From Deltaproteobacteria bacterium (lineage in GTDB: Bacteria > Desulfobacterota > Desulfuromonadia > Geobacterales > Pseudopelobacteraceae): a stretch of DNA of 64,000 nt. The position numbers were made by a program, and so were the translations under genes. Positions 1 to 64,000 of this stretch are shown here, piece by piece. Under the pieces are notes generated by a model. It had not been told where the DNA came from. It did not search any database and saw only the letters and a program-made list of their open reading frames with translations. Each line of letters begins with the position of its first letter. Positions within the stretch are counted from its first letter, which is position 1. The DNA lies in assembly GCA_016182975.1 (NCBI GenBank), contig JACPFJ010000014.1, positions 1 to 64,000 of the forward strand. Reading direction: 5' to 3'.

Positions 1-86
1 ATCAAGGGGGCACTGCGTCATGAATTGAGAAAGAACGGCTCGCCGAGCTGAAAAACAAGCTTCAGCAGATGTCTGACAGCGGGTGA
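1..86 (+). pseudogene. Possible 3' fragment of an upstream gene, frame broken
   Basis: One frame reads IKGALRHE from base 1 and soon stops at 49-51. From base 24 a different frame continues in coding style (IEKERLAELKNKLQQMSDSG) to a stop at 84-86. Joining the two by restoring one base near 24 gives a plausible charged, helical C-terminus. This could be a gene tail disrupted by a single-base deletion, or chance. The family is not recognised and only 86 bases are visible. Confidence 0.2.
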
Positions 87-200
87 CCCCGCTGCTGTCC
101 CCCTCGTCACTTCAAAACGAGGGTTTCCGGATGGACACTATTTAGGCAAATGAGAGCAAATTTCCAACCAGGAAGATGCACCTGACCCAAAAAACCGTCA

Positions 201-331
201 GGGAAACTCTTGGGGACGGGGAAACTCTTGGGGACGTCATTCATATCTCTACATTTGCTATGAATACGGAAATATGAAGGACGTCCCCAAAGATACCCCC
301 CAAAGATACCCCCGTCCCCAAAGATACCCCC
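201..331. repeat. REP-like cluster of nested direct and inverted repeats
   Basis: The unit AAACTCTTGGGGACG occurs twice in tandem (about 203-218 and 221-236). Its reverse-complement counterpart CCCCAAAGATACCCC occurs from 284 to 331. The arms at 227-246 and 272-291 form a hairpin (CTTGGGGACGTCATTCATAT pairing with ATATGAAGGACGTCCCCAAA, nearly perfect). From memory, such GGGGACGTCCTTCAT arms are dispersed in Geobacter-type genomes and resemble REP elements mobilised by IS200-like RAYT transposases. No transposase is visible here. The reading frames across the unit look like by-products of the repeats, so I annotate no gene. Confidence 0.65.
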
Positions 332-421
332 CGAGCCGGAGGTTATGACCTCCATAGTTTCCGGCCTGAGCCGGTTGCTGGCCGGGTTTATGGGAGGGCG
401 CACGCGGGGGGGAATAAGAGG

Positions 422-468
422 GGGTCAAGTCTCAACAATCAACAATGTCAAGTATTGAGACCTGACCC
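422..468. repeat. Inverted repeat GGGTCAAGTCTCAA / TTGAGACCTGACCC
   Basis: Fourteen-base arms at 422-435 and 455-468 match at 13 of 14 positions around a 19-base loop. The arm has the look of a dispersed REP-type palindrome. The rest of 469-600 contains no gene I can support. Confidence 0.55.
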
Positions 469-604
469 TTCTGGCATGACCAAAACTTTTGCAGTTCTCT
501 GAGATAGCTCATAAATCACCGTTGGAATATTGAAAAAGCATAACAAAGCGTAACAGCGGGCAAGCCGCTGTACTCTCGCACGTTGAAAAAATCAGGAGAC
601 CAGC

Positions 605-835
605 TTGAATAAGAACGAAGAGTGGCTAGCTGCCAAGAGAAGGTATAGACTTTCCGATGCACACATCCAAATGGCCAAAGAACTTGGAATGAACCCCAGG
701 AAATTTGGCAGTATCGCCAATCATAAACAGGAGAGGTGGAAGCTGCCGCTACCTGATTTCATCGAAGAGCTTTATTTCAAGAGGTTCAGAAAGGAAAGGC
801 CCGATGGCTATACCTTTATCCAGAGGGGAGCATGA
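605..835 (+). CDS. Small conserved-looking protein of unknown function
   Basis: This 76-residue protein starts at TTG, chosen because AGGAG lies at 593-597 with 7 bases spacing and there is no better ATG. It is basic and aromatic-rich (EWLAAKRRYRLSDAHI, then MAKELGMNPRKFGSI), with helical character that could contact nucleic acid. It ends 4 bases before the SEC-C gene, so the two are probably co-transcribed. I recognise no catalytic motif or named family, and the function is unknown. Confidence 0.6.
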   Translation: MNKNEEWLAAKRRYRLSDAHIQMAKELGMNPRKFGSIANHKQERWKLPLPDFIEELYFKRFRKERPDGYTFIQRGA

Positions 836-839
836 CACC

Positions 840-1709
840 ATGGTTTTTTCCCGCGACGAACAATCGCAATCAATAATCGCCGGCATACTCGACGGCCAAA
901 ATGCAGAACGGTATGAATGCGCGTTGTCGGCCTGCGCCAGTCCGGTTTGCGGGTGCCGGGTCATCTACCTGGACCTTACGCGAATTGACGCCGGAGACAA
1001 TGACCCCCAATGTCCTCCCAGACATGTGAAGATCAATCTTGCGGACAATTCACTTGATTCCAACTACACAAAAAAGCTGCCGCGTGAAGAACTCCGGTTT
1101 GCCGAACTGTTTCTCGACAGCCTGACCGAGGACGATTTTGATTTCTTATTCAAAAAACATTATGAAATCAAACATCTTCTTACTAAGGCGGCAAAGCCGG
1201 ATGAGATAGACGCTCATTTCGATTACAAGGAAATCGAGCGGGACGGCATGATGTCGGGTTACAATGAAGTGCTCCCCTTTGCCGACCGGCTGCATGTGAC
1301 CGTGGCAGGGAAAAAATGCATGGTTGTTGATCAGTACTGTCTCCTCCCGAAATGTTCCTGCACCGACACGAACCTCACCCTTGTTCACTTTGATCAGGTC
1401 ACCCGCAAAGGAGAAGAGATTTGTTACGTGGAAATAAACTACAAGAAAAGGGTCTGGAAGTTGCTCGCGGACAGCCCTGTCCAGTTAGCCACGGACACTC
1501 TGCGCACCGCCACGGAGAAAGAGATTCCCGGTTTTTACGATATCCTCTACAAACGGCATGTACGGCTAAAGGCAATTTATGCCTTCTGCAAAAAGAAGCA
1601 TTTCGCCGCCAAGCAGCCGCTCATCATGCCAAAGGTCTCCAGGAACGATCCATGTCCATGCGGAAGCGGGAAGAAGTTCAAGAAGTGCTGTGCCAATCCG
1701 CAAATATGA
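840..1709 (+). CDS. SEC-C zinc-motif protein of unknown function
   Basis: The protein is 289 residues from the ATG at 840, which follows a GGGAG-type ribosome site. The last 20 residues are a clear SEC-C motif (NDPCPCGSGKKFKKCC), the small zinc-binding module first seen at the C-terminus of SecA and often attached to unrelated proteins. The N-terminal part has a Cys-rich patch (CALSACASPVCGC, about residues 28-40), and CLLPKCSC lies near the middle. The remaining 270 residues match nothing I know. It follows the 76-residue gene by 4 bases, and the pair probably acts together. Only the SEC-C tail is certain. Confidence 0.7.
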   Translation: MVFSRDEQSQSIIAGILDGQNAERYECALSACASPVCGCRVIYLDLTRIDAGDNDPQCPPRHVKINLADNSLDSNYTKKLPREELRFAELFLDSLTEDDFDFLFKKHYEIKHLLTKAAKPDEIDAHFDYKEIERDGMMSGYNEVLPFADRLHVTVAGKKCMVVDQYCLLPKCSCTDTNLTLVHFDQVTRKGEEICYVEINYKKRVWKLLADSPVQLATDTLRTATEKEIPGFYDILYKRHVRLKAIYAFCKKKHFAAKQPLIMPKVSRNDPCPCGSGKKFKKCCANPQI

Positions 1710-1749
1710 CCATTGCACCCCTTCGGGGATGTCCAACGAAAGAACAACC

Positions 1750-2930
<1,181 letters not shown>

Positions 2931-2934
<4 letters not shown>

Positions 2935-4229
2935 GGATTTCCACCCTGAGCATCGGCGACGAACTGATCTGCGGCGAGGTCATTGATACGAACGCCGCGC
3001 ACATCGCGAAATCCCTTCTGGAACGCGGCCTGCGCGTGCGGCGCCATATGACCGTGGGAGATGTGGAAACGGACATCGCCGCCGCCCTGAACGAGCTGGC
3101 GCCGCAGAACGACGCCCTGATCGTGACCGGCGGGCTGGGACCCACCGTGGATGACGTGACCGCCATGGCCGCCGCCCGTGCGACCGGCCTGCCTCTCGTT
3201 GTCAACGAGGAGGCCAGGGAGCATCTCCACCGTTTCCTCGCCGAACGGGGGACGCTCGCCGGCGGTCCCCCCTCCGACAAACAGGCCATGATCCCCGCCG
3301 AAGCCGCCATAATTCCCAACCGGGTCGGAACCGCCAGTGGTTTTCGGGTCAGCCACGAGGGGTGCCTCGTATTCTTCCTTCCCGGCGTGCCGGTGGAGAT
3401 GAAGCCGATGCTCGGCGAGACGGTGCTCCCTTGCCTTCTGGAGAGGCTCACGCTCAAGCGGAGCGTGCTCAGCGCATACCTGAACCTCTTCGGTCTCTCC
3501 GAGCCGCAAACGGACAGACTGCTGGACGGTGTTGCCGATGAGCGCCGGGGGGTACGGATGAGCATCTGCGTGACGTTCCCCTGGATCAGGGTCACGCTGC
3601 GGGCCGAGGCGGATACGGAGGCGGTCGCCAGGGCCTCTCTCCATGAGGCGCTCGATCTCGCGCGGGAACGGCTCGGCGGTTACGTCTTCTCCGAGGGTAC
3701 GGAGTGCATGGACGAGGTGGTGGCGGGACTCTTCCGGCAGCGGGGAATGACCCTGGCCCTGGCGGAGTCGTGCACCGGCGGGATGATCGCCCGGCGGATC
3801 ACCGACGTTCCGGGGAGCTCGGCCTACTTCCTGGAGGGTCTGGTGACCTACAGCAACAGCGCCAAGACCCGCCTGCTGGGGGTGCCGGCCGAACTCATCG
3901 AGACGAAGGGGGCGGTCAGCGCCGAGGTAGCCGCGGCCATGGCCGCGGGGGTGCGCGCCGCCGCGGGGAGCGACCTGGGGCTGGCGGTGACCGGCATCGC
4001 CGGGCCGGACGGCGGCAGCGCGGAGAAGCCGGTGGGGACGGTCTTCATCTCACTGGCCGCCCCGGACGGCTGCCGGACCGAACGTTTCCGCTTCGGCGGC
4101 AGCCGCAGCGAGGTACGCATCATCACCGCCTGGACGGCTATGGATTGGCTGCGAAGATACCTGGGATCGGTCGGATCCGACCGATCCGACCGATCCGACC
4201 GAACAGCAACCGAAAAAACCTTGCTGTAA
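2931..4229 (+). CDS. cinA: CinA-like protein: MoCF-binding domain plus PncC-type amidase
   Basis: The 432-residue protein has two domains. Residues 1-170 form a molybdopterin-binding-like fold ([19 protein letters not shown], then [12 protein letters not shown]). The C-terminal 160 residues are a nicotinamide-mononucleotide deamidase-like (PncC) domain with [17 protein letters not shown] and [11 protein letters not shown]. The family recycles NMN to NaMN and carries the historical competence-damage name. cinA directly before recA is a common bacterial order. The tail is odd: the last 20 or so residues include [10 protein letters not shown], encoded by 9-bp tandem repeats that extend the protein beyond the PncC domain. 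Confidence 0.92.
4166..4202. repeat. 20-bp palindrome running into 9-bp tandem repeats in the cinA tail
   Basis: ATCGGTCGGATCCGACCGAT (4166-4185) is a perfect palindrome. TCCGACCGA is repeated three times without interruption at 4176-4202. Because the unit is 9 bases, the cinA frame is kept and Ser-Asp-Arg is repeated. It lies 27 bases before the cinA stop and about 95 bases upstream of recA. Confidence 0.8.
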
Positions 4230-4297
4230 AACCGCCGGATATGGTACTTTTGTGCCCCCTAATCCCCACATTCCACCCATTCAGGAGACAGACCCAC

Positions 4298-5338
4298 ATG
4301 CAGGAAAAAAGCAACACGCAGGAGAGGAACAAGGCGATCGACCTTGCCCTGAGCCAGATCGAGAAGCAGTTCGGCAAGGGCGCCATCATGCGCCTGGGCA
4401 ATGACGAGGCCCTTCCGGGCGTGGACGCCATCTCCACAGGTTCCATCTCCCTGGACATGGCGCTGGGGGTGGGTGGGGTGCCGCGCGGCAGGATCGTGGA
4501 GATCTACGGCCCGGAATCGTCCGGCAAGACCACCCTGGCGCTGCACATCGTGGCCGAGGCCATGAAACTGGGCGGCATCGCCGCCTTCGTGGACGCGGAG
4601 CACGCCCTGGATATCGGCTATGCCCGCAAGCTGGGGGTCAAGACCGACGACCTCCTGGTCTCCCAGCCGGATACCGGCGAACAGGCCCTGGAGATCGCCG
4701 AGACCCTGGTGCGCAGCGGCGCCATCGACGTGCTGGTGGTGGATTCCGTGGCCGCCCTGGTCCCCAAGGCGGAGATCGAGGGGGAGATGGGTGACTCCCA
4801 CATGGGGTTGCAGGCGCGGCTGATGTCCCAGGCCCTGCGCAAGCTGACCGGCATCATCAGCAAGTCCAACTGCTGCGTGATCTTCATCAACCAGATCCGC
4901 ATGAAGATCGGCGTCATGTTCGGCAACACCGAGACCACCACCGGCGGCAACGCCCTCAAATTCTACGCCTCGGTGCGCATGGACATCCGCAAGATCGCCA
5001 CCCTCAAGCAGGGTGACAACGTGATCGGCTCCCGCACCAGGGTCAAGGTGGTCAAGAACAAGGTCGCGCCCCCCTTCAAGGAGGTCGAGTTCGACATCCT
5101 CTACGGCGAGGGTATCTCCCGCACCGGTGACGTGCTCGACCTGGCCGTGGACAAGGGGATCGTCGACAAGAGCGGCGCCTGGTTCTCCTACGGCAAGGAG
5201 CGCATCGGCCAGGGTCGCGAGAATTCCCGCACCTGGCTGACCGAGCACCCCGAAACCCTGGCCGAGATCGAGGGCAAGCTCATGGATCTGCTCAAGGCGC
5301 CTGCTGCCGGCAAGGCAGCCGGAGCCGCCAAGGCGTAA
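4298..5338 (+). CDS. recA: Recombinase RecA
   Basis: RecA forms filaments on single-stranded DNA, drives strand exchange and triggers LexA self-cleavage. The 346-residue length is standard. The Walker A motif GPESSGKTT lies near residues 71-79, and [44 protein letters not shown] and [19 protein letters not shown] are all intact. The ATG at 4298 follows AGGAG at 4282-4286. The gene stands after cinA and is followed by pilT after 12 bases. I see no clear SOS box of the E. coli type upstream. Confidence 0.98.
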
Positions 5339-5350
5339 CCGGAGGAAACC

Positions 5351-6485
<1,135 letters not shown>

Positions 6486-6505
<20 letters not shown>

Positions 6506-6959
6506 ACCCGACGCCTCGCAGGCCTACGGCTGCGCCCTGAAGCTCCTTGCCGGCCGCGATTACACGGCGCGGAAGCTGGGGGAAAAGCTCCGCTCCAGGG
6601 GGTACGCCGAGGCGGATAGCGAGACCGTCGTGCTGCGGCTGACAACGGAAGGGTGGCTCAACGACCGCCGCTTCGCCGAGCGCTTTGCCGATTCGGCCCT
6701 TGCCACGGGGCGTTTCTTCGGCCCGCGCCTCAGGCTGGAGCTGCGCCGCAGGGGTGTTCCGGATGAGCTCATCGGCGAGGTTCTGGGACGGATTCACGAT
6801 GAGCACGAGGAGTGCGGCGAGGTGCGCTCTCTGCTGGAACGGCGCTTTCCCGATTTTTCCTTTGCAGCGGCCGACGACAGGGAGAAGCGCAGGGTGATCG
6901 GGTTCCTGCAGCGGCGCGGATTCGGGCTGGGTTCCATCTATGATGCTATGCGCGATTAA
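6486..6959 (+). CDS. recX: Regulatory protein RecX
   Basis: RecX binds RecA filaments and limits RecA activity. The product is 157 residues from the TTG at 6486, chosen because it gives the usual family length and has a GGAG-like ribosome site. It overlaps pilT by 20 bases. The sequence shows three-helix repeats with YGCALKLLAGRDYTARKLGEKL, EGWLNDRRFAERF and RRGVPDELI, all typical of the family. Being downstream of recA, here with pilT between them, supports the call and suggests co-transcription. Confidence 0.9.
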
Positions 6960-6970
6960 TGGGGGAGTCA

Positions 6971-8182
6971 ATGGCACCTCGGGAAGAAAGACCGGTGAAA
7001 TACCGCAGCTTGCAGCTTGTCGGCTGCCTGATCGTATTCATGTGTCTTTCCACGGATCTCTTTGCCGCGGGGCAGACACCGGTGACCGTCGAGGTAGAGG
7101 GCTATGCCGCCATTGTTGGGGGAAGGAAGGATGCCGCCCGCGAAGGCGCCCTGAATAACGCCTTCCGCCGCGCCATCGAGCAGGTGCTCGGTGTGATGGT
7201 CAACTCGAAGACGGTGGTACAGAATTCCGAGCTGATCAACGACAAGATCCTTTCGAAAAGCAGTGGGTTCATCAAGACATACAGGATCACCGGCGAATCC
7301 TTCGATGCCGACAGCTGCCGTGTCGGCGTCAGGGCCATCGTTTCCACGGTCCGCCTGGAGAAGGGGCTGAACGACGTCGGCCTGTTATCCAAAAAACTGG
7401 GCAAGCCGCGTATAGCCGTGATCATGACCGAGCAGAACATCGGCAACGATTCCCCCTCTTCCACCCTGGCGGCCTCCACGGTGGACGCCTCGATTGCCGC
7501 ATCGGTCATCCACGATGTTTTCGCAAAGAAGGGGTACAACCTGGTGGACAGGGAAACGCTGGTCGCCCTGGCCAGGAATGAAGGGACGCTTTCCACCGCC
7601 GACGCCATGCAGCCGCTCGACGCAGCCATTCAGGTGGCGGCGGGAGGGGGCGCCGAGGTCGTCATCATCGGCCAGGCCGTTGCCAAGGCCGGCGCGGCGG
7701 CGCTCTCCGGGACAAACATGCGCGCCTCACAGGCAAACGTCACCGCCCGGGCGGTGGACGCCGACACCGGTCAACTCATCACCTCGTGCGCGGCGACAGC
7801 CAACGCCGTTCACGTCAATCCGACCGCCGGCGGCGCCCAGGCGATCAAAAAGGCGGCGCAGGAACTGGCCGACACACTGAACCGCCAGATCGTGGCCAAG
7901 TGGAGCCGCAAGGTTGCCGGGACACGCACCGCCAGGGTCGTCGTCAAGGGGATCGAGTTCTGCGACATCTCCAAACTGCGCGACCTGATGCGGGAACGTC
8001 TCAACCACGTGGAAGAGACCGTGGAACGCGGCTACAAGGACGGTACCCTCAGCCTCGATGCCGAGATCAACGGTTCGCCGCGGGAACTCGCCGAGGAGAT
8101 TACGAACAGCGGGTTGAACGGCTTTAAATGCAAGGTGCTGTCCTATACCGGCAACACGCTGAATCTGCAATTACTCAAGTAG
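6971..8182 (+). CDS. Exported FlgT-like protein
   Basis: The 403-residue product starts at the ATG at 6971, selected because GGGGAG at 6962-6967 precedes it closely. An ATG 12 bases earlier lacks a site. A signal peptide is visible (VGCLIVFMCLSTDLFAAG). The next 120 residues (VEVEGYAAIVGGRKDAAREGALNNA, split by family as a FlgT N-terminal/LPP20-like fold) resemble the flagellar assembly protein T N-domain. The middle (KPRIAVIMTEQN, then FAKKGYNLVDRETL) looks like the TolB/CsgG-like nucleotide-fold domain of FlgT. No flagellar genes are nearby. The following genes are also exported, suggesting an envelope complex. Confidence 0.7.
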   Translation: MAPREERPVKYRSLQLVGCLIVFMCLSTDLFAAGQTPVTVEVEGYAAIVGGRKDAAREGALNNAFRRAIEQVLGVMVNSKTVVQNSELINDKILSKSSGFIKTYRITGESFDADSCRVGVRAIVSTVRLEKGLNDVGLLSKKLGKPRIAVIMTEQNIGNDSPSSTLAASTVDASIAASVIHDVFAKKGYNLVDRETLVALARNEGTLSTADAMQPLDAAIQVAAGGGAEVVIIGQAVAKAGAAALSGTNMRASQANVTARAVDADTGQLITSCAATANAVHVNPTAGGAQAIKKAAQELADTLNRQIVAKWSRKVAGTRTARVVVKGIEFCDISKLRDLMRERLNHVEETVERGYKDGTLSLDAEINGSPRELAEEITNSGLNGFKCKVLSYTGNTLNLQLLK

Positions 8183-8199
8183 CCAGAGGAGGTAATTTT

Positions 8200-10194
8200 A
8201 TGCTCAGACGGGACCTTCTGTTAGCCGGCATTGCCGCGTGCGTGATCGCCGGGTGCGCAACGGCCGGCAAAGAGAGTTTCGATATCGCCAGGGAGCTGGA
8301 GAAACAGCAGCGCTTCGAGGATGCCCTCCCCATGTACGAGGACGCCATTGCCAAGGACGCCTCGAACCCGGAATACAGGGGGGCGCTTAACGGCATCCGC
8401 GCGCGTCTTGCGCGTCAGTTGCTCGCAAGCGCCCGTGAACAGCTCGACACCTCCCCCCTGAAGCATGACAACCTCCGTAACGCCCAGGGGTATGTGGACA
8501 AGGCCCTGAAGGTAGATCGCGACAATGTCGAGGCCCGCACCATGGCGGATTCGCTCAAGGGGCAACTGGATGCGATGGCGAAGAAGGCTGAGACCTCCTA
8601 TGCCGCGGCCGTGAAGGCCCTGGAGGCAAGGGAGTGGCTGGTCGCCCTGGAGAGATTCAGGGAGATCCGCCCCTATTATCCCAGCTACCTGGACCTGGGT
8701 GTCAAGATCGCAACCACGGAGAATGCCGCAATCGCATTTTTCCTGAAGGAGGCGGACAGGCACAAGGCCAGTGACGATGTCGACGCCCTTATCAGGAGCC
8801 TCGAAGCCGCCCTGGCCGTCCAACCCGGAAATCAGCAGATCGCTGCGGTGCTCAAGGATGTCAGGAACAAAAATACCGCTGTCGTGAACATCGAAAAGGC
8901 GGAGAAGTCCGCCGTCGAGAACAGGTGGGACCGGGTGCGCTTTTACCTGAAGAAGGCGCAGGGGATGAGCCCGGACAAGGCGCAGGGCGACCGGATCGGG
9001 AAGCTGTACGCCGAGGGGGGGGCGAAACTGCTGGAAAAGGCCTCGGCGGACCTCGACAAAAAGGCGCTCTACAGTGCTTATGTGGATATGATGATCGCCT
9101 TTGATTTCAGCCCGGCGGCCTTCAAGTCCCCCGGCGCCGACGAGTTGCGGAGCCAGTTGATCGCCCAGATGATCGCCAGGGCAGACGAGCTGGATGCGGC
9201 CGGTTACATCGGCCTGGCCCTCTACTGGAGCGAGTGCGCCTACAGGGTCTCCGGCTCGCAGAAGGATGTCTACCAGAAGATCCAGGGGCTAAAGGACAAG
9301 GTCAGGCAGCGGGTCGTCAAGAAGATCGCCATCATGGACTTCAACCCCCCCGCCAGCAATCCGGATGCCGCCAGGCTCGTAACCGACAGCCTGCTTTCCT
9401 ACATGACCAGGAACGCCAGCGGCGACGTGAAGATCCTGGCGCGTGACGTCCTGGGCGCCCTGATCAAGGAGATCGAGCTGGGGCAGGCCGGGCTGTACGA
9501 CATCGAATCCGCCAAGAAATCGGGCAAGCTGAAGGGGACGGACGTCTTTATCTTCGGCAGCCTGCTGCAGTACGCCGTGGAGAAGAACGCCGAGGAAGGG
9601 CAGAAGATGGTGATCGCCAAGGTCGGCATAGACAGGGAGCCGAACCCGCAGTATATCGCCTGGCTGAACGCCAACCCCAAGGCGTCGGACGAGGAGCGGC
9701 GCAATGCCCCACCTCCCTTCATCGAGAAGGACAGGACCGAGACCATCAGGTACAAGGTTGCCACCCACCGCAAGACCGCCAACGTCACCATTTCGTTTCG
9801 GGTGATAGATGTCGAGTCGGGGGAGGTGGTGATCACCAAGACGTTGAAAAGCAGAAAAGAGGCGGTCGGCACCTATTCCGAAGGCGTCGATATCGCCGGA
9901 ATATCCTACCAGAAACTCGATCTTCCCCCCGATTCCGACCTTCTGGAAAGGGCGGTTGACGAAGCCATCGCCGATCTGGGTCATCAGGTGCTCTCGCGTT
10001 TCCAGAACCTGCAGGAAAGCTACCTGAATGCCGCCGAGGTTCTGAAGAAAAAAGGGGAAACCGAGCCGGTCGCAGAGAAATATATGGATGCGGTGGTCAC
10101 CGAGGAGGTCAAGAACATCAAGTCTCCGATCACCGAAAACGCCAGGCGCGAACTCGATCTCCTGATGAAGCGGGTTGAAAACTACCCGACGTAA
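8200..10194 (+). CDS. Large lipoprotein with helical repeats and CsgG-like domain
   Basis: The 664-residue protein starts at the ATG at 8200 after AGAGGAGGT. A lipobox, VIAGC, ends the signal peptide near residue 19. Residues about 30-330 are alanine- and lysine-rich helical segments resembling TPR units (RFEDALPMYEDAIAKDASNP). From about 365 the sequence KKIAIMDFNPPASNPDAARLVTDSLLSYM begins a CsgG/TolB-like domain that includes VFIFGSLLQYAVE. It probably sits on the inner face of the outer membrane and works with the neighbouring exported proteins. Its exact role is unknown. Confidence 0.7.
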   Translation: MLRRDLLLAGIAACVIAGCATAGKESFDIARELEKQQRFEDALPMYEDAIAKDASNPEYRGALNGIRARLARQLLASAREQLDTSPLKHDNLRNAQGYVDKALKVDRDNVEARTMADSLKGQLDAMAKKAETSYAAAVKALEAREWLVALERFREIRPYYPSYLDLGVKIATTENAAIAFFLKEADRHKASDDVDALIRSLEAALAVQPGNQQIAAVLKDVRNKNTAVVNIEKAEKSAVENRWDRVRFYLKKAQGMSPDKAQGDRIGKLYAEGGAKLLEKASADLDKKALYSAYVDMMIAFDFSPAAFKSPGADELRSQLIAQMIARADELDAAGYIGLALYWSECAYRVSGSQKDVYQKIQGLKDKVRQRVVKKIAIMDFNPPASNPDAARLVTDSLLSYMTRNASGDVKILARDVLGALIKEIELGQAGLYDIESAKKSGKLKGTDVFIFGSLLQYAVEKNAEEGQKMVIAKVGIDREPNPQYIAWLNANPKASDEERRNAPPPFIEKDRTETIRYKVATHRKTANVTISFRVIDVESGEVVITKTLKSRKEAVGTYSEGVDIAGISYQKLDLPPDSDLLERAVDEAIADLGHQVLSRFQNLQESYLNAAEVLKKKGETEPVAEKYMDAVVTEEVKNIKSPITENARRELDLLMKRVENYPT

Positions 10195-10240
10195 GATTTT
10201 CATGTAATTCCATGATGATTTGCTGTTTGGGGGCGCATTT

Positions 10241-12457
10241 ATGCTGACGAGGCTGTTGAATTGCATTGCGGTGATGATGTTTGTTTTGGTCGGCTCGGCG
10301 TTTGCCAATGAGGCCAATTTCAGGCCAAAGCTCGGCTGCATACCGTTCCTGGCGACCAGCCTGCAGGCCATGGCCTTTACCGAGAACATCTCCTCGTCGC
10401 TTCTCAACAGCATTGACAGGAGCAGCTATTTCGAGATCGTGGAACGCAAGAAGATCGAGCAGTTCATTGAGCTCGAAGGGCTGCGTCTGGACAACCTGAA
10501 TCCGGAAAGTATCGTCCGGATGGGCTCCAAGGCGGGTCTCGACTATGTCGTGCACGGCAACGTCGGCATGACCGAGACCGGTGCGCTGCTTGAGGTCAAC
10601 CTGGTCCACATCCGTTCCCGGAAGCTGGTGATGAAGGAAAGCTTCCGCATGTCGGAGTCCGATTTCTCCCGCAGGCTGCTGGAGGTCGCCGACAGCATCC
10701 TGGGGCAGGTCAAGAATGCTGGGGCCACTAATACGGCGGCTGCCGCCGAGGTTGTCGCGGTTGCCGTTCCCATACCGAAGAACCTCACGGTAAGCGGCAC
10801 CTCGAACAGCATCCGGCTGGCATGGCAGTGCGACGACCTGAATCAGGTGGCCGGTTTCAACATCTACCGCTGCAACACCCCGGATGGCCAGTACAGTCTG
10901 CACGCCACCGCCACCGAGCCCTCTTTTACGGACGAAAACCTGAAGCTCAACGAGGTGTTCTACTACCGCGTCGCAGCGATGGGACGGACCGGCAGCAGCA
11001 GCGCGAAGACGGCGGCGGTGAGGGGAGGGACCGCCGTAGCGCCCCCTGCTCCGATCTTCATGAACGTGGAGGCCGACATCAAGGGGGCCAGGCTCTCCTG
11101 GCGCCCGCGCCCGGGTGCGGGTGGCGATCCGCGGACGGTACCCCATGGGTACAGGATCTATCGCCGCCAGGGGGACAACGGCGCCTTTGCCCTGGTGTCA
11201 CGCCTTCCCGCCGAAGCCACGGCATACGCCGACAGCGGGCTTTCCGATGGCGTCAAATATGTCTATACCATCACCGCGCACAACGGAGAGGGAGCGGAGA
11301 GCGAGTATTCGGCCAAGTTGAGCGCGACGCCGCTTGCACCGCCGATCCCGGTCAGGGCAAGCAGCGGCAGGATACGGCAGATCGAGCTTTCATGGGACCA
11401 GTATCCCGGCGGGACGGCCGAAGGATACGTCATCTACCGCTCCGACGCCAGGGACGGCCGCTATGAGGTGATCAGGAGGATTGATGGCCTGAGCGGAAAC
11501 GCCTATAACGACTCCGGTCTGGCGGATAACAAGACCTACTGGTACCGCCTGAGCGTCTACAAGAAGGGGGGGGGCGAGACCGACCCTTCCGAGCCGGTCT
11601 CGGCGATTACCAGGGATGTCCCTCCGGCGCCGCGCAACCTCTCGGCAACCGGGGGGGAGCCGCGCAGGATCAGGCTGGGTTGGCAGCTTGCGGGGGGGGC
11701 GGAAGACCAGATCAGGCGCGTGATCATCTACAGAACCATGGACGAGAGGTCACGGACCATGGAGAAGGTGGGAGAGGTCTCCAGCGAACGGAATGAATTC
11801 ATCGATGAGAAACCGCCGCTTCACGACAAGACCACCTATCACTACCGTGTATGCGCACTGAATTCCGGTGGCGCCGTAAGCCCGCAGAGCGAAGGGGTCT
11901 CGGCGACGACCAAGGCTCCGCCGGCTCCGCCGGCAAACGTTGCGGCCGCCTCGGGCGAGGTACGGAAGGTCGCCCTGCGCTGGGACAGGAACCGGGAAGC
12001 GGATGTCATGCAGTACCAACTCTTCAGAAAACGTCCTGCCGATGCCGACTTCAGGCAGCTCAGGGAACTAGCCGTCAACCTGTACGAGGATGCCGGCCTT
12101 GACGACGGCACGGAGTTTTCCTACAAAATCAGGGCGATCGACCGGGATGGGCTGATAAGCGCCTTCTCGGATACGGTTACGGCGCGGACCAAGCCGTTGC
12201 CGGCAAGGGTGAGCGGCTTGAGGGTCGCCGACCCGGTCAAGCGGGTGCTGACCTGGCAACAGAACCAGGAAAAGGACCTGCGCGGCTACCATGTTTACAG
12301 GAAAGGCTTTTTGGGAAATAATCAAAAACTCGCAACCATCAGGGAAAACCACTGGAGCCTCAACGAAGGCAAGGGGAAAATCGAGCTTTACGTGACCGCG
12401 GTCGATGATGCCGGCCTGGAAAGCGATCCTTCGGAGACGTTGGTATTCGAACAATGA
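10241..12457 (+). CDS. Exported protein with CsgG-like N-domain and six Fn3 repeats
   Basis: The 738-residue protein has a signal peptide (LLNCIAVMMFVLVGSAFA). An N-terminal CsgG/TolB-like domain follows to about residue 165 (LGCIPFLATSL, YFEIVERKKIEQ, AGLDYVVHGNV). Six tandem fibronectin type III units begin near 178, 270, 370, 467, 568 and 660, each with the W-x(n)-Y-x-(I/V)-Y-R strand pattern and a Tyr-rich last strand. The architecture suggests an envelope or surface scaffold that binds partners. It shares its N-domain type with the preceding lipoprotein, so the two may be assembled together. Confidence 0.72.
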   Translation: MLTRLLNCIAVMMFVLVGSAFANEANFRPKLGCIPFLATSLQAMAFTENISSSLLNSIDRSSYFEIVERKKIEQFIELEGLRLDNLNPESIVRMGSKAGLDYVVHGNVGMTETGALLEVNLVHIRSRKLVMKESFRMSESDFSRRLLEVADSILGQVKNAGATNTAAAAEVVAVAVPIPKNLTVSGTSNSIRLAWQCDDLNQVAGFNIYRCNTPDGQYSLHATATEPSFTDENLKLNEVFYYRVAAMGRTGSSSAKTAAVRGGTAVAPPAPIFMNVEADIKGARLSWRPRPGAGGDPRTVPHGYRIYRRQGDNGAFALVSRLPAEATAYADSGLSDGVKYVYTITAHNGEGAESEYSAKLSATPLAPPIPVRASSGRIRQIELSWDQYPGGTAEGYVIYRSDARDGRYEVIRRIDGLSGNAYNDSGLADNKTYWYRLSVYKKGGGETDPSEPVSAITRDVPPAPRNLSATGGEPRRIRLGWQLAGGAEDQIRRVIIYRTMDERSRTMEKVGEVSSERNEFIDEKPPLHDKTTYHYRVCALNSGGAVSPQSEGVSATTKAPPAPPANVAAASGEVRKVALRWDRNREADVMQYQLFRKRPADADFRQLRELAVNLYEDAGLDDGTEFSYKIRAIDRDGLISAFSDTVTARTKPLPARVSGLRVADPVKRVLTWQQNQEKDLRGYHVYRKGFLGNNQKLATIRENHWSLNEGKGKIELYVTAVDDAGLESDPSETLVFEQ

Positions 12458-12476
12458 GACAGAAACGGAGGGTGAC

Positions 12477-12782
12477 ATGAAACGTATCATTGCGGGCATG
12501 GCATGGAGCCTTTTTCTGATATCCAATCTTGAAGCGAGCGAGACGGCAGGAGCGAAGGATTCGGCAAAGGTTGGCCAGGATGTCGGCAGATATCAACTTT
12601 TCCAGGGACAATACACCACCTATGACCTGAAGAAGCAGCAGACATATACCCATCTCGGCGTGTTTCACCTCGACACCGCGACCGGCCAGGTAAAGCGATA
12701 CGTCAACAAGATCGACGAGGACGGGAAGTACACCGAGTCGTGGGTCCCCACTGATTTTTCGCCGGCGGACAAGAAGAAGTGA
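12477..12782 (+). CDS. Small secreted protein of unknown function
   Basis: The product is 101 residues from the ATG at 12477, which follows GGAGGG. A signal peptide is likely ([21 protein letters not shown]). The mature part is short, hydrophilic and Tyr/Lys-rich ([32 protein letters not shown]) and ends in a Lys tail. It is the last gene of the exported-protein run and ends 28 bases before alaS. No family is recognised. Confidence 0.6.
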
Positions 12783-12810
12783 CGGTCAATTCCATTTGAA
12801 AAGGGCAGAT

Positions 12811-15426
<2,616 letters not shown>

Positions 15427-15495
15427 CGGCGATAAAGCCGGGATGGCCGGGGCAGGGAACCATGGTCACGGTTACGCTGCCGTTGCAATAACCCT

Positions 15496-15524
15496 TTGAG
15501 ATTTTGCCTGTTTTACGGTAAACT
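15496..15524 (+). promoter_or_regulatory. Candidate sigma-70 promoter for argB
   Basis: TTGAGA at 15496-15501 and TAAACT at 15519-15524 are separated by 17 bases. The -10 element overlaps the left arm of the terminator hairpin that follows, so transcription would begin in the hairpin loop and escape it. Confidence 0.4.
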
Positions 15525-15556
15525 GCCGACTTTAGGGTTGGCAGTTTATTTTTTCT
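15519..15556 (+). terminator. Rho-independent terminator after alaS
   Basis: TAAACTGCCGAC (15519-15530) pairs with GTTGGCAGTTTA (15537-15548), with one G-U pair and a 6-base loop. TTATTTTTTC follows. It lies just 15 bases before the argB start, so it separates alaS from the arginine operon. Confidence 0.8.
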
Positions 15557-15570
15557 ACTGAGGATACGCC

Positions 15571-16449
15571 ATGGAGCATCTGATCGAGAAGGCCAAAACC
15601 CTGATGGAGGCCTTGCCGTACATCCGGCGCTTTTCCGGAAAGACCTTCGTCATCAAGTACGGCGGACACGCCATGGCGGACGAGCGGCTCAAGGAATCGT
15701 TCGCCCTGGATGTGATCATGCTCAAGTCCCTGGGGATCAATACGGTCATCGTCCATGGCGGCGGCCCGCAGATCAACCAGACCCTCGAGCGTTACGGCAT
15801 CGTCTCCCGGTTCGTAAAGGGGATGCGGGTGACCGACGAGGAGACCATGTCCGTGGTGGAGATGGTGCTGGTCGGCCAGGTCAACAAGGAGGTGGTCGGC
15901 TACCTCAATCAGCACGGCGGCCGTGCCGTAGGGCTTTCCGGCAAGGACGGGACCCTGCTTTTGTCAAAAAAACTGCTCCAGGAGATCGGTACTGAAGACG
16001 GCGGGATCGAAGAGGTGGATATCGGTTATGTGGGTGACGTGGTCAAGGTCAACACCGATCTGATCGCGACCCTCGAACAGGGGAGGTATATCCCGGTCAT
16101 CGCGCCGGTGGGTGTCGGTCCGCAGGGGGAGAGCTACAACATCAACGCCGATCTGGTGGCCGGCCGGGTGGCGGCGGCCCTGGGCGCCGAGAAGCTGATC
16201 CTGCTGACCGACATCGAGGGGGTCAAGGACAAGGAGGGAAGGCTCCTCACCAGCATCGCCGTGGCCGACATGCACCGCCTGATCGAGGAAGAGGCCATTA
16301 CCGGCGGCATGATCCCCAAGGTGGTCTGCTGCGCCGACGCCCTCAATCAGGGTGTCAGGAAGGCCCACATCATCGACGGCCGGGTGGAGCACGCCGTACT
16401 GCTGGAGATCTTCACCGACATCGGCATCGGCACGGAGATCGTTCGCTAG
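15571..16449 (+). CDS. argB: Acetylglutamate kinase
   Basis: ArgB phosphorylates N-acetyl-L-glutamate with ATP, the second step of arginine synthesis and the usual point of arginine feedback. The 292-residue length fits the long, arginine-sensitive form. [10 protein letters not shown] holds the phosphate-binding Lys and Gly-Gly, with [31 protein letters not shown] and GGMIPKV also present. The N-terminal helix before KTFVIKYGG matches the extension seen in hexameric, arginine-inhibited enzymes. It is the first gene of the arg cluster. Confidence 0.97.
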
Positions 16450-16458
16450 GGGGGGGCG

Positions 16459-17292
16459 ATGGATATCAGCACGCGTGAATACTCGAAATATTTTCGCGTC
16501 GGAGAGATGGCGACGCTGAAGATCGAGGAAGGGCAGGGTGTCTTCCTGGAGTTGTCCTGCATCATCGCCCAGCTCTCCGATATCGCCTGCGAGCTTGTGG
16601 TCATGTACGACCAACTCCCGGCCCACTCGCTCGGCACGGAGTTTCCGGCGACCCTGACGACCATGATCGGCTATCTTTACGGCGAATGTCCGGTCATCAT
16701 CGGCAGGAATTCGTTCGAGCAGACGGTATTCGTCCGCTTCGACGGGGAGGCGTCGATCCGGATCATGCGGAACTACATCCGCCAGGATGTCCTGATTCCC
16801 TTCCTCTATGAGGACGCCCGCACTTTTGACAAGGCGAAGGAACTGGTTGTTGCCAGGCGGGCCGACCCCCGCTCGGCCGGTTTCTCCCCCCAGCCGTACG
16901 GCGAGAGCTTCAAGGCCGCCTCGCGTCAAGGGGAGGAAGACCTCCTGCCGGTGCGGGTCAACCTAGGGGGGGGCGGGGTGCGCTTCACCAGCGTGGAGCC
17001 GTTCCAAAGGAACAGCCATCTGGCGTTGCAGATGTTCCTAGAGTGGCCCAGCCCCAGGGTAGTCCATGCGGTGCTCGTGGTCACCAGGTCCAAGCCCTTC
17101 GAGCAGACCCCCGAGGACAGGACCTTCTACAACTGGGCCAGGATCAGGCTCAAGTCCCGAACCATCAGCATCACGGCCGGAAGTTACGAGTACATCGAGG
17201 ATGAGGACCGCCAGGTCCTGATCGATTATATCAAGGAGATGCAGTCGCGGGGTTCCGCGGCTTCATCGGGGGGAGGGACCGGCGAGCCATGA
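16459..17292 (+). CDS. PilZ-like domain protein
   Basis: The 277-residue protein has a C-terminal half resembling PilZ: VNLGGGGVRFTSVEPF corresponds to the D/NxSxxG signature (Asn-Leu-Gly-Gly here) and is followed by beta strands with LALQMFLEWPSP. The N-terminal 130 residues (FRVGEMATLKIEEGQGVF) may be a second, degenerate beta barrel. An arginine-rich RxxxR c-di-GMP motif is not obvious, so ligand binding is uncertain. It sits inside the arginine operon and overlaps argD by 4 bases, which is curious for a possible motility or second-messenger protein. Confidence 0.6.
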   Translation: MDISTREYSKYFRVGEMATLKIEEGQGVFLELSCIIAQLSDIACELVVMYDQLPAHSLGTEFPATLTTMIGYLYGECPVIIGRNSFEQTVFVRFDGEASIRIMRNYIRQDVLIPFLYEDARTFDKAKELVVARRADPRSAGFSPQPYGESFKAASRQGEEDLLPVRVNLGGGGVRFTSVEPFQRNSHLALQMFLEWPSPRVVHAVLVVTRSKPFEQTPEDRTFYNWARIRLKSRTISITAGSYEYIEDEDRQVLIDYIKEMQSRGSAASSGGGTGEP

Positions 17293-18485
17293 CATCCGAA
17301 CAATGGATTGCAAAATCCGACCAGTACATCATGAAGACCTACGGCCGTTACCCGATCGTGCCGGTGCGGGGTGAAGGCAGCCGCCTGTGGGATGCGGACG
17401 GCAAGGAGTATCTGGACTTTCTGGGCGGCGTGGCGGTCAACAACCTGGGACACTGCCACCCGCGGGTGGTCAAGGCGTTGCAGGAACAGGCCGCGGAGCT
17501 GATCCACTGCTCCAACTACTACCAGATACCGCAGCAGATCGAACTGGCCGAACTGCTCTGCTCGCACTGCTTTGCCGACAAGGCCTTCTTCTGCAACAGC
17601 GGGGCCGAGGCCAACGAGGCGGCCATCAAGCTGGCCAGAAAATACAGCCGCGACAAGTTCGGCCCCGAGCGCTACGAGATCATCACCGCCGCCGAATCGT
17701 TCCACGGCCGCACCATGGCCACGGTCTCGGCCACCGGCCAGGAGAAGGTGCAGCGCTTCTTCGACCCGCTCCTGCACGGTTTCACGCACGTCCCGTTCAA
17801 CGACGCGGCCGCCCTGGCGGCGGCCGTCACCCCCAACACCTGCGCCGTGATGCTGGAACCGATCCAGGGGGAAGGGGGGGTGAACGTGCCTTCGCCGGAC
17901 TATTTCCACGAGGTGCGCGGCATCTGCGACCGACACGGGCTGCTTTTGATCTTCGACGAGGTCCAGGTGGGGATGGGCAGGACCGGCCGGCTCTTCGCCC
18001 ACGAGCATTTCGGCGTTACCCCGGACATCATGACCCTGGCCAAGGCCCTGGCCGGAGGGGCGCCCATCGGCGCCATGCTGGCCAGGGACGAGTTCGCCGC
18101 CTCCTTTACCCCCGGCACCCACGGCTCCACCTTCGGCGGCAACCCGCTGGTCTGCGCGGCCGCCATCGCCACGCTGCGGACCATCATGGAGGAGGGGATC
18201 CTCAACCGTACCGAGGAGATCGGCGAATACCTGATGGGAGAGCTGGAGATCCTGGGCAGGCGGTATCCCTTCGTGCAAGGGGTGCGCGGCATCGGCCTGA
18301 TGATCGGCATGAGCCTGGCCGTTCCCGGCGCGGAGATCGTCAAGAAGGGGCATGACCGCGGAGTGCTGCTCAACGTGACCCACGATACGGTGCTCCGTTT
18401 CGTGCCGCCGCTGGTGGTGACCAGGCAGGAGATCGACCGGATGATTGCAATCCTCGACGGCATATTCGCCGAGGTCGAGGCATAA
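17289..18485 (+). CDS. argD: Acetylornithine aminotransferase
   Basis: This PLP enzyme converts N-acetylglutamate semialdehyde to N-acetylornithine. The 398-residue length is typical. Landmarks are [58 protein letters not shown] and [14 protein letters not shown] with the Schiff-base Lys. The start overlaps the PilZ gene by 4 bases, and argF follows, consistent with one operon. Confidence 0.96.
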
Positions 18486-18496
18486 TGGAGGGAACT

Positions 18497-19408
18497 ATGA
18501 CGCGACATTTCCTGGCGCTGCACGATTACGGCAAGGCGGAACTGGACGGTCTGCTGGTCCTGGCAAACGATCTGAAGGGGAAGCAGAAACAGGGCGTACC
18601 ACACAGGCTGCTGGACGGCAAGACCGTGGCACTGATCTTCGAGAAGTCATCCACCAGGACGAGGGTCTCCTTCGAGGTTGGGGTCTTTCAACTGGGGGGG
18701 CACGGCCTGTTCATGTCATCCGGGACCTCCCAGATGGGGCGCGGCGAGCCGATCAGGGACACCGCCCGGGTCATGGCCCGCTATTGCGACGGGGTGATGA
18801 TCCGCACCTTCGGCCAGGAGATCGTGGACGAGTTTGCACGCCACTCCTCCGTGCCGGTGATCAACGGCCTGACCGACCTGTTCCATCCATGCCAGATCAT
18901 GGCAGACCTGCAGACGGTCATCGAACAGAAGGGGAGCTACGCAGGGAAGAGGTTCGCCTGGGTGGGGGACGGCAACAACATGGCCAATACCTGGATCGAG
19001 GCGGCCGCCATCCTCGGCTTCGATCTGGCCCTGGCCTGCCCGCAGGGGTACGAACCGGACGCCGGGGTGCTGGAGTGGGCCAATGCCATGGCTCCGGGGA
19101 GAATAACCCTTACGAACGATCCGGAAGCGGCGGTGAAAGACGCCGACGTGCTCAACACCGACGTCTGGGCCAGCATGGGGCAGGAGGCAGAGCAGAAGGA
19201 ACGCGAGCAGGCCTTCAGGGGCTACTGTCTGGACGATGCGCTGGTTGCGCTGGCCAGGCCCGACTGCATCGTGATGCACTGCCTCCCCGCCCACCGCGGC
19301 GAAGAGATCAGCGACAGCGTCATAGAGGGGAAAAACTCGGTGGTCTGGGACGAGGCCGAAAACCGGCTGCATATACAGAAGGCGATCATGGCAACTTTGA
19401 TCAAATAA
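18497..19408 (+). CDS. argF: Ornithine carbamoyltransferase
   Basis: ArgF joins ornithine and carbamoyl phosphate to citrulline. The 303-residue protein has the carbamoyl-phosphate motif [20 protein letters not shown] and [11 protein letters not shown]. The ATG at 18497 is preferred over one at 18485 because GGAGG at 18487-18491 precedes it and the family begins at this point. Confidence 0.96.
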
Positions 19409-19434
19409 TATCTGCTGTTAAAGGAGAGATACGC

Positions 19435-20664
19435 ATGGCAAAACCGCAGAAACATGAAATCAAGAAGATCGTCCTGGCCTATTCGGGCGGTCTGGACACC
19501 TCGATCATACTCAAGTGGCTCAAGAACGAGTACGGCTGCAAGGTGGTCGCCTTCTCGGCCGACCTGGGGCAGGGGGACGAACTGACACCGATCCGCGACA
19601 AGGCCCTGGCCACCGGCGCGGACAAGGTCTACATCGATGACCTGAAAGAGGAGTTCGTCAGCGACTTCGTCTTCCCCATGTTTCGCGCCAACGCCATCTA
19701 CGAGGGGCACTACCTGCTGGGCACCTCCATCGCCCGGCCGCTGATCGCCAAACGCCAGATGGAGATCGCCGCCAAGGAGAAGTGCGACGCCGTCTCCCAC
19801 GGGGCAACCGGCAAGGGGAACGACCAGGTGCGTTTCGAACTGGCCTACTACCACTTCAACCCCTCCATCAAGGTGGTGGCCCCCTGGCGCGAGTGGACGC
19901 TCAACAGCCGCCAGGCCCTGATCGAATACGCCAAAAAGAACGGCATCCCCATCCCGGTCACCAAGAAGCGCCCCTGGTCCTCCGACAGGAACCTCCTGCA
20001 CATCTCCTTCGAGGGGGGCATCCTGGAGGACACCTGGGCCGAGGCGCCCGAGGAGATGTACGTACTGACCAAGTCGCCGGAGAAGGCCCCCAACAAGCCG
20101 CAGTACGTGGAGATCGAGTTCAGAAACGGCAATGCCGTGGCCGTGGACGGGGAGAGGATGACCCCGGCCCAGCTTCTGGCGCACCTCAACTACATCGGCG
20201 GACAGCACGGCATCGGCAGGGTGGACCTCCTGGAGAACCGCTCGGTGGGGATGAAGTCGCGCGGTGTGTACGAGACCCCCGGCGGCACGATCCTGCGCGA
20301 GGCCCATTCGGCGGTGGAGCAGATCACCATGGACCGCGAGGTGATGCGCATCCGCGACGGCCTGATCCCCGAGTACGCCCGCCTGGTCTACGCCGGCTAC
20401 TGGTTCTCGCCGGAACGCCTCATGCTGCAGACCCTGGTGGACGACTCCCAGAGGTGCGTCAACGGCGTGGCCCGCGTCAAGCTCTACAAGGGGCTCTGCC
20501 GCACCGTGGGGCGCAAGTCGGAGAGCGACTCGCTCTTCAACCTGGACTTCGCCACCTTCGAGAAGGACCAGGTCTACAACCAGGCCGATGCCGAAGGGTT
20601 CATCAAGATCAACTCGCTCAGGTTGAGGATCAGATCGCTGATGCAGGCCTCGAAAAAGAAGTGA
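19435..20664 (+). CDS. argG: Argininosuccinate synthase
   Basis: ArgG condenses citrulline with aspartate using ATP. The 409-residue product carries the PP-loop [11 protein letters not shown] near its N-terminus, [12 protein letters not shown] and [24 protein letters not shown] precedes the ATG at 19435. The stop overlaps the GTG of the Nudix gene, so the cluster continues downstream. Confidence 0.97.
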
Positions 20665-21107
20665 CGAAGAAGCGTTTCAAGGAAGAGCGCATCGTCACCT
20701 CGGTGGTGGCGGTGATCGTGGACGGCGATGAACGGGTGCTCCTGACCAGGCGGAGCATCCAGCCGTTCCAGGATATGTGGGTCATGCCGGGTGGGAAGAT
20801 CGACCTGGGGGAGCCGATCATGGAGGCTCTGAAGCGGGAGGTGCACGAAGAGGTCGGCCTGGAGATCGAGGTCGAGGGGCTGATCGACGTGTTCGAGCAT
20901 CTCACCCCTGGTGAGGACAATTATCATTTCGTCATCCTCTACTACCGCTGCCGCCCGCTGTTCTGCGACATCACGCACAACGAGGCCGAGGTGGCCGAGG
21001 TGGCCTGGGTGCCGCGCCGCGATCTGGCCGGTTTCCCCATGGCGGACGGGGCGCGTTACATCCTGGGGCGGGTCTTTCCCGAGCTTTGCTCGTGCGAAAC
21101 CCTGTAA
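20661..21107 (+). CDS. Nudix hydrolase
   Basis: The 148-residue Nudix hydrolase starts at the GTG at 20661, overlapping the argG stop (GTGA). The Nudix box is complete: GKIDLGE, seven residues, then REVHEEVGL, matching Gx5Ex7REUxEExGU. The N-terminal [19 protein letters not shown] is typical of MutT-like enzymes that clear modified nucleoside diphosphates. The substrate cannot be read from the sequence. Its place between argG and argH suggests housekeeping coupled to the operon rather than a pathway step. Confidence 0.85.
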
Positions 21108-21114
21108 AAGAGCC

Positions 21115-22284
21115 ATGCCGGAGATAATCGACAAAAAGGTCAACCTCGAATTCCCCCTTGGCCACCATATGCACTGCATGCTCGCACAGATCCCCAACCG
21201 GCTGAAACGTTGCGAGACCGGTTTCTGCATGGTGGATCCCGAAGGGCAGTGGGCAACGGTGCGCTCGGTCCTCGACCTGGTGGCCGCCGGTGAAGGGAAC
21301 CTGAAGAAACTCCACTTTCTGCTCTTTCCCGAGGCCATACTGCCGGTCTCCCATTTCGACGACATGCTGACGCTGATCGAGCGCGCCTTCCGCAGCAACA
21401 CCGTAACCATATTCGGGGTGGAACCGGTGCGGCTGTGCGATTACCGGGCCATGCTGGGGCGTTTCAGCGAGGACAACGCCGAGGCGGTCGAGATGGTTGA
21501 CCGGGACATCGATTCCGGCGACATACTCGACGTGCCGGTCAACTGGTGCTGCATCGCGGTCAAGGAGGCCGACGGCCGGCTGCGGGTCTTCCTGGAGGCA
21601 AAGAGCCATCCCTTCCACGGAGAGGAAGACATCGACAAGTTTCATGATCTCTACCGGGGCAAGCACTTCTACCTCTTGCGCAGCCGGCCGTCGTGTTTCA
21701 ACTTCATGGCCATCATCTGCCTGGACTATCTCTACCGCGACCTGTACACGTCGAACATCCGGCAGATTATAGATCACGCCGACGACCTCTTTTTTTCAAC
21801 CCGGCAAGGTCTGGACGCGCTGTTCGTGATCCAGTGCAACCCCAAGCCGGAGCACCGTGCCTATCGTGACGTGATCTGCGGATTCTACGGCGAATATCTG
21901 GAGGACATGCCGGGGGTGCGCGAAACGGTTACGGTTTTCGGCAATGCCTCGGACGAGACCACTCTGGAGGATGTGCCGGTCCAGCAGGGATTCGGACATT
22001 CCTACATAGCCATCAACCGTGGCCACCGGCTGTCACACGTCCAGTTCAGCGAGTTCTCCACCGACGATTTCCACGGCGCGCCGATCTGCCGCTTGCGCTT
22101 CGGCGCCGGCACGCGCCTTTTGTATTTCAACCTGCCGCCACATCACGATCTCGACCCGCGCACAACGCGGGTGCCGCTCAAGGTGCATGCCATCATGAGC
22201 CTCGACGAGGGCGGGGCATGGCGGAAGATCAATGCCGACGGCCTGTCGATCGGCTACAAGATAACGCGGGAGAACAAGGTATGA
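21115..22284 (+). CDS. Unknown protein within the arginine cluster
   Basis: The 389-residue protein has no obvious signal or membrane segments. Two stretches ([20 protein letters not shown] and [14 protein letters not shown]) recall the Glu-bearing and strand motifs of nitrilase-superfamily folds, but the full Glu-Lys-Cys triad is not clear (possible Lys in FLEAKSHPF, Cys near FVIQCNPKP). The spacing would suit a divergent or regulatory nitrilase-like fold. It follows the Nudix gene by 7 bases and overlaps argH by 4. Function unassigned. Confidence 0.6.
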
Positions 22285-23678
22285 CCATTCAGGAGACAAA
22301 TTTGTCCATGGACAAGCTCTGGGGCGGGCGCTTCACCCAACCCACCGATAGATTCGTGGAGGAGTTCACCGCCTCCATCGAGTTCGACAAGCGCCTGTAT
22401 CGCCAGGATATCCGCGGTTCGATGGCGCATGCCCGCATGCTCGGCAGGCAGGGGATAATCCCGCTCGAGGACGTGGAGGCCATCGTCCATGGCCTGCAGC
22501 AGGTCCTTGAGCAGATAGAGCGCGGTGAGTTCGACTTCTCCATCAGCCTGGAAGACATCCACATGAACATCGAGGCGCGCCTCTCGGCGAAGATCGGCGA
22601 GGCGGGCAAACGCCTGCACACCGGCCGCTCGCGCAACGATCAGGTGGCCCTGGATATCCGCCTCTACCTGCGGGACGAGATCGTGGAGATCGTCACCTTC
22701 CTCGACCTGCTGCTAGATGCGCTCCTGACCAAGGCCGAGGCCAACCTGGACGTGATCATGCCCGGTTTCACCCATCTGCAGACCGCGCAGCCGATACTCT
22801 TCAGCCACCACCTGATGGCCTACGTGGAGATGTTCAAGCGCGACCGGGCGCGCCAGGAGGACTGCCTCAAGCGGGTCAATGTGATGCCCCTGGGTGCCGG
22901 GGCGCTGGCCGGGACGACCTTTCCCATCGACCGGGAGTACGTGGCCGAGCAGCTGGACTTCCCGGCCATCAGCCGCAACTCGCTCGATTCCGTATCGGAC
23001 CGCGACTTTGCCCTGGAGTTCCTGGCGGCCTCCTCGATCCTGATGATGCACCTCTCCCGATTCTCCGAGGAGTTGATCCTCTGGTCGACCAGCGAATTCA
23101 GGTTTATCGAGCTTTCGGACTCCTTCTGCACCGGGTCGTCGATCATGCCGCAGAAGAAGAACCCGGATGTTCCGGAACTGGTGCGGGGCAAGACCGGCCG
23201 GGTGTACGGCAACCTGATGGCGCTCCTGACGGTGATGAAATCGCTGCCGCTGGCCTACAACAAGGACATGCAGGAGGATAAGGAACCGCTCTTCGATACC
23301 ATAGACACGGTCAAGGGGAGCCTGAAGATATTCGCCGACATGATAGGCGAGATGCGCGTCAATGAGGTAAACATGCGCCGGGCCGCCGGGCTCGGCTTCT
23401 CCACCGCGACCGACGTGGCCGACTACCTGGTGCGCAAGGGGCTGCCGTTCCGCGACGCCCACGAGGCAGTGGGCAATGCCGTCAAATACTGCATAGAGAA
23501 CGAGATGGACGTGACCGAATTGTCCCTGGCCGAGTGGCAGCTCTTTTCCCCCTACATTGCCGACGACATCTTTGCGGCCATAACCGTCGAGGCCAGCGTC
23601 AATGCCCGCAACGTGCCGGGAGGGACGGCGCGGGAGCGGGTGTGGAGCGAGATCGAACGCTGCCGGGAAGGGAAGTAG
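22281..23678 (+). CDS. argH: Argininosuccinate lyase
   Basis: ArgH cleaves argininosuccinate to arginine and fumarate, the last step. The 465-residue product has [46 protein letters not shown] and the signature [13 protein letters not shown] chose the ATG at 22281 because it overlaps the previous stop and has GGGAG 8 bases upstream. An in-frame ATG at 22308 would give 456 residues, closer to the family length, but its ribosome site is 12 bases away. Either is possible. Confidence 0.95.
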
Positions 23679-23684
23679 GGACCG

Positions 23685-24560
23685 ATGTACTGCGAGTTTT
23701 TCGGTTTCAGGGAAAAGCCGTTCACCATCACGCCCAATCCGAATTTCATCTACCTGAGCGCTATCCATCGCGAGGCGTTTGCCCATCTGCTCTACGGCAT
23801 CGACAGCCACGCCGGCTTCATCGCCCTGACCGGCGAGGTGGGGACCGGCAAGACCACCGTGCTGCGCACGCTGCTCTCCCAACTCGACCCCGAAAGATAC
23901 CGCTGCGCCCTGATCTTCAATCCCTGCCTGTCCGGCGAGCAACTGCTGGCCAACATCTGCCGCGAGTTCGGCGTGGCTGCCGCCGAGCGGGACTGTTTCG
24001 GCTATCTCGATGCCCTCAACCGCTACCTGCTGGAGCAGAACGCCGCCGGCAGGACTGTGGCGCTGGTGATAGATGAGGCGCAGAACCTGACGCCCGACGT
24101 GCTGGAACAGGTGCGCCTGATCTCCAACCTGGAGACGGAGCGCGACAAGCTCATCCAGATCGTTCTGGCCGGTCAGCCGGAGCTCAATGACGTACTGGGC
24201 CGGCACGACCTGCGACAGCTCAACCAGCGCATCACTGTCCGCTGCCGCCTCGCTCCCATGAAGCTGCACGACACCGGCGATTACATCAGCCACCGGCTCA
24301 AGGTTTCCGGCAGCCGCATACCCGGGCTGTTCTCCAGCGGCGCCGTCAAGCGGATCTACCGCTTCTCCGGGGGGGTTCCCAGGCTGATCAACCTGGCCTG
24401 CGAGCAGGCGCTGGTCATGGCCTGGACACGGGAGAGCCTCGCCGTGACCACGGCAATCGCCGCCCAGGTGATTGCCGGATCGGAGGCCGGTTGCGGCGGT
24501 CGAAGCGCGTGGGGCCGCATCCGCAGTTGGCTTTTTGCCGGAAAGAGAAGGCAGATATGA
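23685..24560 (+). CDS. ExeA/GspA-family AAA ATPase
   Basis: The 291-residue protein begins FGFREKPFTITPNPNFIYLS, the hallmark of ExeA/GspA-like ATPases. Walker A is GEVGTGKTT and Walker B is ALVIDEAQNL, with a sensor-like AGQPEL and a C-terminal RFSGGVPRLINL. ExeA works with the membrane protein ExeB to place the type II secretin in the peptidoglycan layer. It overlaps the GspB-like gene by 4 bases, which supports that pairing, although no other secretion genes lie in the window. Confidence 0.9.
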   Translation: MYCEFFGFREKPFTITPNPNFIYLSAIHREAFAHLLYGIDSHAGFIALTGEVGTGKTTVLRTLLSQLDPERYRCALIFNPCLSGEQLLANICREFGVAAAERDCFGYLDALNRYLLEQNAAGRTVALVIDEAQNLTPDVLEQVRLISNLETERDKLIQIVLAGQPELNDVLGRHDLRQLNQRITVRCRLAPMKLHDTGDYISHRLKVSGSRIPGLFSSGAVKRIYRFSGGVPRLINLACEQALVMAWTRESLAVTTAIAAQVIAGSEAGCGGRSAWGRIRSWLFAGKRRQI

Positions 24561-25288
24561 GCTATATCCTGGACGCATTGAAAAAACTGGAAAGCGAGAA
24601 GGGGAAAAAGGCACGCGGCGACGGGATGCTGAACATCTCCGGCGAACTGTTCAGGGACGAGCCCAGACGAAGCCCCGGCGGGAACGCCTGGAAGGTCGCC
24701 GCGGTTGTCGCGGCCGCATCGCTGATCACGTTCGGCGCCACCTGGTATCTCCTCAAGGACGACAAGGGCGCCGGCAACCTCAAGCCTGCGGCGCCGTCCG
24801 TCGTGAAGTCCTCTCCTGTGGATACGCCCCCCCAGCCCCCTCTCCAACCACCCGTCCCCTCAGCTCCGGCTGCGGCTCCCATTGCCACGCCGCAGGCGGT
24901 GCCGGTTGTGCCGCCAGCTCCGGTCGCGCCGCAGGTCGCTGCTCCTACTGACGGGGATGCAGAGGATGCCGCACCATCGGTCACCAGGCGGGCACGGGGC
25001 AAGCGGCCGAAAGAGCGCCGGGAAGCGGCCGCTCCATCCGCGTCGCCGGATCGCCCCGCTGCCGGGGCAGCCACACCACCGCCGGTCGATATCAAGGTGT
25101 CCGGCATTGCCTGGCAGGATGATCGCAGAGCCCGGCGGGCCGTGGTGAACGGTTTTCTCATGCACGAGGGTGGCGTCGTCGCCGGCGCCGCGATAACCGA
25201 GATCCTGCAGGACCGGGTACGCTTCTCCCTGGCCGGCAGCGTCTTCGAGGTCCCGCTGATGACTACCGTGCCCGGCACGGGAAAATAA
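24557..25288 (+). CDS. GspB/ExeB-like inner-membrane protein
   Basis: The 243-residue protein starts MSYILDALKKLESE, the conserved N-terminus of GspB-like partners of ExeA. One membrane segment lies near residues 50-70 (VAAVVAAASLITFGATWYLL). A long Pro/Ala-rich periplasmic linker follows, then a small C-terminal domain (VDIKVSGIAWQDDRRARRAVV and AAITEILQDRVRFSL) like the T2SSB domain. The start at 24557 gives the family N-terminus exactly. Confidence 0.85.
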   Translation: MSYILDALKKLESEKGKKARGDGMLNISGELFRDEPRRSPGGNAWKVAAVVAAASLITFGATWYLLKDDKGAGNLKPAAPSVVKSSPVDTPPQPPLQPPVPSAPAAAPIATPQAVPVVPPAPVAPQVAAPTDGDAEDAAPSVTRRARGKRPKERREAAAPSASPDRPAAGAATPPPVDIKVSGIAWQDDRRARRAVVNGFLMHEGGVVAGAAITEILQDRVRFSLAGSVFEVPLMTTVPGTGK

Positions 25289-25310
25289 CCTGAAGGGGGG
25301 AATATCTCCC

Positions 25311-26072
25311 ATGCGCCGTCTCTCCCTGTTGCTTGTCATCCCCCTGCTGCTGGCCGCCTGCGGAAAAAAGGGGCCGCTGATCTACCCAGACATGCTGGTG
25401 CCGGAAGCGCCGTCCGCGGTCACTGTCCGCCAGGCGGGAGTCGGCATGAGGCTCTCCTTTGTCCTGCCGCGCAAGGACCTGGCGGAACAGAGCCTCACCG
25501 ATCTGGCCGGGGTCAGGATACTCAAGCGTGAGAGCATGCCGAGCCCGCCCCAGGATTGCCCCGCCTGCACGGACTCCTTCCGTCTCTTCCGGACGTTGTA
25601 CGTCGATGTTCAGGACGGGAGCGTCCGGCGCTACGGCAGCCTGATGGTTCTCCTGGACAGTGACGTGAGAGCGGCGGGCGTCTATACCTACCGGGTCGTG
25701 CCGTTCACGAAGAAAGGAGTGGATGGTGCGGCATCGGCTCCGGTCACGGCGACCATGGTCCCCCCCCCGATCCCCCCGGTTCTCCATATATTCCCCTCTC
25801 CAACGGACATCCGGCTGGAGTTCGTCGGGTTGCTTCCCGTGATAGGGTCCCTGGTGGGGTATGACCTGTATCGTGCGGTCAAGGGTGAGGATCTGCCGTT
25901 TCTGCCGCTGAACAAGGCGCCTCTTTCGGGCAGCAGTTTTACCGACAGCGGCCTAAATCGCGGCGTGACGTACAGCTATGCAGCCAGGTTGATTGTACGT
26001 ATGCCGACTGGGGAGCTGGTGGAGAGCATCCTCTCCAACCAGGTGGAAGGGGCGTTGCGGGAAGACGAGTAG
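25311..26072 (+). CDS. Lipoprotein of unknown function
   Basis: The 253-residue protein has a lipoprotein signal ending LLAAC, followed by GKKGPLIYPD, the start typical of LptM-like and related small lipoproteins. The rest is beta-rich with two Fn3-like stretches (TYRVVPFTKKGVDG and YSYAARLIVRM). It follows the GspB-like gene by 22 bases and could belong to the same transcript. It is much longer than LptM, and I assign no function. Confidence 0.7.
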   Translation: MRRLSLLLVIPLLLAACGKKGPLIYPDMLVPEAPSAVTVRQAGVGMRLSFVLPRKDLAEQSLTDLAGVRILKRESMPSPPQDCPACTDSFRLFRTLYVDVQDGSVRRYGSLMVLLDSDVRAAGVYTYRVVPFTKKGVDGAASAPVTATMVPPPIPPVLHIFPSPTDIRLEFVGLLPVIGSLVGYDLYRAVKGEDLPFLPLNKAPLSGSSFTDSGLNRGVTYSYAARLIVRMPTGELVESILSNQVEGALREDE

Positions 26073-26089
26073 GGGGCATCCGTTGTATT

Positions 26090-26135
26090 GATCAAAACAA
26101 AAAGGGCGTCCGTTTCCGGGCGCCCTTTGTTCGTC
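26090..26135. terminator. Bidirectional terminator between the plus-strand lipoprotein and atpE
   Basis: AAAGGGCG (26101-26108) pairs with CGCCCTTT (26121-26128) around a 12-base loop. On the minus strand the hairpin is followed by a run of T (complement of AAAACAAAAA), giving a strong terminator for the atp operon. On the plus strand the T tract is weaker (TTTGTT). Confidence 0.75.
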
Positions 26136-26155
26136 TGCCGCAATGCACGCGGAGA

Positions 26156-26431
26156 TTACTTGGCAACGGTTTCCAGGGCCTTCTTTGCAATTTCGGCGTA
26201 GGGGTTGGCGAACAGGATGATCAGGCAGATAACCAGGGCGTAGATGGCCAGGGACTCGATCATGGCCAGACCGATCATCATGGTGGTCAGGATCTTGCCG
26301 GAAGCGCCGGGATTGCGGGAAACGCCCTCTACGGCGCTCTTGACCGCGAGACCCTGACCGATGCCGGTCCCTACGGTGCCCAGTGCCATGCCGATACCAG
26401 CTGCCAGAACGCACATCGTGAAAAAGCTCAT
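26156..26431 (-). CDS. atpE: ATP synthase F0 subunit c
   Basis: The 91-residue proteolipid forms the rotor ring. Two hydrophobic helices flank a polar loop (AVEGVSRNPGASGK), and the second helix carries the ion-binding Glu in MIGLAMIESLAIYALV. The first helix is glycine-rich (GMALGTVGTGIGQGLA). The Na-type ligand pattern is not obvious, so proton coupling is likely. It follows atpB after a 134-base gap containing an inverted repeat. Confidence 0.95.
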   Translation of the reverse strand: MSFFTMCVLAAGIGMALGTVGTGIGQGLAVKSAVEGVSRNPGASGKILTTMMIGLAMIESLAIYALVICLIILFANPYAEIAKKALETVAK

Positions 26432-26496
26432 CTTTACTTCTCCTCTCTTCTTGGTTGGATTATCCTAAACAATATAGGATTGAAAAACGGTGAATG

Positions 26497-26562
26497 GGGA
26501 TTAGGAACTGGGGACTGGTGAAATGCTTTAAACAATCCCCAGTTCCCAGTCCCCGGTTCCTG
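26497..26562. repeat. Inverted repeat between atpB and atpE
   Basis: GGGGATTAGGAACTGGGGACTGG (about 26497-26518) is mirrored by CCCCAGTTCCCAGTCCCCGGTTCC (about 26536-26560) with imperfect pairing. It lies between two genes of the atp operon and could be a hairpin that tunes the higher atpE level, or a dispersed repeat. Confidence 0.5.
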
Positions 26563-26565
26563 ATG

Positions 26566-27255
26566 TTAGTGCGCCTCTTCCAGCGAGCCCTGGATATAGA
26601 TCATCGCCAGCAGCATGAAGACGAAGGCCTGGATGAAGGAGACCAGCACCCCCATCAGCATCATCGGCAGCGGCACCAGGAAGGGGGCCAGGCCGAAAAA
26701 GATCATCAGCACCAGTTCGTGGCCGTTCATGTTGCCGAAGAGACGCAGGGTGAGAGAAACCGGGCGGCTCAGGTGGCCGATGACCTCGATGAAGAACATG
26801 ATCGGCGCCAGCCAGGCGATTGGCCCGCAGAAATGCTTCAGGTAGTGCAGGCCGTGGTGCTTGATCCCCACGACGTGCGTGGAGAAAAAGACGACGATGG
26901 CGCAGGCCGCTGTGGTGTTGATGTTGGCCGTCGGAGGAAAGAATCCGGGGACCAGTCCGATCAGGTTGGAGACCAGGATGAAGAGCGCCAGGGTGGCGAT
27001 CAGCGGGAAGAAGGGGCGGCCGTGCTCGCCCATGGTCTCGACGATCATGTTCTCGATGCCGCCGATGACCACTTCCATGAAGTTCTGCAGCTTGCCGGGA
27101 ACGGACTTGAGCGTGCTGGTGGCCAGCACGGAGAGCACCAGAAGCAGGACGATCACCAGCCAGGTGTAGGCGATGGCGTCGGCGCTGGCCTCGTTGATGT
27201 GGAGCGGCATCAGCAGCTTGCGGAAGAACTCGAGAAACAGTAAAGGGTGAACCAT
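26566..27255 (-). CDS. atpB: ATP synthase F0 subunit a
   Basis: The 229-residue membrane subunit forms the ion half-channels with the c ring. The conserved Arg is in [20 protein letters not shown], and several membrane helices are visible ([47 protein letters not shown]). The start at 27255 follows GGGAGG on the minus strand. An upstream in-frame extension lacks family support. Confidence 0.95.
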
Positions 27256-27259
27256 GAAG

Positions 27260-27643
27260 CTAACCTCCCGTGCGCAGGGCACCGTATATTGAAAGTGCGA
27301 TTATGTTGGCAACGATTACGGACAGACCCACCAGCAGCCCGGCCAGCGAGAACCACCCCGACGTGATGACCACGTAAAGGACCAGGGCGGTGACGGTGAG
27401 GCGGGCAACGAACCGCATCAGGGCATACTGGGTCGGTTTCGCGGTGAGCAGGCCGAGTATCCTCTGCAGGACGTTGCGCAGCCAGATGAAGTTGACGATG
27501 GCGATGATGCCGCCCGCCAGGACACCCAGTCCCGTCTCGACCGAGAAGATGGCGAAACCGCCGATGGCCAGGACCGCCAGGAGCGCCAGGCTCCCCTTGA
27601 TGATGACGGCGAAGAGGTTATCCTCTGTGATCCTTGTCATCAT
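27260..27643 (-). CDS. atpI: ATP synthase protein I
   Basis: This 127-residue membrane protein has four predicted helices ([75 protein letters not shown]). AtpI-type proteins help assemble the c ring. Two adjacent ATG codons at 27643 and 27640 are both possible starts. It overlaps atpZ by 26 bases and precedes atpB by 4, matching the order seen in Geobacter F0 clusters. Confidence 0.8.
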
Positions 27644-27860
27644 CCTTGTGGATCTCCCTGCCGGCTATCACGTAGATATTCTTGAAGCCGGCTGCGATTC
27701 CGATAAGCAGAAAGATATAAAAGAACCATGGTTTCGTGCCGAACCAGCGATCCAGCGTCAGGCCGAACCAGACGCCGATCCCGATGGCCAGCGCAACGGA
27801 GATCCCCATGCTGGAGACCATGGCCAGGCTGCGCAGCAGGTCTCTCTTCTCATTGCTCAT
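27618..27860 (-). CDS. atpZ: AtpZ/AtpQ-like small F0 accessory protein
   Basis: The 80-residue protein has two membrane helices (MVSSMGISVALAIGIGVWFG and FYIFLLIGIAAGFKNIY) with LDRWFGTKPW between them, the AtpZ pattern. In other bacteria AtpZ with AtpI affects cation supply and ATP synthase assembly. It is the first gene of the F0 operon. The F1 genes are not in this window. Confidence 0.8.
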   Translation of the reverse strand: MSNEKRDLLRSLAMVSSMGISVALAIGIGVWFGLTLDRWFGTKPWFFYIFLLIGIAAGFKNIYVIAGREIHKDDDKDHRG

Positions 27861-27911
27861 GGCCGGACATCCGCATAGGGCTGATCGAGTGTGCGCGAAA
27901 AACCTGTATTC

Positions 27912-27939
27912 TTTATCACGGGCGACAGGTGTCTGTCAA
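27912..27939 (-). promoter_or_regulatory. Candidate promoter of the atpZIBE operon
   Basis: On the minus strand TTGACA (27939-27934) and GATAAA (27917-27912) are 16 bases apart, about 50 bases upstream of atpZ. The -35 box is a full consensus match. Confidence 0.55.
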
Positions 27940-27949
27940 ATCGAAAATG

Positions 27950-27962
27950 GTATACGGTATAC
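27950..27962. promoter_or_regulatory. Palindrome GTATACGGTATAC upstream of the atp promoter
   Basis: Two GTATAC half-sites separated by one base lie 10 bases upstream of the candidate -35 of the atp operon. The same arrangement occurs at 33217-33229 in front of nuoA. Likely a binding site for a shared transcription factor. Confidence 0.55.
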
Positions 27963-28012
27963 ACGAGGGACGGATTTCGGGAGAGACGCCGGGTCATGGG
28001 ATGGGTAGGCGT

Positions 28013-29341
28013 TTAGCGCCTAAGAGGGGTCTCTGTGGTCGGACCAGGCTGACTTGCGCAACGGAGTCGTTCTTTCCGGTGCGCCCAGAGATCGATGTAG
28101 GTCTTGAGCAGCAGCAGGAGGCAGAGAGCGGGAAGTGGACTTTTCAGCAGCATGACGATCCAGCCGCCAAAGACTATGGTTATGTGAAGGATCAGGACCC
28201 TTTTGTAGGGTTCGTTCATCAGGTCCGCGACCTTGCGCCTGGTATACTCCCTTCGACCTATGAAATTGACCGCGAACGAAATCCCATGACTTATGAACAT
28301 CATTAAAATTGCGGGCCAAAGGGGTATGAACAGCGTCAGCAACGCCTCGCGGACAGCAGGCTCATGCGTTGTGAAGTGACCGCCGATGAACATGTAATAC
28401 ACAAACAGGAAATGCGCAGACATGAAGGCTCCGAAATGCGCGATAAATACCGGTATCTCAAGCAGCGCCGCCAATTTTCCCACTACCGCCAGCTTGAGTA
28501 CGTTGTAAAAGCCTATTACAGCGTTCTGGCACCAGAATAACACCATCAGGTCTCCCACATCCCAGCCCAGAAAGAGGACCCCGGCAAGCGGCGCCAGGTT
28601 TGCGCAGATCAATGCAAGGGAGGAAACGGGGGCCTGCGTGCGGGGCGCCTCATGGTCCTTTGCCGGCGGGCTGCACGCTATGACGGGCGTTGGCGGAGCA
28701 GAAAGGCCTTTATCCCGTAGCTGCCAGGCAAAGGGGCCAATCTGGATGGTGCAGAACTCTGGCTTCTTCACCGCCCCTTCCTCGCCAATCGCCGTTCTCC
28801 CGGCCACTGCTCCGGACAGCAGCTTTTGCAGCTGGCAGGCCCTGACGCGGGTCATGGAATCACCGAGGTTGCAGCTGCTTTCGCAATAATTAAAGCGGAG
28901 ATGCACGATATCCGCCGGCCGAATCCCTGGCGGCTCCACGCGGACGTCGCTTATCCTCGAAAGGGGATATGCGCTGCGGATCTTTAACAGGCCGATACGG
29001 GCGACAATGTAGAGGTGCTCCCCCTCGATGCGCGCCGATTCCCCGAAAAACAGCAGCAGCATCGTGACAGCGCCAAGAAACAGGACAGCGAAAGACCAGC
29101 CCAGGAGCCAGAACCCCCTGAAAAGAAAAGTGGACAGGTCGAAAACGGTTTTCACCCTGTCTCCGCTGAGCGAGACGAACTGGATTACTCCAATTGCCGC
29201 AAAAATGGAGAAGAATATTCCGACCACAATACCCGCCGCCCTCATTTTCCGAGAGGGAAGCGGAAGCAGCGTCGCTCCACGCGGCCGATCAAAAAAGGTA
29301 AACCTGACGCTTTCAGGCGGTGAATTTCTCATGGGAGTCAC
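28013..29341 (-). CDS. Multi-spanning membrane protein, DUF6498-like
   Basis: The 442-residue protein has an N-terminal half with two to three membrane segments (IVVGIFFSIFAAIGVIQFV and GWSFAVLFLGAVTMLLLFF) and a soluble stretch containing a Cys pair (NYCESSCN). The C-terminal half has five or more helices (LALICANLAPLAGVLFLGWD, VLFWCQNAVIGFYNVLKL, FLFVYYMFIGGHF). The VLFWCQNAVIGFYN stretch recalls DUF6498-type proteins. It stands alone between the atp operon and lemA, transcribed with the atp genes but separated by the regulatory region. Role unknown. Confidence 0.6.
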   Translation of the reverse strand: MTPMRNSPPESVRFTFFDRPRGATLLPLPSRKMRAAGIVVGIFFSIFAAIGVIQFVSLSGDRVKTVFDLSTFLFRGFWLLGWSFAVLFLGAVTMLLLFFGESARIEGEHLYIVARIGLLKIRSAYPLSRISDVRVEPPGIRPADIVHLRFNYCESSCNLGDSMTRVRACQLQKLLSGAVAGRTAIGEEGAVKKPEFCTIQIGPFAWQLRDKGLSAPPTPVIACSPPAKDHEAPRTQAPVSSLALICANLAPLAGVLFLGWDVGDLMVLFWCQNAVIGFYNVLKLAVVGKLAALLEIPVFIAHFGAFMSAHFLFVYYMFIGGHFTTHEPAVREALLTLFIPLWPAILMMFISHGISFAVNFIGRREYTRRKVADLMNEPYKRVLILHITIVFGGWIVMLLKSPLPALCLLLLLKTYIDLWAHRKERLRCASQPGPTTETPLRR

Positions 29342-29488
29342 ACCAAAAACCTGCCCTTTGATCCGTTAAACAGGTTGCCCTACATATGAAGGAGCGGCTC
29401 CAATATATCAGGAGATGAGATCGCCAGGGGATTTTTTTAAGGTTCGGTTGTGGGAGTGCAGGAAGTGCCGCTCCAGATATTATGTCTA

Positions 29489-29517
29489 TTGATATCCATT
29501 CTTAAAGCCCGTATTAT
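29489..29517 (+). promoter_or_regulatory. Candidate sigma-70 promoter of lemA
   Basis: TTGATA (29489-29494) and TATTAT (29512-29517) are spaced by 17 bases, 66 bases before the lemA start. Confidence 0.5.
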
Positions 29518-29582
29518 CTGTGCATTTATATGATTATCAAATTTCAGCTCTTGGCCCCAATCAAAAAGCAAGGAGCAACATC

Positions 29583-30161
29583 ATGCCAACCATTATCGTT
29601 CTCGCAATACTTGCCGTCGTCATCCTCTGGCTTATCTCGGCGTACAACCGCCTCATTTCCCTGAAGGGGCAGACGGAGAACGCCTGGAAGCAAATAGACG
29701 TACAGCTGAAACGCCGCCACGACCTGATCCCCAACCTGATTAATGCCGTCAAGGGGGCAATGCAGTTCGAACGGGAGACCCTCGAAGCGGTCATCGCCGC
29801 CCGCAACTCGGCGGTGAGCGCCTGCGCCGGTGCGACGCCCGCCACCGCCTCCCAGGTGGCCAATGCCGAGGGGGTGCTTTCGGCGGCCCTCACGCGGTTC
29901 ATGGCGGTGGTGGAGGCGTATCCCGACCTGAAGGCAACCGGCAATATCGGTCAGTTCCAGGAGGAACTCTCCTCTACCGAGAACAAGGTGGCCTTCGCAC
30001 GCCAAGCCTACAACGATACGGCAACGGAATACAACGTCAGCCAGCGGCAGTTCCCAACGATGCTTGCAGCCGGGATTGCCGGCGCCACCCCCGCCCAGCT
30101 GTGGGAGATCACCGACGGGGCGGACCGCGCCGTACCGACGGTCAATCTCTCCATGAGCTAG
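29583..30161 (+). CDS. lemA: LemA family protein
   Basis: The 192-residue protein has one N-terminal membrane helix (IIVLAILAVVILWLISAYN), then the conserved LKGQTENAWKQIDVQLKRRHDLIPNL split by family as the LemA start, and NKVAFARQAYNDTATEYN near the end. LemA proteins are anchored helical bundles with the bulk outside or in the cytoplasm depending on species. The function is unclear. AAGGAG precedes the ATG at 29583. Pairing with an M48 protease gene 9 bases downstream is very common. Confidence 0.92.
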   Translation: MPTIIVLAILAVVILWLISAYNRLISLKGQTENAWKQIDVQLKRRHDLIPNLINAVKGAMQFERETLEAVIAARNSAVSACAGATPATASQVANAEGVLSAALTRFMAVVEAYPDLKATGNIGQFQEELSSTENKVAFARQAYNDTATEYNVSQRQFPTMLAAGIAGATPAQLWEITDGADRAVPTVNLSMS

Positions 30162-30170
30162 GGACGGGTC

Positions 30171-31214
30171 ATGGCGACCTTTTTCGAACTGCAAGAGAAA
30201 AACCGGAAACGGACCAAGCTCATCGTCGTCTGTTTCGTCCTCTTCTTCATCTGGCTCGGAGCGGGACTCGACCTGACGATCTATTTTTGGGGCGACGGCA
30301 GTGTCCGGACGAAAAGCCACGGATACAGCCGGGACCTTTCCCCCTCATCGGTCGTGAGCGGCGCCCCGAAACGGGAAAAGAGATTCCGCCCCATCTTCAC
30401 CGTGATCATCGGACTTGCGGGGGTTGGTGTCGCCTGGTGGAGCATGACCAACGCCGCGGCGAACGTTTTGAGCGCCATGCACGCCAAACCGGCCGACCGG
30501 AACCGGTCGCCGGAGGAGTTGGCCCTTGTGAACGTGGTGGAAGAGATGGCGATATCCTCGTCCATCATTCCTCCCAAAGTCTGGATCATTCCCGACCCCG
30601 ATCCCAATGCCCTGGCGGTCGGCCTCACGAGTGACGATTACCACATCGCGGTGACCCAGGGGCTGTTGCGGACGCTCACCCGCGACGAACTGCAGGGGGT
30701 GGTGGCACACGAGATAGCCCACCTGAAGAATCAGGACACCCGTCTCATGACCACCCTGACAGTGCTCGTCGGGCTGTCGGCGCTCATTTCGGAGTTCGTG
30801 GCACGCTCACGCCTCCTGAATCTTGCCGGAGAAGGAGGGGACAGTGAGGAGAGCAAAATCGGCGTGGCACTCTTCGTCCTCTGGCTTGTTTCGGTGTTAG
30901 TCGCCCCCCTCGCCACCCAGCTCATGGCGCTTATGGTGAGCCGCGAGCGGGAATTCCTGGCCGACGCCTCGGCGGCGCAATTCACCCGCAATCCCGAGGC
31001 CCTGGCGCATGCACTGGAAAAGATTGCCGCCGCCACCGCCCGCACGGCCTTCGTCAAGCCTGCCAGTGCTCATCTCTGTATCGCGTCTCCTCTCTCAGAC
31101 GACCTTGATTACCAGGCGGCAGACAGCTGGTTCGCAACGCATCCTCCCATCAAAACCCGCATCCACCGGCTGCTGACCATCGGCAAGAGGATGGCAGTGC
31201 AGGGAAGTCATTGA
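30171..31214 (+). CDS. HtpX-like M48 membrane metalloprotease
   Basis: The 347-residue zinc protease has the catalytic motif VVAHEIAHLKNQDTRL and the third-ligand region REREFLADASAAQF, both intact. Membrane helices occur near residues 17-40, 75-95 and 195-250. HtpX-like proteins take part in membrane protein quality control. Its ATG lies 9 bases after lemA. The long N-terminal extension before the second helix makes it the LemA-associated subgroup rather than E. coli-type HtpX. Confidence 0.88.
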   Translation: MATFFELQEKNRKRTKLIVVCFVLFFIWLGAGLDLTIYFWGDGSVRTKSHGYSRDLSPSSVVSGAPKREKRFRPIFTVIIGLAGVGVAWWSMTNAAANVLSAMHAKPADRNRSPEELALVNVVEEMAISSSIIPPKVWIIPDPDPNALAVGLTSDDYHIAVTQGLLRTLTRDELQGVVAHEIAHLKNQDTRLMTTLTVLVGLSALISEFVARSRLLNLAGEGGDSEESKIGVALFVLWLVSVLVAPLATQLMALMVSREREFLADASAAQFTRNPEALAHALEKIAAATARTAFVKPASAHLCIASPLSDDLDYQAADSWFATHPPIKTRIHRLLTIGKRMAVQGSH

Positions 31215-31313
31215 GGCCTGAAGGAATGAAGGGGCGCAAAAAGAGTTTGCCATGGCCATGGCAACTGGGGGTTGGCGGGAAGTTCTTGTCGGAGAACATG
31301 AGGGGGCAAGCCT

Positions 31314-31342
31314 TTGACATCCCCAATCAACTGATCTAGACT
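31314..31342 (+). promoter_or_regulatory. Candidate sigma-70 promoter for a small ORF
   Basis: TTGACA (31314-31319) is followed after 17 bases by TAGACT (31337-31342). The consensus -35 and ideal spacing lie 36 bases before the strong ribosome site of the small ORF at 31378. Confidence 0.55.
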
Positions 31343-31377
31343 TAATATGTAGGGTACCAAGGAAGAGGAGGTGCCAT

Positions 31378-31548
31378 ATGGCATACACAACAGGCAATGA
31401 AACGGAACGAGGCGGTCTCGAAAACAGGGAAGGTTTCCGCCCTGATCAAGGTTCCGCTAAGGCCCCGACAGAAGGGAAGGGACATGGTCATTTCGGCATG
31501 AGCCCCTTTTGGGAGTTGACAAGGAGCAAATGGATTTCCGGGCCGTAG
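31378..31548 (+). CDS. 56-residue small protein, unknown
   Basis: An open frame of 56 codons starts at the ATG at 31378. AGGAGG at 31366-31371 is a near-perfect ribosome site with 6 bases spacing, and a good promoter lies upstream. The product is hydrophilic and Gly/Glu/His-rich (MAYTTGNETERGGLENRE, then GKGHGHFGMSPFWELTRSKW) with no membrane helix or signal. It occupies an otherwise gene-free stretch between the M48 protease gene and hemL. The downstream region 31549-31640 contains nothing I can name. No homology is recognised, so it could be a real small protein or a leader for a regulatory transcript. Confidence 0.5.
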   Translation: MAYTTGNETERGGLENREGFRPDQGSAKAPTEGKGHGHFGMSPFWELTRSKWISGP

Positions 31549-31642
31549 CTGGCATATCCGGCGTTAGCTGGACGGCTTCGGGGCGGGGGAAATGATTCAC
31601 CGGAGTTGGGGTATGATGAGAAAATTTGCTTAGTCTGCGTAA

Positions 31643-31675
31643 TGAAAAAGCGGCCAAACGGCCGCCTTTTCGTTT
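31643..31675. terminator. Terminator between the small ORF and hemL
   Basis: GCGGCC (31650-31655) pairs with GGCCGC (31660-31665) around a 4-base loop, with flanking AAAA and TTTT that can extend the stem. T-rich sequence follows on both strands, so it can serve the small ORF and the convergent hemL gene. Confidence 0.7.
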
Positions 31676-31719
31676 TCGGGACAATGATTCGGAACCTGGG
31701 CGCCACGCCAGGTGGATCA

Positions 31720-33006
31720 TTACGCGATCATTTTAAAGCACTTGGCCGCGGCGGCGATGGTCTTCTCGATGGCCGCGTCGTCGTGGGCCGCGGAGACAAA
31801 GGCGGTCTCGAACTGGGACGGCGCCAGGTAGATCCCCTCGTTCAGCATGGCCAGGAAGTATCTGGCAAAGGCCTTGGTGTCGCAGGCCGCGGCGCTCGGC
31901 CAGTCGTGGACCTCTCCCCTGGTGAAGAAGGCGCAGAACATGCTCCCCACCCGGGTCGAGTAGAGCGGGTAACCGGCTGCCCTGGCCGCGTTGGCGATCC
32001 CCTCGGCCACCTGGCGGCTCTTCTCCTCCAGTTTGTCGTAGAAGCCCGGCTCCTTCAGCAGCGTGAGTGTCTCGATGCCGGCGGTCATGGCCAGCGGGTT
32101 GCCGGAGAGGGTGCCGGCCTGGTAGACGCCGCCGGAGGGGGAGAGCTTCTCCATGATCTCGCGACTGCCGCCGAAGGCGCCCACCGGCAGGCCGCCGCCG
32201 ATGATCTTGCCCAGGGTGGTCATGTCCGGGGTGACGCCGTAGAGCTCCTGGGCGCCGCCGTAGGCGACGCGAAAGCCGGACATGACCTCGTCGAAGATCA
32301 GCACGATCCCCTCGTTGCTGCATATCTCGCGCAGACCCTCCAGGAAGCCCTCCCTGGGAGGGACTGTCCCCATGTTGCCTGCCACCGGTTCCACGATGAT
32401 GCAGGCGATGTTGTCCCTGTTCTCGGCAACCAGTTGTCCGACCGATTCGAGCGAGTTGTATTCCGCCGTCAGGGTGTGCCTGGCGAAATCGGCCGGAACG
32501 CCGGGTGAATCGGGCACGCCGAAGGTGGCGGCCCCGGAGCCGGCCTTGACCAGCAGGGCGTCGGCGTGGCCGTGGTAGCAGCCGGAGAACTTGAGGATCT
32601 TGTCGCGGCCGGTATGGCCGCGGGCCAGCCGGATGGCGCTCATGGTGGCCTCGGTGCCGGAGCTGACCATGCGCACCATCTCGATGGAGGGGACCGCCGC
32701 GATGACCATGTCGGCCAGGGTGATCTCCAACTCGGTCGGGGCGCCGAAGCTGGCGCCGTTGTCCATGGCCCTTTTAACCGCCTCGACCACACGCGGGTGA
32801 CAGTGCCCGACGATCATCGGTCCCCAGGAACCGACGTAGTCGATGAAGCTGTTGCCGTCCTCGTCGTAGATAGTGCAGCCGGCGGCCCTTTTGATGAAGA
32901 GCGGATCGGCTCCAACGGATTTGAACGCCCTGACCGGGCTGTTGACACCGCCGGGGATGGATGTCCTGGCCTGCTGGAAGAGCGCGCTGGAACGTTCGTG
33001 ATTCAT
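31720..33006 (-). CDS. hemL: Glutamate-1-semialdehyde 2,1-aminomutase
   Basis: HemL converts glutamate-1-semialdehyde to 5-aminolevulinate for haem and corrin synthesis, important in a cytochrome-rich lineage. The 428-residue protein has [67 protein letters not shown] and [18 protein letters not shown] with the PLP Lys. The start at 33006 ([13 protein letters not shown]) matches the family, and a longer in-frame opening upstream is ignored. Confidence 0.96.
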
Positions 33007-33176
33007 GACGGAAAACCTCGCTGACGTGGTGGCGGGAATGCCCGCGGTAATGTGGCGTTTGTTAGCATGATGCACGCAGTCGTGTCAAGTGTAATAAGCC
33101 AATTTTATTATAAAAATAAGAGGTTGCGGGGTCGGCGGAGCTCTTTTGCAGGGCCGAAAAGAAACGGAAAAACTGC

Positions 33177-33205
33177 TTGACAAAAAAACCCAAATACCTT
33201 ATTTT
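33177..33205 (+). promoter_or_regulatory. Candidate sigma-70 promoter of the nuo operon
   Basis: TTGACA (33177-33182) and TATTTT (33200-33205) are 17 bases apart. The predicted start is near 33212, immediately before the GTATAC palindrome at 33217. Confidence 0.55.
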
Positions 33206-33216
33206 CTCTCTGTTTT

Positions 33217-33229
33217 GTATACAGTATAC
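33217..33229. promoter_or_regulatory. Palindrome GTATACAGTATAC just downstream of the nuo promoter
   Basis: Two GTATAC half-sites with one base between them overlap about +5 to +17 of the predicted transcript, a position suited to a repressor. The same motif lies by the atp promoter (27950-27962). Confidence 0.6.
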
Positions 33230-33256
33230 CGATTCAGGTTGGTAAGGAGGCTTTAG

Positions 33257-33613
33257 ATGCTCGGTGCATATCTACCCATACTTCTGCTGGTGCTCGTGGC
33301 GATCGGATTCGGACTGGTCTCGCTGGTCATGTCCTCGCTCATCGGCCAGAAAAAGAGTACCCCCCTCAAGCTGTCTCCTTACGAGTCCGGCTGCGAGCCG
33401 GTCGGGACGGCGCGTGAGCGCTTCTCCATCAAGTTCTACCTGATCGCCATGCTGTTCATCCTGTTCGACATCGAGGCGGTGTTCCTCTATCCCTGGGCGA
33501 TCCTCTACAAGAAGCTGGGCGTGTTCGGACTGGTCGAGATGGGGGTCTTCATCGTCATCCTCTTTGTCGGTTATATTTATGTCTGGAAAAAAGGAGCATT
33601 GGAATGGGAGTAG
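33257..33613 (+). CDS. nuoA: NADH-quinone oxidoreductase subunit A
   Basis: The 118-residue membrane subunit of complex I has three helices, and the conserved loop [25 protein letters not shown], split across the first cytoplasmic loop, carries the Cys seen in active/deactive studies. AAGGAGG precedes the ATG at 33257. It is the first of 14 nuo genes and overlaps nuoB by 10 bases. Confidence 0.96.
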
Positions 33614-34119
33614 ACAATCCGCTTGGCGACAATATTATAACCACATCGCTTGACAAGCTCGTAAACTGGTCCCGGAAATCCTCCATCTGGCCGATGACGT
33701 TTGGTCTGGCATGTTGCGCCATCGAGATGATGGCGACGGGCGCCGCCCATAACGACCTTGACCGTTTCGGCATCATCTTCCGCGCATCTCCCCGCCAGTC
33801 CGACTGCATCATAATCGCCGGCACGGTCACCAAGAAGATGCTGCCGGTCATCAAGACCGTCTATGAGCAGATGCCCGAGCCGAAATGGGTCATCGCCATG
33901 GGCGCCTGCGCCTGTTCCGGCGGGATATTCGACACCTACAGCGTGGTGCAGGGGATCGACGAGGCGCTGCCGGTCGACGTCTATATCCCAGGATGCCCGC
34001 CGCGTCCCGAGGCGCTGCTCTACGGCATCATGAAGCTGCAGGACAAGATCTGGGACGAGAAGAACTCCTTCGGTTCCGCCATCGGCATGGGCGAGAGGAT
34101 CGAGCCGGCCGCCGCCTGA
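33604..34119 (+). CDS. nuoB: NADH-quinone oxidoreductase subunit B
   Basis: The 171-residue peripheral subunit carries cluster N2, the last Fe-S donor to quinone. The ligands are visible in [13 protein letters not shown] (adjacent Cys pair), GACACSGG and [15 protein letters not shown]. It overlaps nuoA. Confidence 0.97.
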
Positions 34120-34165
34120 TACCAGCATTCACGAATTCTATTTCCCAAAAAAAGGGTTGGATACC

Positions 34166-34654
34166 ATGGCTGAAAACAATCGCGCAGTACTCAAGCTGAA
34201 GGAAAAATTCGCCGCTTCGATTATTGACGTGGTCGAGTTTCGCGGTGAGGTGACGGTTACCGTCAACAAGGATGACATCATCGCCATTCTCTCATACCTC
34301 AAACAGTCCCTCCAGTATAACCTGCTCACCGACGTAACCGCGGTAGATTATCTGGGCAAGAGGGCGGACCGTTTCATGGTGGTCTATCAGCTCTACTCGA
34401 TCCCCCAAAAGGACCGTTTGCGCATCAAGGCGCCGGTTGCGGAAGCCGACAGCCGTATCCAGAGCGCCACACAGGTGTGGAAAACCGCCAACTGGCTTGA
34501 GCGCGAGGTGTACGACCTGTTTGGCATCACCTTCGAAAACCACCCCGATCTGCGCCGCATCCTGATGACGCCCGACTGGGAAGGTCACCCGCTCCGTAAG
34601 GACTACCCGCTTCAGGGACCTGGTCGCGAGCCTTACAAGGGGCGGCTGTCATAG
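34166..34654 (+). CDS. nuoC: NADH-quinone oxidoreductase subunit C
   Basis: The 162-residue subunit is separate from NuoD, unlike the fused E. coli form. The 30-kDa-subunit signature ERExYDLFGITFENHPDLRR is present (here EREVYDLFGITFENHPDL), followed by RILMTPDWEGHPLRKDYPL. The ATG at 34166 is chosen over a TTG at 34157 because AAAGGG precedes it. Confidence 0.95.
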   Translation: MAENNRAVLKLKEKFAASIIDVVEFRGEVTVTVNKDDIIAILSYLKQSLQYNLLTDVTAVDYLGKRADRFMVVYQLYSIPQKDRLRIKAPVAEADSRIQSATQVWKTANWLEREVYDLFGITFENHPDLRRILMTPDWEGHPLRKDYPLQGPGREPYKGRLS

Positions 34655-34698
34655 CGCATTCAAACACGATCCGTATCTCGATATAGAAGAGGCGATAC

Positions 34699-35871
34699 AT
34701 GGCAACTACGGAAAAAATGACACTGAATATGGGGCCGCAGCATCCCAGTACCCACGGGGTTCTCAGGCTCGTCCTCGAACTGGACGGCGAGGTTATCACC
34801 AAGATTACCCCCGACATCGGATACCTGCACCGTGGCGTGGAGAAGCTCTCCGAGCACCGGACCTATCATCAGACTATACCGCTGACCGACCGTCTGGACT
34901 ACCTGGCGCCGATGAGCAACAATCTGGGCTATGTCCTCGCCGTCGAGAAGCTCCTCGCCATCGAGGTCCCCGAGCGGGCCCAGACCATCCGGGTAATCAT
35001 GGCCGAGATGACCCGACTCCAGTCGCACCTGGTCTGGCTGGCCTGCCATGCGCTGGATATCGGCGCCATGACGGTCTTCATCTACGCCTTCCGCGAACGA
35101 GAGGTCGTCATGGAGACCTACGAGCTGATCTCCGGCGCCCGTATGACCAGCAACTTCTTCCGTGTCGGCGGCCTTTCCATGGATGTCCCTGCCGAATTTG
35201 AAAAAAAGGTGCGCGACTTCGTGGAGTCAATGCCCGCTTATCTGGACCAGTACGAGGGGCTCTTGACCACAAACCCGATCTGGGTCAAGCGGACCGTCGG
35301 CAACGGCGTGATCTCCGCAGAGGATGCCATCGACTTCGGTATCACCGGTCCGGCCCTGCGCGGTTCCGGCGTTGATTGGGACCTGCGTCGCGACAACCCG
35401 TACAGCGGTTATGAAAAATACAAGTTCAAGGTCCCGGTGGGCGAGAATTGCGACACCTTCGACCGTTACAAGGTGCGTCTCGTCGAGATGCGTGAAGCCT
35501 GCAAGATCATCACCCAGGCATTGAACAGCCTCAAGCCCGGCCCGGTGCTGGCCGACTGCCCGCAGGTCTGCTATCCGCCCAAGGAAAACGTCTACAACTC
35601 CATCGAAGGGCTGATCCACCACTTCAAGATCGCCTCGGAGGGTTTCCCTGTTCCCGAAGGGGAGGTCTACCAAGGTGTTGAGGCGACAAAGGGCGAGCTG
35701 GGTTATTACATAGTGAGCGATGGCGGCAACAAACCCTACCGCATGAGGATTCGCCCCCCCTCATTCGTGAACCTCCAGGCCATAGAGAAGATGAGCGTGG
35801 GAAGCATGATCGCCGACCTGGTGGCGATTATCGGAACGCTGGACATCGTCCTTGGCGAAATAGACAGATAA
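34699..35871 (+). CDS. nuoD: NADH-quinone oxidoreductase subunit D
   Basis: The 390-residue 49-kDa-type subunit forms the quinone pocket with NuoB. LNMGPQHPSTHGVLRL carries the conserved quinone-site His, followed by YLHRGVEKLSEHRTYHQ. The C-terminus IRPPSFVNLQAIEKM and DIVLGEIDR is intact. Confidence 0.97.
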   Translation: MATTEKMTLNMGPQHPSTHGVLRLVLELDGEVITKITPDIGYLHRGVEKLSEHRTYHQTIPLTDRLDYLAPMSNNLGYVLAVEKLLAIEVPERAQTIRVIMAEMTRLQSHLVWLACHALDIGAMTVFIYAFREREVVMETYELISGARMTSNFFRVGGLSMDVPAEFEKKVRDFVESMPAYLDQYEGLLTTNPIWVKRTVGNGVISAEDAIDFGITGPALRGSGVDWDLRRDNPYSGYEKYKFKVPVGENCDTFDRYKVRLVEMREACKIITQALNSLKPGPVLADCPQVCYPPKENVYNSIEGLIHHFKIASEGFPVPEGEVYQGVEATKGELGYYIVSDGGNKPYRMRIRPPSFVNLQAIEKMSVGSMIADLVAIIGTLDIVLGEIDR

Positions 35872-35901
35872 CTCCCGTACGATTCAAAGGAGATGGCGCG
35901 C

Positions 35902-36414
35902 ATGAGCGACGCGGTTGCGCAACAGGCAGCAGAGCAGGAACCGGTAGTAGACCTTTCCCTGGCTCACAAGATTATCGACAAATACATTGATATGCCGGGG
36001 AACCTGATGCCGGTTCTCCAGGCTGCCCAGGACGAGTACGGCTATATCCCCCGCGTGGTGGCTGACCTGATCGCCGAACGGCTGAACGTCTACCCCAGCC
36101 AGATCTACGGGGTGCTCACCTTTTACGCCCAGTTCCATCTCAAGCCCCGCGGACGTTTCATTATTCGTGTTTGCGTGGGTACCGCCTGCCACGTTCAGGG
36201 GGCTCCGCGCATCGTGGAAACCTTCTTCGACAAGCTGGGCATCGGCCACGCCGAGACCACCCCCGACCTTCGCTTCACCTTCGAGAAGGTTGCCTGCCTG
36301 GGGGCCTGCGGTATGGCGCCGCTGGCAATGGTCAACGACGCCACCTACGGCTCCATGACGGTGCAGAAGGTCGAGGAAATAATAACCGACTACAACCAGA
36401 GGCCATTGAAATAG
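35902..36414 (+). CDS. nuoE: NADH-quinone oxidoreductase subunit E
   Basis: The 170-residue thioredoxin-like subunit has the N1a [2Fe-2S] ligands: Cys in CVGTAC and the pair in CLGAC. The ATG at 35902 is chosen because AAAGGAG at 35886-35892 lies 9 bases upstream, while an ATG at 35893 touches that site. The N-terminus is Gln/Glu/Ala-rich. Confidence 0.94.
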   Translation: MSDAVAQQAAEQEPVVDLSLAHKIIDKYIDMPGNLMPVLQAAQDEYGYIPRVVADLIAERLNVYPSQIYGVLTFYAQFHLKPRGRFIIRVCVGTACHVQGAPRIVETFFDKLGIGHAETTPDLRFTFEKVACLGACGMAPLAMVNDATYGSMTVQKVEEIITDYNQRPLK

Positions 36415-36453
36415 TAAGTAGCTCGAAACTATTCAGCAGGGGACAACTCAGTC

Positions 36454-38235
36454 ATGAGCGAAAACGCAGCAATACAAATTCTGATCTGCCAGGGTACCGG
36501 CGGTATTTCGATGGGCGCCAAAGAGGTTGAGGCGGCATTCGTAAGGCATATCGGCGAAAAGGGTATCAGCGCCGTTGTCGGCAAACGCTGCGACGTCATC
36601 AAGACCGGCTGCCGCGGCCTCTGTGCCAACGACGTCCTGGTTGACATCATCACCCCCGAGCAGGGGCGTGTCACCTACGACTTCGTCAAGCCGGACGAGG
36701 TCGAGAAGATCATTGAAGAACACATCGTCAACAAGACGACGATGGAGAAGAGGAAGGCCAAACCCTATTACAATCAGTTCGTTGACGCCCAGATGCGCGT
36801 TGTCATGACCGGATGCGGCCAGATCGATCCGGACAGCATCGATGCCTACAAGGCAGAGGACGGATTCAAGGCGATCGAGAAGTGCATCAAGACCATGAAA
36901 CCGGAAGAGGTCATCGAGGAGGTCAAGAAGTCCGGTCTGCGTGGTCGTGGGGGGGGCGGTTTTCCCACCGGCATGAAGTGGTCCTTCTGCAAGGCCTCTC
37001 CCGGTGACCACAAGTACCTGATCTGCAATGCCGACGAGGGCGACCCGGGCGCATTCATGGACCGCTCCCTGCTGGAAGGCGACCCCTACTGCATCATCGA
37101 GGGGATGATGATCGCCGCCTACGCCATCGGCTGCGACTTCGGCTATGTCTATGTCCGCGCCGAGTACCCGCTGGCCGTGCAGCGTCTGCAGCACGCCATC
37201 GACGTCTGCTACGAGCAGGGCTGGCTGGGCAAGAATATCCAGGGGTGGGGCCTCAATTTCGACATGCGCATCAAGATGGGCGCCGGCGCCTTTGTCTGCG
37301 GCGAGGAAACCGCTCTGATGGCCTCCATCGAGGGTGAGCGCGGCATGAGCCGTCCCCGTCCCCCGTTCCCGGCGGTGCGCGGCCTGTGGGGCAAGCCGAC
37401 CAACATCAACAACGTCGAGACCTTCGGCAACGTCCGCCACATAATCAACAAGGGGGCCGACTGGTACGCCTCGCTCGGCACCGAGACCACCAAGGGGACC
37501 AAGATCTTCGCCGTGACTGGCAAGGTCAAGCACACCGGCCTGGTAGAGGTGCCGGCCGGCATGAAGATCCGCGAGGTCATCTACGATGTCTGCGGCGGCA
37601 TCGCCAACAATCGCAAGTTCAAGGCGGTTCAGGCCGGCGGCCCGTCCGGTGGCTGTATCCCGGCTGAGATCCTGGACACCCCGGTCGACTACGACTCCCT
37701 GATCAAGGCCGGCGCCATGATGGGTTCCGGCGGTCTGGTGGTCATGGACGAGACCACCTGCATGGTGGATGTTTCCCGCTTCTTCCTTGCCTTCACCAGG
37801 ATGGAGTCGTGCGGCAAATGCGTCCCCTGCCGGATCGGGCTGAAGGTCATGCTCGACATCCTCGAACGCATCACGGAGGGTCGCGGCGAGCCTTCCGACC
37901 TTGCCACCCTTCAGGACCTGGGGGTTGCCATCAAGAAGGCATCGCTGTGCGGCCTCGGCCAGACGGCCCCCAATCCGATTCTCTCCACGATCAACTACTT
38001 CCGCGACGAGTACGAGGCGCACATCAACGACAAGCGCTGCCCCTCCAACTGCTGCAAGGAACTGCTTCTCTGGCAGGTCGTGGAAGAGAAGTGCGTCAAG
38101 TGCGGCGCCTGCAAGAAGGCCTGCCCGGTGGACGCCATTGTCTGGGAAAAGGGGCAGATCGCCTTCCTGGACAAGGAAAAATGCACCAAGTGCAAATCCT
38201 GCTACGACGCCTGCCGTTTCATGGCGATAGAATAA
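36454..38235 (+). CDS. nuoF: NADH-quinone oxidoreductase subunit F with extra ferredoxin domains
   Basis: The 593-residue protein is about 160 residues longer than E. coli NuoF. An N-terminal thioredoxin-like domain (about 1-100) has its Cys residues in ILICQGTGG and CRGLCAND. The NADH/FMN core follows (GLRGRGGGGFPTGMKW, CNADEGDPGAF, the FMN-site GAGAYVCGEETAL here as GAGAFVCGEETAL) with the N3 cluster site ESCGKCVPCRIG. Two [4Fe-4S] ferredoxin motifs close it (CVKCGACKKACPVDAI and CTKCKSCYDACRFMAI). This layout resembles the diaphorase of NAD(P)-dependent hydrogenases and Geobacter-type complex I. Confidence 0.95.
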   Translation: MSENAAIQILICQGTGGISMGAKEVEAAFVRHIGEKGISAVVGKRCDVIKTGCRGLCANDVLVDIITPEQGRVTYDFVKPDEVEKIIEEHIVNKTTMEKRKAKPYYNQFVDAQMRVVMTGCGQIDPDSIDAYKAEDGFKAIEKCIKTMKPEEVIEEVKKSGLRGRGGGGFPTGMKWSFCKASPGDHKYLICNADEGDPGAFMDRSLLEGDPYCIIEGMMIAAYAIGCDFGYVYVRAEYPLAVQRLQHAIDVCYEQGWLGKNIQGWGLNFDMRIKMGAGAFVCGEETALMASIEGERGMSRPRPPFPAVRGLWGKPTNINNVETFGNVRHIINKGADWYASLGTETTKGTKIFAVTGKVKHTGLVEVPAGMKIREVIYDVCGGIANNRKFKAVQAGGPSGGCIPAEILDTPVDYDSLIKAGAMMGSGGLVVMDETTCMVDVSRFFLAFTRMESCGKCVPCRIGLKVMLDILERITEGRGEPSDLATLQDLGVAIKKASLCGLGQTAPNPILSTINYFRDEYEAHINDKRCPSNCCKELLLWQVVEEKCVKCGACKKACPVDAIVWEKGQIAFLDKEKCTKCKSCYDACRFMAIE

Positions 38236-38280
38236 CGACTCCACACGAACGAACGGTCAAACTCATTGACAGAGGTTGAG

Positions 38281-40749
38281 ATGGTTAATCTGACGATAGA
38301 CGACAAGCAGGTCACGGCCCCCAAAAACGCCACCATTTACGAGGCCGCCAAGGCCAACGGGATCAAGATTCCGATCCTGTGTCACGACAAGAAGCTTAAG
38401 CCGTTCGGCGCCTGCCGCATGTGCCTGGTCGAGGTGGAGCAGATGAAGGGACGCCAGATCCCGGCCTGCACAACACCGGCAACAGAGGGTATGATCATCC
38501 GTACCTCCACCCCGGAGATCGTCAAGGCGCGCAAGATGGTGCTGGAACTCCTGTTGCTCAACCATCCCATCGACTGCCCGGTCTGCGACAAGGGCGGCGA
38601 CTGCGACCTGCAGAACCTGACCTATGAGTACAAGGTGGATGCCAACCGTTTTGTCGATGAAAAGTTCCATCTGGATATCGACTACGCCAACCCGTTGATC
38701 GAGCGTGACATGAACCGCTGCGTGCTGTGCGGCAAGTGTGCGCGCATATGCGACGAGATCGTCTCCTTCGGCGCCTACACCTTCATCAATCGCGGCATCG
38801 AGACCAAGATGGGGTGTGAGTTCGACGAGGCGCTCAACTGCGAGTTCTGCGGCTCATGCGTCTCCGTCTGCCCCGTAGGATCGCTCCTGGCCAGGCCGTT
38901 CAAGTTCAAGGCGCGCTGGTGGGCCCTGACCAAACAGAAGTCCGTCTGCAGCTACTGCGGCACCGGCTGCAACCTGACCCTGGGGGTCAAGGACAACAAG
39001 GTCCTGACCACGGTCTACGACGAGAATCAGGGTTTCCATAACGGCCAGCTCTGCTGCCGCGGCCGCTTCGGCTACCAGTTCATCAATTCCGACAAGCGTC
39101 TGACCGCGCCGCTGGTGCGCAAAAACGGCGTCCTGGTGGAGACCGGCTGGGACGAGGCGCTGGAGATCGTCGTCGGACGCCTCAAGGGGGGCATTGCCGT
39201 GGCCGCGCTGGCCACGCCGCGTATGACCAATGAGGAGTTGGTCCTCTTCAAGCGGTTGATGGAGACGGTCGGTTCGCCCAATTACGACCATTCCGCCGGT
39301 TACGCCCACGCCGCCCTGACCAAGGGCTTCGCCAGAAGCTTCGGGACATCGGCTTCGCCGTCCACGATCCTCGACATCCAGAAGAGCGACCTGCTGCTGG
39401 TCATCAAGACCGATGCCTACGAGACCCACCCGGTGGTCGGCTTCGAGATCAACCTGGCGGTCAAAAACAGGGGTGTCAAACTCAATCTCCTGTCCGACAA
39501 GCGCGGCAAGCTCTCCAAACTGCCCGGCGCCAAGACCCTGGTGCACACGCCCGGCAGCGAGATTGCCGTCATCAACGCCATCGCCAAGTCGATCCTGGAC
39601 GCAAAACTGGCTGACGGCTCGGCCGTCGCAGTTCCGGGTTATGCCGACCTGGAGCAGGCCCTGGCCGGTTTCACGCCGGAGGCGGTCGCCGCCCAGAGCG
39701 GCCTCTCCGCCGCGCAGATCAAGGAACTGGCCGCCGATTACGCCCAGGCGGAGAAGGCCCTGATCATATTCCCCATCGGTCTGGCGTATGCCGGTCACGA
39801 TAGCGAGTTCGCCAGCGCCGTTGCCAACCTGGCCATCCTGACCGGCAAGCTCGGCAGGGAGGGGTGCGGCGTGCTCTGCATGGCCGAGAAGAACAACAGC
39901 CAGGGCGCGGTCGATATGGGCTTTTACGCGCCACTGGGGGGGATGGACGCCGGCCGGATCATCGACGGCTGCGCTAGTGGGGCCGTCAAAACGCTTTTCA
40001 TCGCCGGCGAGAACCCGGCGGTATCCTATCCCGACCATGCCAGGGTCCAGGCGGCCCTGTACAAGGTGGAATGCCTGATCGTCTCCGACCTGTTCCTGAC
40101 CGAGACCGCAGCCCAGGCCGACGTGGTCCTGCCGGCCTGCTCCTTCGCCGAGAAGGAGGGCACCTTCACCAGCGTGGACCGCCGCGTGCAGTACTTCAAG
40201 CCGGCCATCCGCAAGATCGGCCAGAGCCGTTCCGACTTCGAGATCTTCGCGGCGCTCATCGCCAGGCTGGGCGGCCAGGCGCCCGCTTCTCCGGCCGCGG
40301 CATTCGCCGAGATCACGGCCGCAACGCCCGCTTACACGGGCATGAGCTACGCCTCGCTCGGCGAGCAGGGGGCCTTTGCGGCGGTAACGGTCAAGCCGGC
40401 CCTGATCGCTCCGCAGGCGCCCGCGCCGGCCGGCGCGCCCGGCAAGCTGGCCCTGGTCGTTGGCAGCGCCCTCTACCACAACGGGACCATGTCCCAGCAT
40501 GGGGAAGGTCCGATGTACGTCTGCCCCGAGGGGTATGTCGAGCTCTCCCGCGGCGATGCCGCAAGACTCGGGATTGCGGATAACGACCTGCTGACCGTTG
40601 CCTCCGCCACGGGAAGCGTGAAGCTCAAGGCCAAGGTCAGCCTGCGCATGCCCGAGGGCGTGCTGTTTACCCCCTACCATTTCGGCGCCACGCCGGTCAA
40701 TCAGGTATGGAGCGGCGCAGCGGTCACCTGGGTGACGCTGGACAAGTAG
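38281..40749 (+). CDS. nuoG: NADH-quinone oxidoreductase subunit G
   Basis: The 822-residue Fe-S subunit starts at the ATG at 38281, where GAGGTTGAG serves as the ribosome site. N-terminal [2Fe-2S] ligands lie in CHDKKLKPFGACRMC and CTTPA. The His/Cys N5 site is HPIDCPVCDKGGDC, with ferredoxin-type sites CVLCGKCARIC and CEFCGSCVSVCP. A molybdopterin-oxidoreductase-like part begins with CSYCGTGCNLTL, so an N7-type cluster is likely. The C-terminal half is the catalytically silent formate-dehydrogenase-like fold. Confidence 0.95.
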   Translation: MVNLTIDDKQVTAPKNATIYEAAKANGIKIPILCHDKKLKPFGACRMCLVEVEQMKGRQIPACTTPATEGMIIRTSTPEIVKARKMVLELLLLNHPIDCPVCDKGGDCDLQNLTYEYKVDANRFVDEKFHLDIDYANPLIERDMNRCVLCGKCARICDEIVSFGAYTFINRGIETKMGCEFDEALNCEFCGSCVSVCPVGSLLARPFKFKARWWALTKQKSVCSYCGTGCNLTLGVKDNKVLTTVYDENQGFHNGQLCCRGRFGYQFINSDKRLTAPLVRKNGVLVETGWDEALEIVVGRLKGGIAVAALATPRMTNEELVLFKRLMETVGSPNYDHSAGYAHAALTKGFARSFGTSASPSTILDIQKSDLLLVIKTDAYETHPVVGFEINLAVKNRGVKLNLLSDKRGKLSKLPGAKTLVHTPGSEIAVINAIAKSILDAKLADGSAVAVPGYADLEQALAGFTPEAVAAQSGLSAAQIKELAADYAQAEKALIIFPIGLAYAGHDSEFASAVANLAILTGKLGREGCGVLCMAEKNNSQGAVDMGFYAPLGGMDAGRIIDGCASGAVKTLFIAGENPAVSYPDHARVQAALYKVECLIVSDLFLTETAAQADVVLPACSFAEKEGTFTSVDRRVQYFKPAIRKIGQSRSDFEIFAALIARLGGQAPASPAAAFAEITAATPAYTGMSYASLGEQGAFAAVTVKPALIAPQAPAPAGAPGKLALVVGSALYHNGTMSQHGEGPMYVCPEGYVELSRGDAARLGIADNDLLTVASATGSVKLKAKVSLRMPEGVLFTPYHFGATPVNQVWSGAAVTWVTLDK

Positions 40750-40801
40750 ACTAACGCGATACGTTTACGGACTATTTCATAAATCACGGAAAGAGGGTCA
40801 G

Positions 40802-41866
40802 ATGGGAATCGAGATTTTAGGACTGCCGATGATGTACTACATCGCCATGGTTGCCAAGGTCCTGGTAGCTTTTGTCTTCGTGCTGCTGACCGTGGCCTAC
40901 GCCACCTATGCCGAGCGCAAGATCATCGGTCACATGCAGGTCCGCCTGGGACCGATGCGGACCGGCTGGCACGGCCTGCTGCAGCCGATCGCCGACGGGG
41001 TCAAGCTCTTCTTCAAGGAGGAGATCATCCCCTCACAGGCCAGCAAGTTCGCCTTCCTGATTGCGCCGTTGATCGCCCTCATCCCCGCCTTCATCACCTT
41101 CGCGGTCATCCCCTTCGGCGGAATCATCGAGGTGGCGGGCTATAAGATCCCGCTCCAGATTGCCGCCTACTTTGATACCGCCAGCGGCCGGGTCTACGAC
41201 CTCAATGTCGGTGTGCTCTACATCCTGGCCATGTCCTCCCTGGGCGTGTACGGCATCGTGCTGGCCGGTTGGGCCTCCAACAGCAAGTACTCCCTGATGG
41301 GCGGCCTGCGCGCCTCTGCCCAGATGATCTCCTACGAGCTGTCGGCCGGCCTGGCCATCGTATCGGTCTTCATGCTCTCGCAAACCCTTTCGCTCAACGA
41401 GATCGTCACGCAGCAATCCGCCTTCAACGGCTTGGGTTGGTACGTCTTCAAGCAGCCGCTGGCGGCCTTCATGTTCTTCATCTGCTCCCTGGCCGAGATA
41501 AACCGCACCCCCTTCGACCTTCCCGAGGCCGAGACCGAGCTGGTTTCCGGTTTCTGCACCGAGTACTCCAGCATGAAGTACGCCATGTTCTTCATGGCCG
41601 AATATGCCAACATGGTCACCGTCTGCGCCCTGACCGCCACCCTGTTCCTGGGCGGCTGGAATGGCCCGCTGGCCACCGCGATCCCCCTGCTCGGGCCGGT
41701 ATATTTCGTCGCCAAGGTGTACTTCCTGATGTTCGTCTGCATGTGGATCCGCGCAACACTGCCCCGCTATCGCTACGACCAGCTCATGCACCTGGGGTGG
41801 AAGGTACTCCTGCCGCTCTCGCTGCTGAACATCGTGGTCACGGGTATCATCGGCTACTTCATATAG
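40802..41866 (+). CDS. nuoH: NADH-quinone oxidoreductase subunit H
   Basis: The 354-residue membrane subunit lies at the quinone-tunnel interface. ERKIIGHMQVRLGPMRTG and the loop AEINRTPFDLPEAETELVSGF, split around its acidic residues, are both conserved. Eight helices are visible. Confidence 0.96.
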   Translation: MGIEILGLPMMYYIAMVAKVLVAFVFVLLTVAYATYAERKIIGHMQVRLGPMRTGWHGLLQPIADGVKLFFKEEIIPSQASKFAFLIAPLIALIPAFITFAVIPFGGIIEVAGYKIPLQIAAYFDTASGRVYDLNVGVLYILAMSSLGVYGIVLAGWASNSKYSLMGGLRASAQMISYELSAGLAIVSVFMLSQTLSLNEIVTQQSAFNGLGWYVFKQPLAAFMFFICSLAEINRTPFDLPEAETELVSGFCTEYSSMKYAMFFMAEYANMVTVCALTATLFLGGWNGPLATAIPLLGPVYFVAKVYFLMFVCMWIRATLPRYRYDQLMHLGWKVLLPLSLLNIVVTGIIGYFI

Positions 41867-41911
41867 CAAGGCACCAACGAGACACGCAACTCCAAGAACG
41901 AGGATGGAAAC

Positions 41912-42316
41912 ATGAATCCGATTACCCCGATTATAAACGGCCTGAAAATCACCCTGGCTCACCTCTTCAAGAAGCCGGTCACCCTGCAGTACCCGGATGA
42001 GAGGCCCAAGGTGGCCGAGCGCTTCAGGGGGTTGCATGCCCTCAAGGTGTCTCACAGCAAGGCCAAGTGTGTGGCTTGCTATCTCTGCCCCACCGTGTGT
42101 CCGGCCAAGTGCATCACGGTCGAGGCGGGCGAGGATGCCAGCCACGACAAGTTTGCGGCCAGGTATGAGATAGATATGCTGCGCTGCATCTTCTGCGGCT
42201 ACTGCGTCGAGGCCTGTCCGGTGGACGCCCTCAAGATGACCGGAGAGTTCGAGCTGGCCAACTACCGCCGCGAGGACTTCATCTACACCAAGGAACGACT
42301 CTTAGAAAAGAAATAA
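41912..42316 (+). CDS. nuoI: NADH-quinone oxidoreductase subunit I
   Basis: The 134-residue ferredoxin-type subunit carries clusters N6a and N6b: CVACYLCPTVCPAKCI and CIFCGYCVEACPVDAL. It is shorter at the C-terminus than E. coli NuoI. It lies 45 bases after nuoH. Confidence 0.95.
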   Translation: MNPITPIINGLKITLAHLFKKPVTLQYPDERPKVAERFRGLHALKVSHSKAKCVACYLCPTVCPAKCITVEAGEDASHDKFAARYEIDMLRCIFCGYCVEACPVDALKMTGEFELANYRREDFIYTKERLLEKK

Positions 42317-42327
42317 AGGAGCAGTGC

Positions 42328-42831
42328 ATGGAAACCCTTTTCTTCGCATTCATCACGCTGGTGGCCATTGTGTCGGCGATCTTGGTGATCACCTGCAAGA
42401 ACCCGATCAACAGCGCCCTGTCGCTGGTGCTGACCTTCTTCTGCCTGGCCACCTACTACGTCATGCTGGACGCCCCCTTCATGGCCGCCGTTCAGGTGAT
42501 GGTCTACGCAGGCGCCATCATGGTCCTGATCGTGTTCACCATCATGCTGCTCAATATCCGGGTAGACGCCACCAAGGCGCATTCGCACAAGGTGGTTCTG
42601 GGGTGCATAATCGGCTTCTTTACCCTGATCAACATAGTAATTCTTCTGATGAAGAGCCGCGTCGCTCTCCCCACCGGACCTTACAGCGGCAACATGATCA
42701 AGCAGATCGGCCACACCGAGTTGATCGGCAGGGAGATGTTCACCAACTTCCTGCTCCCCTTCGAGATCACCTCGATCCTGCTGCTGGTCGCCATTGTGGG
42801 CGCGGTTATCCTGGCCAAGAAAAAACTCTAG
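42328..42831 (+). CDS. nuoJ: NADH-quinone oxidoreductase subunit J
   Basis: The 167-residue protein has five helices. [20 protein letters not shown] is the signature of NuoJ helix 3, which contains the pi-bulge. An AAAGGAG site precedes the ATG. Confidence 0.93.
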
Positions 42832-42847
42832 ACAGAGGGAACTATAC

Positions 42848-43150
42848 ATGGAAAACCTGAACAGCTATCTGATCGTCAGCGCCATCCTCTTCTCGATAGG
42901 GACAATCGGCGTACTCACCCGTAAGAACGCCATCGTCATCTTCATGTGCATCGAGCTGATGCTGAATGCCGTCAATCTGACCTTCATCGCATTTTCCCGT
43001 CACCTCGGCAACCTCGACGGTCAGGTGTTCGTCTTCTTCGTCATGACAGTCGCCGCCGCCGAGGCCGCCGTAGGTCTGGCGCTGATGATCGCCTTCTTCA
43101 ACAACAAGGAATCCATCGACGTTGAAGATGTGAACATCATGAAGTGGTAG
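42848..43150 (+). CDS. nuoK: NADH-quinone oxidoreductase subunit K
   Basis: The 100-residue MrpC-like subunit has three helices. The conserved membrane Glu lies in [15 protein letters not shown], and a second Glu in [13 protein letters not shown]. The ATG at 42848 gives the family N-terminus. Confidence 0.95.
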
Positions 43151-43213
43151 CCTGCCCCGGCGGTGCAAATTTTACAGCAGACAACGTTTAATGATTGAAT
43201 AAAGGAGTCTTAC

Positions 43214-45220
43214 ATGTTTGACAACGTATGGCTGATCCCGCTCTTCCCGTTCATCGGCTTCCTGATCAACGGCCTGCTGGGGAAAAAGATCAAGAACGAG
43301 ACAGTGATCGGCGGCATCGGTGCTGTTACCGTGCTCGGCTCGTTCATCGTCTCCTGCATGACCATACTCAAACTCCTGTCCCTGCCGGGCGAAGAACGGC
43401 TGGCCGAGGTGAAGGTGTTCACCTGGATTACATCCGGTAACTTTAACGCCGACATCGCCTTCCTGATCGACCCGCTCTCCTGCATCATGCTCATGGTAGT
43501 TACCGGGGTCGGTTTCCTGATCCACGTCTACTCGATCGGCTATATGCACGGAGAAGAAGGATTCTACCGTTTCTTTGCCTACCTGAACCTGTTTACCTTT
43601 TCCATGCTGCTGCTGGTGATGGGCAACAATCTGCTGCTGATGTTCGTGGGCTGGGAGGGTGTCGGCCTCTGCTCCTACCTGCTGATCGGCTACTACTTCC
43701 ACAAGAAATCGGCAGGCGACGCCGGCAAGAAGGCCTTTGTCATGAACCGTGTCGGCGATTTCGGTTTCCTCCTGGGCGCCTTCACGCTGTACTGGTTCAT
43801 GGGGCAGAACCACAACGTCTGGACCATCCAGTTCACCGAGATGGCAAAGAGCTCGCATCTGCTCCCCACCGGCGGCATCGTGACCATCATCACCCTCTGC
43901 TTCTTTGTGGGCGCAACCGGCAAGTCGGCCCAAATCCCGCTCTATACGTGGCTGCCGGACGCCATGGAGGGCCCGACCCCGGTTTCGGCCCTGATCCACG
44001 CCGCCACCATGGTCACCGCCGGTGTCTACATGATAGCCCGCATGAACTACCTGTTCATCCGTTCCCCCGAGACCTTGATGGTCGTAGCCGTGATCGGCGC
44101 ATGTACCGCCCTGTTCGCCGCCACCATCGGCACGGCCCAGAATGACATCAAACGCGTACTGGCGTACTCGACCGTCTCCCAGCTCGGCTACATGTTCCTG
44201 GCCATGGGCGCCGGCGCGTTCGCGGCCGGTATCTTCCACCTGATGACCCACGCCTTCTTCAAGGCCTGTCTGTTCCTTGGTTCGGGCGCGGTGATACACT
44301 CCATGCACCACGCATTGCACCATGTCCACTCGCATGACGACGCTCAGGACATGCGCAACATGGGCGGTCTCAAGTCCAAGATGCCGCTCACGTTCCTTAC
44401 CTTCCTGCTGGCAACCATCGCCATTGCAGGTATCCCCGGCTTTTCCGGTTTCTTCTCCAAGGACGAGATCCTCTGGCAGGCGTTCTCCAACCCCCACCAT
44501 GGCGGCCTCAACCTGCTGCTGTGGGGCTTTGGCGCCGTTGCGGCCGGACTGACCGCCTTCTACATGTTCCGCCTGGTCTTCATGACGTTTTACGGAGAGT
44601 GCCGCATCACCCCCAAGGCCAAGGATCACCTGCACGAGTCGCCGATGGTGATCGTGTTTCCGCTGATCGTACTGGCGGCCCTCTCGGTAGTCGGCGGCTA
44701 TATCGGCATTCCCAAGGTGATCGGCGATACATTGGGGGGGATCCCCAACTATTTCGAGCATTACCTGGAGCCGGTCTTCAAGTACTCCCACGAGTATATG
44801 GCGCAGCATGCGGCCCACGGCGGTCACCACAGCGTCGCCCTGGAGTGGGGCCTGATGGGCCTCTCCGTCCTGATCGCCCTGGCAGGGATCACCGTTGCCT
44901 TTACGATGTATGTGAAAAATACCGAACTCCCGGCCAGATTCACCGCCGCATTCCCCGCACTGCACCGCGCCGTGTTCAACAAATGGTTCATCGACGAACT
45001 GTATGATTTCGTATTCGTAAACCCCTGCAAGGCCTTTGGCCGCTTCCTCTGGAAGGGCTTCGACGTGGTGGTGGTGGATGGCATCGTCAACGGCGTGGCC
45101 AAGGTGGTGATGGGCTTCAGCGGTGTCTTCCGCTACATGCAGTCCGGCCTGATCCATAACTATGCCTGGACAATGGCCTTCGGCGTGGTGGTGATCCTGG
45201 GCTACTATGTCTTCAAGTAA
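43214..45220 (+). CDS. nuoL: NADH-quinone oxidoreductase subunit L
   Basis: The 668-residue antiporter-like subunit has the proton-channel residues in MFVGWEGVGLCSYLLIG, LYTWLPDAMEGPTPVSALIH and the discontinuous helices, with the His-rich HALHHVHSHDDAQDM loop. The long lateral helix follows near the C-terminus. It is the distal proton pump. Confidence 0.96.
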   Translation: MFDNVWLIPLFPFIGFLINGLLGKKIKNETVIGGIGAVTVLGSFIVSCMTILKLLSLPGEERLAEVKVFTWITSGNFNADIAFLIDPLSCIMLMVVTGVGFLIHVYSIGYMHGEEGFYRFFAYLNLFTFSMLLLVMGNNLLLMFVGWEGVGLCSYLLIGYYFHKKSAGDAGKKAFVMNRVGDFGFLLGAFTLYWFMGQNHNVWTIQFTEMAKSSHLLPTGGIVTIITLCFFVGATGKSAQIPLYTWLPDAMEGPTPVSALIHAATMVTAGVYMIARMNYLFIRSPETLMVVAVIGACTALFAATIGTAQNDIKRVLAYSTVSQLGYMFLAMGAGAFAAGIFHLMTHAFFKACLFLGSGAVIHSMHHALHHVHSHDDAQDMRNMGGLKSKMPLTFLTFLLATIAIAGIPGFSGFFSKDEILWQAFSNPHHGGLNLLLWGFGAVAAGLTAFYMFRLVFMTFYGECRITPKAKDHLHESPMVIVFPLIVLAALSVVGGYIGIPKVIGDTLGGIPNYFEHYLEPVFKYSHEYMAQHAAHGGHHSVALEWGLMGLSVLIALAGITVAFTMYVKNTELPARFTAAFPALHRAVFNKWFIDELYDFVFVNPCKAFGRFLWKGFDVVVVDGIVNGVAKVVMGFSGVFRYMQSGLIHNYAWTMAFGVVVILGYYVFK

Positions 45221-45258
45221 ACCAGACTTAAGCAATTTGCATAAAGGAGCAAGAATTC

Positions 45259-46857
45259 ATGAGTAACCTACTGAGCCTGACGACATTCCTGCCGATACTG
45301 GGTGTGCTGCTGCTGCTGTTCATCCCCAAGGACAGCAAGGCGGTGCTGCGGGGCGTGGCCTTTGTAGTGACCGTAGTGACCTTTCTGGTGTCGCTGCCGA
45401 TCCTGACCGGGTTCCGGACCAACGCCGAGTTCCAGTTCGTGGAAAATGTGCCCTGGATCGCGGCGGGTCCCTTCTTTATGCGCTACAATATCGGCATAGA
45501 CGGCATCAGTCTCTGGCTCGTCATCCTGACCACCTTCATCATGCCGCTCGCGGTACTCTCCACATGGACGGCCGTAGAGGAGAAGGTCAAGGAGTACATG
45601 ATCTGCCTGCTCCTGCTGGAAACAGGCATGCTGGGCGCCTTCATCTCCCTGGACCTGTTCCTGTTCTACATCTTCTGGGAGGTCATGCTGATCCCGATGT
45701 ACTTCATCATCGGTATCTGGGGCGGTAAAAACAAGATCTACGCCGCCGTCAAGTTTTTCATCTTCACCATGGTCGGCTCGCTCCTGATGCTGGTGGCGCT
45801 GATCTTCCTCTACTTCAAGGGGATCAATGCCGGCATCACCGATTTCAGCCTGCTGCACTTCTTTGATCTGAAGCTCGATCTCGCCACCCAGACCTGGCTG
45901 TTCCTCGCCTTTGCCCTTGCCTTCGCCATCAAGGTCCCCATGTTCCCGCTGCACACCTGGTTGCCGGACGCCCATACCGAGGCCCCCACGGCCGGTTCGG
46001 TGATCCTGGCCGCCATCCTGCTCAAGATGGGCACCTACGGCTACGTGCGCTTTGCCATGCCGCTCTTCCCCGAGGCTGCTTACAAGTTTGCCCCGCTGAT
46101 AGCCACCCTGGCGGTGATCGGCATCATCTACGCCGCGCTGGTCGCCATGGTGCAGGAAGACGTCAAGAAACTGGTGGCCTATTCGTCGGTGGCCCACCTG
46201 GGCTTTGTCATGCTGGGGGTGTTTGCCTTCAATGAGCAGGGAATCACCGGCGGCCTGCTGCAGATGCTCAACCACGGCGTCTCCACCGGCGCGCTGTTCC
46301 TTATCGTCGGCTTCATCTATGAACGCCGGCACACACGTCTGATCACCGACTTCGGCGGTCTCTCCAAGCAGATGCCGGTATTCGCCACCATCTTCATGAT
46401 AGTCACCCTCTCCTCCATCGGGCTGCCCGGCACCAACGGCTTTGTCGGCGAGTTCCTGGTCCTTTTGGGAGGCTTTGAGAGCGAGCTGCGCTGGTGGACC
46501 GTGGTTGCCGCCAGCGGCGTGATCCTCTCTGCCGTGTACATGCTCTGGATGTTTCAGCGGGTCATGTTCGGCGAGCTGGACAACCCCAAGAACCAGAAAC
46601 TTACCGACCTGAACGCCCGCGAGATCGCCATCATGGTGCCGCTCATAGCGCTTATCTTCATCATGGGGGTCTATCCCAACCCGTTCATCGAGAAGATGGA
46701 CCCGGCCGTCAAGAAGCTGGTTTCCCAGGTAAGGCCAGCCGCCATGACGGCCCGGCAGATGCCGTCAGCGCCCGCCCTGCCGGCCGGTCATCCGATGGTG
46801 GCCCCGACTGCCGAACATGGCTCGGCAGCACCCGCGGCAGTCGTCAACCCGCACTAA
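45259..46857 (+). CDS. nuoM: NADH-quinone oxidoreductase subunit M
   Basis: The 532-residue antiporter-like subunit has LFYIFWEVMLIPMYFIIGIWGG split around its key Glu, PLHTWLPDAHTEAPTAGSV and KKLVAYSSVAHLGFVMLG. The C-terminal 40 residues are Pro/Ala-rich and extend past the usual end. Confidence 0.96.
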   Translation: MSNLLSLTTFLPILGVLLLLFIPKDSKAVLRGVAFVVTVVTFLVSLPILTGFRTNAEFQFVENVPWIAAGPFFMRYNIGIDGISLWLVILTTFIMPLAVLSTWTAVEEKVKEYMICLLLLETGMLGAFISLDLFLFYIFWEVMLIPMYFIIGIWGGKNKIYAAVKFFIFTMVGSLLMLVALIFLYFKGINAGITDFSLLHFFDLKLDLATQTWLFLAFALAFAIKVPMFPLHTWLPDAHTEAPTAGSVILAAILLKMGTYGYVRFAMPLFPEAAYKFAPLIATLAVIGIIYAALVAMVQEDVKKLVAYSSVAHLGFVMLGVFAFNEQGITGGLLQMLNHGVSTGALFLIVGFIYERRHTRLITDFGGLSKQMPVFATIFMIVTLSSIGLPGTNGFVGEFLVLLGGFESELRWWTVVAASGVILSAVYMLWMFQRVMFGELDNPKNQKLTDLNAREIAIMVPLIALIFIMGVYPNPFIEKMDPAVKKLVSQVRPAAMTARQMPSAPALPAGHPMVAPTAEHGSAAPAAVVNPH

Positions 46858-46900
46858 GCAAGTTTAAGACACGAGTCAATCAGACCGGAGGATATATTAG

Positions 46901-48358
<1,458 letters not shown>

Positions 48359-48381
48359 CGGCCAATTGCCATACAGACGAA

Positions 48382-48420
48382 AAGGGCGGCCTCCTGCGGG
48401 GTCGCCCTTCTTTATTTTGG
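48382..48420 (+). terminator. Terminator of the nuo operon
   Basis: AAGGGCG (48382-48388) pairs with CGCCCTT (48403-48409) around a 14-base loop that can pair further. CTTTATTTT follows. Confidence 0.8.
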
Positions 48421-48439
48421 GGGGTGTGCTTGCCAGGGA

Positions 48440-48742
48440 TCAGTGAAACGTCGGTATCTTCTCCTGGATGAGCACATAGGGGCTGACGATCAACATGGCG
48501 AACCTCTTGTGCTGCTCGCCGTCCCAGTGCCGGATCTGCGCCAGGGATGGCTTGCCGATCCTGCCGGTATTGATCCACATATCGATGGTCTCCGCGTCGT
48601 CCCCGGCCACCTTCAGCGCCGCCTCGGCCAGGTCGAGGCTGTCTTCGACAAGGATCAGGCCGCCCCGTTCCAGATGGGCCCGCAACCAACTCCAATCCGC
48701 CTCGTCAATGGCCAGCGCCAGATCCTCTTTGCTCGGGGTCAT
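48440..48742 (-). CDS. DUF2288-like small protein
   Basis: The 100-residue acidic helical protein starts MTPSKEDLALAIDEADWSWL and has ILVEDSLDLAEAALKVAGD and WINTGRIGKP. This matches my memory of the DUF2288 family, widespread and uncharacterised. The start at 48742 is preferred to an upstream in-frame opening because the family begins with this Met. No operon partner is seen. Confidence 0.7.
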   Translation of the reverse strand: MTPSKEDLALAIDEADWSWLRAHLERGGLILVEDSLDLAEAALKVAGDDAETIDMWINTGRIGKPSLAQIRHWDGEQHKRFAMLIVSPYVLIQEKIPTFH

Positions 48743-48804
48743 TTGAAAAAACCTTTCTCGACGCACCGTTCACGCGGCGCGATGATCGTGTCCCACGTCT
48801 CGTT

Positions 48805-48830
48805 GCTATTATGCTCGATAGCATGATAGC
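48805..48830. repeat. Palindrome upstream of the DUF2288 gene
   Basis: GCTATTATGCT (48805-48815) and AGCATGATAGC (48820-48830) form 11-base arms with one mismatch and a 4-base loop. It lacks a T tract. CATAAT on the minus strand, a -10-like hexamer, overlaps it, so it could be an operator for the minus-strand gene. Confidence 0.4.
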
Positions 48831-48862
48831 CCAGTTTGACCCTTGGTGTCAGCAAGTGTTTA

Positions 48863-49870
48863 TCAGGAAACGCAGATAAAGTCGAACCCTTCGCGAAGTC
48901 CCAGGGAGCGGGCCGTAAGCCTGAACTCCTCCCGCCCCTTCCGCAGGCCGATTGCCACCAGCATTTTGCCGTGCTCCCACGCGAGCTCTTCCGTACGGAT
49001 AACCGGCGCGCCGTGCAGGCATCTTCCCAGCTTGGCCGGGTCCACATCCAGCCAGCACGTCACGCGGATACCCTCGGCCGCCAGCAGGCGCTGCCAGGCG
49101 CGTCCTTCCGGGCCGGCTCCGGCAATCACCACCTCGGAAACGCCCTTGAGAAAGCCGTGACGCAGGAAGTGGGACTTGCAGGCCCGGAAGGCCTTGATGG
49201 CATATGCGTCCATGGTGCGCGTGGCGCGACCGGGGTGGTCGCGCCAGAAGAAGAGTTGCTGCGGCAGCCGCGCAAAAACCACACCGGCTGCCGCCATGCG
49301 CAGCCAGAGGTCGTAGTCCTCCGCCCAGCCGCAGTCGCGGTAGCCGCCGAGCATATCCGGAACCACCCTGCGCATCATCACGCTGGGGTGCACGAAGGGG
49401 GATTCGACGAACAGGTCGCGGATGATCAGGCTGTGCCCGCCGAGTCCGTTCTGCCAGGTCTCGTAGGCCAACATCCCGCGATTAAGCCCTGAACGGGGAA
49501 AGTGCCTGAAGGCGCAGGCCACAAGCCCGGCATCGGGATTAGCGTCGAGGTAAGCCGCCTGAAGCTCCAGGCGGCGGGGATGGCAGATGTCGTCGCCGTC
49601 CATGCGTGCCAGAAGTGGCGCGCGGCAGCTGGCCAGCCCTGCGTTGAGCGCCGCCACCAGGCCGCCCCCCTCGCGGCGGATCACGCGCACCCGCGGGTCG
49701 CGCCGGGACGCCTCCGTGAGGATGAGCGGCGTGGCGTCGTCGGAGCCGTCGTCAACAACGACCAGCTCCCACTCCTGAAGCGTCTGCCTGTAGAGGGAGT
49801 CGAGCGCGGCCAGCAGGTAAGGCGCCTCGTTGCGCACCGGCATCAGGATGGAGACGCGGGGTTGCTCCAT
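48863..49870 (-). CDS. Family 2 glycosyltransferase with C-terminal Rossmann-like domain
   Basis: The 335-residue protein has an inverting GT-A fold: VSILMPVRNEAPYLL, ELVVVDDGSDDAT, the DxD-like ARMDGDDICHPRRL and the acceptor-side AEDYDLWLRM. The last 100 residues (SEVVIAGAGPEGRAWQRLLAAEG, then VTCWLDVDPAKLG) look like a Rossmann domain that may bind a nucleotide-sugar or sense a cofactor. It overlaps the small lipoprotein gene by 1 base. The sugar and acceptor are unknown. Confidence 0.85.
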   Translation of the reverse strand: MEQPRVSILMPVRNEAPYLLAALDSLYRQTLQEWELVVVDDGSDDATPLILTEASRRDPRVRVIRREGGGLVAALNAGLASCRAPLLARMDGDDICHPRRLELQAAYLDANPDAGLVACAFRHFPRSGLNRGMLAYETWQNGLGGHSLIIRDLFVESPFVHPSVMMRRVVPDMLGGYRDCGWAEDYDLWLRMAAAGVVFARLPQQLFFWRDHPGRATRTMDAYAIKAFRACKSHFLRHGFLKGVSEVVIAGAGPEGRAWQRLLAAEGIRVTCWLDVDPAKLGRCLHGAPVIRTEELAWEHGKMLVAIGLRKGREEFRLTARSLGLREGFDFICVS

Positions 49871-50100
49871 CAGCGAGACGGGCGCCTCAATTCTTCCAGC
49901 CTGGCCGCGGCCTCCCTGGCCGCCGGAGAGTTCGGGTAGGCGCGGGTGATCTCCTCGTAGAGCTTGACGGCGTGTTCGCGGTTGTTCTGCTTCTCCTCGA
50001 AGCGGGCCGTCTCCAGCAGCTCGGCCGCCTTCTTCTCGCCGGAGCAGCCCGCGCCGGTCAGGACCAGGAAGATAAGCGTGATGATGGTAAGCCTTCTCAT
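49870..50100 (-). CDS. Small TPR-like lipoprotein
   Basis: The 76-residue protein has a signal peptide with lipobox LTGAGC, then a single TPR-like helix pair (HAVKLYEEITRAYPNSPAAREA). Its stop overlaps the glycosyltransferase start by one base, so the two are co-transcribed. It may be an outer-membrane-anchored partner. Function unknown. Confidence 0.7.
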   Translation of the reverse strand: MRRLTIITLIFLVLTGAGCSGEKKAAELLETARFEEKQNNREHAVKLYEEITRAYPNSPAAREAAARLEELRRPSR

Positions 50101-50138
50101 GTTCGTGTCTCCCCTGCGGTAATAAACAAGGCATAATG

Positions 50139-50173
50139 AAAAGAGGGGCTACAGATTGATCTGTAACCCCTCT
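50139..50173 (-). terminator. Terminator after tRNA-Arg
   Basis: On the minus strand AGAGGGGTTACAG pairs with CTGTAGCCCCTCT (plus positions 50161-50173 and 50142-50154) with a 6-base loop and one G-U pair. TTTTCATT follows. It lies 9 bases beyond the tRNA 3' end. Confidence 0.8.
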
Positions 50174-50181
50174 AGTTGTAT

Positions 50182-50258
50182 TGGCGCGCTTGGAGAGATT
50201 CGAACTCCCGACCTACGGATTCGTAGTCCGTTGCTCTATCCAGCTGAGCTACAAGCGC
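50182..50258 (-). tRNA. tRNA-Arg (ACG)
   Basis: The minus-strand sequence folds as a cloverleaf. The acceptor stem is GCGCTTG/CAAGCGC with encoded CCA (plus 50184-50182). The D arm is AGCTCAGCTGGATAGAGC. The anticodon loop CTACGAA gives ACG (plus 50224-50222), and the T arm is GGGAGTTCGAATCTCT. Seventy-seven bases, no intron. Confidence 0.96.
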
Positions 50259-50360
50259 ATGTGTGATAGCAATTCGTGAAGATTGAAATAAATAACAAAA
50301 GATGGCGTGCAGTGCAAGTGAAATTTTAGGGCATTCGCAAAAAATATCTCGAAAAACAGA

Positions 50361-51020
50361 CTATTCGAACTGTGCCTTGAATTCCTGCACCATCAGCCGC
50401 AACGCCGCCACCTCCTCGCGCAGGAGAGACATCTCCCGCTCCAGTTGCGCAATCCGCTCATCCCCGGCCATGACCCGCAGTCGCGCGGCCTCCGGCGGCG
50501 GAGCGCCCTCTTCCGCAACCGGCTCCTGCTCACCGGTGAAAAGCTGGGCGTAGCGCGGCTCCTTCCGGCCGGGCTGACGCGCAAGACGGGTGACTAGCGG
50601 CTGTTCGCGCTCCATCAGTTCCCGCAGGACCTCCTCCACGCCAGCCGCGTCAGGAAAAGGGTGCATTCGTTCCGCTCGGGCGCGCAACTCGCCCACGGTC
50701 TGCGGGCCGCGCAGCAGCAACTCGCACGTCACGGCCAGCTCCGCCGGCAGCAGGCCCAGTCTCTCGGCCAGGATATGGCGGTATTTCGGCACCCGTCCCC
50801 CATCGGCCGAGAGCACCGCCACCTGCTTGAAGCGCAGGGAGTCGAGGGCGCGCACCACAGCCTCCTCCTCCAATGACATCGCCGGTTCGCGGTTCGATTT
50901 CTGGTTGCAGGCGTTGGTAAGGGCGTTGAGTGAGAGCGGGTAATACTCGGGAGTGGTCAGCTCCTTCTCGACCAGGCAGCCGAGGACCCGGGCCTCGATG
51001 TCGTTCAGGATAATCTCCAT
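50361..51020 (-). CDS. YceH-like DUF480 protein
   Basis: The 219-residue protein starts MEIILNDIEARVLGCLVEKE, with YYPLSLNALTNACNQKSNRE and LLRGPQTVGELRARAERMHPF, the paired winged-helix signature of DUF480/YceH. A coiled coil (RIAQLEREMSLLREEVAALRLM) closes it. The family's role is not settled. It is divergent to the BioD-like gene at 51231, with the regulatory region between them. Confidence 0.9.
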   Translation of the reverse strand: MEIILNDIEARVLGCLVEKELTTPEYYPLSLNALTNACNQKSNREPAMSLEEEAVVRALDSLRFKQVAVLSADGGRVPKYRHILAERLGLLPAELAVTCELLLRGPQTVGELRARAERMHPFPDAAGVEEVLRELMEREQPLVTRLARQPGRKEPRYAQLFTGEQEPVAEEGAPPPEAARLRVMAGDERIAQLEREMSLLREEVAALRLMVQEFKAQFE

Positions 51021-51141
51021 GCGACCTCCTTTGTCTGGGAGACGCCAGTATAGCAGCATCCGGCTGCGGATGCATGCGGTTTGTCGCGGTGGAAATATTT
51101 GCGCTATTGTTTTCAGCGCTTGGGCGGCACTCGGGGAAAAG

Positions 51142-51165
51142 GTATACATGTATACAGGTATACAT
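51142..51165. promoter_or_regulatory. Three tandem GTATACAK units
   Basis: GTATACAT, GTATACAG and GTATACAT follow each other with an exact 8-base period (51142, 51150, 51158). Every GTATAC is itself a palindrome. The array ends 2 bases before the -35 box of the next promoter. Confidence 0.6.
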
Positions 51166-51167
51166 GT

Positions 51168-51196
51168 TTGGCGCCGCCGGCTATAGCCGGTATAAT
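51168..51196 (+). promoter_or_regulatory. Promoter with 14-bp palindrome in its spacer
   Basis: TTGGCG (51168-51173) and a perfect TATAAT (51191-51196) are 17 bases apart. The perfect palindrome CCGGCTATAGCCGG (51177-51190) fills the spacer, a typical place for a repressor or a MerR-type activator site. Confidence 0.65.
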
Positions 51197-51230
51197 GACG
51201 TAAACGCGGCATCTTCTCCCAGGGGGCAGT

Positions 51231-52334
51231 ATGTGCAAAAAGCTTTTCATCGCCGCCACCGGTCAGCATTGCGGCAAGACCACCATCAGCCTCTCGCTGA
51301 TACACCTGGCGCGGCAGCGCTACGGCAGGGTCGGCTACATCAAGCCGCTCGGCCCCAAGTGCCAGGAGTTCCGCGGGGTGACGGCCGACAAGGACGCGGT
51401 CCTCATGGCCCAGGTGTTCGGCCTGGAGGGGGAGATCGCCCTGATGTCCCCGCTGGTCCTCGGCAAGGGCTCGACCAAGAGGTTCCTCGATGGCGAGCTC
51501 TGCCGGGAATGGGCCGCGGAGAGGATCGCAGCCGCCTGCCGCGGGCTTGAGTCGCGCTGCGACCTGCTGCTGGTGGAAGGGGCCGGGCATGGCGGCGTCG
51601 GTTCGGTCGTCGGCCTCAACAACGCCGACGTTGCCAGGCTGGTGCAGGCGCCGGTCGTCATGGTGGCCGGCGGCGGCATCGGCAGCGTCATCGATTCGGT
51701 GCGGCTCAATCTGCCGCTCTACGAGAAGGAAGGGGTGGACGTCCGCATGCTGCTGGTCAACAAGCTGCAGCCGGATAAGCGCGACACCTCGCTGGCCTAT
51801 CTCTCCAGGTACTTCGCCGGCAGCGGCATCCGGGTCTGCGGCGCCTTCGACTATTCGCCGGTACTGGCCGACCCGACCCTGCAAGGGGTCTCCAAGCTGC
51901 TCGGCCACCCGCTCCGGGGGGACCTGGGCCAGAAACAGCGCATCATACACCACATCCAGCTGGGGGCCGCCTCCTCACAGAAGGTGATCGACCACCTGCT
52001 GGAATCGAGCCTGCTCATCACCACCAGCTCGCGGGACGAACTGCTGGTCACGCTCTCCTCGCTGTACAACATCCCCGCCTACCGTCCCAGGATCGCCGGC
52101 ATCGTCATCCCCGGCCATGCGCCGGTCTCGGCCATCACCCAGCGGATCATCGACGACAGCGGCATACCCTACATCCGCATCGAGCAGACCACGGCCGAGG
52201 TCTTCAGCGCCCTCAACGGCCACGTATCCAAGATCTCGGCCGAGGACAGCGAGAAGATCTCCCTGATCACCAGCCAGGCCGAGCAGGTCATCGATTTCGG
52301 CGCCATCGAGGAGTTGCTGGATGGAGCCGCATAA
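51231..52334 (+). CDS. BioD-like P-loop plus DRTGG-domain protein (Pta N-terminal-like)
   Basis: The 367-residue protein begins with a BioD-like P-loop domain (IAATGQHCGKTTISLSL, then LLLVEGAGHGGVGSVVGLNNA). From about residue 215 it carries a DRTGG domain (VSKLLGHPLRGDLGQ, LLITTSSRDELLVTL, GIVIPGHAPVSAITQRII). Together these resemble the N-terminal regulatory half of long phosphotransacetylases, without the catalytic PTA domain. It may be a sensor or regulator of acetyl-phosphate metabolism. It has its own, unusually decorated promoter. Confidence 0.8.
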   Translation: MCKKLFIAATGQHCGKTTISLSLIHLARQRYGRVGYIKPLGPKCQEFRGVTADKDAVLMAQVFGLEGEIALMSPLVLGKGSTKRFLDGELCREWAAERIAAACRGLESRCDLLLVEGAGHGGVGSVVGLNNADVARLVQAPVVMVAGGGIGSVIDSVRLNLPLYEKEGVDVRMLLVNKLQPDKRDTSLAYLSRYFAGSGIRVCGAFDYSPVLADPTLQGVSKLLGHPLRGDLGQKQRIIHHIQLGAASSQKVIDHLLESSLLITTSSRDELLVTLSSLYNIPAYRPRIAGIVIPGHAPVSAITQRIIDDSGIPYIRIEQTTAEVFSALNGHVSKISAEDSEKISLITSQAEQVIDFGAIEELLDGAA

Positions 52335-52414
52335 ATCCCGCTCGACCGGAAACCTCGCCCCGCAATATTCAGAATTCGGCCCACCAACCTTTTTTTAGAT
52401 AACCGCAAGGCTTC

Positions 52415-52445
52415 TTGACAGCGGCGCAAAGAGAAGGCATTAACT
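52415..52445 (+). promoter_or_regulatory. Possible promoter of the export operon
   Basis: A consensus TTGACA (52415-52420) is followed 17-19 bases later by a weak -10 (CATTAACT region, 52438-52445), 40 bases before the adaptor gene. Confidence 0.3.
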
Positions 52446-52484
52446 TAAGGGTGAAATCATTCGTTACTGCGGAAGGGGTCCGGG

Positions 52485-53486
52485 ATGATCAGGAAGGTTT
52501 TGCTCCTGTCGGCCGTCTGTCTGGCCGTGATTGTGGCGGCGTTGGTCATGCTGCGCCGAACGCCGAAGAAGGCGGGCGAACTCAAGGTGTCCGGCGCCGT
52601 CGAGGTCACCTCGGTGGAACTGTCGTTCAAGGTTGCCGGCCGGCTGGGTGAGCGACTGGTGGACGAAGGGGAGCAGGTGCGTTCCGGGCAACTGGTGGCG
52701 CGGCTGGAGGACGACGAGTTGCGGGAGGAACGCAGAGCCCGCGCCGCCGAGGAACGCGCCGCCCGGGCGGCCCTGGCCGACCTGGAGGCCGGGAGCCGGG
52801 CCGAGGAGATCGCTCAGGCCGAGGCGGCCGTTTCCAGGATGAAGGCCGACGCCGACCGGCTTGCCAGGGACGCCGCCAGGATGGAGGCGCTCTACCGGCG
52901 CGAGGTGATCCCCCTGAAGGACCTGGAGGCGGCCCGCGCCGGGCGGGACGCCTCGGCCGCGGCGCTGCGCGAGGCCGAGGAGCGCCTCGGGCTCTTGAGG
53001 CGCGGTTCCCGGCCGGATGCCGTGCGCCAGGCCAGGGCCAGGGCCGAGGCCGCCGGCGCGGCCCTGGCCCTGGCCGAGACGCGCCTCTCCCATGGCGTGC
53101 TGCACGCCCCCCTGGCAGGTCTGGTGCTCGCCAAGCACGCCGAGGCGGGGGAAATGCTGGCGCCGGGCGCACCGGTGGTCACCGTGGGGAGGCTGGAGGA
53201 GGTCTGGCTGCGGGCCTACATCCCCGAGACGGAGCTGGGGAGGGTCCGGGTCGGCCAGCGGGCGCGGGTCACGACGGACACCTGGCCGGGTCGGGTCTTC
53301 GAGGGGCGGATCGGCTTTATCTCCTCCGAGGCGGAATTCACACCAAAGAACGTGCAGACCGAGAAGGAGCGGGTCAAGCTGGTCTACCGGATCAAGATCA
53401 CCCTGGCCAACCCGCGGATGGAGCTGAAGCCGGGCATGCCGGCCGACGCGGTGATCGAGACCGATGAACGCCATTCAGGCCGATAG
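52485..53486 (+). CDS. HlyD-family membrane-fusion adaptor (YbhG-like)
   Basis: The 333-residue adaptor has one N-terminal membrane anchor (VLLLSAVCLAVIVAALVML), a first biotinyl-lipoyl half (LSFKVAGRLGERLVDEGEQV), and a long Ala/Arg/Glu-rich coiled-coil hairpin from about residue 75 to 205. The second lipoyl half (LHAPLAGLVLAKHAEAGEML) and a beta-barrel domain follow. Such adaptors link an inner-membrane ABC exporter to an outer-membrane channel. It overlaps the ATPase gene by 23 bases, so the two are one unit. Confidence 0.9.
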   Translation: MIRKVLLLSAVCLAVIVAALVMLRRTPKKAGELKVSGAVEVTSVELSFKVAGRLGERLVDEGEQVRSGQLVARLEDDELREERRARAAEERAARAALADLEAGSRAEEIAQAEAAVSRMKADADRLARDAARMEALYRREVIPLKDLEAARAGRDASAAALREAEERLGLLRRGSRPDAVRQARARAEAAGAALALAETRLSHGVLHAPLAGLVLAKHAEAGEMLAPGAPVVTVGRLEEVWLRAYIPETELGRVRVGQRARVTTDTWPGRVFEGRIGFISSEAEFTPKNVQTEKERVKLVYRIKITLANPRMELKPGMPADAVIETDERHSGR

Positions 53487-55002
53487 TCTCACCAAACGCT
53501 TCGGCGACCTGACCGCGGTGGACTCCCTCTCGCTCTCCGTCCCCGAGGGGGAGCTGTTCGGGCTGGTCGGCTCGGACGGGGCCGGCAAGACCACCACCCT
53601 GCGGATGCTGGCAGGGGTGCTCGACCCGAGCGGAGGCGCACTTGCCGTGCTGGGGCGGCCCTTCCCGGCCGGGTCCGAGGGGGTGCGGGGGCATATCGGC
53701 TACATGAGCCAGCGCTTCGGGCTCTACCCCGACCTGACCGTGGCGGAGAACATCCGCTTCTACGCCGACGTCTTCGGCGTGGCTGCGGCCGAGCGGAAGA
53801 GCCGCGGCGAGCGGCTGCTGGCCTTCAGCGGGTTGGCGCCGTTCAGCGGGCGCCAGGCGGGCAGGCTCTCGGGGGGAATGAAACAGAAGCTGGGGCTCTG
53901 CTGCGCCCTGATCCACAAGCCGCGACTGCTCCTTCTGGACGAACCGACCAACGGTGTGGACCCGCTCTCGCGCCGCGATTTCTGGCGCATCCTGCGGGAT
54001 CTGCACAGCGAGGGGGTCACCGTGGTGGTGGCCACCGCCTACCTGGACGAGGCCGAGCGTTGCGACCGGGTCGGCCTGATCCACCATGGCCGCCTGATCG
54101 CCTGCGGTACTCCGGCGGAACTGACCGGCGGGGGGACGACCTCCCTGGAGGAGTTGGTCATCGAGCGAATCAGCGGGGAGACCTCACCTGCTTCTGCAAT
54201 AGTGGGATTTCACCGCATCCCCCACCCTCTCCCTGAGGGCGAGGGGGCTCACCCCGCAGTTTCCCTCGACAGGCTCACCAAGCGCTTCGACCACTTCACC
54301 GCCGTGGACGCCATCAGCCTGACGGTGCCCAAAGGCCAGGTCTTCGGCTTCCTGGGACCGAACGGCGCCGGCAAGTCCACCACCATCCGCATGCTCTGCG
54401 GTATCCTCTCCCCCACCTCCGGGAGCGGCTCGGTGGCCGGGTTCGATATCTCCAGGGAGCCGGAGCGGATCAAGGAGAACATCGGCTACATGAGCCAGCG
54501 TTTCTCGCTCTACGAGGACCTGACCGTGGAGGAGAACATCGCCTTCTACGCCGGTGTCTACCGTCTGCCGGCGGCCAGGCGGCGCGCGCGGAGCGAATGG
54601 GTGATCGCGATGGCCGGATTGAGCGAGCGGCGCACGTCCCTGGCGGGCGAGCTCTCCGGCGGCTGGCGCCAGCGGCTGGCCCTGGGGTGCGCCATCCTGC
54701 ACGAACCCCCGATCGTCTTCCTCGACGAGCCGACCTCGGGGGTCGATCCGCTCTCGCGCCGCCGTTTCTGGGAGTTGATCTATACCCTGGCCGAGGGGGG
54801 GGTGACGGTCTTCGTCACCACCCACTACATGGACGAGGCAGACTACTGTGACCGGCTGGCCATGATCTACCGCGGTGAGCTGGTGGCGGTGGGGACCCCG
54901 GAGGAGCTGAAGCGTTCGCGCGCGGCAGCGGGGGGGGAGCTGCCGACGCTGGAGGAGGTTTTCATCGGCCTGATCGAGGAGCGGGACCGGCAGGGCGATT
55001 AG
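53464..55002 (+). CDS. Tandem ABC transporter ATPase (YbhF-like)
   Basis: The 512-residue protein contains two complete nucleotide-binding domains. Domain 1 (about 5-235) has GSDGAGKTTT, LSGGMKQKL and LLLLDEPTNGVDP. Domain 2 (about 270-510) has GPNGAGKSTT, LSGGWRQRL and IVFLDEPTSGVDP. In YbhFGSR-type exporters two permease genes follow, but here none is present. The linker between the domains (residues about 240-268) includes HPLPEGEG, encoded by an inserted-looking palindrome. Confidence 0.92.
   Translation: MNAIQADSLTKRFGDLTAVDSLSLSVPEGELFGLVGSDGAGKTTTLRMLAGVLDPSGGALAVLGRPFPAGSEGVRGHIGYMSQRFGLYPDLTVAENIRFYADVFGVAAAERKSRGERLLAFSGLAPFSGRQAGRLSGGMKQKLGLCCALIHKPRLLLLDEPTNGVDPLSRRDFWRILRDLHSEGVTVVVATAYLDEAERCDRVGLIHHGRLIACGTPAELTGGGTTSLEELVIERISGETSPASAIVGFHRIPHPLPEGEGAHPAVSLDRLTKRFDHFTAVDAISLTVPKGQVFGFLGPNGAGKSTTIRMLCGILSPTSGSGSVAGFDISREPERIKENIGYMSQRFSLYEDLTVEENIAFYAGVYRLPAARRRARSEWVIAMAGLSERRTSLAGELSGGWRQRLALGCAILHEPPIVFLDEPTSGVDPLSRRRFWELIYTLAEGGVTVFVTTHYMDEADYCDRLAMIYRGELVAVGTPEELKRSRAAAGGELPTLEEVFIGLIEERDRQGD
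54222..54252. repeat. Palindromic element inside the ABC linker
   Basis: CCCTCTCCCT (about 54226-54235) and AGGGCGAGGG (about 54236-54246) mirror each other with one mismatch. Such CCCTC-CCT palindromes are widespread dispersed repeats, and PHPLPEGEG-type peptides commonly mark them. It keeps the ATPase frame open. Confidence 0.55.
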
Positions 55003-55233
55003 CAGACGTTCCGGCCATTGGAACCAATTCCGGGGATCAACCTTCCAGGTTTACCCCCGGAAACCGGCGGCAGACATGCCTTGCAGCCTGTTTTTTTGCG
55101 TATGGGCGGGGTTAAAATGGTGGCGCGGGTGGCGGGGGGTGGTGTATATATGGTAGGAGATTTGAAGGGTTGGATTAATTGAACGTATCCCATATCAAAA
55201 CCCGGAAGAACTATACTATTGGCGAGGTGCACA

Positions 55234-55452
55234 ATGAGTTCAATCGCTAAGGACATCCTCAGTCTAAGTGTTTCGGAACGAATTTTGTTGGTTGAGGACA
55301 TCTGGGACAGTATCGCTGAAATCCCCGAGGAAGTCCCTCTCAGTGCGGCCCAGAAGCAGGAGTTGGAACTCCGACTGGATGCCTACCACCGGAACCTGAA
55401 TGCGGGGTCGCCCTGGTCGGAAGTCCGGGAGCGAATTCGAAATCGGACATGA
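55234..55452 (+). CDS. Orphan addiction-module antitoxin (RelB/TIGR02574-like)
   Basis: The 72-residue protein (SSIAKDILSLSVSERILLVEDIWDSI, split by family, with Asp-Ser-Ile) matches short antitoxins usually followed by a ParE/RelE toxin. GAGGT precedes the ATG at 55234. Its stop overlaps an ATG (ATGA at 55449-55452), as expected for a coupled toxin, but that frame ends after 12 codons. It is probably a leftover antitoxin at the edge of an acquired segment. Confidence 0.75.
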   Translation: MSSIAKDILSLSVSERILLVEDIWDSIAEIPEEVPLSAAQKQELELRLDAYHRNLNAGSPWSEVRERIRNRT

Positions 55453-55487
55453 AGCGCGACTTTATGTTTCATCTTTCTTGCATGTGA
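55449..55487 (+). pseudogene. Truncated toxin start
   Basis: From the ATG overlapping the antitoxin stop, the frame reads MKRDFMFHLSCM and stops at 55485-55487. The first eight residues resemble ParE/RelE starts (MKxxFxFHP), and the rest is gone. This is a remnant, inferred from its position and start only. Confidence 0.4.
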
Positions 55488-55488
55488 C

Positions 55489-55525
55489 GGGATGCGGCCC
55501 TCGGTAGCATCCCATTTTCGTATTT
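55489..55525 (+). terminator. Terminator after the antitoxin remnant
   Basis: GGGATGC (55489-55495) pairs with GCATCCC (55507-55513) around an 11-base loop. ATTTTCGTATTTTT follows. Confidence 0.6.
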
Positions 55526-55643
55526 TTGGCGGTAAGGAGTTGTAGAGCGGGATGTGGGGGCGGATGTCGAAAGGGGGCGGCGACGCAGGTTTTACCGAAA
55601 TGAGGACAATACCATAATCTACCTGTAAATCATGATTTTCCCA

Positions 55644-55672
55644 TTGCGCTCGCGACGTTACGACTGTATAAA
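55644..55672 (+). promoter_or_regulatory. Candidate promoter of the methyltransferase operon
   Basis: TTGCGC (55644-55649) and TATAAA (55667-55672) are 17 bases apart. TATAAAAGCT is repeated at 55667-55676 and 55680-55689. The pair may be an operator for auto-control, which is common in modification cassettes. Confidence 0.4.
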
Positions 55673-55726
55673 AGCTGTTTATAAAAGCTCCACTTGATCA
55701 ATCGTAGTTTTATGAGATCAGTGCCA

Positions 55727-56812
55727 ATGGATGATCGCATGGCTAATAGAATTGAATTTAATGCAATCGACATCTACTGCGGCTCCGGGGCCGTCACAGA
55801 AGGCCTGAAAGCCGAGGGCATAGCTGTTCTCGCGGCAATAGACAATGATCCCATCGCTTGTGAAACCTACCGGCTCAACCACCCTGAAGTTCATCTCTTC
55901 CCATCCGACATCCGCACACTGAATCCGGCTACCTTGCGGAAAGATATTGGTTTCACGGGACGACTCGATTTGTTGGTTGTCTGTGCTCCCTGCCAACCGT
56001 TCAGCAGCCAGAACCGGAAACGTTCAACTGGTGATCACCGAGCTGATTTGGTTCTTGAAAGCCTCAAATTCATTAAAGAATTCGAGCCCGAGGTTGTGTT
56101 TTTCGAGAACGTCCCAGGCATAGCAATCTTCGGTCCGTTACACAGTCTGCGTCATAAACTGGCTGAACTCGGCTATGCCCTCGCGGAACCCATGACCCTG
56201 AACGCAGCTGATTGCGAGGTACCCCAACGTCGAGAACGCTGCATCATGGTCGCGGCCCGAAACCGGGAATGTATCACTACATTTTATGAGTCCATCAATT
56301 CCCGTCCCACGGTTACCGTTCGTCAGGCCATCGGCGGATTGAGGCAGCTTTGTTCCGGTGAACGCGATCCCGACGATCCGCTGCATTTTGCCCGGAATCA
56401 TCAGCCGATTGTCCTTCAGCGTTTACAGCACATTCCGAAAGATGGTGGGAGCCGTCTGTCATTACCGCCGGAGTTGGAGCTTGAATGTCACAAAGGGCGG
56501 AAGAACGATTTCCCGGATGTGTACGGCCGTATGAGATGGGATGATGTTGCACCTACTTTGACTACCGGCTGTACGGACGTCACGAAAGGGCGCTTTGCCC
56601 ATCCCCGGGATAACCGGGCCATTACGCTCAGAGAGGCGGCCCTGCTCCAATCCTTTCCCCTCCAGTATCGTTTTTTCGGCAACTCCGGCCAGATTGCCCG
56701 CCAGATCGGCAACGCCGTGCCCGTGAACATGATCCGGACCCTTGCACCATCGCTCAAGCATTGTTTGCGGAAAACTCGAACTCCCGAAATAAAAGCCGTT
56801 TCCGGCCAATGA
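55727..56812 (+). CDS. DNA (cytosine-5-)-methyltransferase
   Basis: The 361-residue C5-methyltransferase transfers a methyl group from S-adenosylmethionine to cytosine. All core motifs are present: I (AIDIYCGSGAVTEGL), IV with the catalytic Cys (VVCAPCQPFSSQNR), VI (FFENVPGI), VIII (PQRRERCIMVA), IX (RPTVTVRQAIGGL) and X (ARQIGNAVPVNM). The recognition region between VIII and X is short, so the target site cannot be read. The start is uncertain: the ATG at 55727 is used, 55739 has a slightly better ribosome site, and 55694 or 55712 would be longer. The vsr-type gene follows after 7 bases. Confidence 0.93.
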   Translation: MDDRMANRIEFNAIDIYCGSGAVTEGLKAEGIAVLAAIDNDPIACETYRLNHPEVHLFPSDIRTLNPATLRKDIGFTGRLDLLVVCAPCQPFSSQNRKRSTGDHRADLVLESLKFIKEFEPEVVFFENVPGIAIFGPLHSLRHKLAELGYALAEPMTLNAADCEVPQRRERCIMVAARNRECITTFYESINSRPTVTVRQAIGGLRQLCSGERDPDDPLHFARNHQPIVLQRLQHIPKDGGSRLSLPPELELECHKGRKNDFPDVYGRMRWDDVAPTLTTGCTDVTKGRFAHPRDNRAITLREAALLQSFPLQYRFFGNSGQIARQIGNAVPVNMIRTLAPSLKHCLRKTRTPEIKAVSGQ

Positions 56813-56819
56813 CCGCTAA

Positions 56820-57260
56820 ATGAAGGGGCGTCCGGCGGCCATATCCAAAACAGTTTCGGGGGCCATGCGCAGCATGCCGGAGCACTCCACCGGACCGGAA
56901 ATGGCGGTGCGTCGATTGCTTTACGAAAAGGGCCTGCGTTATCGGGTTCAGTATCCGGTTCCGGGAGCACCAAGGCGTTCCATCGACATCGCTTTTCCCC
57001 GCAAGAAAGTGGCCGTCTTTATTGATGGGTGTTTTTGGCACGGTTGCTCAGAGCATCGGAACATTCCTGCACATAACCGCGATTGGTGGCAGAACAAGAT
57101 TGATCAGAACCGGTCACGGGATCGGGATACGGATGAAAAACTCCGCGATGCCGGGTGGCATGTTCTCAGGTATTGGGAGCATGATCTGGCGGAGCGGATA
57201 GTTATTGAAGTGCATGAAGTAATTGGAACGAGAGAGAAACGCAGGAGTAAACATGGCTAA
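56820..57260 (+). CDS. vsr: Vsr-type DNA endonuclease
   Basis: The 146-residue protein has the Vsr fold core: RSIDIAFPRKKVAVFIDGCFWHGC with the catalytic Asp, the second Asp and the WH pair, then HNRDWWQNKIDQN and WHVLRYWEHDL. Classical Vsr nicks 5' of the T in T:G mismatches left by deamination of 5-methylcytosine, consistent with its position after the methyltransferase. In some conflict operons Vsr-like nucleases act as restriction effectors instead. No separate restriction endonuclease gene is visible. It overlaps the ATPase gene by 8 bases. Confidence 0.92.
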   Translation: MKGRPAAISKTVSGAMRSMPEHSTGPEMAVRRLLYEKGLRYRVQYPVPGAPRRSIDIAFPRKKVAVFIDGCFWHGCSEHRNIPAHNRDWWQNKIDQNRSRDRDTDEKLRDAGWHVLRYWEHDLAERIVIEVHEVIGTREKRRSKHG

Positions 57261-60243
57261 GCTTCGGGTTAGAGCCCGTGCAGTGGACATGCTGGGGCGT
57301 CAGCAGATAGCCGGTATTCCCACTGCTATACACGAGCTTTTTAAGAACGCCCATGACGCCTATGCGGAACGGGCGGAAGTCGACTATTTTCGACGAACGC
57401 GGGTCCTGGTCCTTCGTGATGATGGATATGGCATGACCCGCGACGATGTGGAAAATCGTTGGCTGACACTGGGAACCGAAAGCCGCATCAAGGCCAACCG
57501 GCCGGATTCCATTGAAAACTGGACCGGTCCCAAGAATCTCCCACGCCGCGTTATCATGGGCGAAAAAGGTATCGGTCGTCTAGCTATCGCCGTTATCGCC
57601 CCAATTACATTGCTTCTCACCCGTGCGGTACGCCTTGATGGGCTGCATGACCTCGTTGTTGCTTTGGTGCATTGGGGGTTATTTGAACAGCCCGGCCTCG
57701 AAATCGGGATGATTGACGTACCTATTTTGGAGATATCAAGCGGAAATCTCCCCACTCGTGAAAACGTTCAAGAACTCATAAGTCGTGTTCGACTGAATAT
57801 CAGAGAGTTGCAAGATGAACTGGATGAGACGGAATTCGTTCGACTCAATAGTGAATTGGACAAAGTTAAAGTCATCGCACCTGACAAATTTGATGTCACG
57901 CTCCGCAAATTATTAAAAAAAGATGAAGCCCCTTTGTCTCTGAGCGGGGATGGATATGGCACTCACTTTATCCTGTTACCCACAGCGGAAGAATTGAATG
58001 ATGATATCGATGGTCGCAAAGCCAAAGACCCATCAAATATTGACCGGTTTCTATTGGGGTTCTCCAACACGATGACTGGTGAGGCACCCGTCATCCGGAC
58101 GGAATTTCGTGATCACCACCTCGATGAAGAACCGAACGAACTTATCGGCCCGGCAAATTTTTTCACTCCTCAAGAATTCAATAACTCCGACCATCACATA
58201 TCCGGAGTGTTTGACGAATATGGCCAATTTAATGGCACGGTTCGGATTTACGGTGAGTCGCACCCTTTTGTATGTAATTGGCCCGAAGGTCGAGGAAAGA
58301 CAATTGCATGTGGTCCTTTCTCTCTCGAATTTTCCTATGTTATGGGGCGCCCAACCGAGACCCGTTTAAAGCTTGATGACTTCAAAGCGGTTACGGATAA
58401 ATTGGATCGTATCGGGGGATTGTACATTTACAGAAACGGTATTCGAATTCTTCCTTACGGAAATACTGACTACGATTTTCTTGAAATCGAGAAGAGGCGG
58501 ACCAAGAGTGCAGCTGATTGGTTTTTCTCTTATCGTCGCATGATGGGATATATCGCTATCAGCCATGAAGATAATGGGAAATTGCATGAGAAGGCCGGGC
58601 GGGAAGGGTTCAGACAAAATCAAGCGTACCGTGAATTCAGGTATGCCTTGATCAATCTGTTCGAGCGCCTAGCCCTAGAGTTTTTCAGAGAAACTGCACC
58701 GCAAAGTGATGCGTATTTGGAAAAACGGAACGAACTCATATCGCAATCCATCCTATTGAAAAAACAAAAGAAAAAGGCCGACGAACGCAGAAAAGAATTC
58801 AAAAAACTAATTGACGCTTTTTTTAAGGCATACGAGGCAAGCGAATTCGAGCGTAGGGCTGAAAAAATCAAAACGAGGGTTGAAAGAAAGCTGGAGCGTT
58901 TGCTCACTCTGGAAGATGATGGTGCACTAGCTCTTGGGGTGCGGGAGCTTGAAGCCGATACGGGAGGAAGACTGCGCGAGCTAGAAGATGATGTCACAAT
59001 TACCAAACCTCGTGGATTGGCATTAACCACCAGACTTGAAAAAGACTGGGCTTCCTATCAGCGTGTTTCCAACGACGTGCGTGAGAAAATCAGTACTCCT
59101 CTTCGCAAAGAAATAAACGGGCTAATTCGCGATGCAACCTCAAGCAGAATTACTGATGCGCAGCGCCGCGAGACCGTAATGGAGCTACTGGAAAAACAGA
59201 AATCCGAAATTGTCCGGGATTTATCAGCTTTGAGAAACGATACATACTCTGCCCAGGAAAAGTTGCGTACTACTCTTAAAGAAGTTGTTCGGGAAGAATT
59301 CGGCCAATTTCGTGAAACCGTGGAGAAATTACTGATTGATTTCACGCGGCAAAGTGCTCAGGACCCATCTAGTATGGAAGAGGCTCGAACCACATTGGAG
59401 CAGGAACTGGTACGCATCCGTGAGCGGGAGACATCTCTACTTGAAGCTATTAAGCGGCAAATGATCGAATTCGCCGAAGGACTGAGAGAGCGGGAAACCG
59501 TGGATGACCGAGTGGGCGCTTTGGAACAACGTGCCCAGCGGCTCGAAGAGCAACTAGAATTTTATTCCGACTTCGCACAAATGGGCATAGCCGTGGGTAT
59601 TCTGCAACACGAATTTGAAAAGACCGCACGCAATATGCGTGTTGCCGTGAAGGACTTGAAACCGTGGGCTGATGGAACCCCCGATCTGAAAAAAGTTTAC
59701 GTCAGACTACGCAATTCATTTGACCACTTGGATGATTATCTGAAGCTGCTTGACCCACTTGGCCGCCGGCTCAACCGGACAAAGATCGAGTTGTCAGGTG
59801 ACGAGATTCGCCTGCATCTCCGCCGAATTTTCCGCAGAATGCTCGAAGAGAACAGCATCGAATTGGTTGCAACGGATGAGTTTCTGTTGCGTAAAGTCAA
59901 ATGTATCTCCTCATCAATTTTGGCGGCGTTTGTCAATGTGGTGGATAATGCCATTTACTGGGTTATTAATGGCGCAAAAGGCGAGAAAGTCATCCGCCTG
60001 GGGGTCGATAACGATGGATACCTGATTTCGAATAGCGGCCCCGGTATTGAGGAGCGTTTGCGGGAGAGAATTTTTGAATTCGGTGAATCTTCTAAGCCGG
60101 GAGGGCGTGGAATGGGGCTTGCTATATCCCGCGATACCCTCCAACGAGAAGGCTTCGACTTGGAGTTGCTACAAGCAGGGGCAAATATTGAGCCGGTATT
60201 TCGTATAAAAACCACATTATCCGAAAATGGGGAGGAGTCTTAG
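57253..60243 (+). CDS. Double-GHKL protein: MutL/MORC/Hsp90-like ATPase N-terminus, histidine-kinase-like C-terminus
   Basis: The 996-residue protein starts at the ATG at 57253 after AGGAG, overlapping vsr. N-terminal GHKL domain: HELFKNAHDAY (residues 27-37), DDGYGM (56-61) and MGEKGIGRLA (102-111), as in MutL, MORC and Hsp90. The middle, about 490-760, is Lys/Glu-rich and coiled-coil-like. Near residue 786, GILQHEFEKTARNM resembles an H-box with His786. A second GHKL domain follows: N-box NVVDNA (895-900), NSGPGI (927-932, where D of the usual DxGxG is Asn), an F-box (IFEFGESSKPGG) and G2 GRGMGLAIS (951-959). It is AT-richer than flanking genes. The receiver gene follows after 2 bases, so phosphotransfer between them is plausible. 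Confidence 0.85.
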   Translation: MAKLRVRARAVDMLGRQQIAGIPTAIHELFKNAHDAYAERAEVDYFRRTRVLVLRDDGYGMTRDDVENRWLTLGTESRIKANRPDSIENWTGPKNLPRRVIMGEKGIGRLAIAVIAPITLLLTRAVRLDGLHDLVVALVHWGLFEQPGLEIGMIDVPILEISSGNLPTRENVQELISRVRLNIRELQDELDETEFVRLNSELDKVKVIAPDKFDVTLRKLLKKDEAPLSLSGDGYGTHFILLPTAEELNDDIDGRKAKDPSNIDRFLLGFSNTMTGEAPVIRTEFRDHHLDEEPNELIGPANFFTPQEFNNSDHHISGVFDEYGQFNGTVRIYGESHPFVCNWPEGRGKTIACGPFSLEFSYVMGRPTETRLKLDDFKAVTDKLDRIGGLYIYRNGIRILPYGNTDYDFLEIEKRRTKSAADWFFSYRRMMGYIAISHEDNGKLHEKAGREGFRQNQAYREFRYALINLFERLALEFFRETAPQSDAYLEKRNELISQSILLKKQKKKADERRKEFKKLIDAFFKAYEASEFERRAEKIKTRVERKLERLLTLEDDGALALGVRELEADTGGRLRELEDDVTITKPRGLALTTRLEKDWASYQRVSNDVREKISTPLRKEINGLIRDATSSRITDAQRRETVMELLEKQKSEIVRDLSALRNDTYSAQEKLRTTLKEVVREEFGQFRETVEKLLIDFTRQSAQDPSSMEEARTTLEQELVRIRERETSLLEAIKRQMIEFAEGLRERETVDDRVGALEQRAQRLEEQLEFYSDFAQMGIAVGILQHEFEKTARNMRVAVKDLKPWADGTPDLKKVYVRLRNSFDHLDDYLKLLDPLGRRLNRTKIELSGDEIRLHLRRIFRRMLEENSIELVATDEFLLRKVKCISSSILAAFVNVVDNAIYWVINGAKGEKVIRLGVDNDGYLISNSGPGIEERLRERIFEFGESSKPGGRGMGLAISRDTLQREGFDLELLQAGANIEPVFRIKTTLSENGEES

Positions 60244-60245
60244 AG

Positions 60246-61934
60246 ATGCCTGAGCCTCAACCAGTTGATATGAATGCCATGTGGCATGAACATTGTCTCA
60301 AGGCTGTTCGGAAATTCGTTATGAATGCAGTTGTGGTTGATAATCAACCAGTACTCAATAATAAATTGGTTGCTAGAGTTGCAGCAGCTGTTGACGAAGG
60401 TATGGGTGAACCAGTGACAGAAGAGGTTGCCGACAAGCCGATGGCCGACACAATAAACGACCATGAACTTAATATACAAAAAGTGTCAGATGCCTTTGCA
60501 GAACAAGATATTGCCTGCGCTTTTGTGTTTCCTGACGACAGAGAAACAGATGATGAACTGAAACATAAGCGGATAATAGCTGCTGCCGTTCCGTCGGATA
60601 TTGTTATTCTGGACTGGTTTCTGAAAGATGGAGACTCAAGTTTAACCAAAAGGGCGCTAAAGAGCATTGCCGAGAGAGATTCGTCAGAAAAAGGTCGCAT
60701 GCGCTTGATCTGTATTTATACCGGTCAGCCGGACATCGTAGAGGTTACACGCGATGCAATAAGGGCGTTACGGGAAGGTGGCCTCGATTTTTGTGAAGTC
60801 AACGAGGCGGAAGGTACAGCCAAAGGAAACCACCACAGTTTGCTCGTGCTCAACAAGCAAGCTGTTACCGGCGTTGAACTGCCCAGGAAAATCCTTGAAG
60901 CATTCACAGGGTTAGCCGATGGCCTTCTTCCTTCATTTGCTTTAGCTGCTGTAGCCGCGGTACGTAGAAACATGCATCACATCATTTCACGCTTTCCATC
61001 ATCTCTTGACGACTCATTTGTCGCAAATCTGCTAATCACCGATCCGCCCGAGGACGTAACGGAATTGATTCGGGAGCTATTCATTTCTGAATGTGATACG
61101 GCACTCGGTCTTGAAAGGGTCGCAGATGACTATCTCAACAAAAAAAGAATTAACGACTGGCTTATTGTCAAAAAGAAGCCTGATAAAGTTGAAGAATATG
61201 AACTTGATAACAAAGAAAAAACTAAGATAAAAATTAACAAGGATTTTGTTTTGGCTCTACTTGAGCATGGGCTTACTGAAGATAAAGTCCGTTTTTTCGA
61301 TGGAATGCTACATGACTTTAAAGACAAAAAACGCAATAAGGTTTCACAAGCTCTCCATGGGGGGAAAGCAAAGGCAAAGGAAGGTGAGGGGCAATTTGCA
61401 CGGTTTGTTTCCTTGAAACGAGATACTTCCGCTACCACTAAATTTACAGAAGAGTGGAAACCTTCTTTAACATTGGGAACTATTGTAAGAAATCTTTCCA
61501 GCAAAAAATATTTTTACTGTATTACGCCTGCATGCGACACTATTCGTCTTAAAGGGAAAAAACGCTCGTTTGTTATGATTGCGCTTGAAAAACCAGAAGG
61601 AAAACCAAGTCTTCTTGTGCCGGTTAAAGGTGGTGTAGAAAAATTCAAAATAAATACAAAGCCTTATTGCGTAAGAACATTTGAATTTTCAGGTGATGAG
61701 TCAAATGGCCGAATAATGGCCCAGCTAATTACTGATGAAGAACAAAAAAAGACCTTTATTTTTGAAGCATCAGGGATTGGCAAAGGTAAAACCATTAAAT
61801 TTGAATGGCTCGGTGAAGTTAGGCGAAACAGAGCAAATAGAGATATGGCCGAATTGAACAGAGAATGGCTCAGGTTGGGCATTAAAGATTCGGAGTATTT
61901 GAGACTTGCGGCCAAAGGGTATGCTGAGCTTTAA
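60246..61934 (+). CDS. Atypical receiver-domain protein with unknown C-terminal half
   Basis: The 562-residue protein has an N-terminal receiver-like fold: acidic Asp32 (AVVVDNQP), candidate phosphoacceptor Asp123 (DIVILDWFLKDGDSS) and Thr159 (LICIYTGQP). The gap of about 90 residues between the first two is twice that of classic receivers, and the usual Lys is not clear. This fits the divergent receiver family that I recall as Pfam Response_reg_2, seen in conflict operons. No HTH output is visible. The C-terminal half includes LTLGTIVRNLSS and ITPACDTIRLKG (about 426-437). AT-rich, tightly linked to the GHKL gene, and likely its partner. Confidence 0.75.
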   Translation: MPEPQPVDMNAMWHEHCLKAVRKFVMNAVVVDNQPVLNNKLVARVAAAVDEGMGEPVTEEVADKPMADTINDHELNIQKVSDAFAEQDIACAFVFPDDRETDDELKHKRIIAAAVPSDIVILDWFLKDGDSSLTKRALKSIAERDSSEKGRMRLICIYTGQPDIVEVTRDAIRALREGGLDFCEVNEAEGTAKGNHHSLLVLNKQAVTGVELPRKILEAFTGLADGLLPSFALAAVAAVRRNMHHIISRFPSSLDDSFVANLLITDPPEDVTELIRELFISECDTALGLERVADDYLNKKRINDWLIVKKKPDKVEEYELDNKEKTKIKINKDFVLALLEHGLTEDKVRFFDGMLHDFKDKKRNKVSQALHGGKAKAKEGEGQFARFVSLKRDTSATTKFTEEWKPSLTLGTIVRNLSSKKYFYCITPACDTIRLKGKKRSFVMIALEKPEGKPSLLVPVKGGVEKFKINTKPYCVRTFEFSGDESNGRIMAQLITDEEQKKTFIFEASGIGKGKTIKFEWLGEVRRNRANRDMAELNREWLRLGIKDSEYLRLAAKGYAEL

Positions 61935-61952
61935 GCTTGGTTCGGAAGTCCC

Positions 61953-64000
61953 ATGCCCATAGAAACCCATTTCGACATCCCCTTCATCTCCTCCCTGGCC
62001 CTGCGTGAAAAACAGATCCAGCAGAACTACCGGCCCATCATCGCCGTGCACAAGTGGTTCGCCCGGCGGCCGGGGACCCTGTTCCGTGGCCTGATCCTTT
62101 CCGAATACGGCGACCGGCCGCTTAAAGAGGCATTCTTCTCCGCCAACGACTTCAAAGGGATCACCATTGCCGACCCCTTCATGGGGGGCGGCACCCCGCT
62201 GATCGAGGCCAACCGGATGGGGTGCGACGTGCTGGGGTACGACATCAACCCCATGGCGTGGTGGATCGTCAACCGCGAGATCGAACACCTGGACCTGGAC
62301 GCCTACCGCACGGCCGCCACGGGCCTGATGACGGCGCTGGAAAAGCAGGTCGGCGACCTCTATCGTACCACCTGCCTGAAGTGCGGCTCGGACCAGGCCC
62401 ACGTGAAATACTTTCTCTGGGTGAAACAAAAAGAATGCCCCCACTGCGACAAGGAGTTCGACCTCTTCCCCGGCTACCTGCTGTCCGAGGACAAGCGCCA
62501 CCCCCTGAACGTGCTGGTATGCGCCGCCTGCGGCGACCTGAACGAGGTTAAGGACCGCAAACACCCCGGCCACTGCGCCTCATGCGCGGCGGAACTGCGC
62601 CTGGAAGGGCCGGCCAAACGGAACAAATGCGCCTGCCCCCATTGCAGTAAAATCTCAGCCTATCCCAGCCCGGATGCCGGTCCGCCCCAGCACCGCATGT
62701 TCGCCATGGAGTATTACTGCCGCGCCTGCAAACCCAACCACAGCGGCCGCTTCTTCAAACGGCCCGACACCAGCGACCTGGCCCGCTACGAACAGGCTGC
62801 GGCCATGCTAAGGACAGCTGAAGCCCACTTCGTGCCGGAGGACGCGATCCCCCCCGGTGACGAGACCGGCAGGCTCCTGCGCTGGGGGTACCGCCGCTAC
62901 CGGGAGATGTTCAACGAACGGCAACTGCTGGGCTTGGAACTGAGCTGCCGGGCCATCACGGCCGAACGGGACGAGCGGGTCCGAAACGCCCTGATCACCA
63001 ACCTATCGGACCTGCTGCGCTACCAGAACATGGTCTGCCGCTACGACACCATGGCCCTCAAGTCGCTTGATATCTTCTCGGTGCACGGCTTCCCGGTGGG
63101 GCTGGTGCAGTGCGAATCCAACCTGCTGGGCATTGCCAACGGCGGCGGGGTGAGTGTGGGAAGCGGCGGCTGGTCCAACATCATCGAGAAGTACATGAAG
63201 GCCAAGCAGTACTGCGACACCCCCTTCGAGACCCGCCACGACGGCGCCCGCAAGGTGCAGGTGCCGATCAGGGGGGAGTGGATCGGCGACAGCAGGGGTG
63301 ATGAAAACGGTCGTACAGTCCGCATCCTCTGCCAGAGCGCCACCACAACCGACCTGCCGCCTGACAGCCTGGACGGCGTGTTCACCGACCCACCCTACTT
63401 CGGCAACGTGCAGTACGCGGAACTGATGGACTTCTGCTACGTCTGGCTGCGAAAATTGGCGGATGGGGCCATCCCGGCCCTTCAATCCCATACCACCCGC
63501 AACCGGGACGAACTGACCGGCAACGTCACCATGGAGCGGGGGTTGGCGCACTTCACCGAGGGGCTGGCGGCGGTCTTCGGCAACATGGCCCGCGGTCTGA
63601 AACCGGGCCGTCCCCTGGCCTTCACCTACCACCACAACCGCCTCGATGCCTACCACCCGGTGGCGGTGGCGATCCTGGATGCCGGTCTGGCCTGTACCGC
63701 CTCGCTCCCCTGCCCGGCCGAGATGGGCGCCTCGATCCACATCAGCGGCACCGCCTCGTCTGTGGTGGATACGGTCTTCGTCTGCCGTTCCACCGGCGTC
63801 ATCTCCCGGCGGACTCTGGCCAAGACAGCCGGAGAATTCGCACAGCTCGTGACGGAAGATCTGGACAAGCTTCGATTGGGTGGCCTCAAGCCGACGCAAG
63901 GGGATACCCGCTGCATCATCTTCGGACATCTGGTGCGGATGACCGTCTGGGAGTTGAGGGCATCGTGGAATCCGGCTCTTTCCGCACAGCAGAAACTGGC
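61953..64000 (+). CDS. DUF1156-type zinc-ribbon amino-methyltransferase (5' part)
   Basis: The gene is open to the window edge (at least 682 codons). It begins FISSLALREKQIQQNYRPI and AVHKWFARRPGTLFRGLIL, the DUF1156 start. Motif I is ADPFMGGGTPLIEANRMG near residue 73, and motif IV is TDPPYFGN with Asp479, typical of N6-adenine or N4-cytosine methyltransferases. Several CxxC pairs between them (CLKCGSD, CPHCDKEF, CAACGD, CASCAAE, CPHCSK, YYCRACK) form zinc ribbons. It follows the receiver gene by 18 bases but is GC-rich, so it may be a separate module. DUF1156 proteins often sit with DUF499 ATPases in defence islands, and any such partner would lie beyond 64000. Confidence 0.85.
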   Translation, partial: MPIETHFDIPFISSLALREKQIQQNYRPIIAVHKWFARRPGTLFRGLILSEYGDRPLKEAFFSANDFKGITIADPFMGGGTPLIEANRMGCDVLGYDINPMAWWIVNREIEHLDLDAYRTAATGLMTALEKQVGDLYRTTCLKCGSDQAHVKYFLWVKQKECPHCDKEFDLFPGYLLSEDKRHPLNVLVCAACGDLNEVKDRKHPGHCASCAAELRLEGPAKRNKCACPHCSKISAYPSPDAGPPQHRMFAMEYYCRACKPNHSGRFFKRPDTSDLARYEQAAAMLRTAEAHFVPEDAIPPGDETGRLLRWGYRRYREMFNERQLLGLELSCRAITAERDERVRNALITNLSDLLRYQNMVCRYDTMALKSLDIFSVHGFPVGLVQCESNLLGIANGGGVSVGSGGWSNIIEKYMKAKQYCDTPFETRHDGARKVQVPIRGEWIGDSRGDENGRTVRILCQSATTTDLPPDSLDGVFTDPPYFGNVQYAELMDFCYVWLRKLADGAIPALQSHTTRNRDELTGNVTMERGLAHFTEGLAAVFGNMARGLKPGRPLAFTYHHNRLDAYHPVAVAILDAGLACTASLPCPAEMGASIHISGTASSVVDTVFVCRSTGVISRRTLAKTAGEFAQLVTEDLDKLRLGGLKPTQGDTRCIIFGHLVRMTVWELRASWNPALSAQQKL

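Follow-up and report, generated by a model that had tools for sequence, protein, structure and literature searches.

A Response_reg_2 protein with an unnamed two-domain output half in a conserved C5-methylase, kinase and receiver cassette

The response-regulator-like protein (RR) encoded in the 64,000-nucleotide stretch of DNA analysed here (the window) belongs to a conserved unit formed by a C5-cytosine methylase, a kinase and a receiver, often together with Vsr. The order of the genes in this unit is fixed, the kinase and the receiver carry invariant chemistry and diverge together, and no other gene is conserved beside them. The C-terminal half of the RR, present in all the homologues aligned, is conserved, matches no known family and probably forms the working end of a methylation-linked defence cassette; it would be the effector, switched on via phosphotransfer from the kinase.

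The receiver domain and the output half of the RR

The start codon of the RR lies 2 bp past the stop codon of the upstream GHKL gene (Table 1). The Pfam model PF19192 (Response_reg_2) matches residues 24-206 with an E-value of 1.5e-32 and 113.6 bits, against a curated cut-off of 27, a match far beyond chance which indicates that the receiver domain is real; it is the sole Pfam report at E <= 1, and the canonical receiver model PF00072 gave no match to the RR. In an alignment of 84 homologues, from which all residue counts for the RR are taken, Asp32, Asp118 and Asp123 are each invariant (84/84), and position 159 is occupied by Thr in 77 sequences and by Ser in seven. Positions 32-33 are Asp-Asp in 69/84 and Asp-Asn in 12/84; the second acidic residue of beta-1 is an Asn (Asn33; codon at 60342-60344) in the window and in 11 relatives, a replacement that may alter metal binding. 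The full-length AlphaFold model (75-sequence alignment; mean pLDDT 89, pTM 0.85) has predicted strands at residues 27-31, 119-123, 153-159 and 197-203, the ends of which fall at or beside Asp32, Asp123, Thr159 and Lys204, and a loop following beta-1 that spans about 45 residues and is poorly ordered (mean pLDDT of about 55 over residues 41-70). An earlier, sequence-only reading of this DNA had assigned Asp32, Asp123 and Thr159 to receiver chemistry with an expanded spacing. The PF19192 match and the conservation of the three residues bear out the assignment, to which Lys204, a receiver residue absent from that list, can be added (83/84), and the loop accounts for the spacing; Asp123, on the conservation of which that reading had staked itself, does not vary. 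The same reading had called the receiver divergent: it is a real receiver domain, but one already catalogued, as Pfam PF19192, and described in 2021 (PMC8011034).

Table 1. Features of the cassette in the window, with the evidence for each
Feature	Position	Strand	Evidence
C5-cytosine DNA methyltransferase	55694..56812	+	PF00145 E 2.3e-52, TIGR00675
Vsr mismatch endonuclease	56820..57260	+	TIGR00632 E 1e-31
Partner kinase, HATPase_c_3 + HEF_HK + HATPase_c, 996 aa from ATG	57253..60243	+	Pfam; catalytic residues 67/67
His786 codon, HEF box of the kinase, predicted phospho-donor	59608..59610	+	67/67; aligned with the His of sensor kinase 3a0r_A
Response-regulator-like protein (RR), 562 aa	60246..61934	+	PF19192; open frame
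Response_reg_2 receiver domain, residues 24-206	60315..60863	+	Pfam, whole-genome family search, AlphaFold
Asp123 codon, predicted phospho-acceptor	60612..60614	+	Invariant, 84/84
Lys204 codon, conserved receiver Lys	60855..60857	+	83/84
Helical middle domain, residues 209-389	60870..61412	+	AlphaFold secondary structure; R240 and D255 conserved
Beta-rich C-terminal domain, residues 390-545, no family match	61413..61880	+	AlphaFold of the part alone
C-x4-C-D motif CITPACD, residues 425-431	61518..61538	+	C425 84/84, C430 84/84, D431 80/84

Residues 207-562 gave no match by sequence in Pfam, NCBIfam, PADLOC, PHROGs or the PDB, and contain no recognisable signature of a nuclease or of another catalytic activity. 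Searched against the PADLOC models of anti-phage systems (2023 library), the RR matched no family at E <= 1, and comparison of the C-terminal half with viral structures returned no usable match. This half of the protein is found in all 84 of the RR homologues aligned. The sequence-only reading had treated the C-terminal 350 residues as one domain that it could not name; the region indeed has no name, but it consists of two domains, one helical and one beta-rich, and residues 385-562 modelled alone reached a pLDDT of 92 and a pTM of 0.84 (AlphaFold). The ITPACD motif singled out in that reading is real and, with the Cys that precedes it, runs from Cys425 to Asp431 within the best-conserved part of the C-terminal half; Gly411 (84/84) and Arg434 (79/84) complete the list of the best-conserved residues in the beta domain. 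The lack of a DNA-binding output is likewise upheld, since neither such a domain nor any other known output domain matches residues 207-562, and the profile search that had been suggested, in which a known unrelated enzyme might have emerged, returned none. When run on 196 related genomes, a profile of the C-terminal domain retrieved Response_reg_2 proteins only, so that the output domain goes with the receiver; no copy of the C-terminal domain standing by itself turned up in these genomes or among the neighbouring ORFs. Faster change of the C-terminal half within the RR was also considered, and is not general (mean identities of 0.58, 0.60 and 0.58 for three segments).

The partner kinase and the make-up, spread and setting of the cassette

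The link drawn in the sequence-only reading between the RR and the upstream ATPase holds, as the adjacent gene carries HEF_HK, the catalogued partner of Response_reg_2. The encoded kinase (PF19191 HEF_HK, E 1.8e-28; PF02518, E 8.3e-10), for which an alternative start is possible at a TTG at 57223, aligns through its C-terminal region with solved sensor kinases. His786, Asn895, Asn899, Gly929 and Gly951/953/955, in the H, N and G boxes, are all invariant (67/67), as are Asn32, Asp35, Asp56, Gly58, Gly60 and Gly106 in the N-terminal ATPase; position 927, corresponding to the G1 Asp, is an Asn in 36/67. Judged from its sequence, the kinase is intact, with a phospho-acceptor His (His786) and a histidine-kinase catalytic domain. 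The BbrUII/HgiDII model (NF050001) matches the N-terminus in at least 28 of 29 sequences, a lower bound in that the alignment includes a fragment (L085) without this part of the kinase, and MutL models match the N-terminus too.

We compared 85 loci, mostly retrieved by similarity to the RR of the window, in which gene calling followed a simple longest-ORF rule; the operon and neighbour counts are therefore approximate. The kinase adjoins the RR in 74/74 loci with enough upstream sequence, a C5-methylase lies no more than 5 kb upstream or 2 kb downstream in 59/60, and Vsr was seen in 52/85 loci and not in the other 33. A Pfam search yielded six highly divergent receivers, of which five also stand in a full methylase-kinase-receiver row; for the sixth the contig ends within the kinase gene. 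Among 48 complete operons, with enough flank on which to judge, 20 comprise only the C5-methylase, Vsr, the kinase and the RR; measured against a Type II restriction-modification (R-M) system, the methylase is present and the endonuclease absent, both in these 20 and in the E. coli locus (see below). A scan of 95 nearby downstream genes gave HNH models in four, REase_II in two and EcoRII-C in one, and revealed no restriction gene conserved on that side of the cassette; on the upstream side, type I specificity subunits (5/78) were the most frequent known neighbours among the best 25 families listed. Receiver and kinase distances are correlated at 0.92 and those of receiver and methylase, given the kinase, at 0.07, which indicates that the kinase, not the methylase, is the partner with which the receiver pairs. 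Of the three proteins the receiver changes fastest: in the nearest relative, from Geobacter argillaceus (L044), it is 58% identical to that of the window, compared with 88% for the kinase and 88% for the methylase.

Judged by record titles, the cassette is spread over several bacterial phyla. In E. coli strain 4/0 it is represented by exactly three genes in a row, amid broken mobile-element genes, annotated as DNA cytosine methyltransferase, ATP-binding protein and response regulator receiver domain, with no endonuclease annotated at the locus and no Vsr; its receiver, in translation, shows the same motifs, CIQPLCDSVRL among them. With a criterion of at least 99% identity over at least 80% of the cassette length, this cassette was found in 194 of 5426 complete E. 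coli genomes (3.6%). Records of sequenced phages had no match to the RR family. Single-sequence scans of genome and viral collections returned nothing and alignment-based scans returned matches; four IMG/VR contigs (L124-L127) carry the receiver family and three of these also encode methylase and kinase, which suggests that the cassette is sometimes found on virus-like or mobile DNA. On the Pseudomonas syringae plasmid NZ_ON146836.1 (L042, 6963-11286) the kinase-receiver pair is broken into several ORFs and adjoins an IS5 transposase.

The four cassette genes have a GC content of 0.42-0.54, against 0.645-0.685 for the flanking exporter genes. The ABC ATPase ends at 55002 and the permease starts at contig position 65253, and since the two genes are 0-46 bp apart in four relatives, the block was inserted into an exporter operon. 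The insert between the ATPase and the permease of this ABC-2 exporter measures about 10.2 kb (window position 55003 to contig C24 position 65252). Another insert, of about 15 kb, occupies the same junction in a relative (G014), so that the junction may be an insertion hot spot. The insert in the window also holds a DUF1156/HmaB-like adenine methylase (window 61953-64000, continuing to contig position 64145; L022:7953-10145; PADLOC HmaB, E 3.2e-23) that begins 19 bp after the receiver gene and, with a GC content of 0.635 against 0.42, looks like a separate module. Just past the window, 9 bp after this methylase, lies the gene for a 348-aa protein (contig 64155-65201; L022:10155-11201) without Pfam or PADLOC match, in which we noted an unannotated PD-(D/E)xK-like stretch (APDF...VIIEAK); this protein is possibly the restriction partner of the DUF1156-like methylase.

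A methylase-guarded defence system and the alternatives

The best explanation, and one in which our confidence is about even, is that the RR serves as the output subunit in a restriction-like defence cassette guarded by the methylase, with the kinase and the receiver as its working arm, switched by phosphotransfer to Asp123. The methylase would mark the host DNA. The kinase combines a GHKL ATPase at its N-terminus, akin to MutL and to HgiDII-type restriction enzymes, with a histidine-kinase core at its C-terminus; it would sense a foreign or unmodified-DNA cue and autophosphorylate on His786. Transfer of the phosphate from there to Asp123 of the RR would then change the state of the helical domain and of the C-terminal beta domain with its C-x4-C-D motif, which would act on nucleic acid or on another target; Vsr would repair the T:G mismatches that arise by deamination of 5-methylcytosine. 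Phosphotransfer, the cue, the activity of the output half and defence itself are what we infer here from anatomy and context. The invariant His-Asp chemistry of kinase and receiver argues for phosphotransfer, and three features, a cassette that is closed and lacks a restriction gene, an ATPase akin to restriction-linked GHKL ATPases (PMC2292703) and a fast-changing receiver, argue that kinase and receiver are a working arm rather than a regulator. The insertion of a low-GC block into the exporter operon also speaks for the defence reading; in the window, the lack of a restriction gene is not absolute, given the possible PD-(D/E)xK nuclease gene two genes downstream. Counting against this explanation are residues 207-562, which show no catalytic signature that can be recognised, Asn33 in place of the usual second Asp, and the way the loci were gathered, mostly by similarity to the RR and with simple gene calling. 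We put forward only tentatively a more specific proposal, that the C5-methylase, the GHKL kinase and the receiver make up a restriction system that works with no classical endonuclease, in which methylation discriminates, His-Asp phosphotransfer decides and a new C-x4-C-D enzyme domain executes. If the cassette is restriction-like, it joins two-component signalling to restriction-modification via an output domain that nobody has named; we are aware of no immune system of the restriction type that works through a two-component phosphorelay. The three-gene cassette of E. coli (NZ_CP023849.1, 4847466-4853158) and the invariant residues named here make its function directly testable.

Three other explanations were weighed. 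Kinase and receiver could be a regulatory two-component pair, the kinase sensing a cytoplasmic cue and the receiver controlling the neighbouring methylase or other R-M genes, in their expression or their activity, as suggested before (PMC8011034). Two-component systems usually regulate, and R-M genes are enriched around the HEF_HK/Response_reg_2 pair (PMC8011034); however, no DNA-binding output domain was found in the RR, many operons have no restriction gene to regulate, and the output half is one conserved family rather than the varied outputs usual for regulators, and we regard this explanation as unlikely. It is also conceivable, if quite improbable, that kinase and receiver join the methylase and Vsr as structural partners within a MutL-like DNA-handling complex, devoted to 5-methylcytosine-linked repair or remodelling without functional phosphotransfer. 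The MutL matches at the kinase N-terminus, the frequency of Vsr and the Asn at the G1 Asp position 927 in over half of the kinases would fit such a complex, whereas the invariant His786 and Asp123 and the near-invariant Lys204 are hard to explain without phosphotransfer, and Vsr was not seen in the E. coli locus or in more than a third of the loci compared. The last alternative, in our view very improbable, is that the C-terminal domain is a MazF-like RNase and that phosphorylation releases a translation-blocking toxin, so that infected cells stop growing. In Foldseek, this domain matches MazF chains with the highest probability (5ck9_B, probability 0.95, E 0.11, TM 0.50 on MazF; 1ub4_A, probability 0.90, TM 0.54 on MazF), but their E-values are 0.1 or worse with an rmsd of 6-8 A, hhalign against 13 PemK/MazF sequences gave a probability of 0.3%, and the MazF/PemK model PF02452 had no Pfam match in the domain. 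We know of no counterpart in MazF of the C-x4-C-D motif. We rejected homology to MazF on the profile comparison, which gives it no support; the folds may loosely resemble each other.

Comparison with known systems

In Detocs, a phage defence system, a kinase signals, as proposed here, to a receiver to which the effector is fused; unlike the cassette, Detocs includes a relay protein as intermediate, its effector has been named and it lacks a methylase. GHKL ATPases have precedents in phage defence in VcSduA (Shedu), a GHKL-nuclease system in which the ATPase controls the defence effector (PMC12137116), and in the paraMORCs, as paraMORC/MORC proteins have an N-terminal GHKL ATPase and occur in methylase/Vsr neighbourhoods (Iyer et al., 2008; PMC2292703). 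In those systems helicases or fused nucleases are found, whereas in the window the ATPase is joined to a histidine-kinase core and the effector would be a receiver protein encoded separately, in which no nuclease can be recognised. The first 117 residues of the kinase match the ATPase part of the BbrUII/HgiDII GHKL restriction enzymes (NF050001), but the match covers about 110 of 659 model positions, scores 60 bits against a cut-off of 550 and includes no endonuclease part.

Closest is the HEF_HK/Response_reg_2 pair itself (PF19191, PF19192), described as a two-component-like system near R-M genes (Bellieny-Rabelo et al., 2021; PMC8011034); of the papers searched, no other mentions PF19192 or Response_reg_2. 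The two families were linked in 91.6% of cases in 644 regions, with C5-methylases and Vsr frequent; the receiver protein was reported without any other known domain, its output half was left undescribed and the pair was read as a probable R-M regulator (PMC8011034). The locus in the window, with the same families, the same adjacency and the same association with a C5-methylase and Vsr, is a member of this catalogued pair. What is newly given here is the delimitation of the output half, the naming of its invariant residues and the finding that in many operons the methylase-kinase-receiver cassette stands alone.
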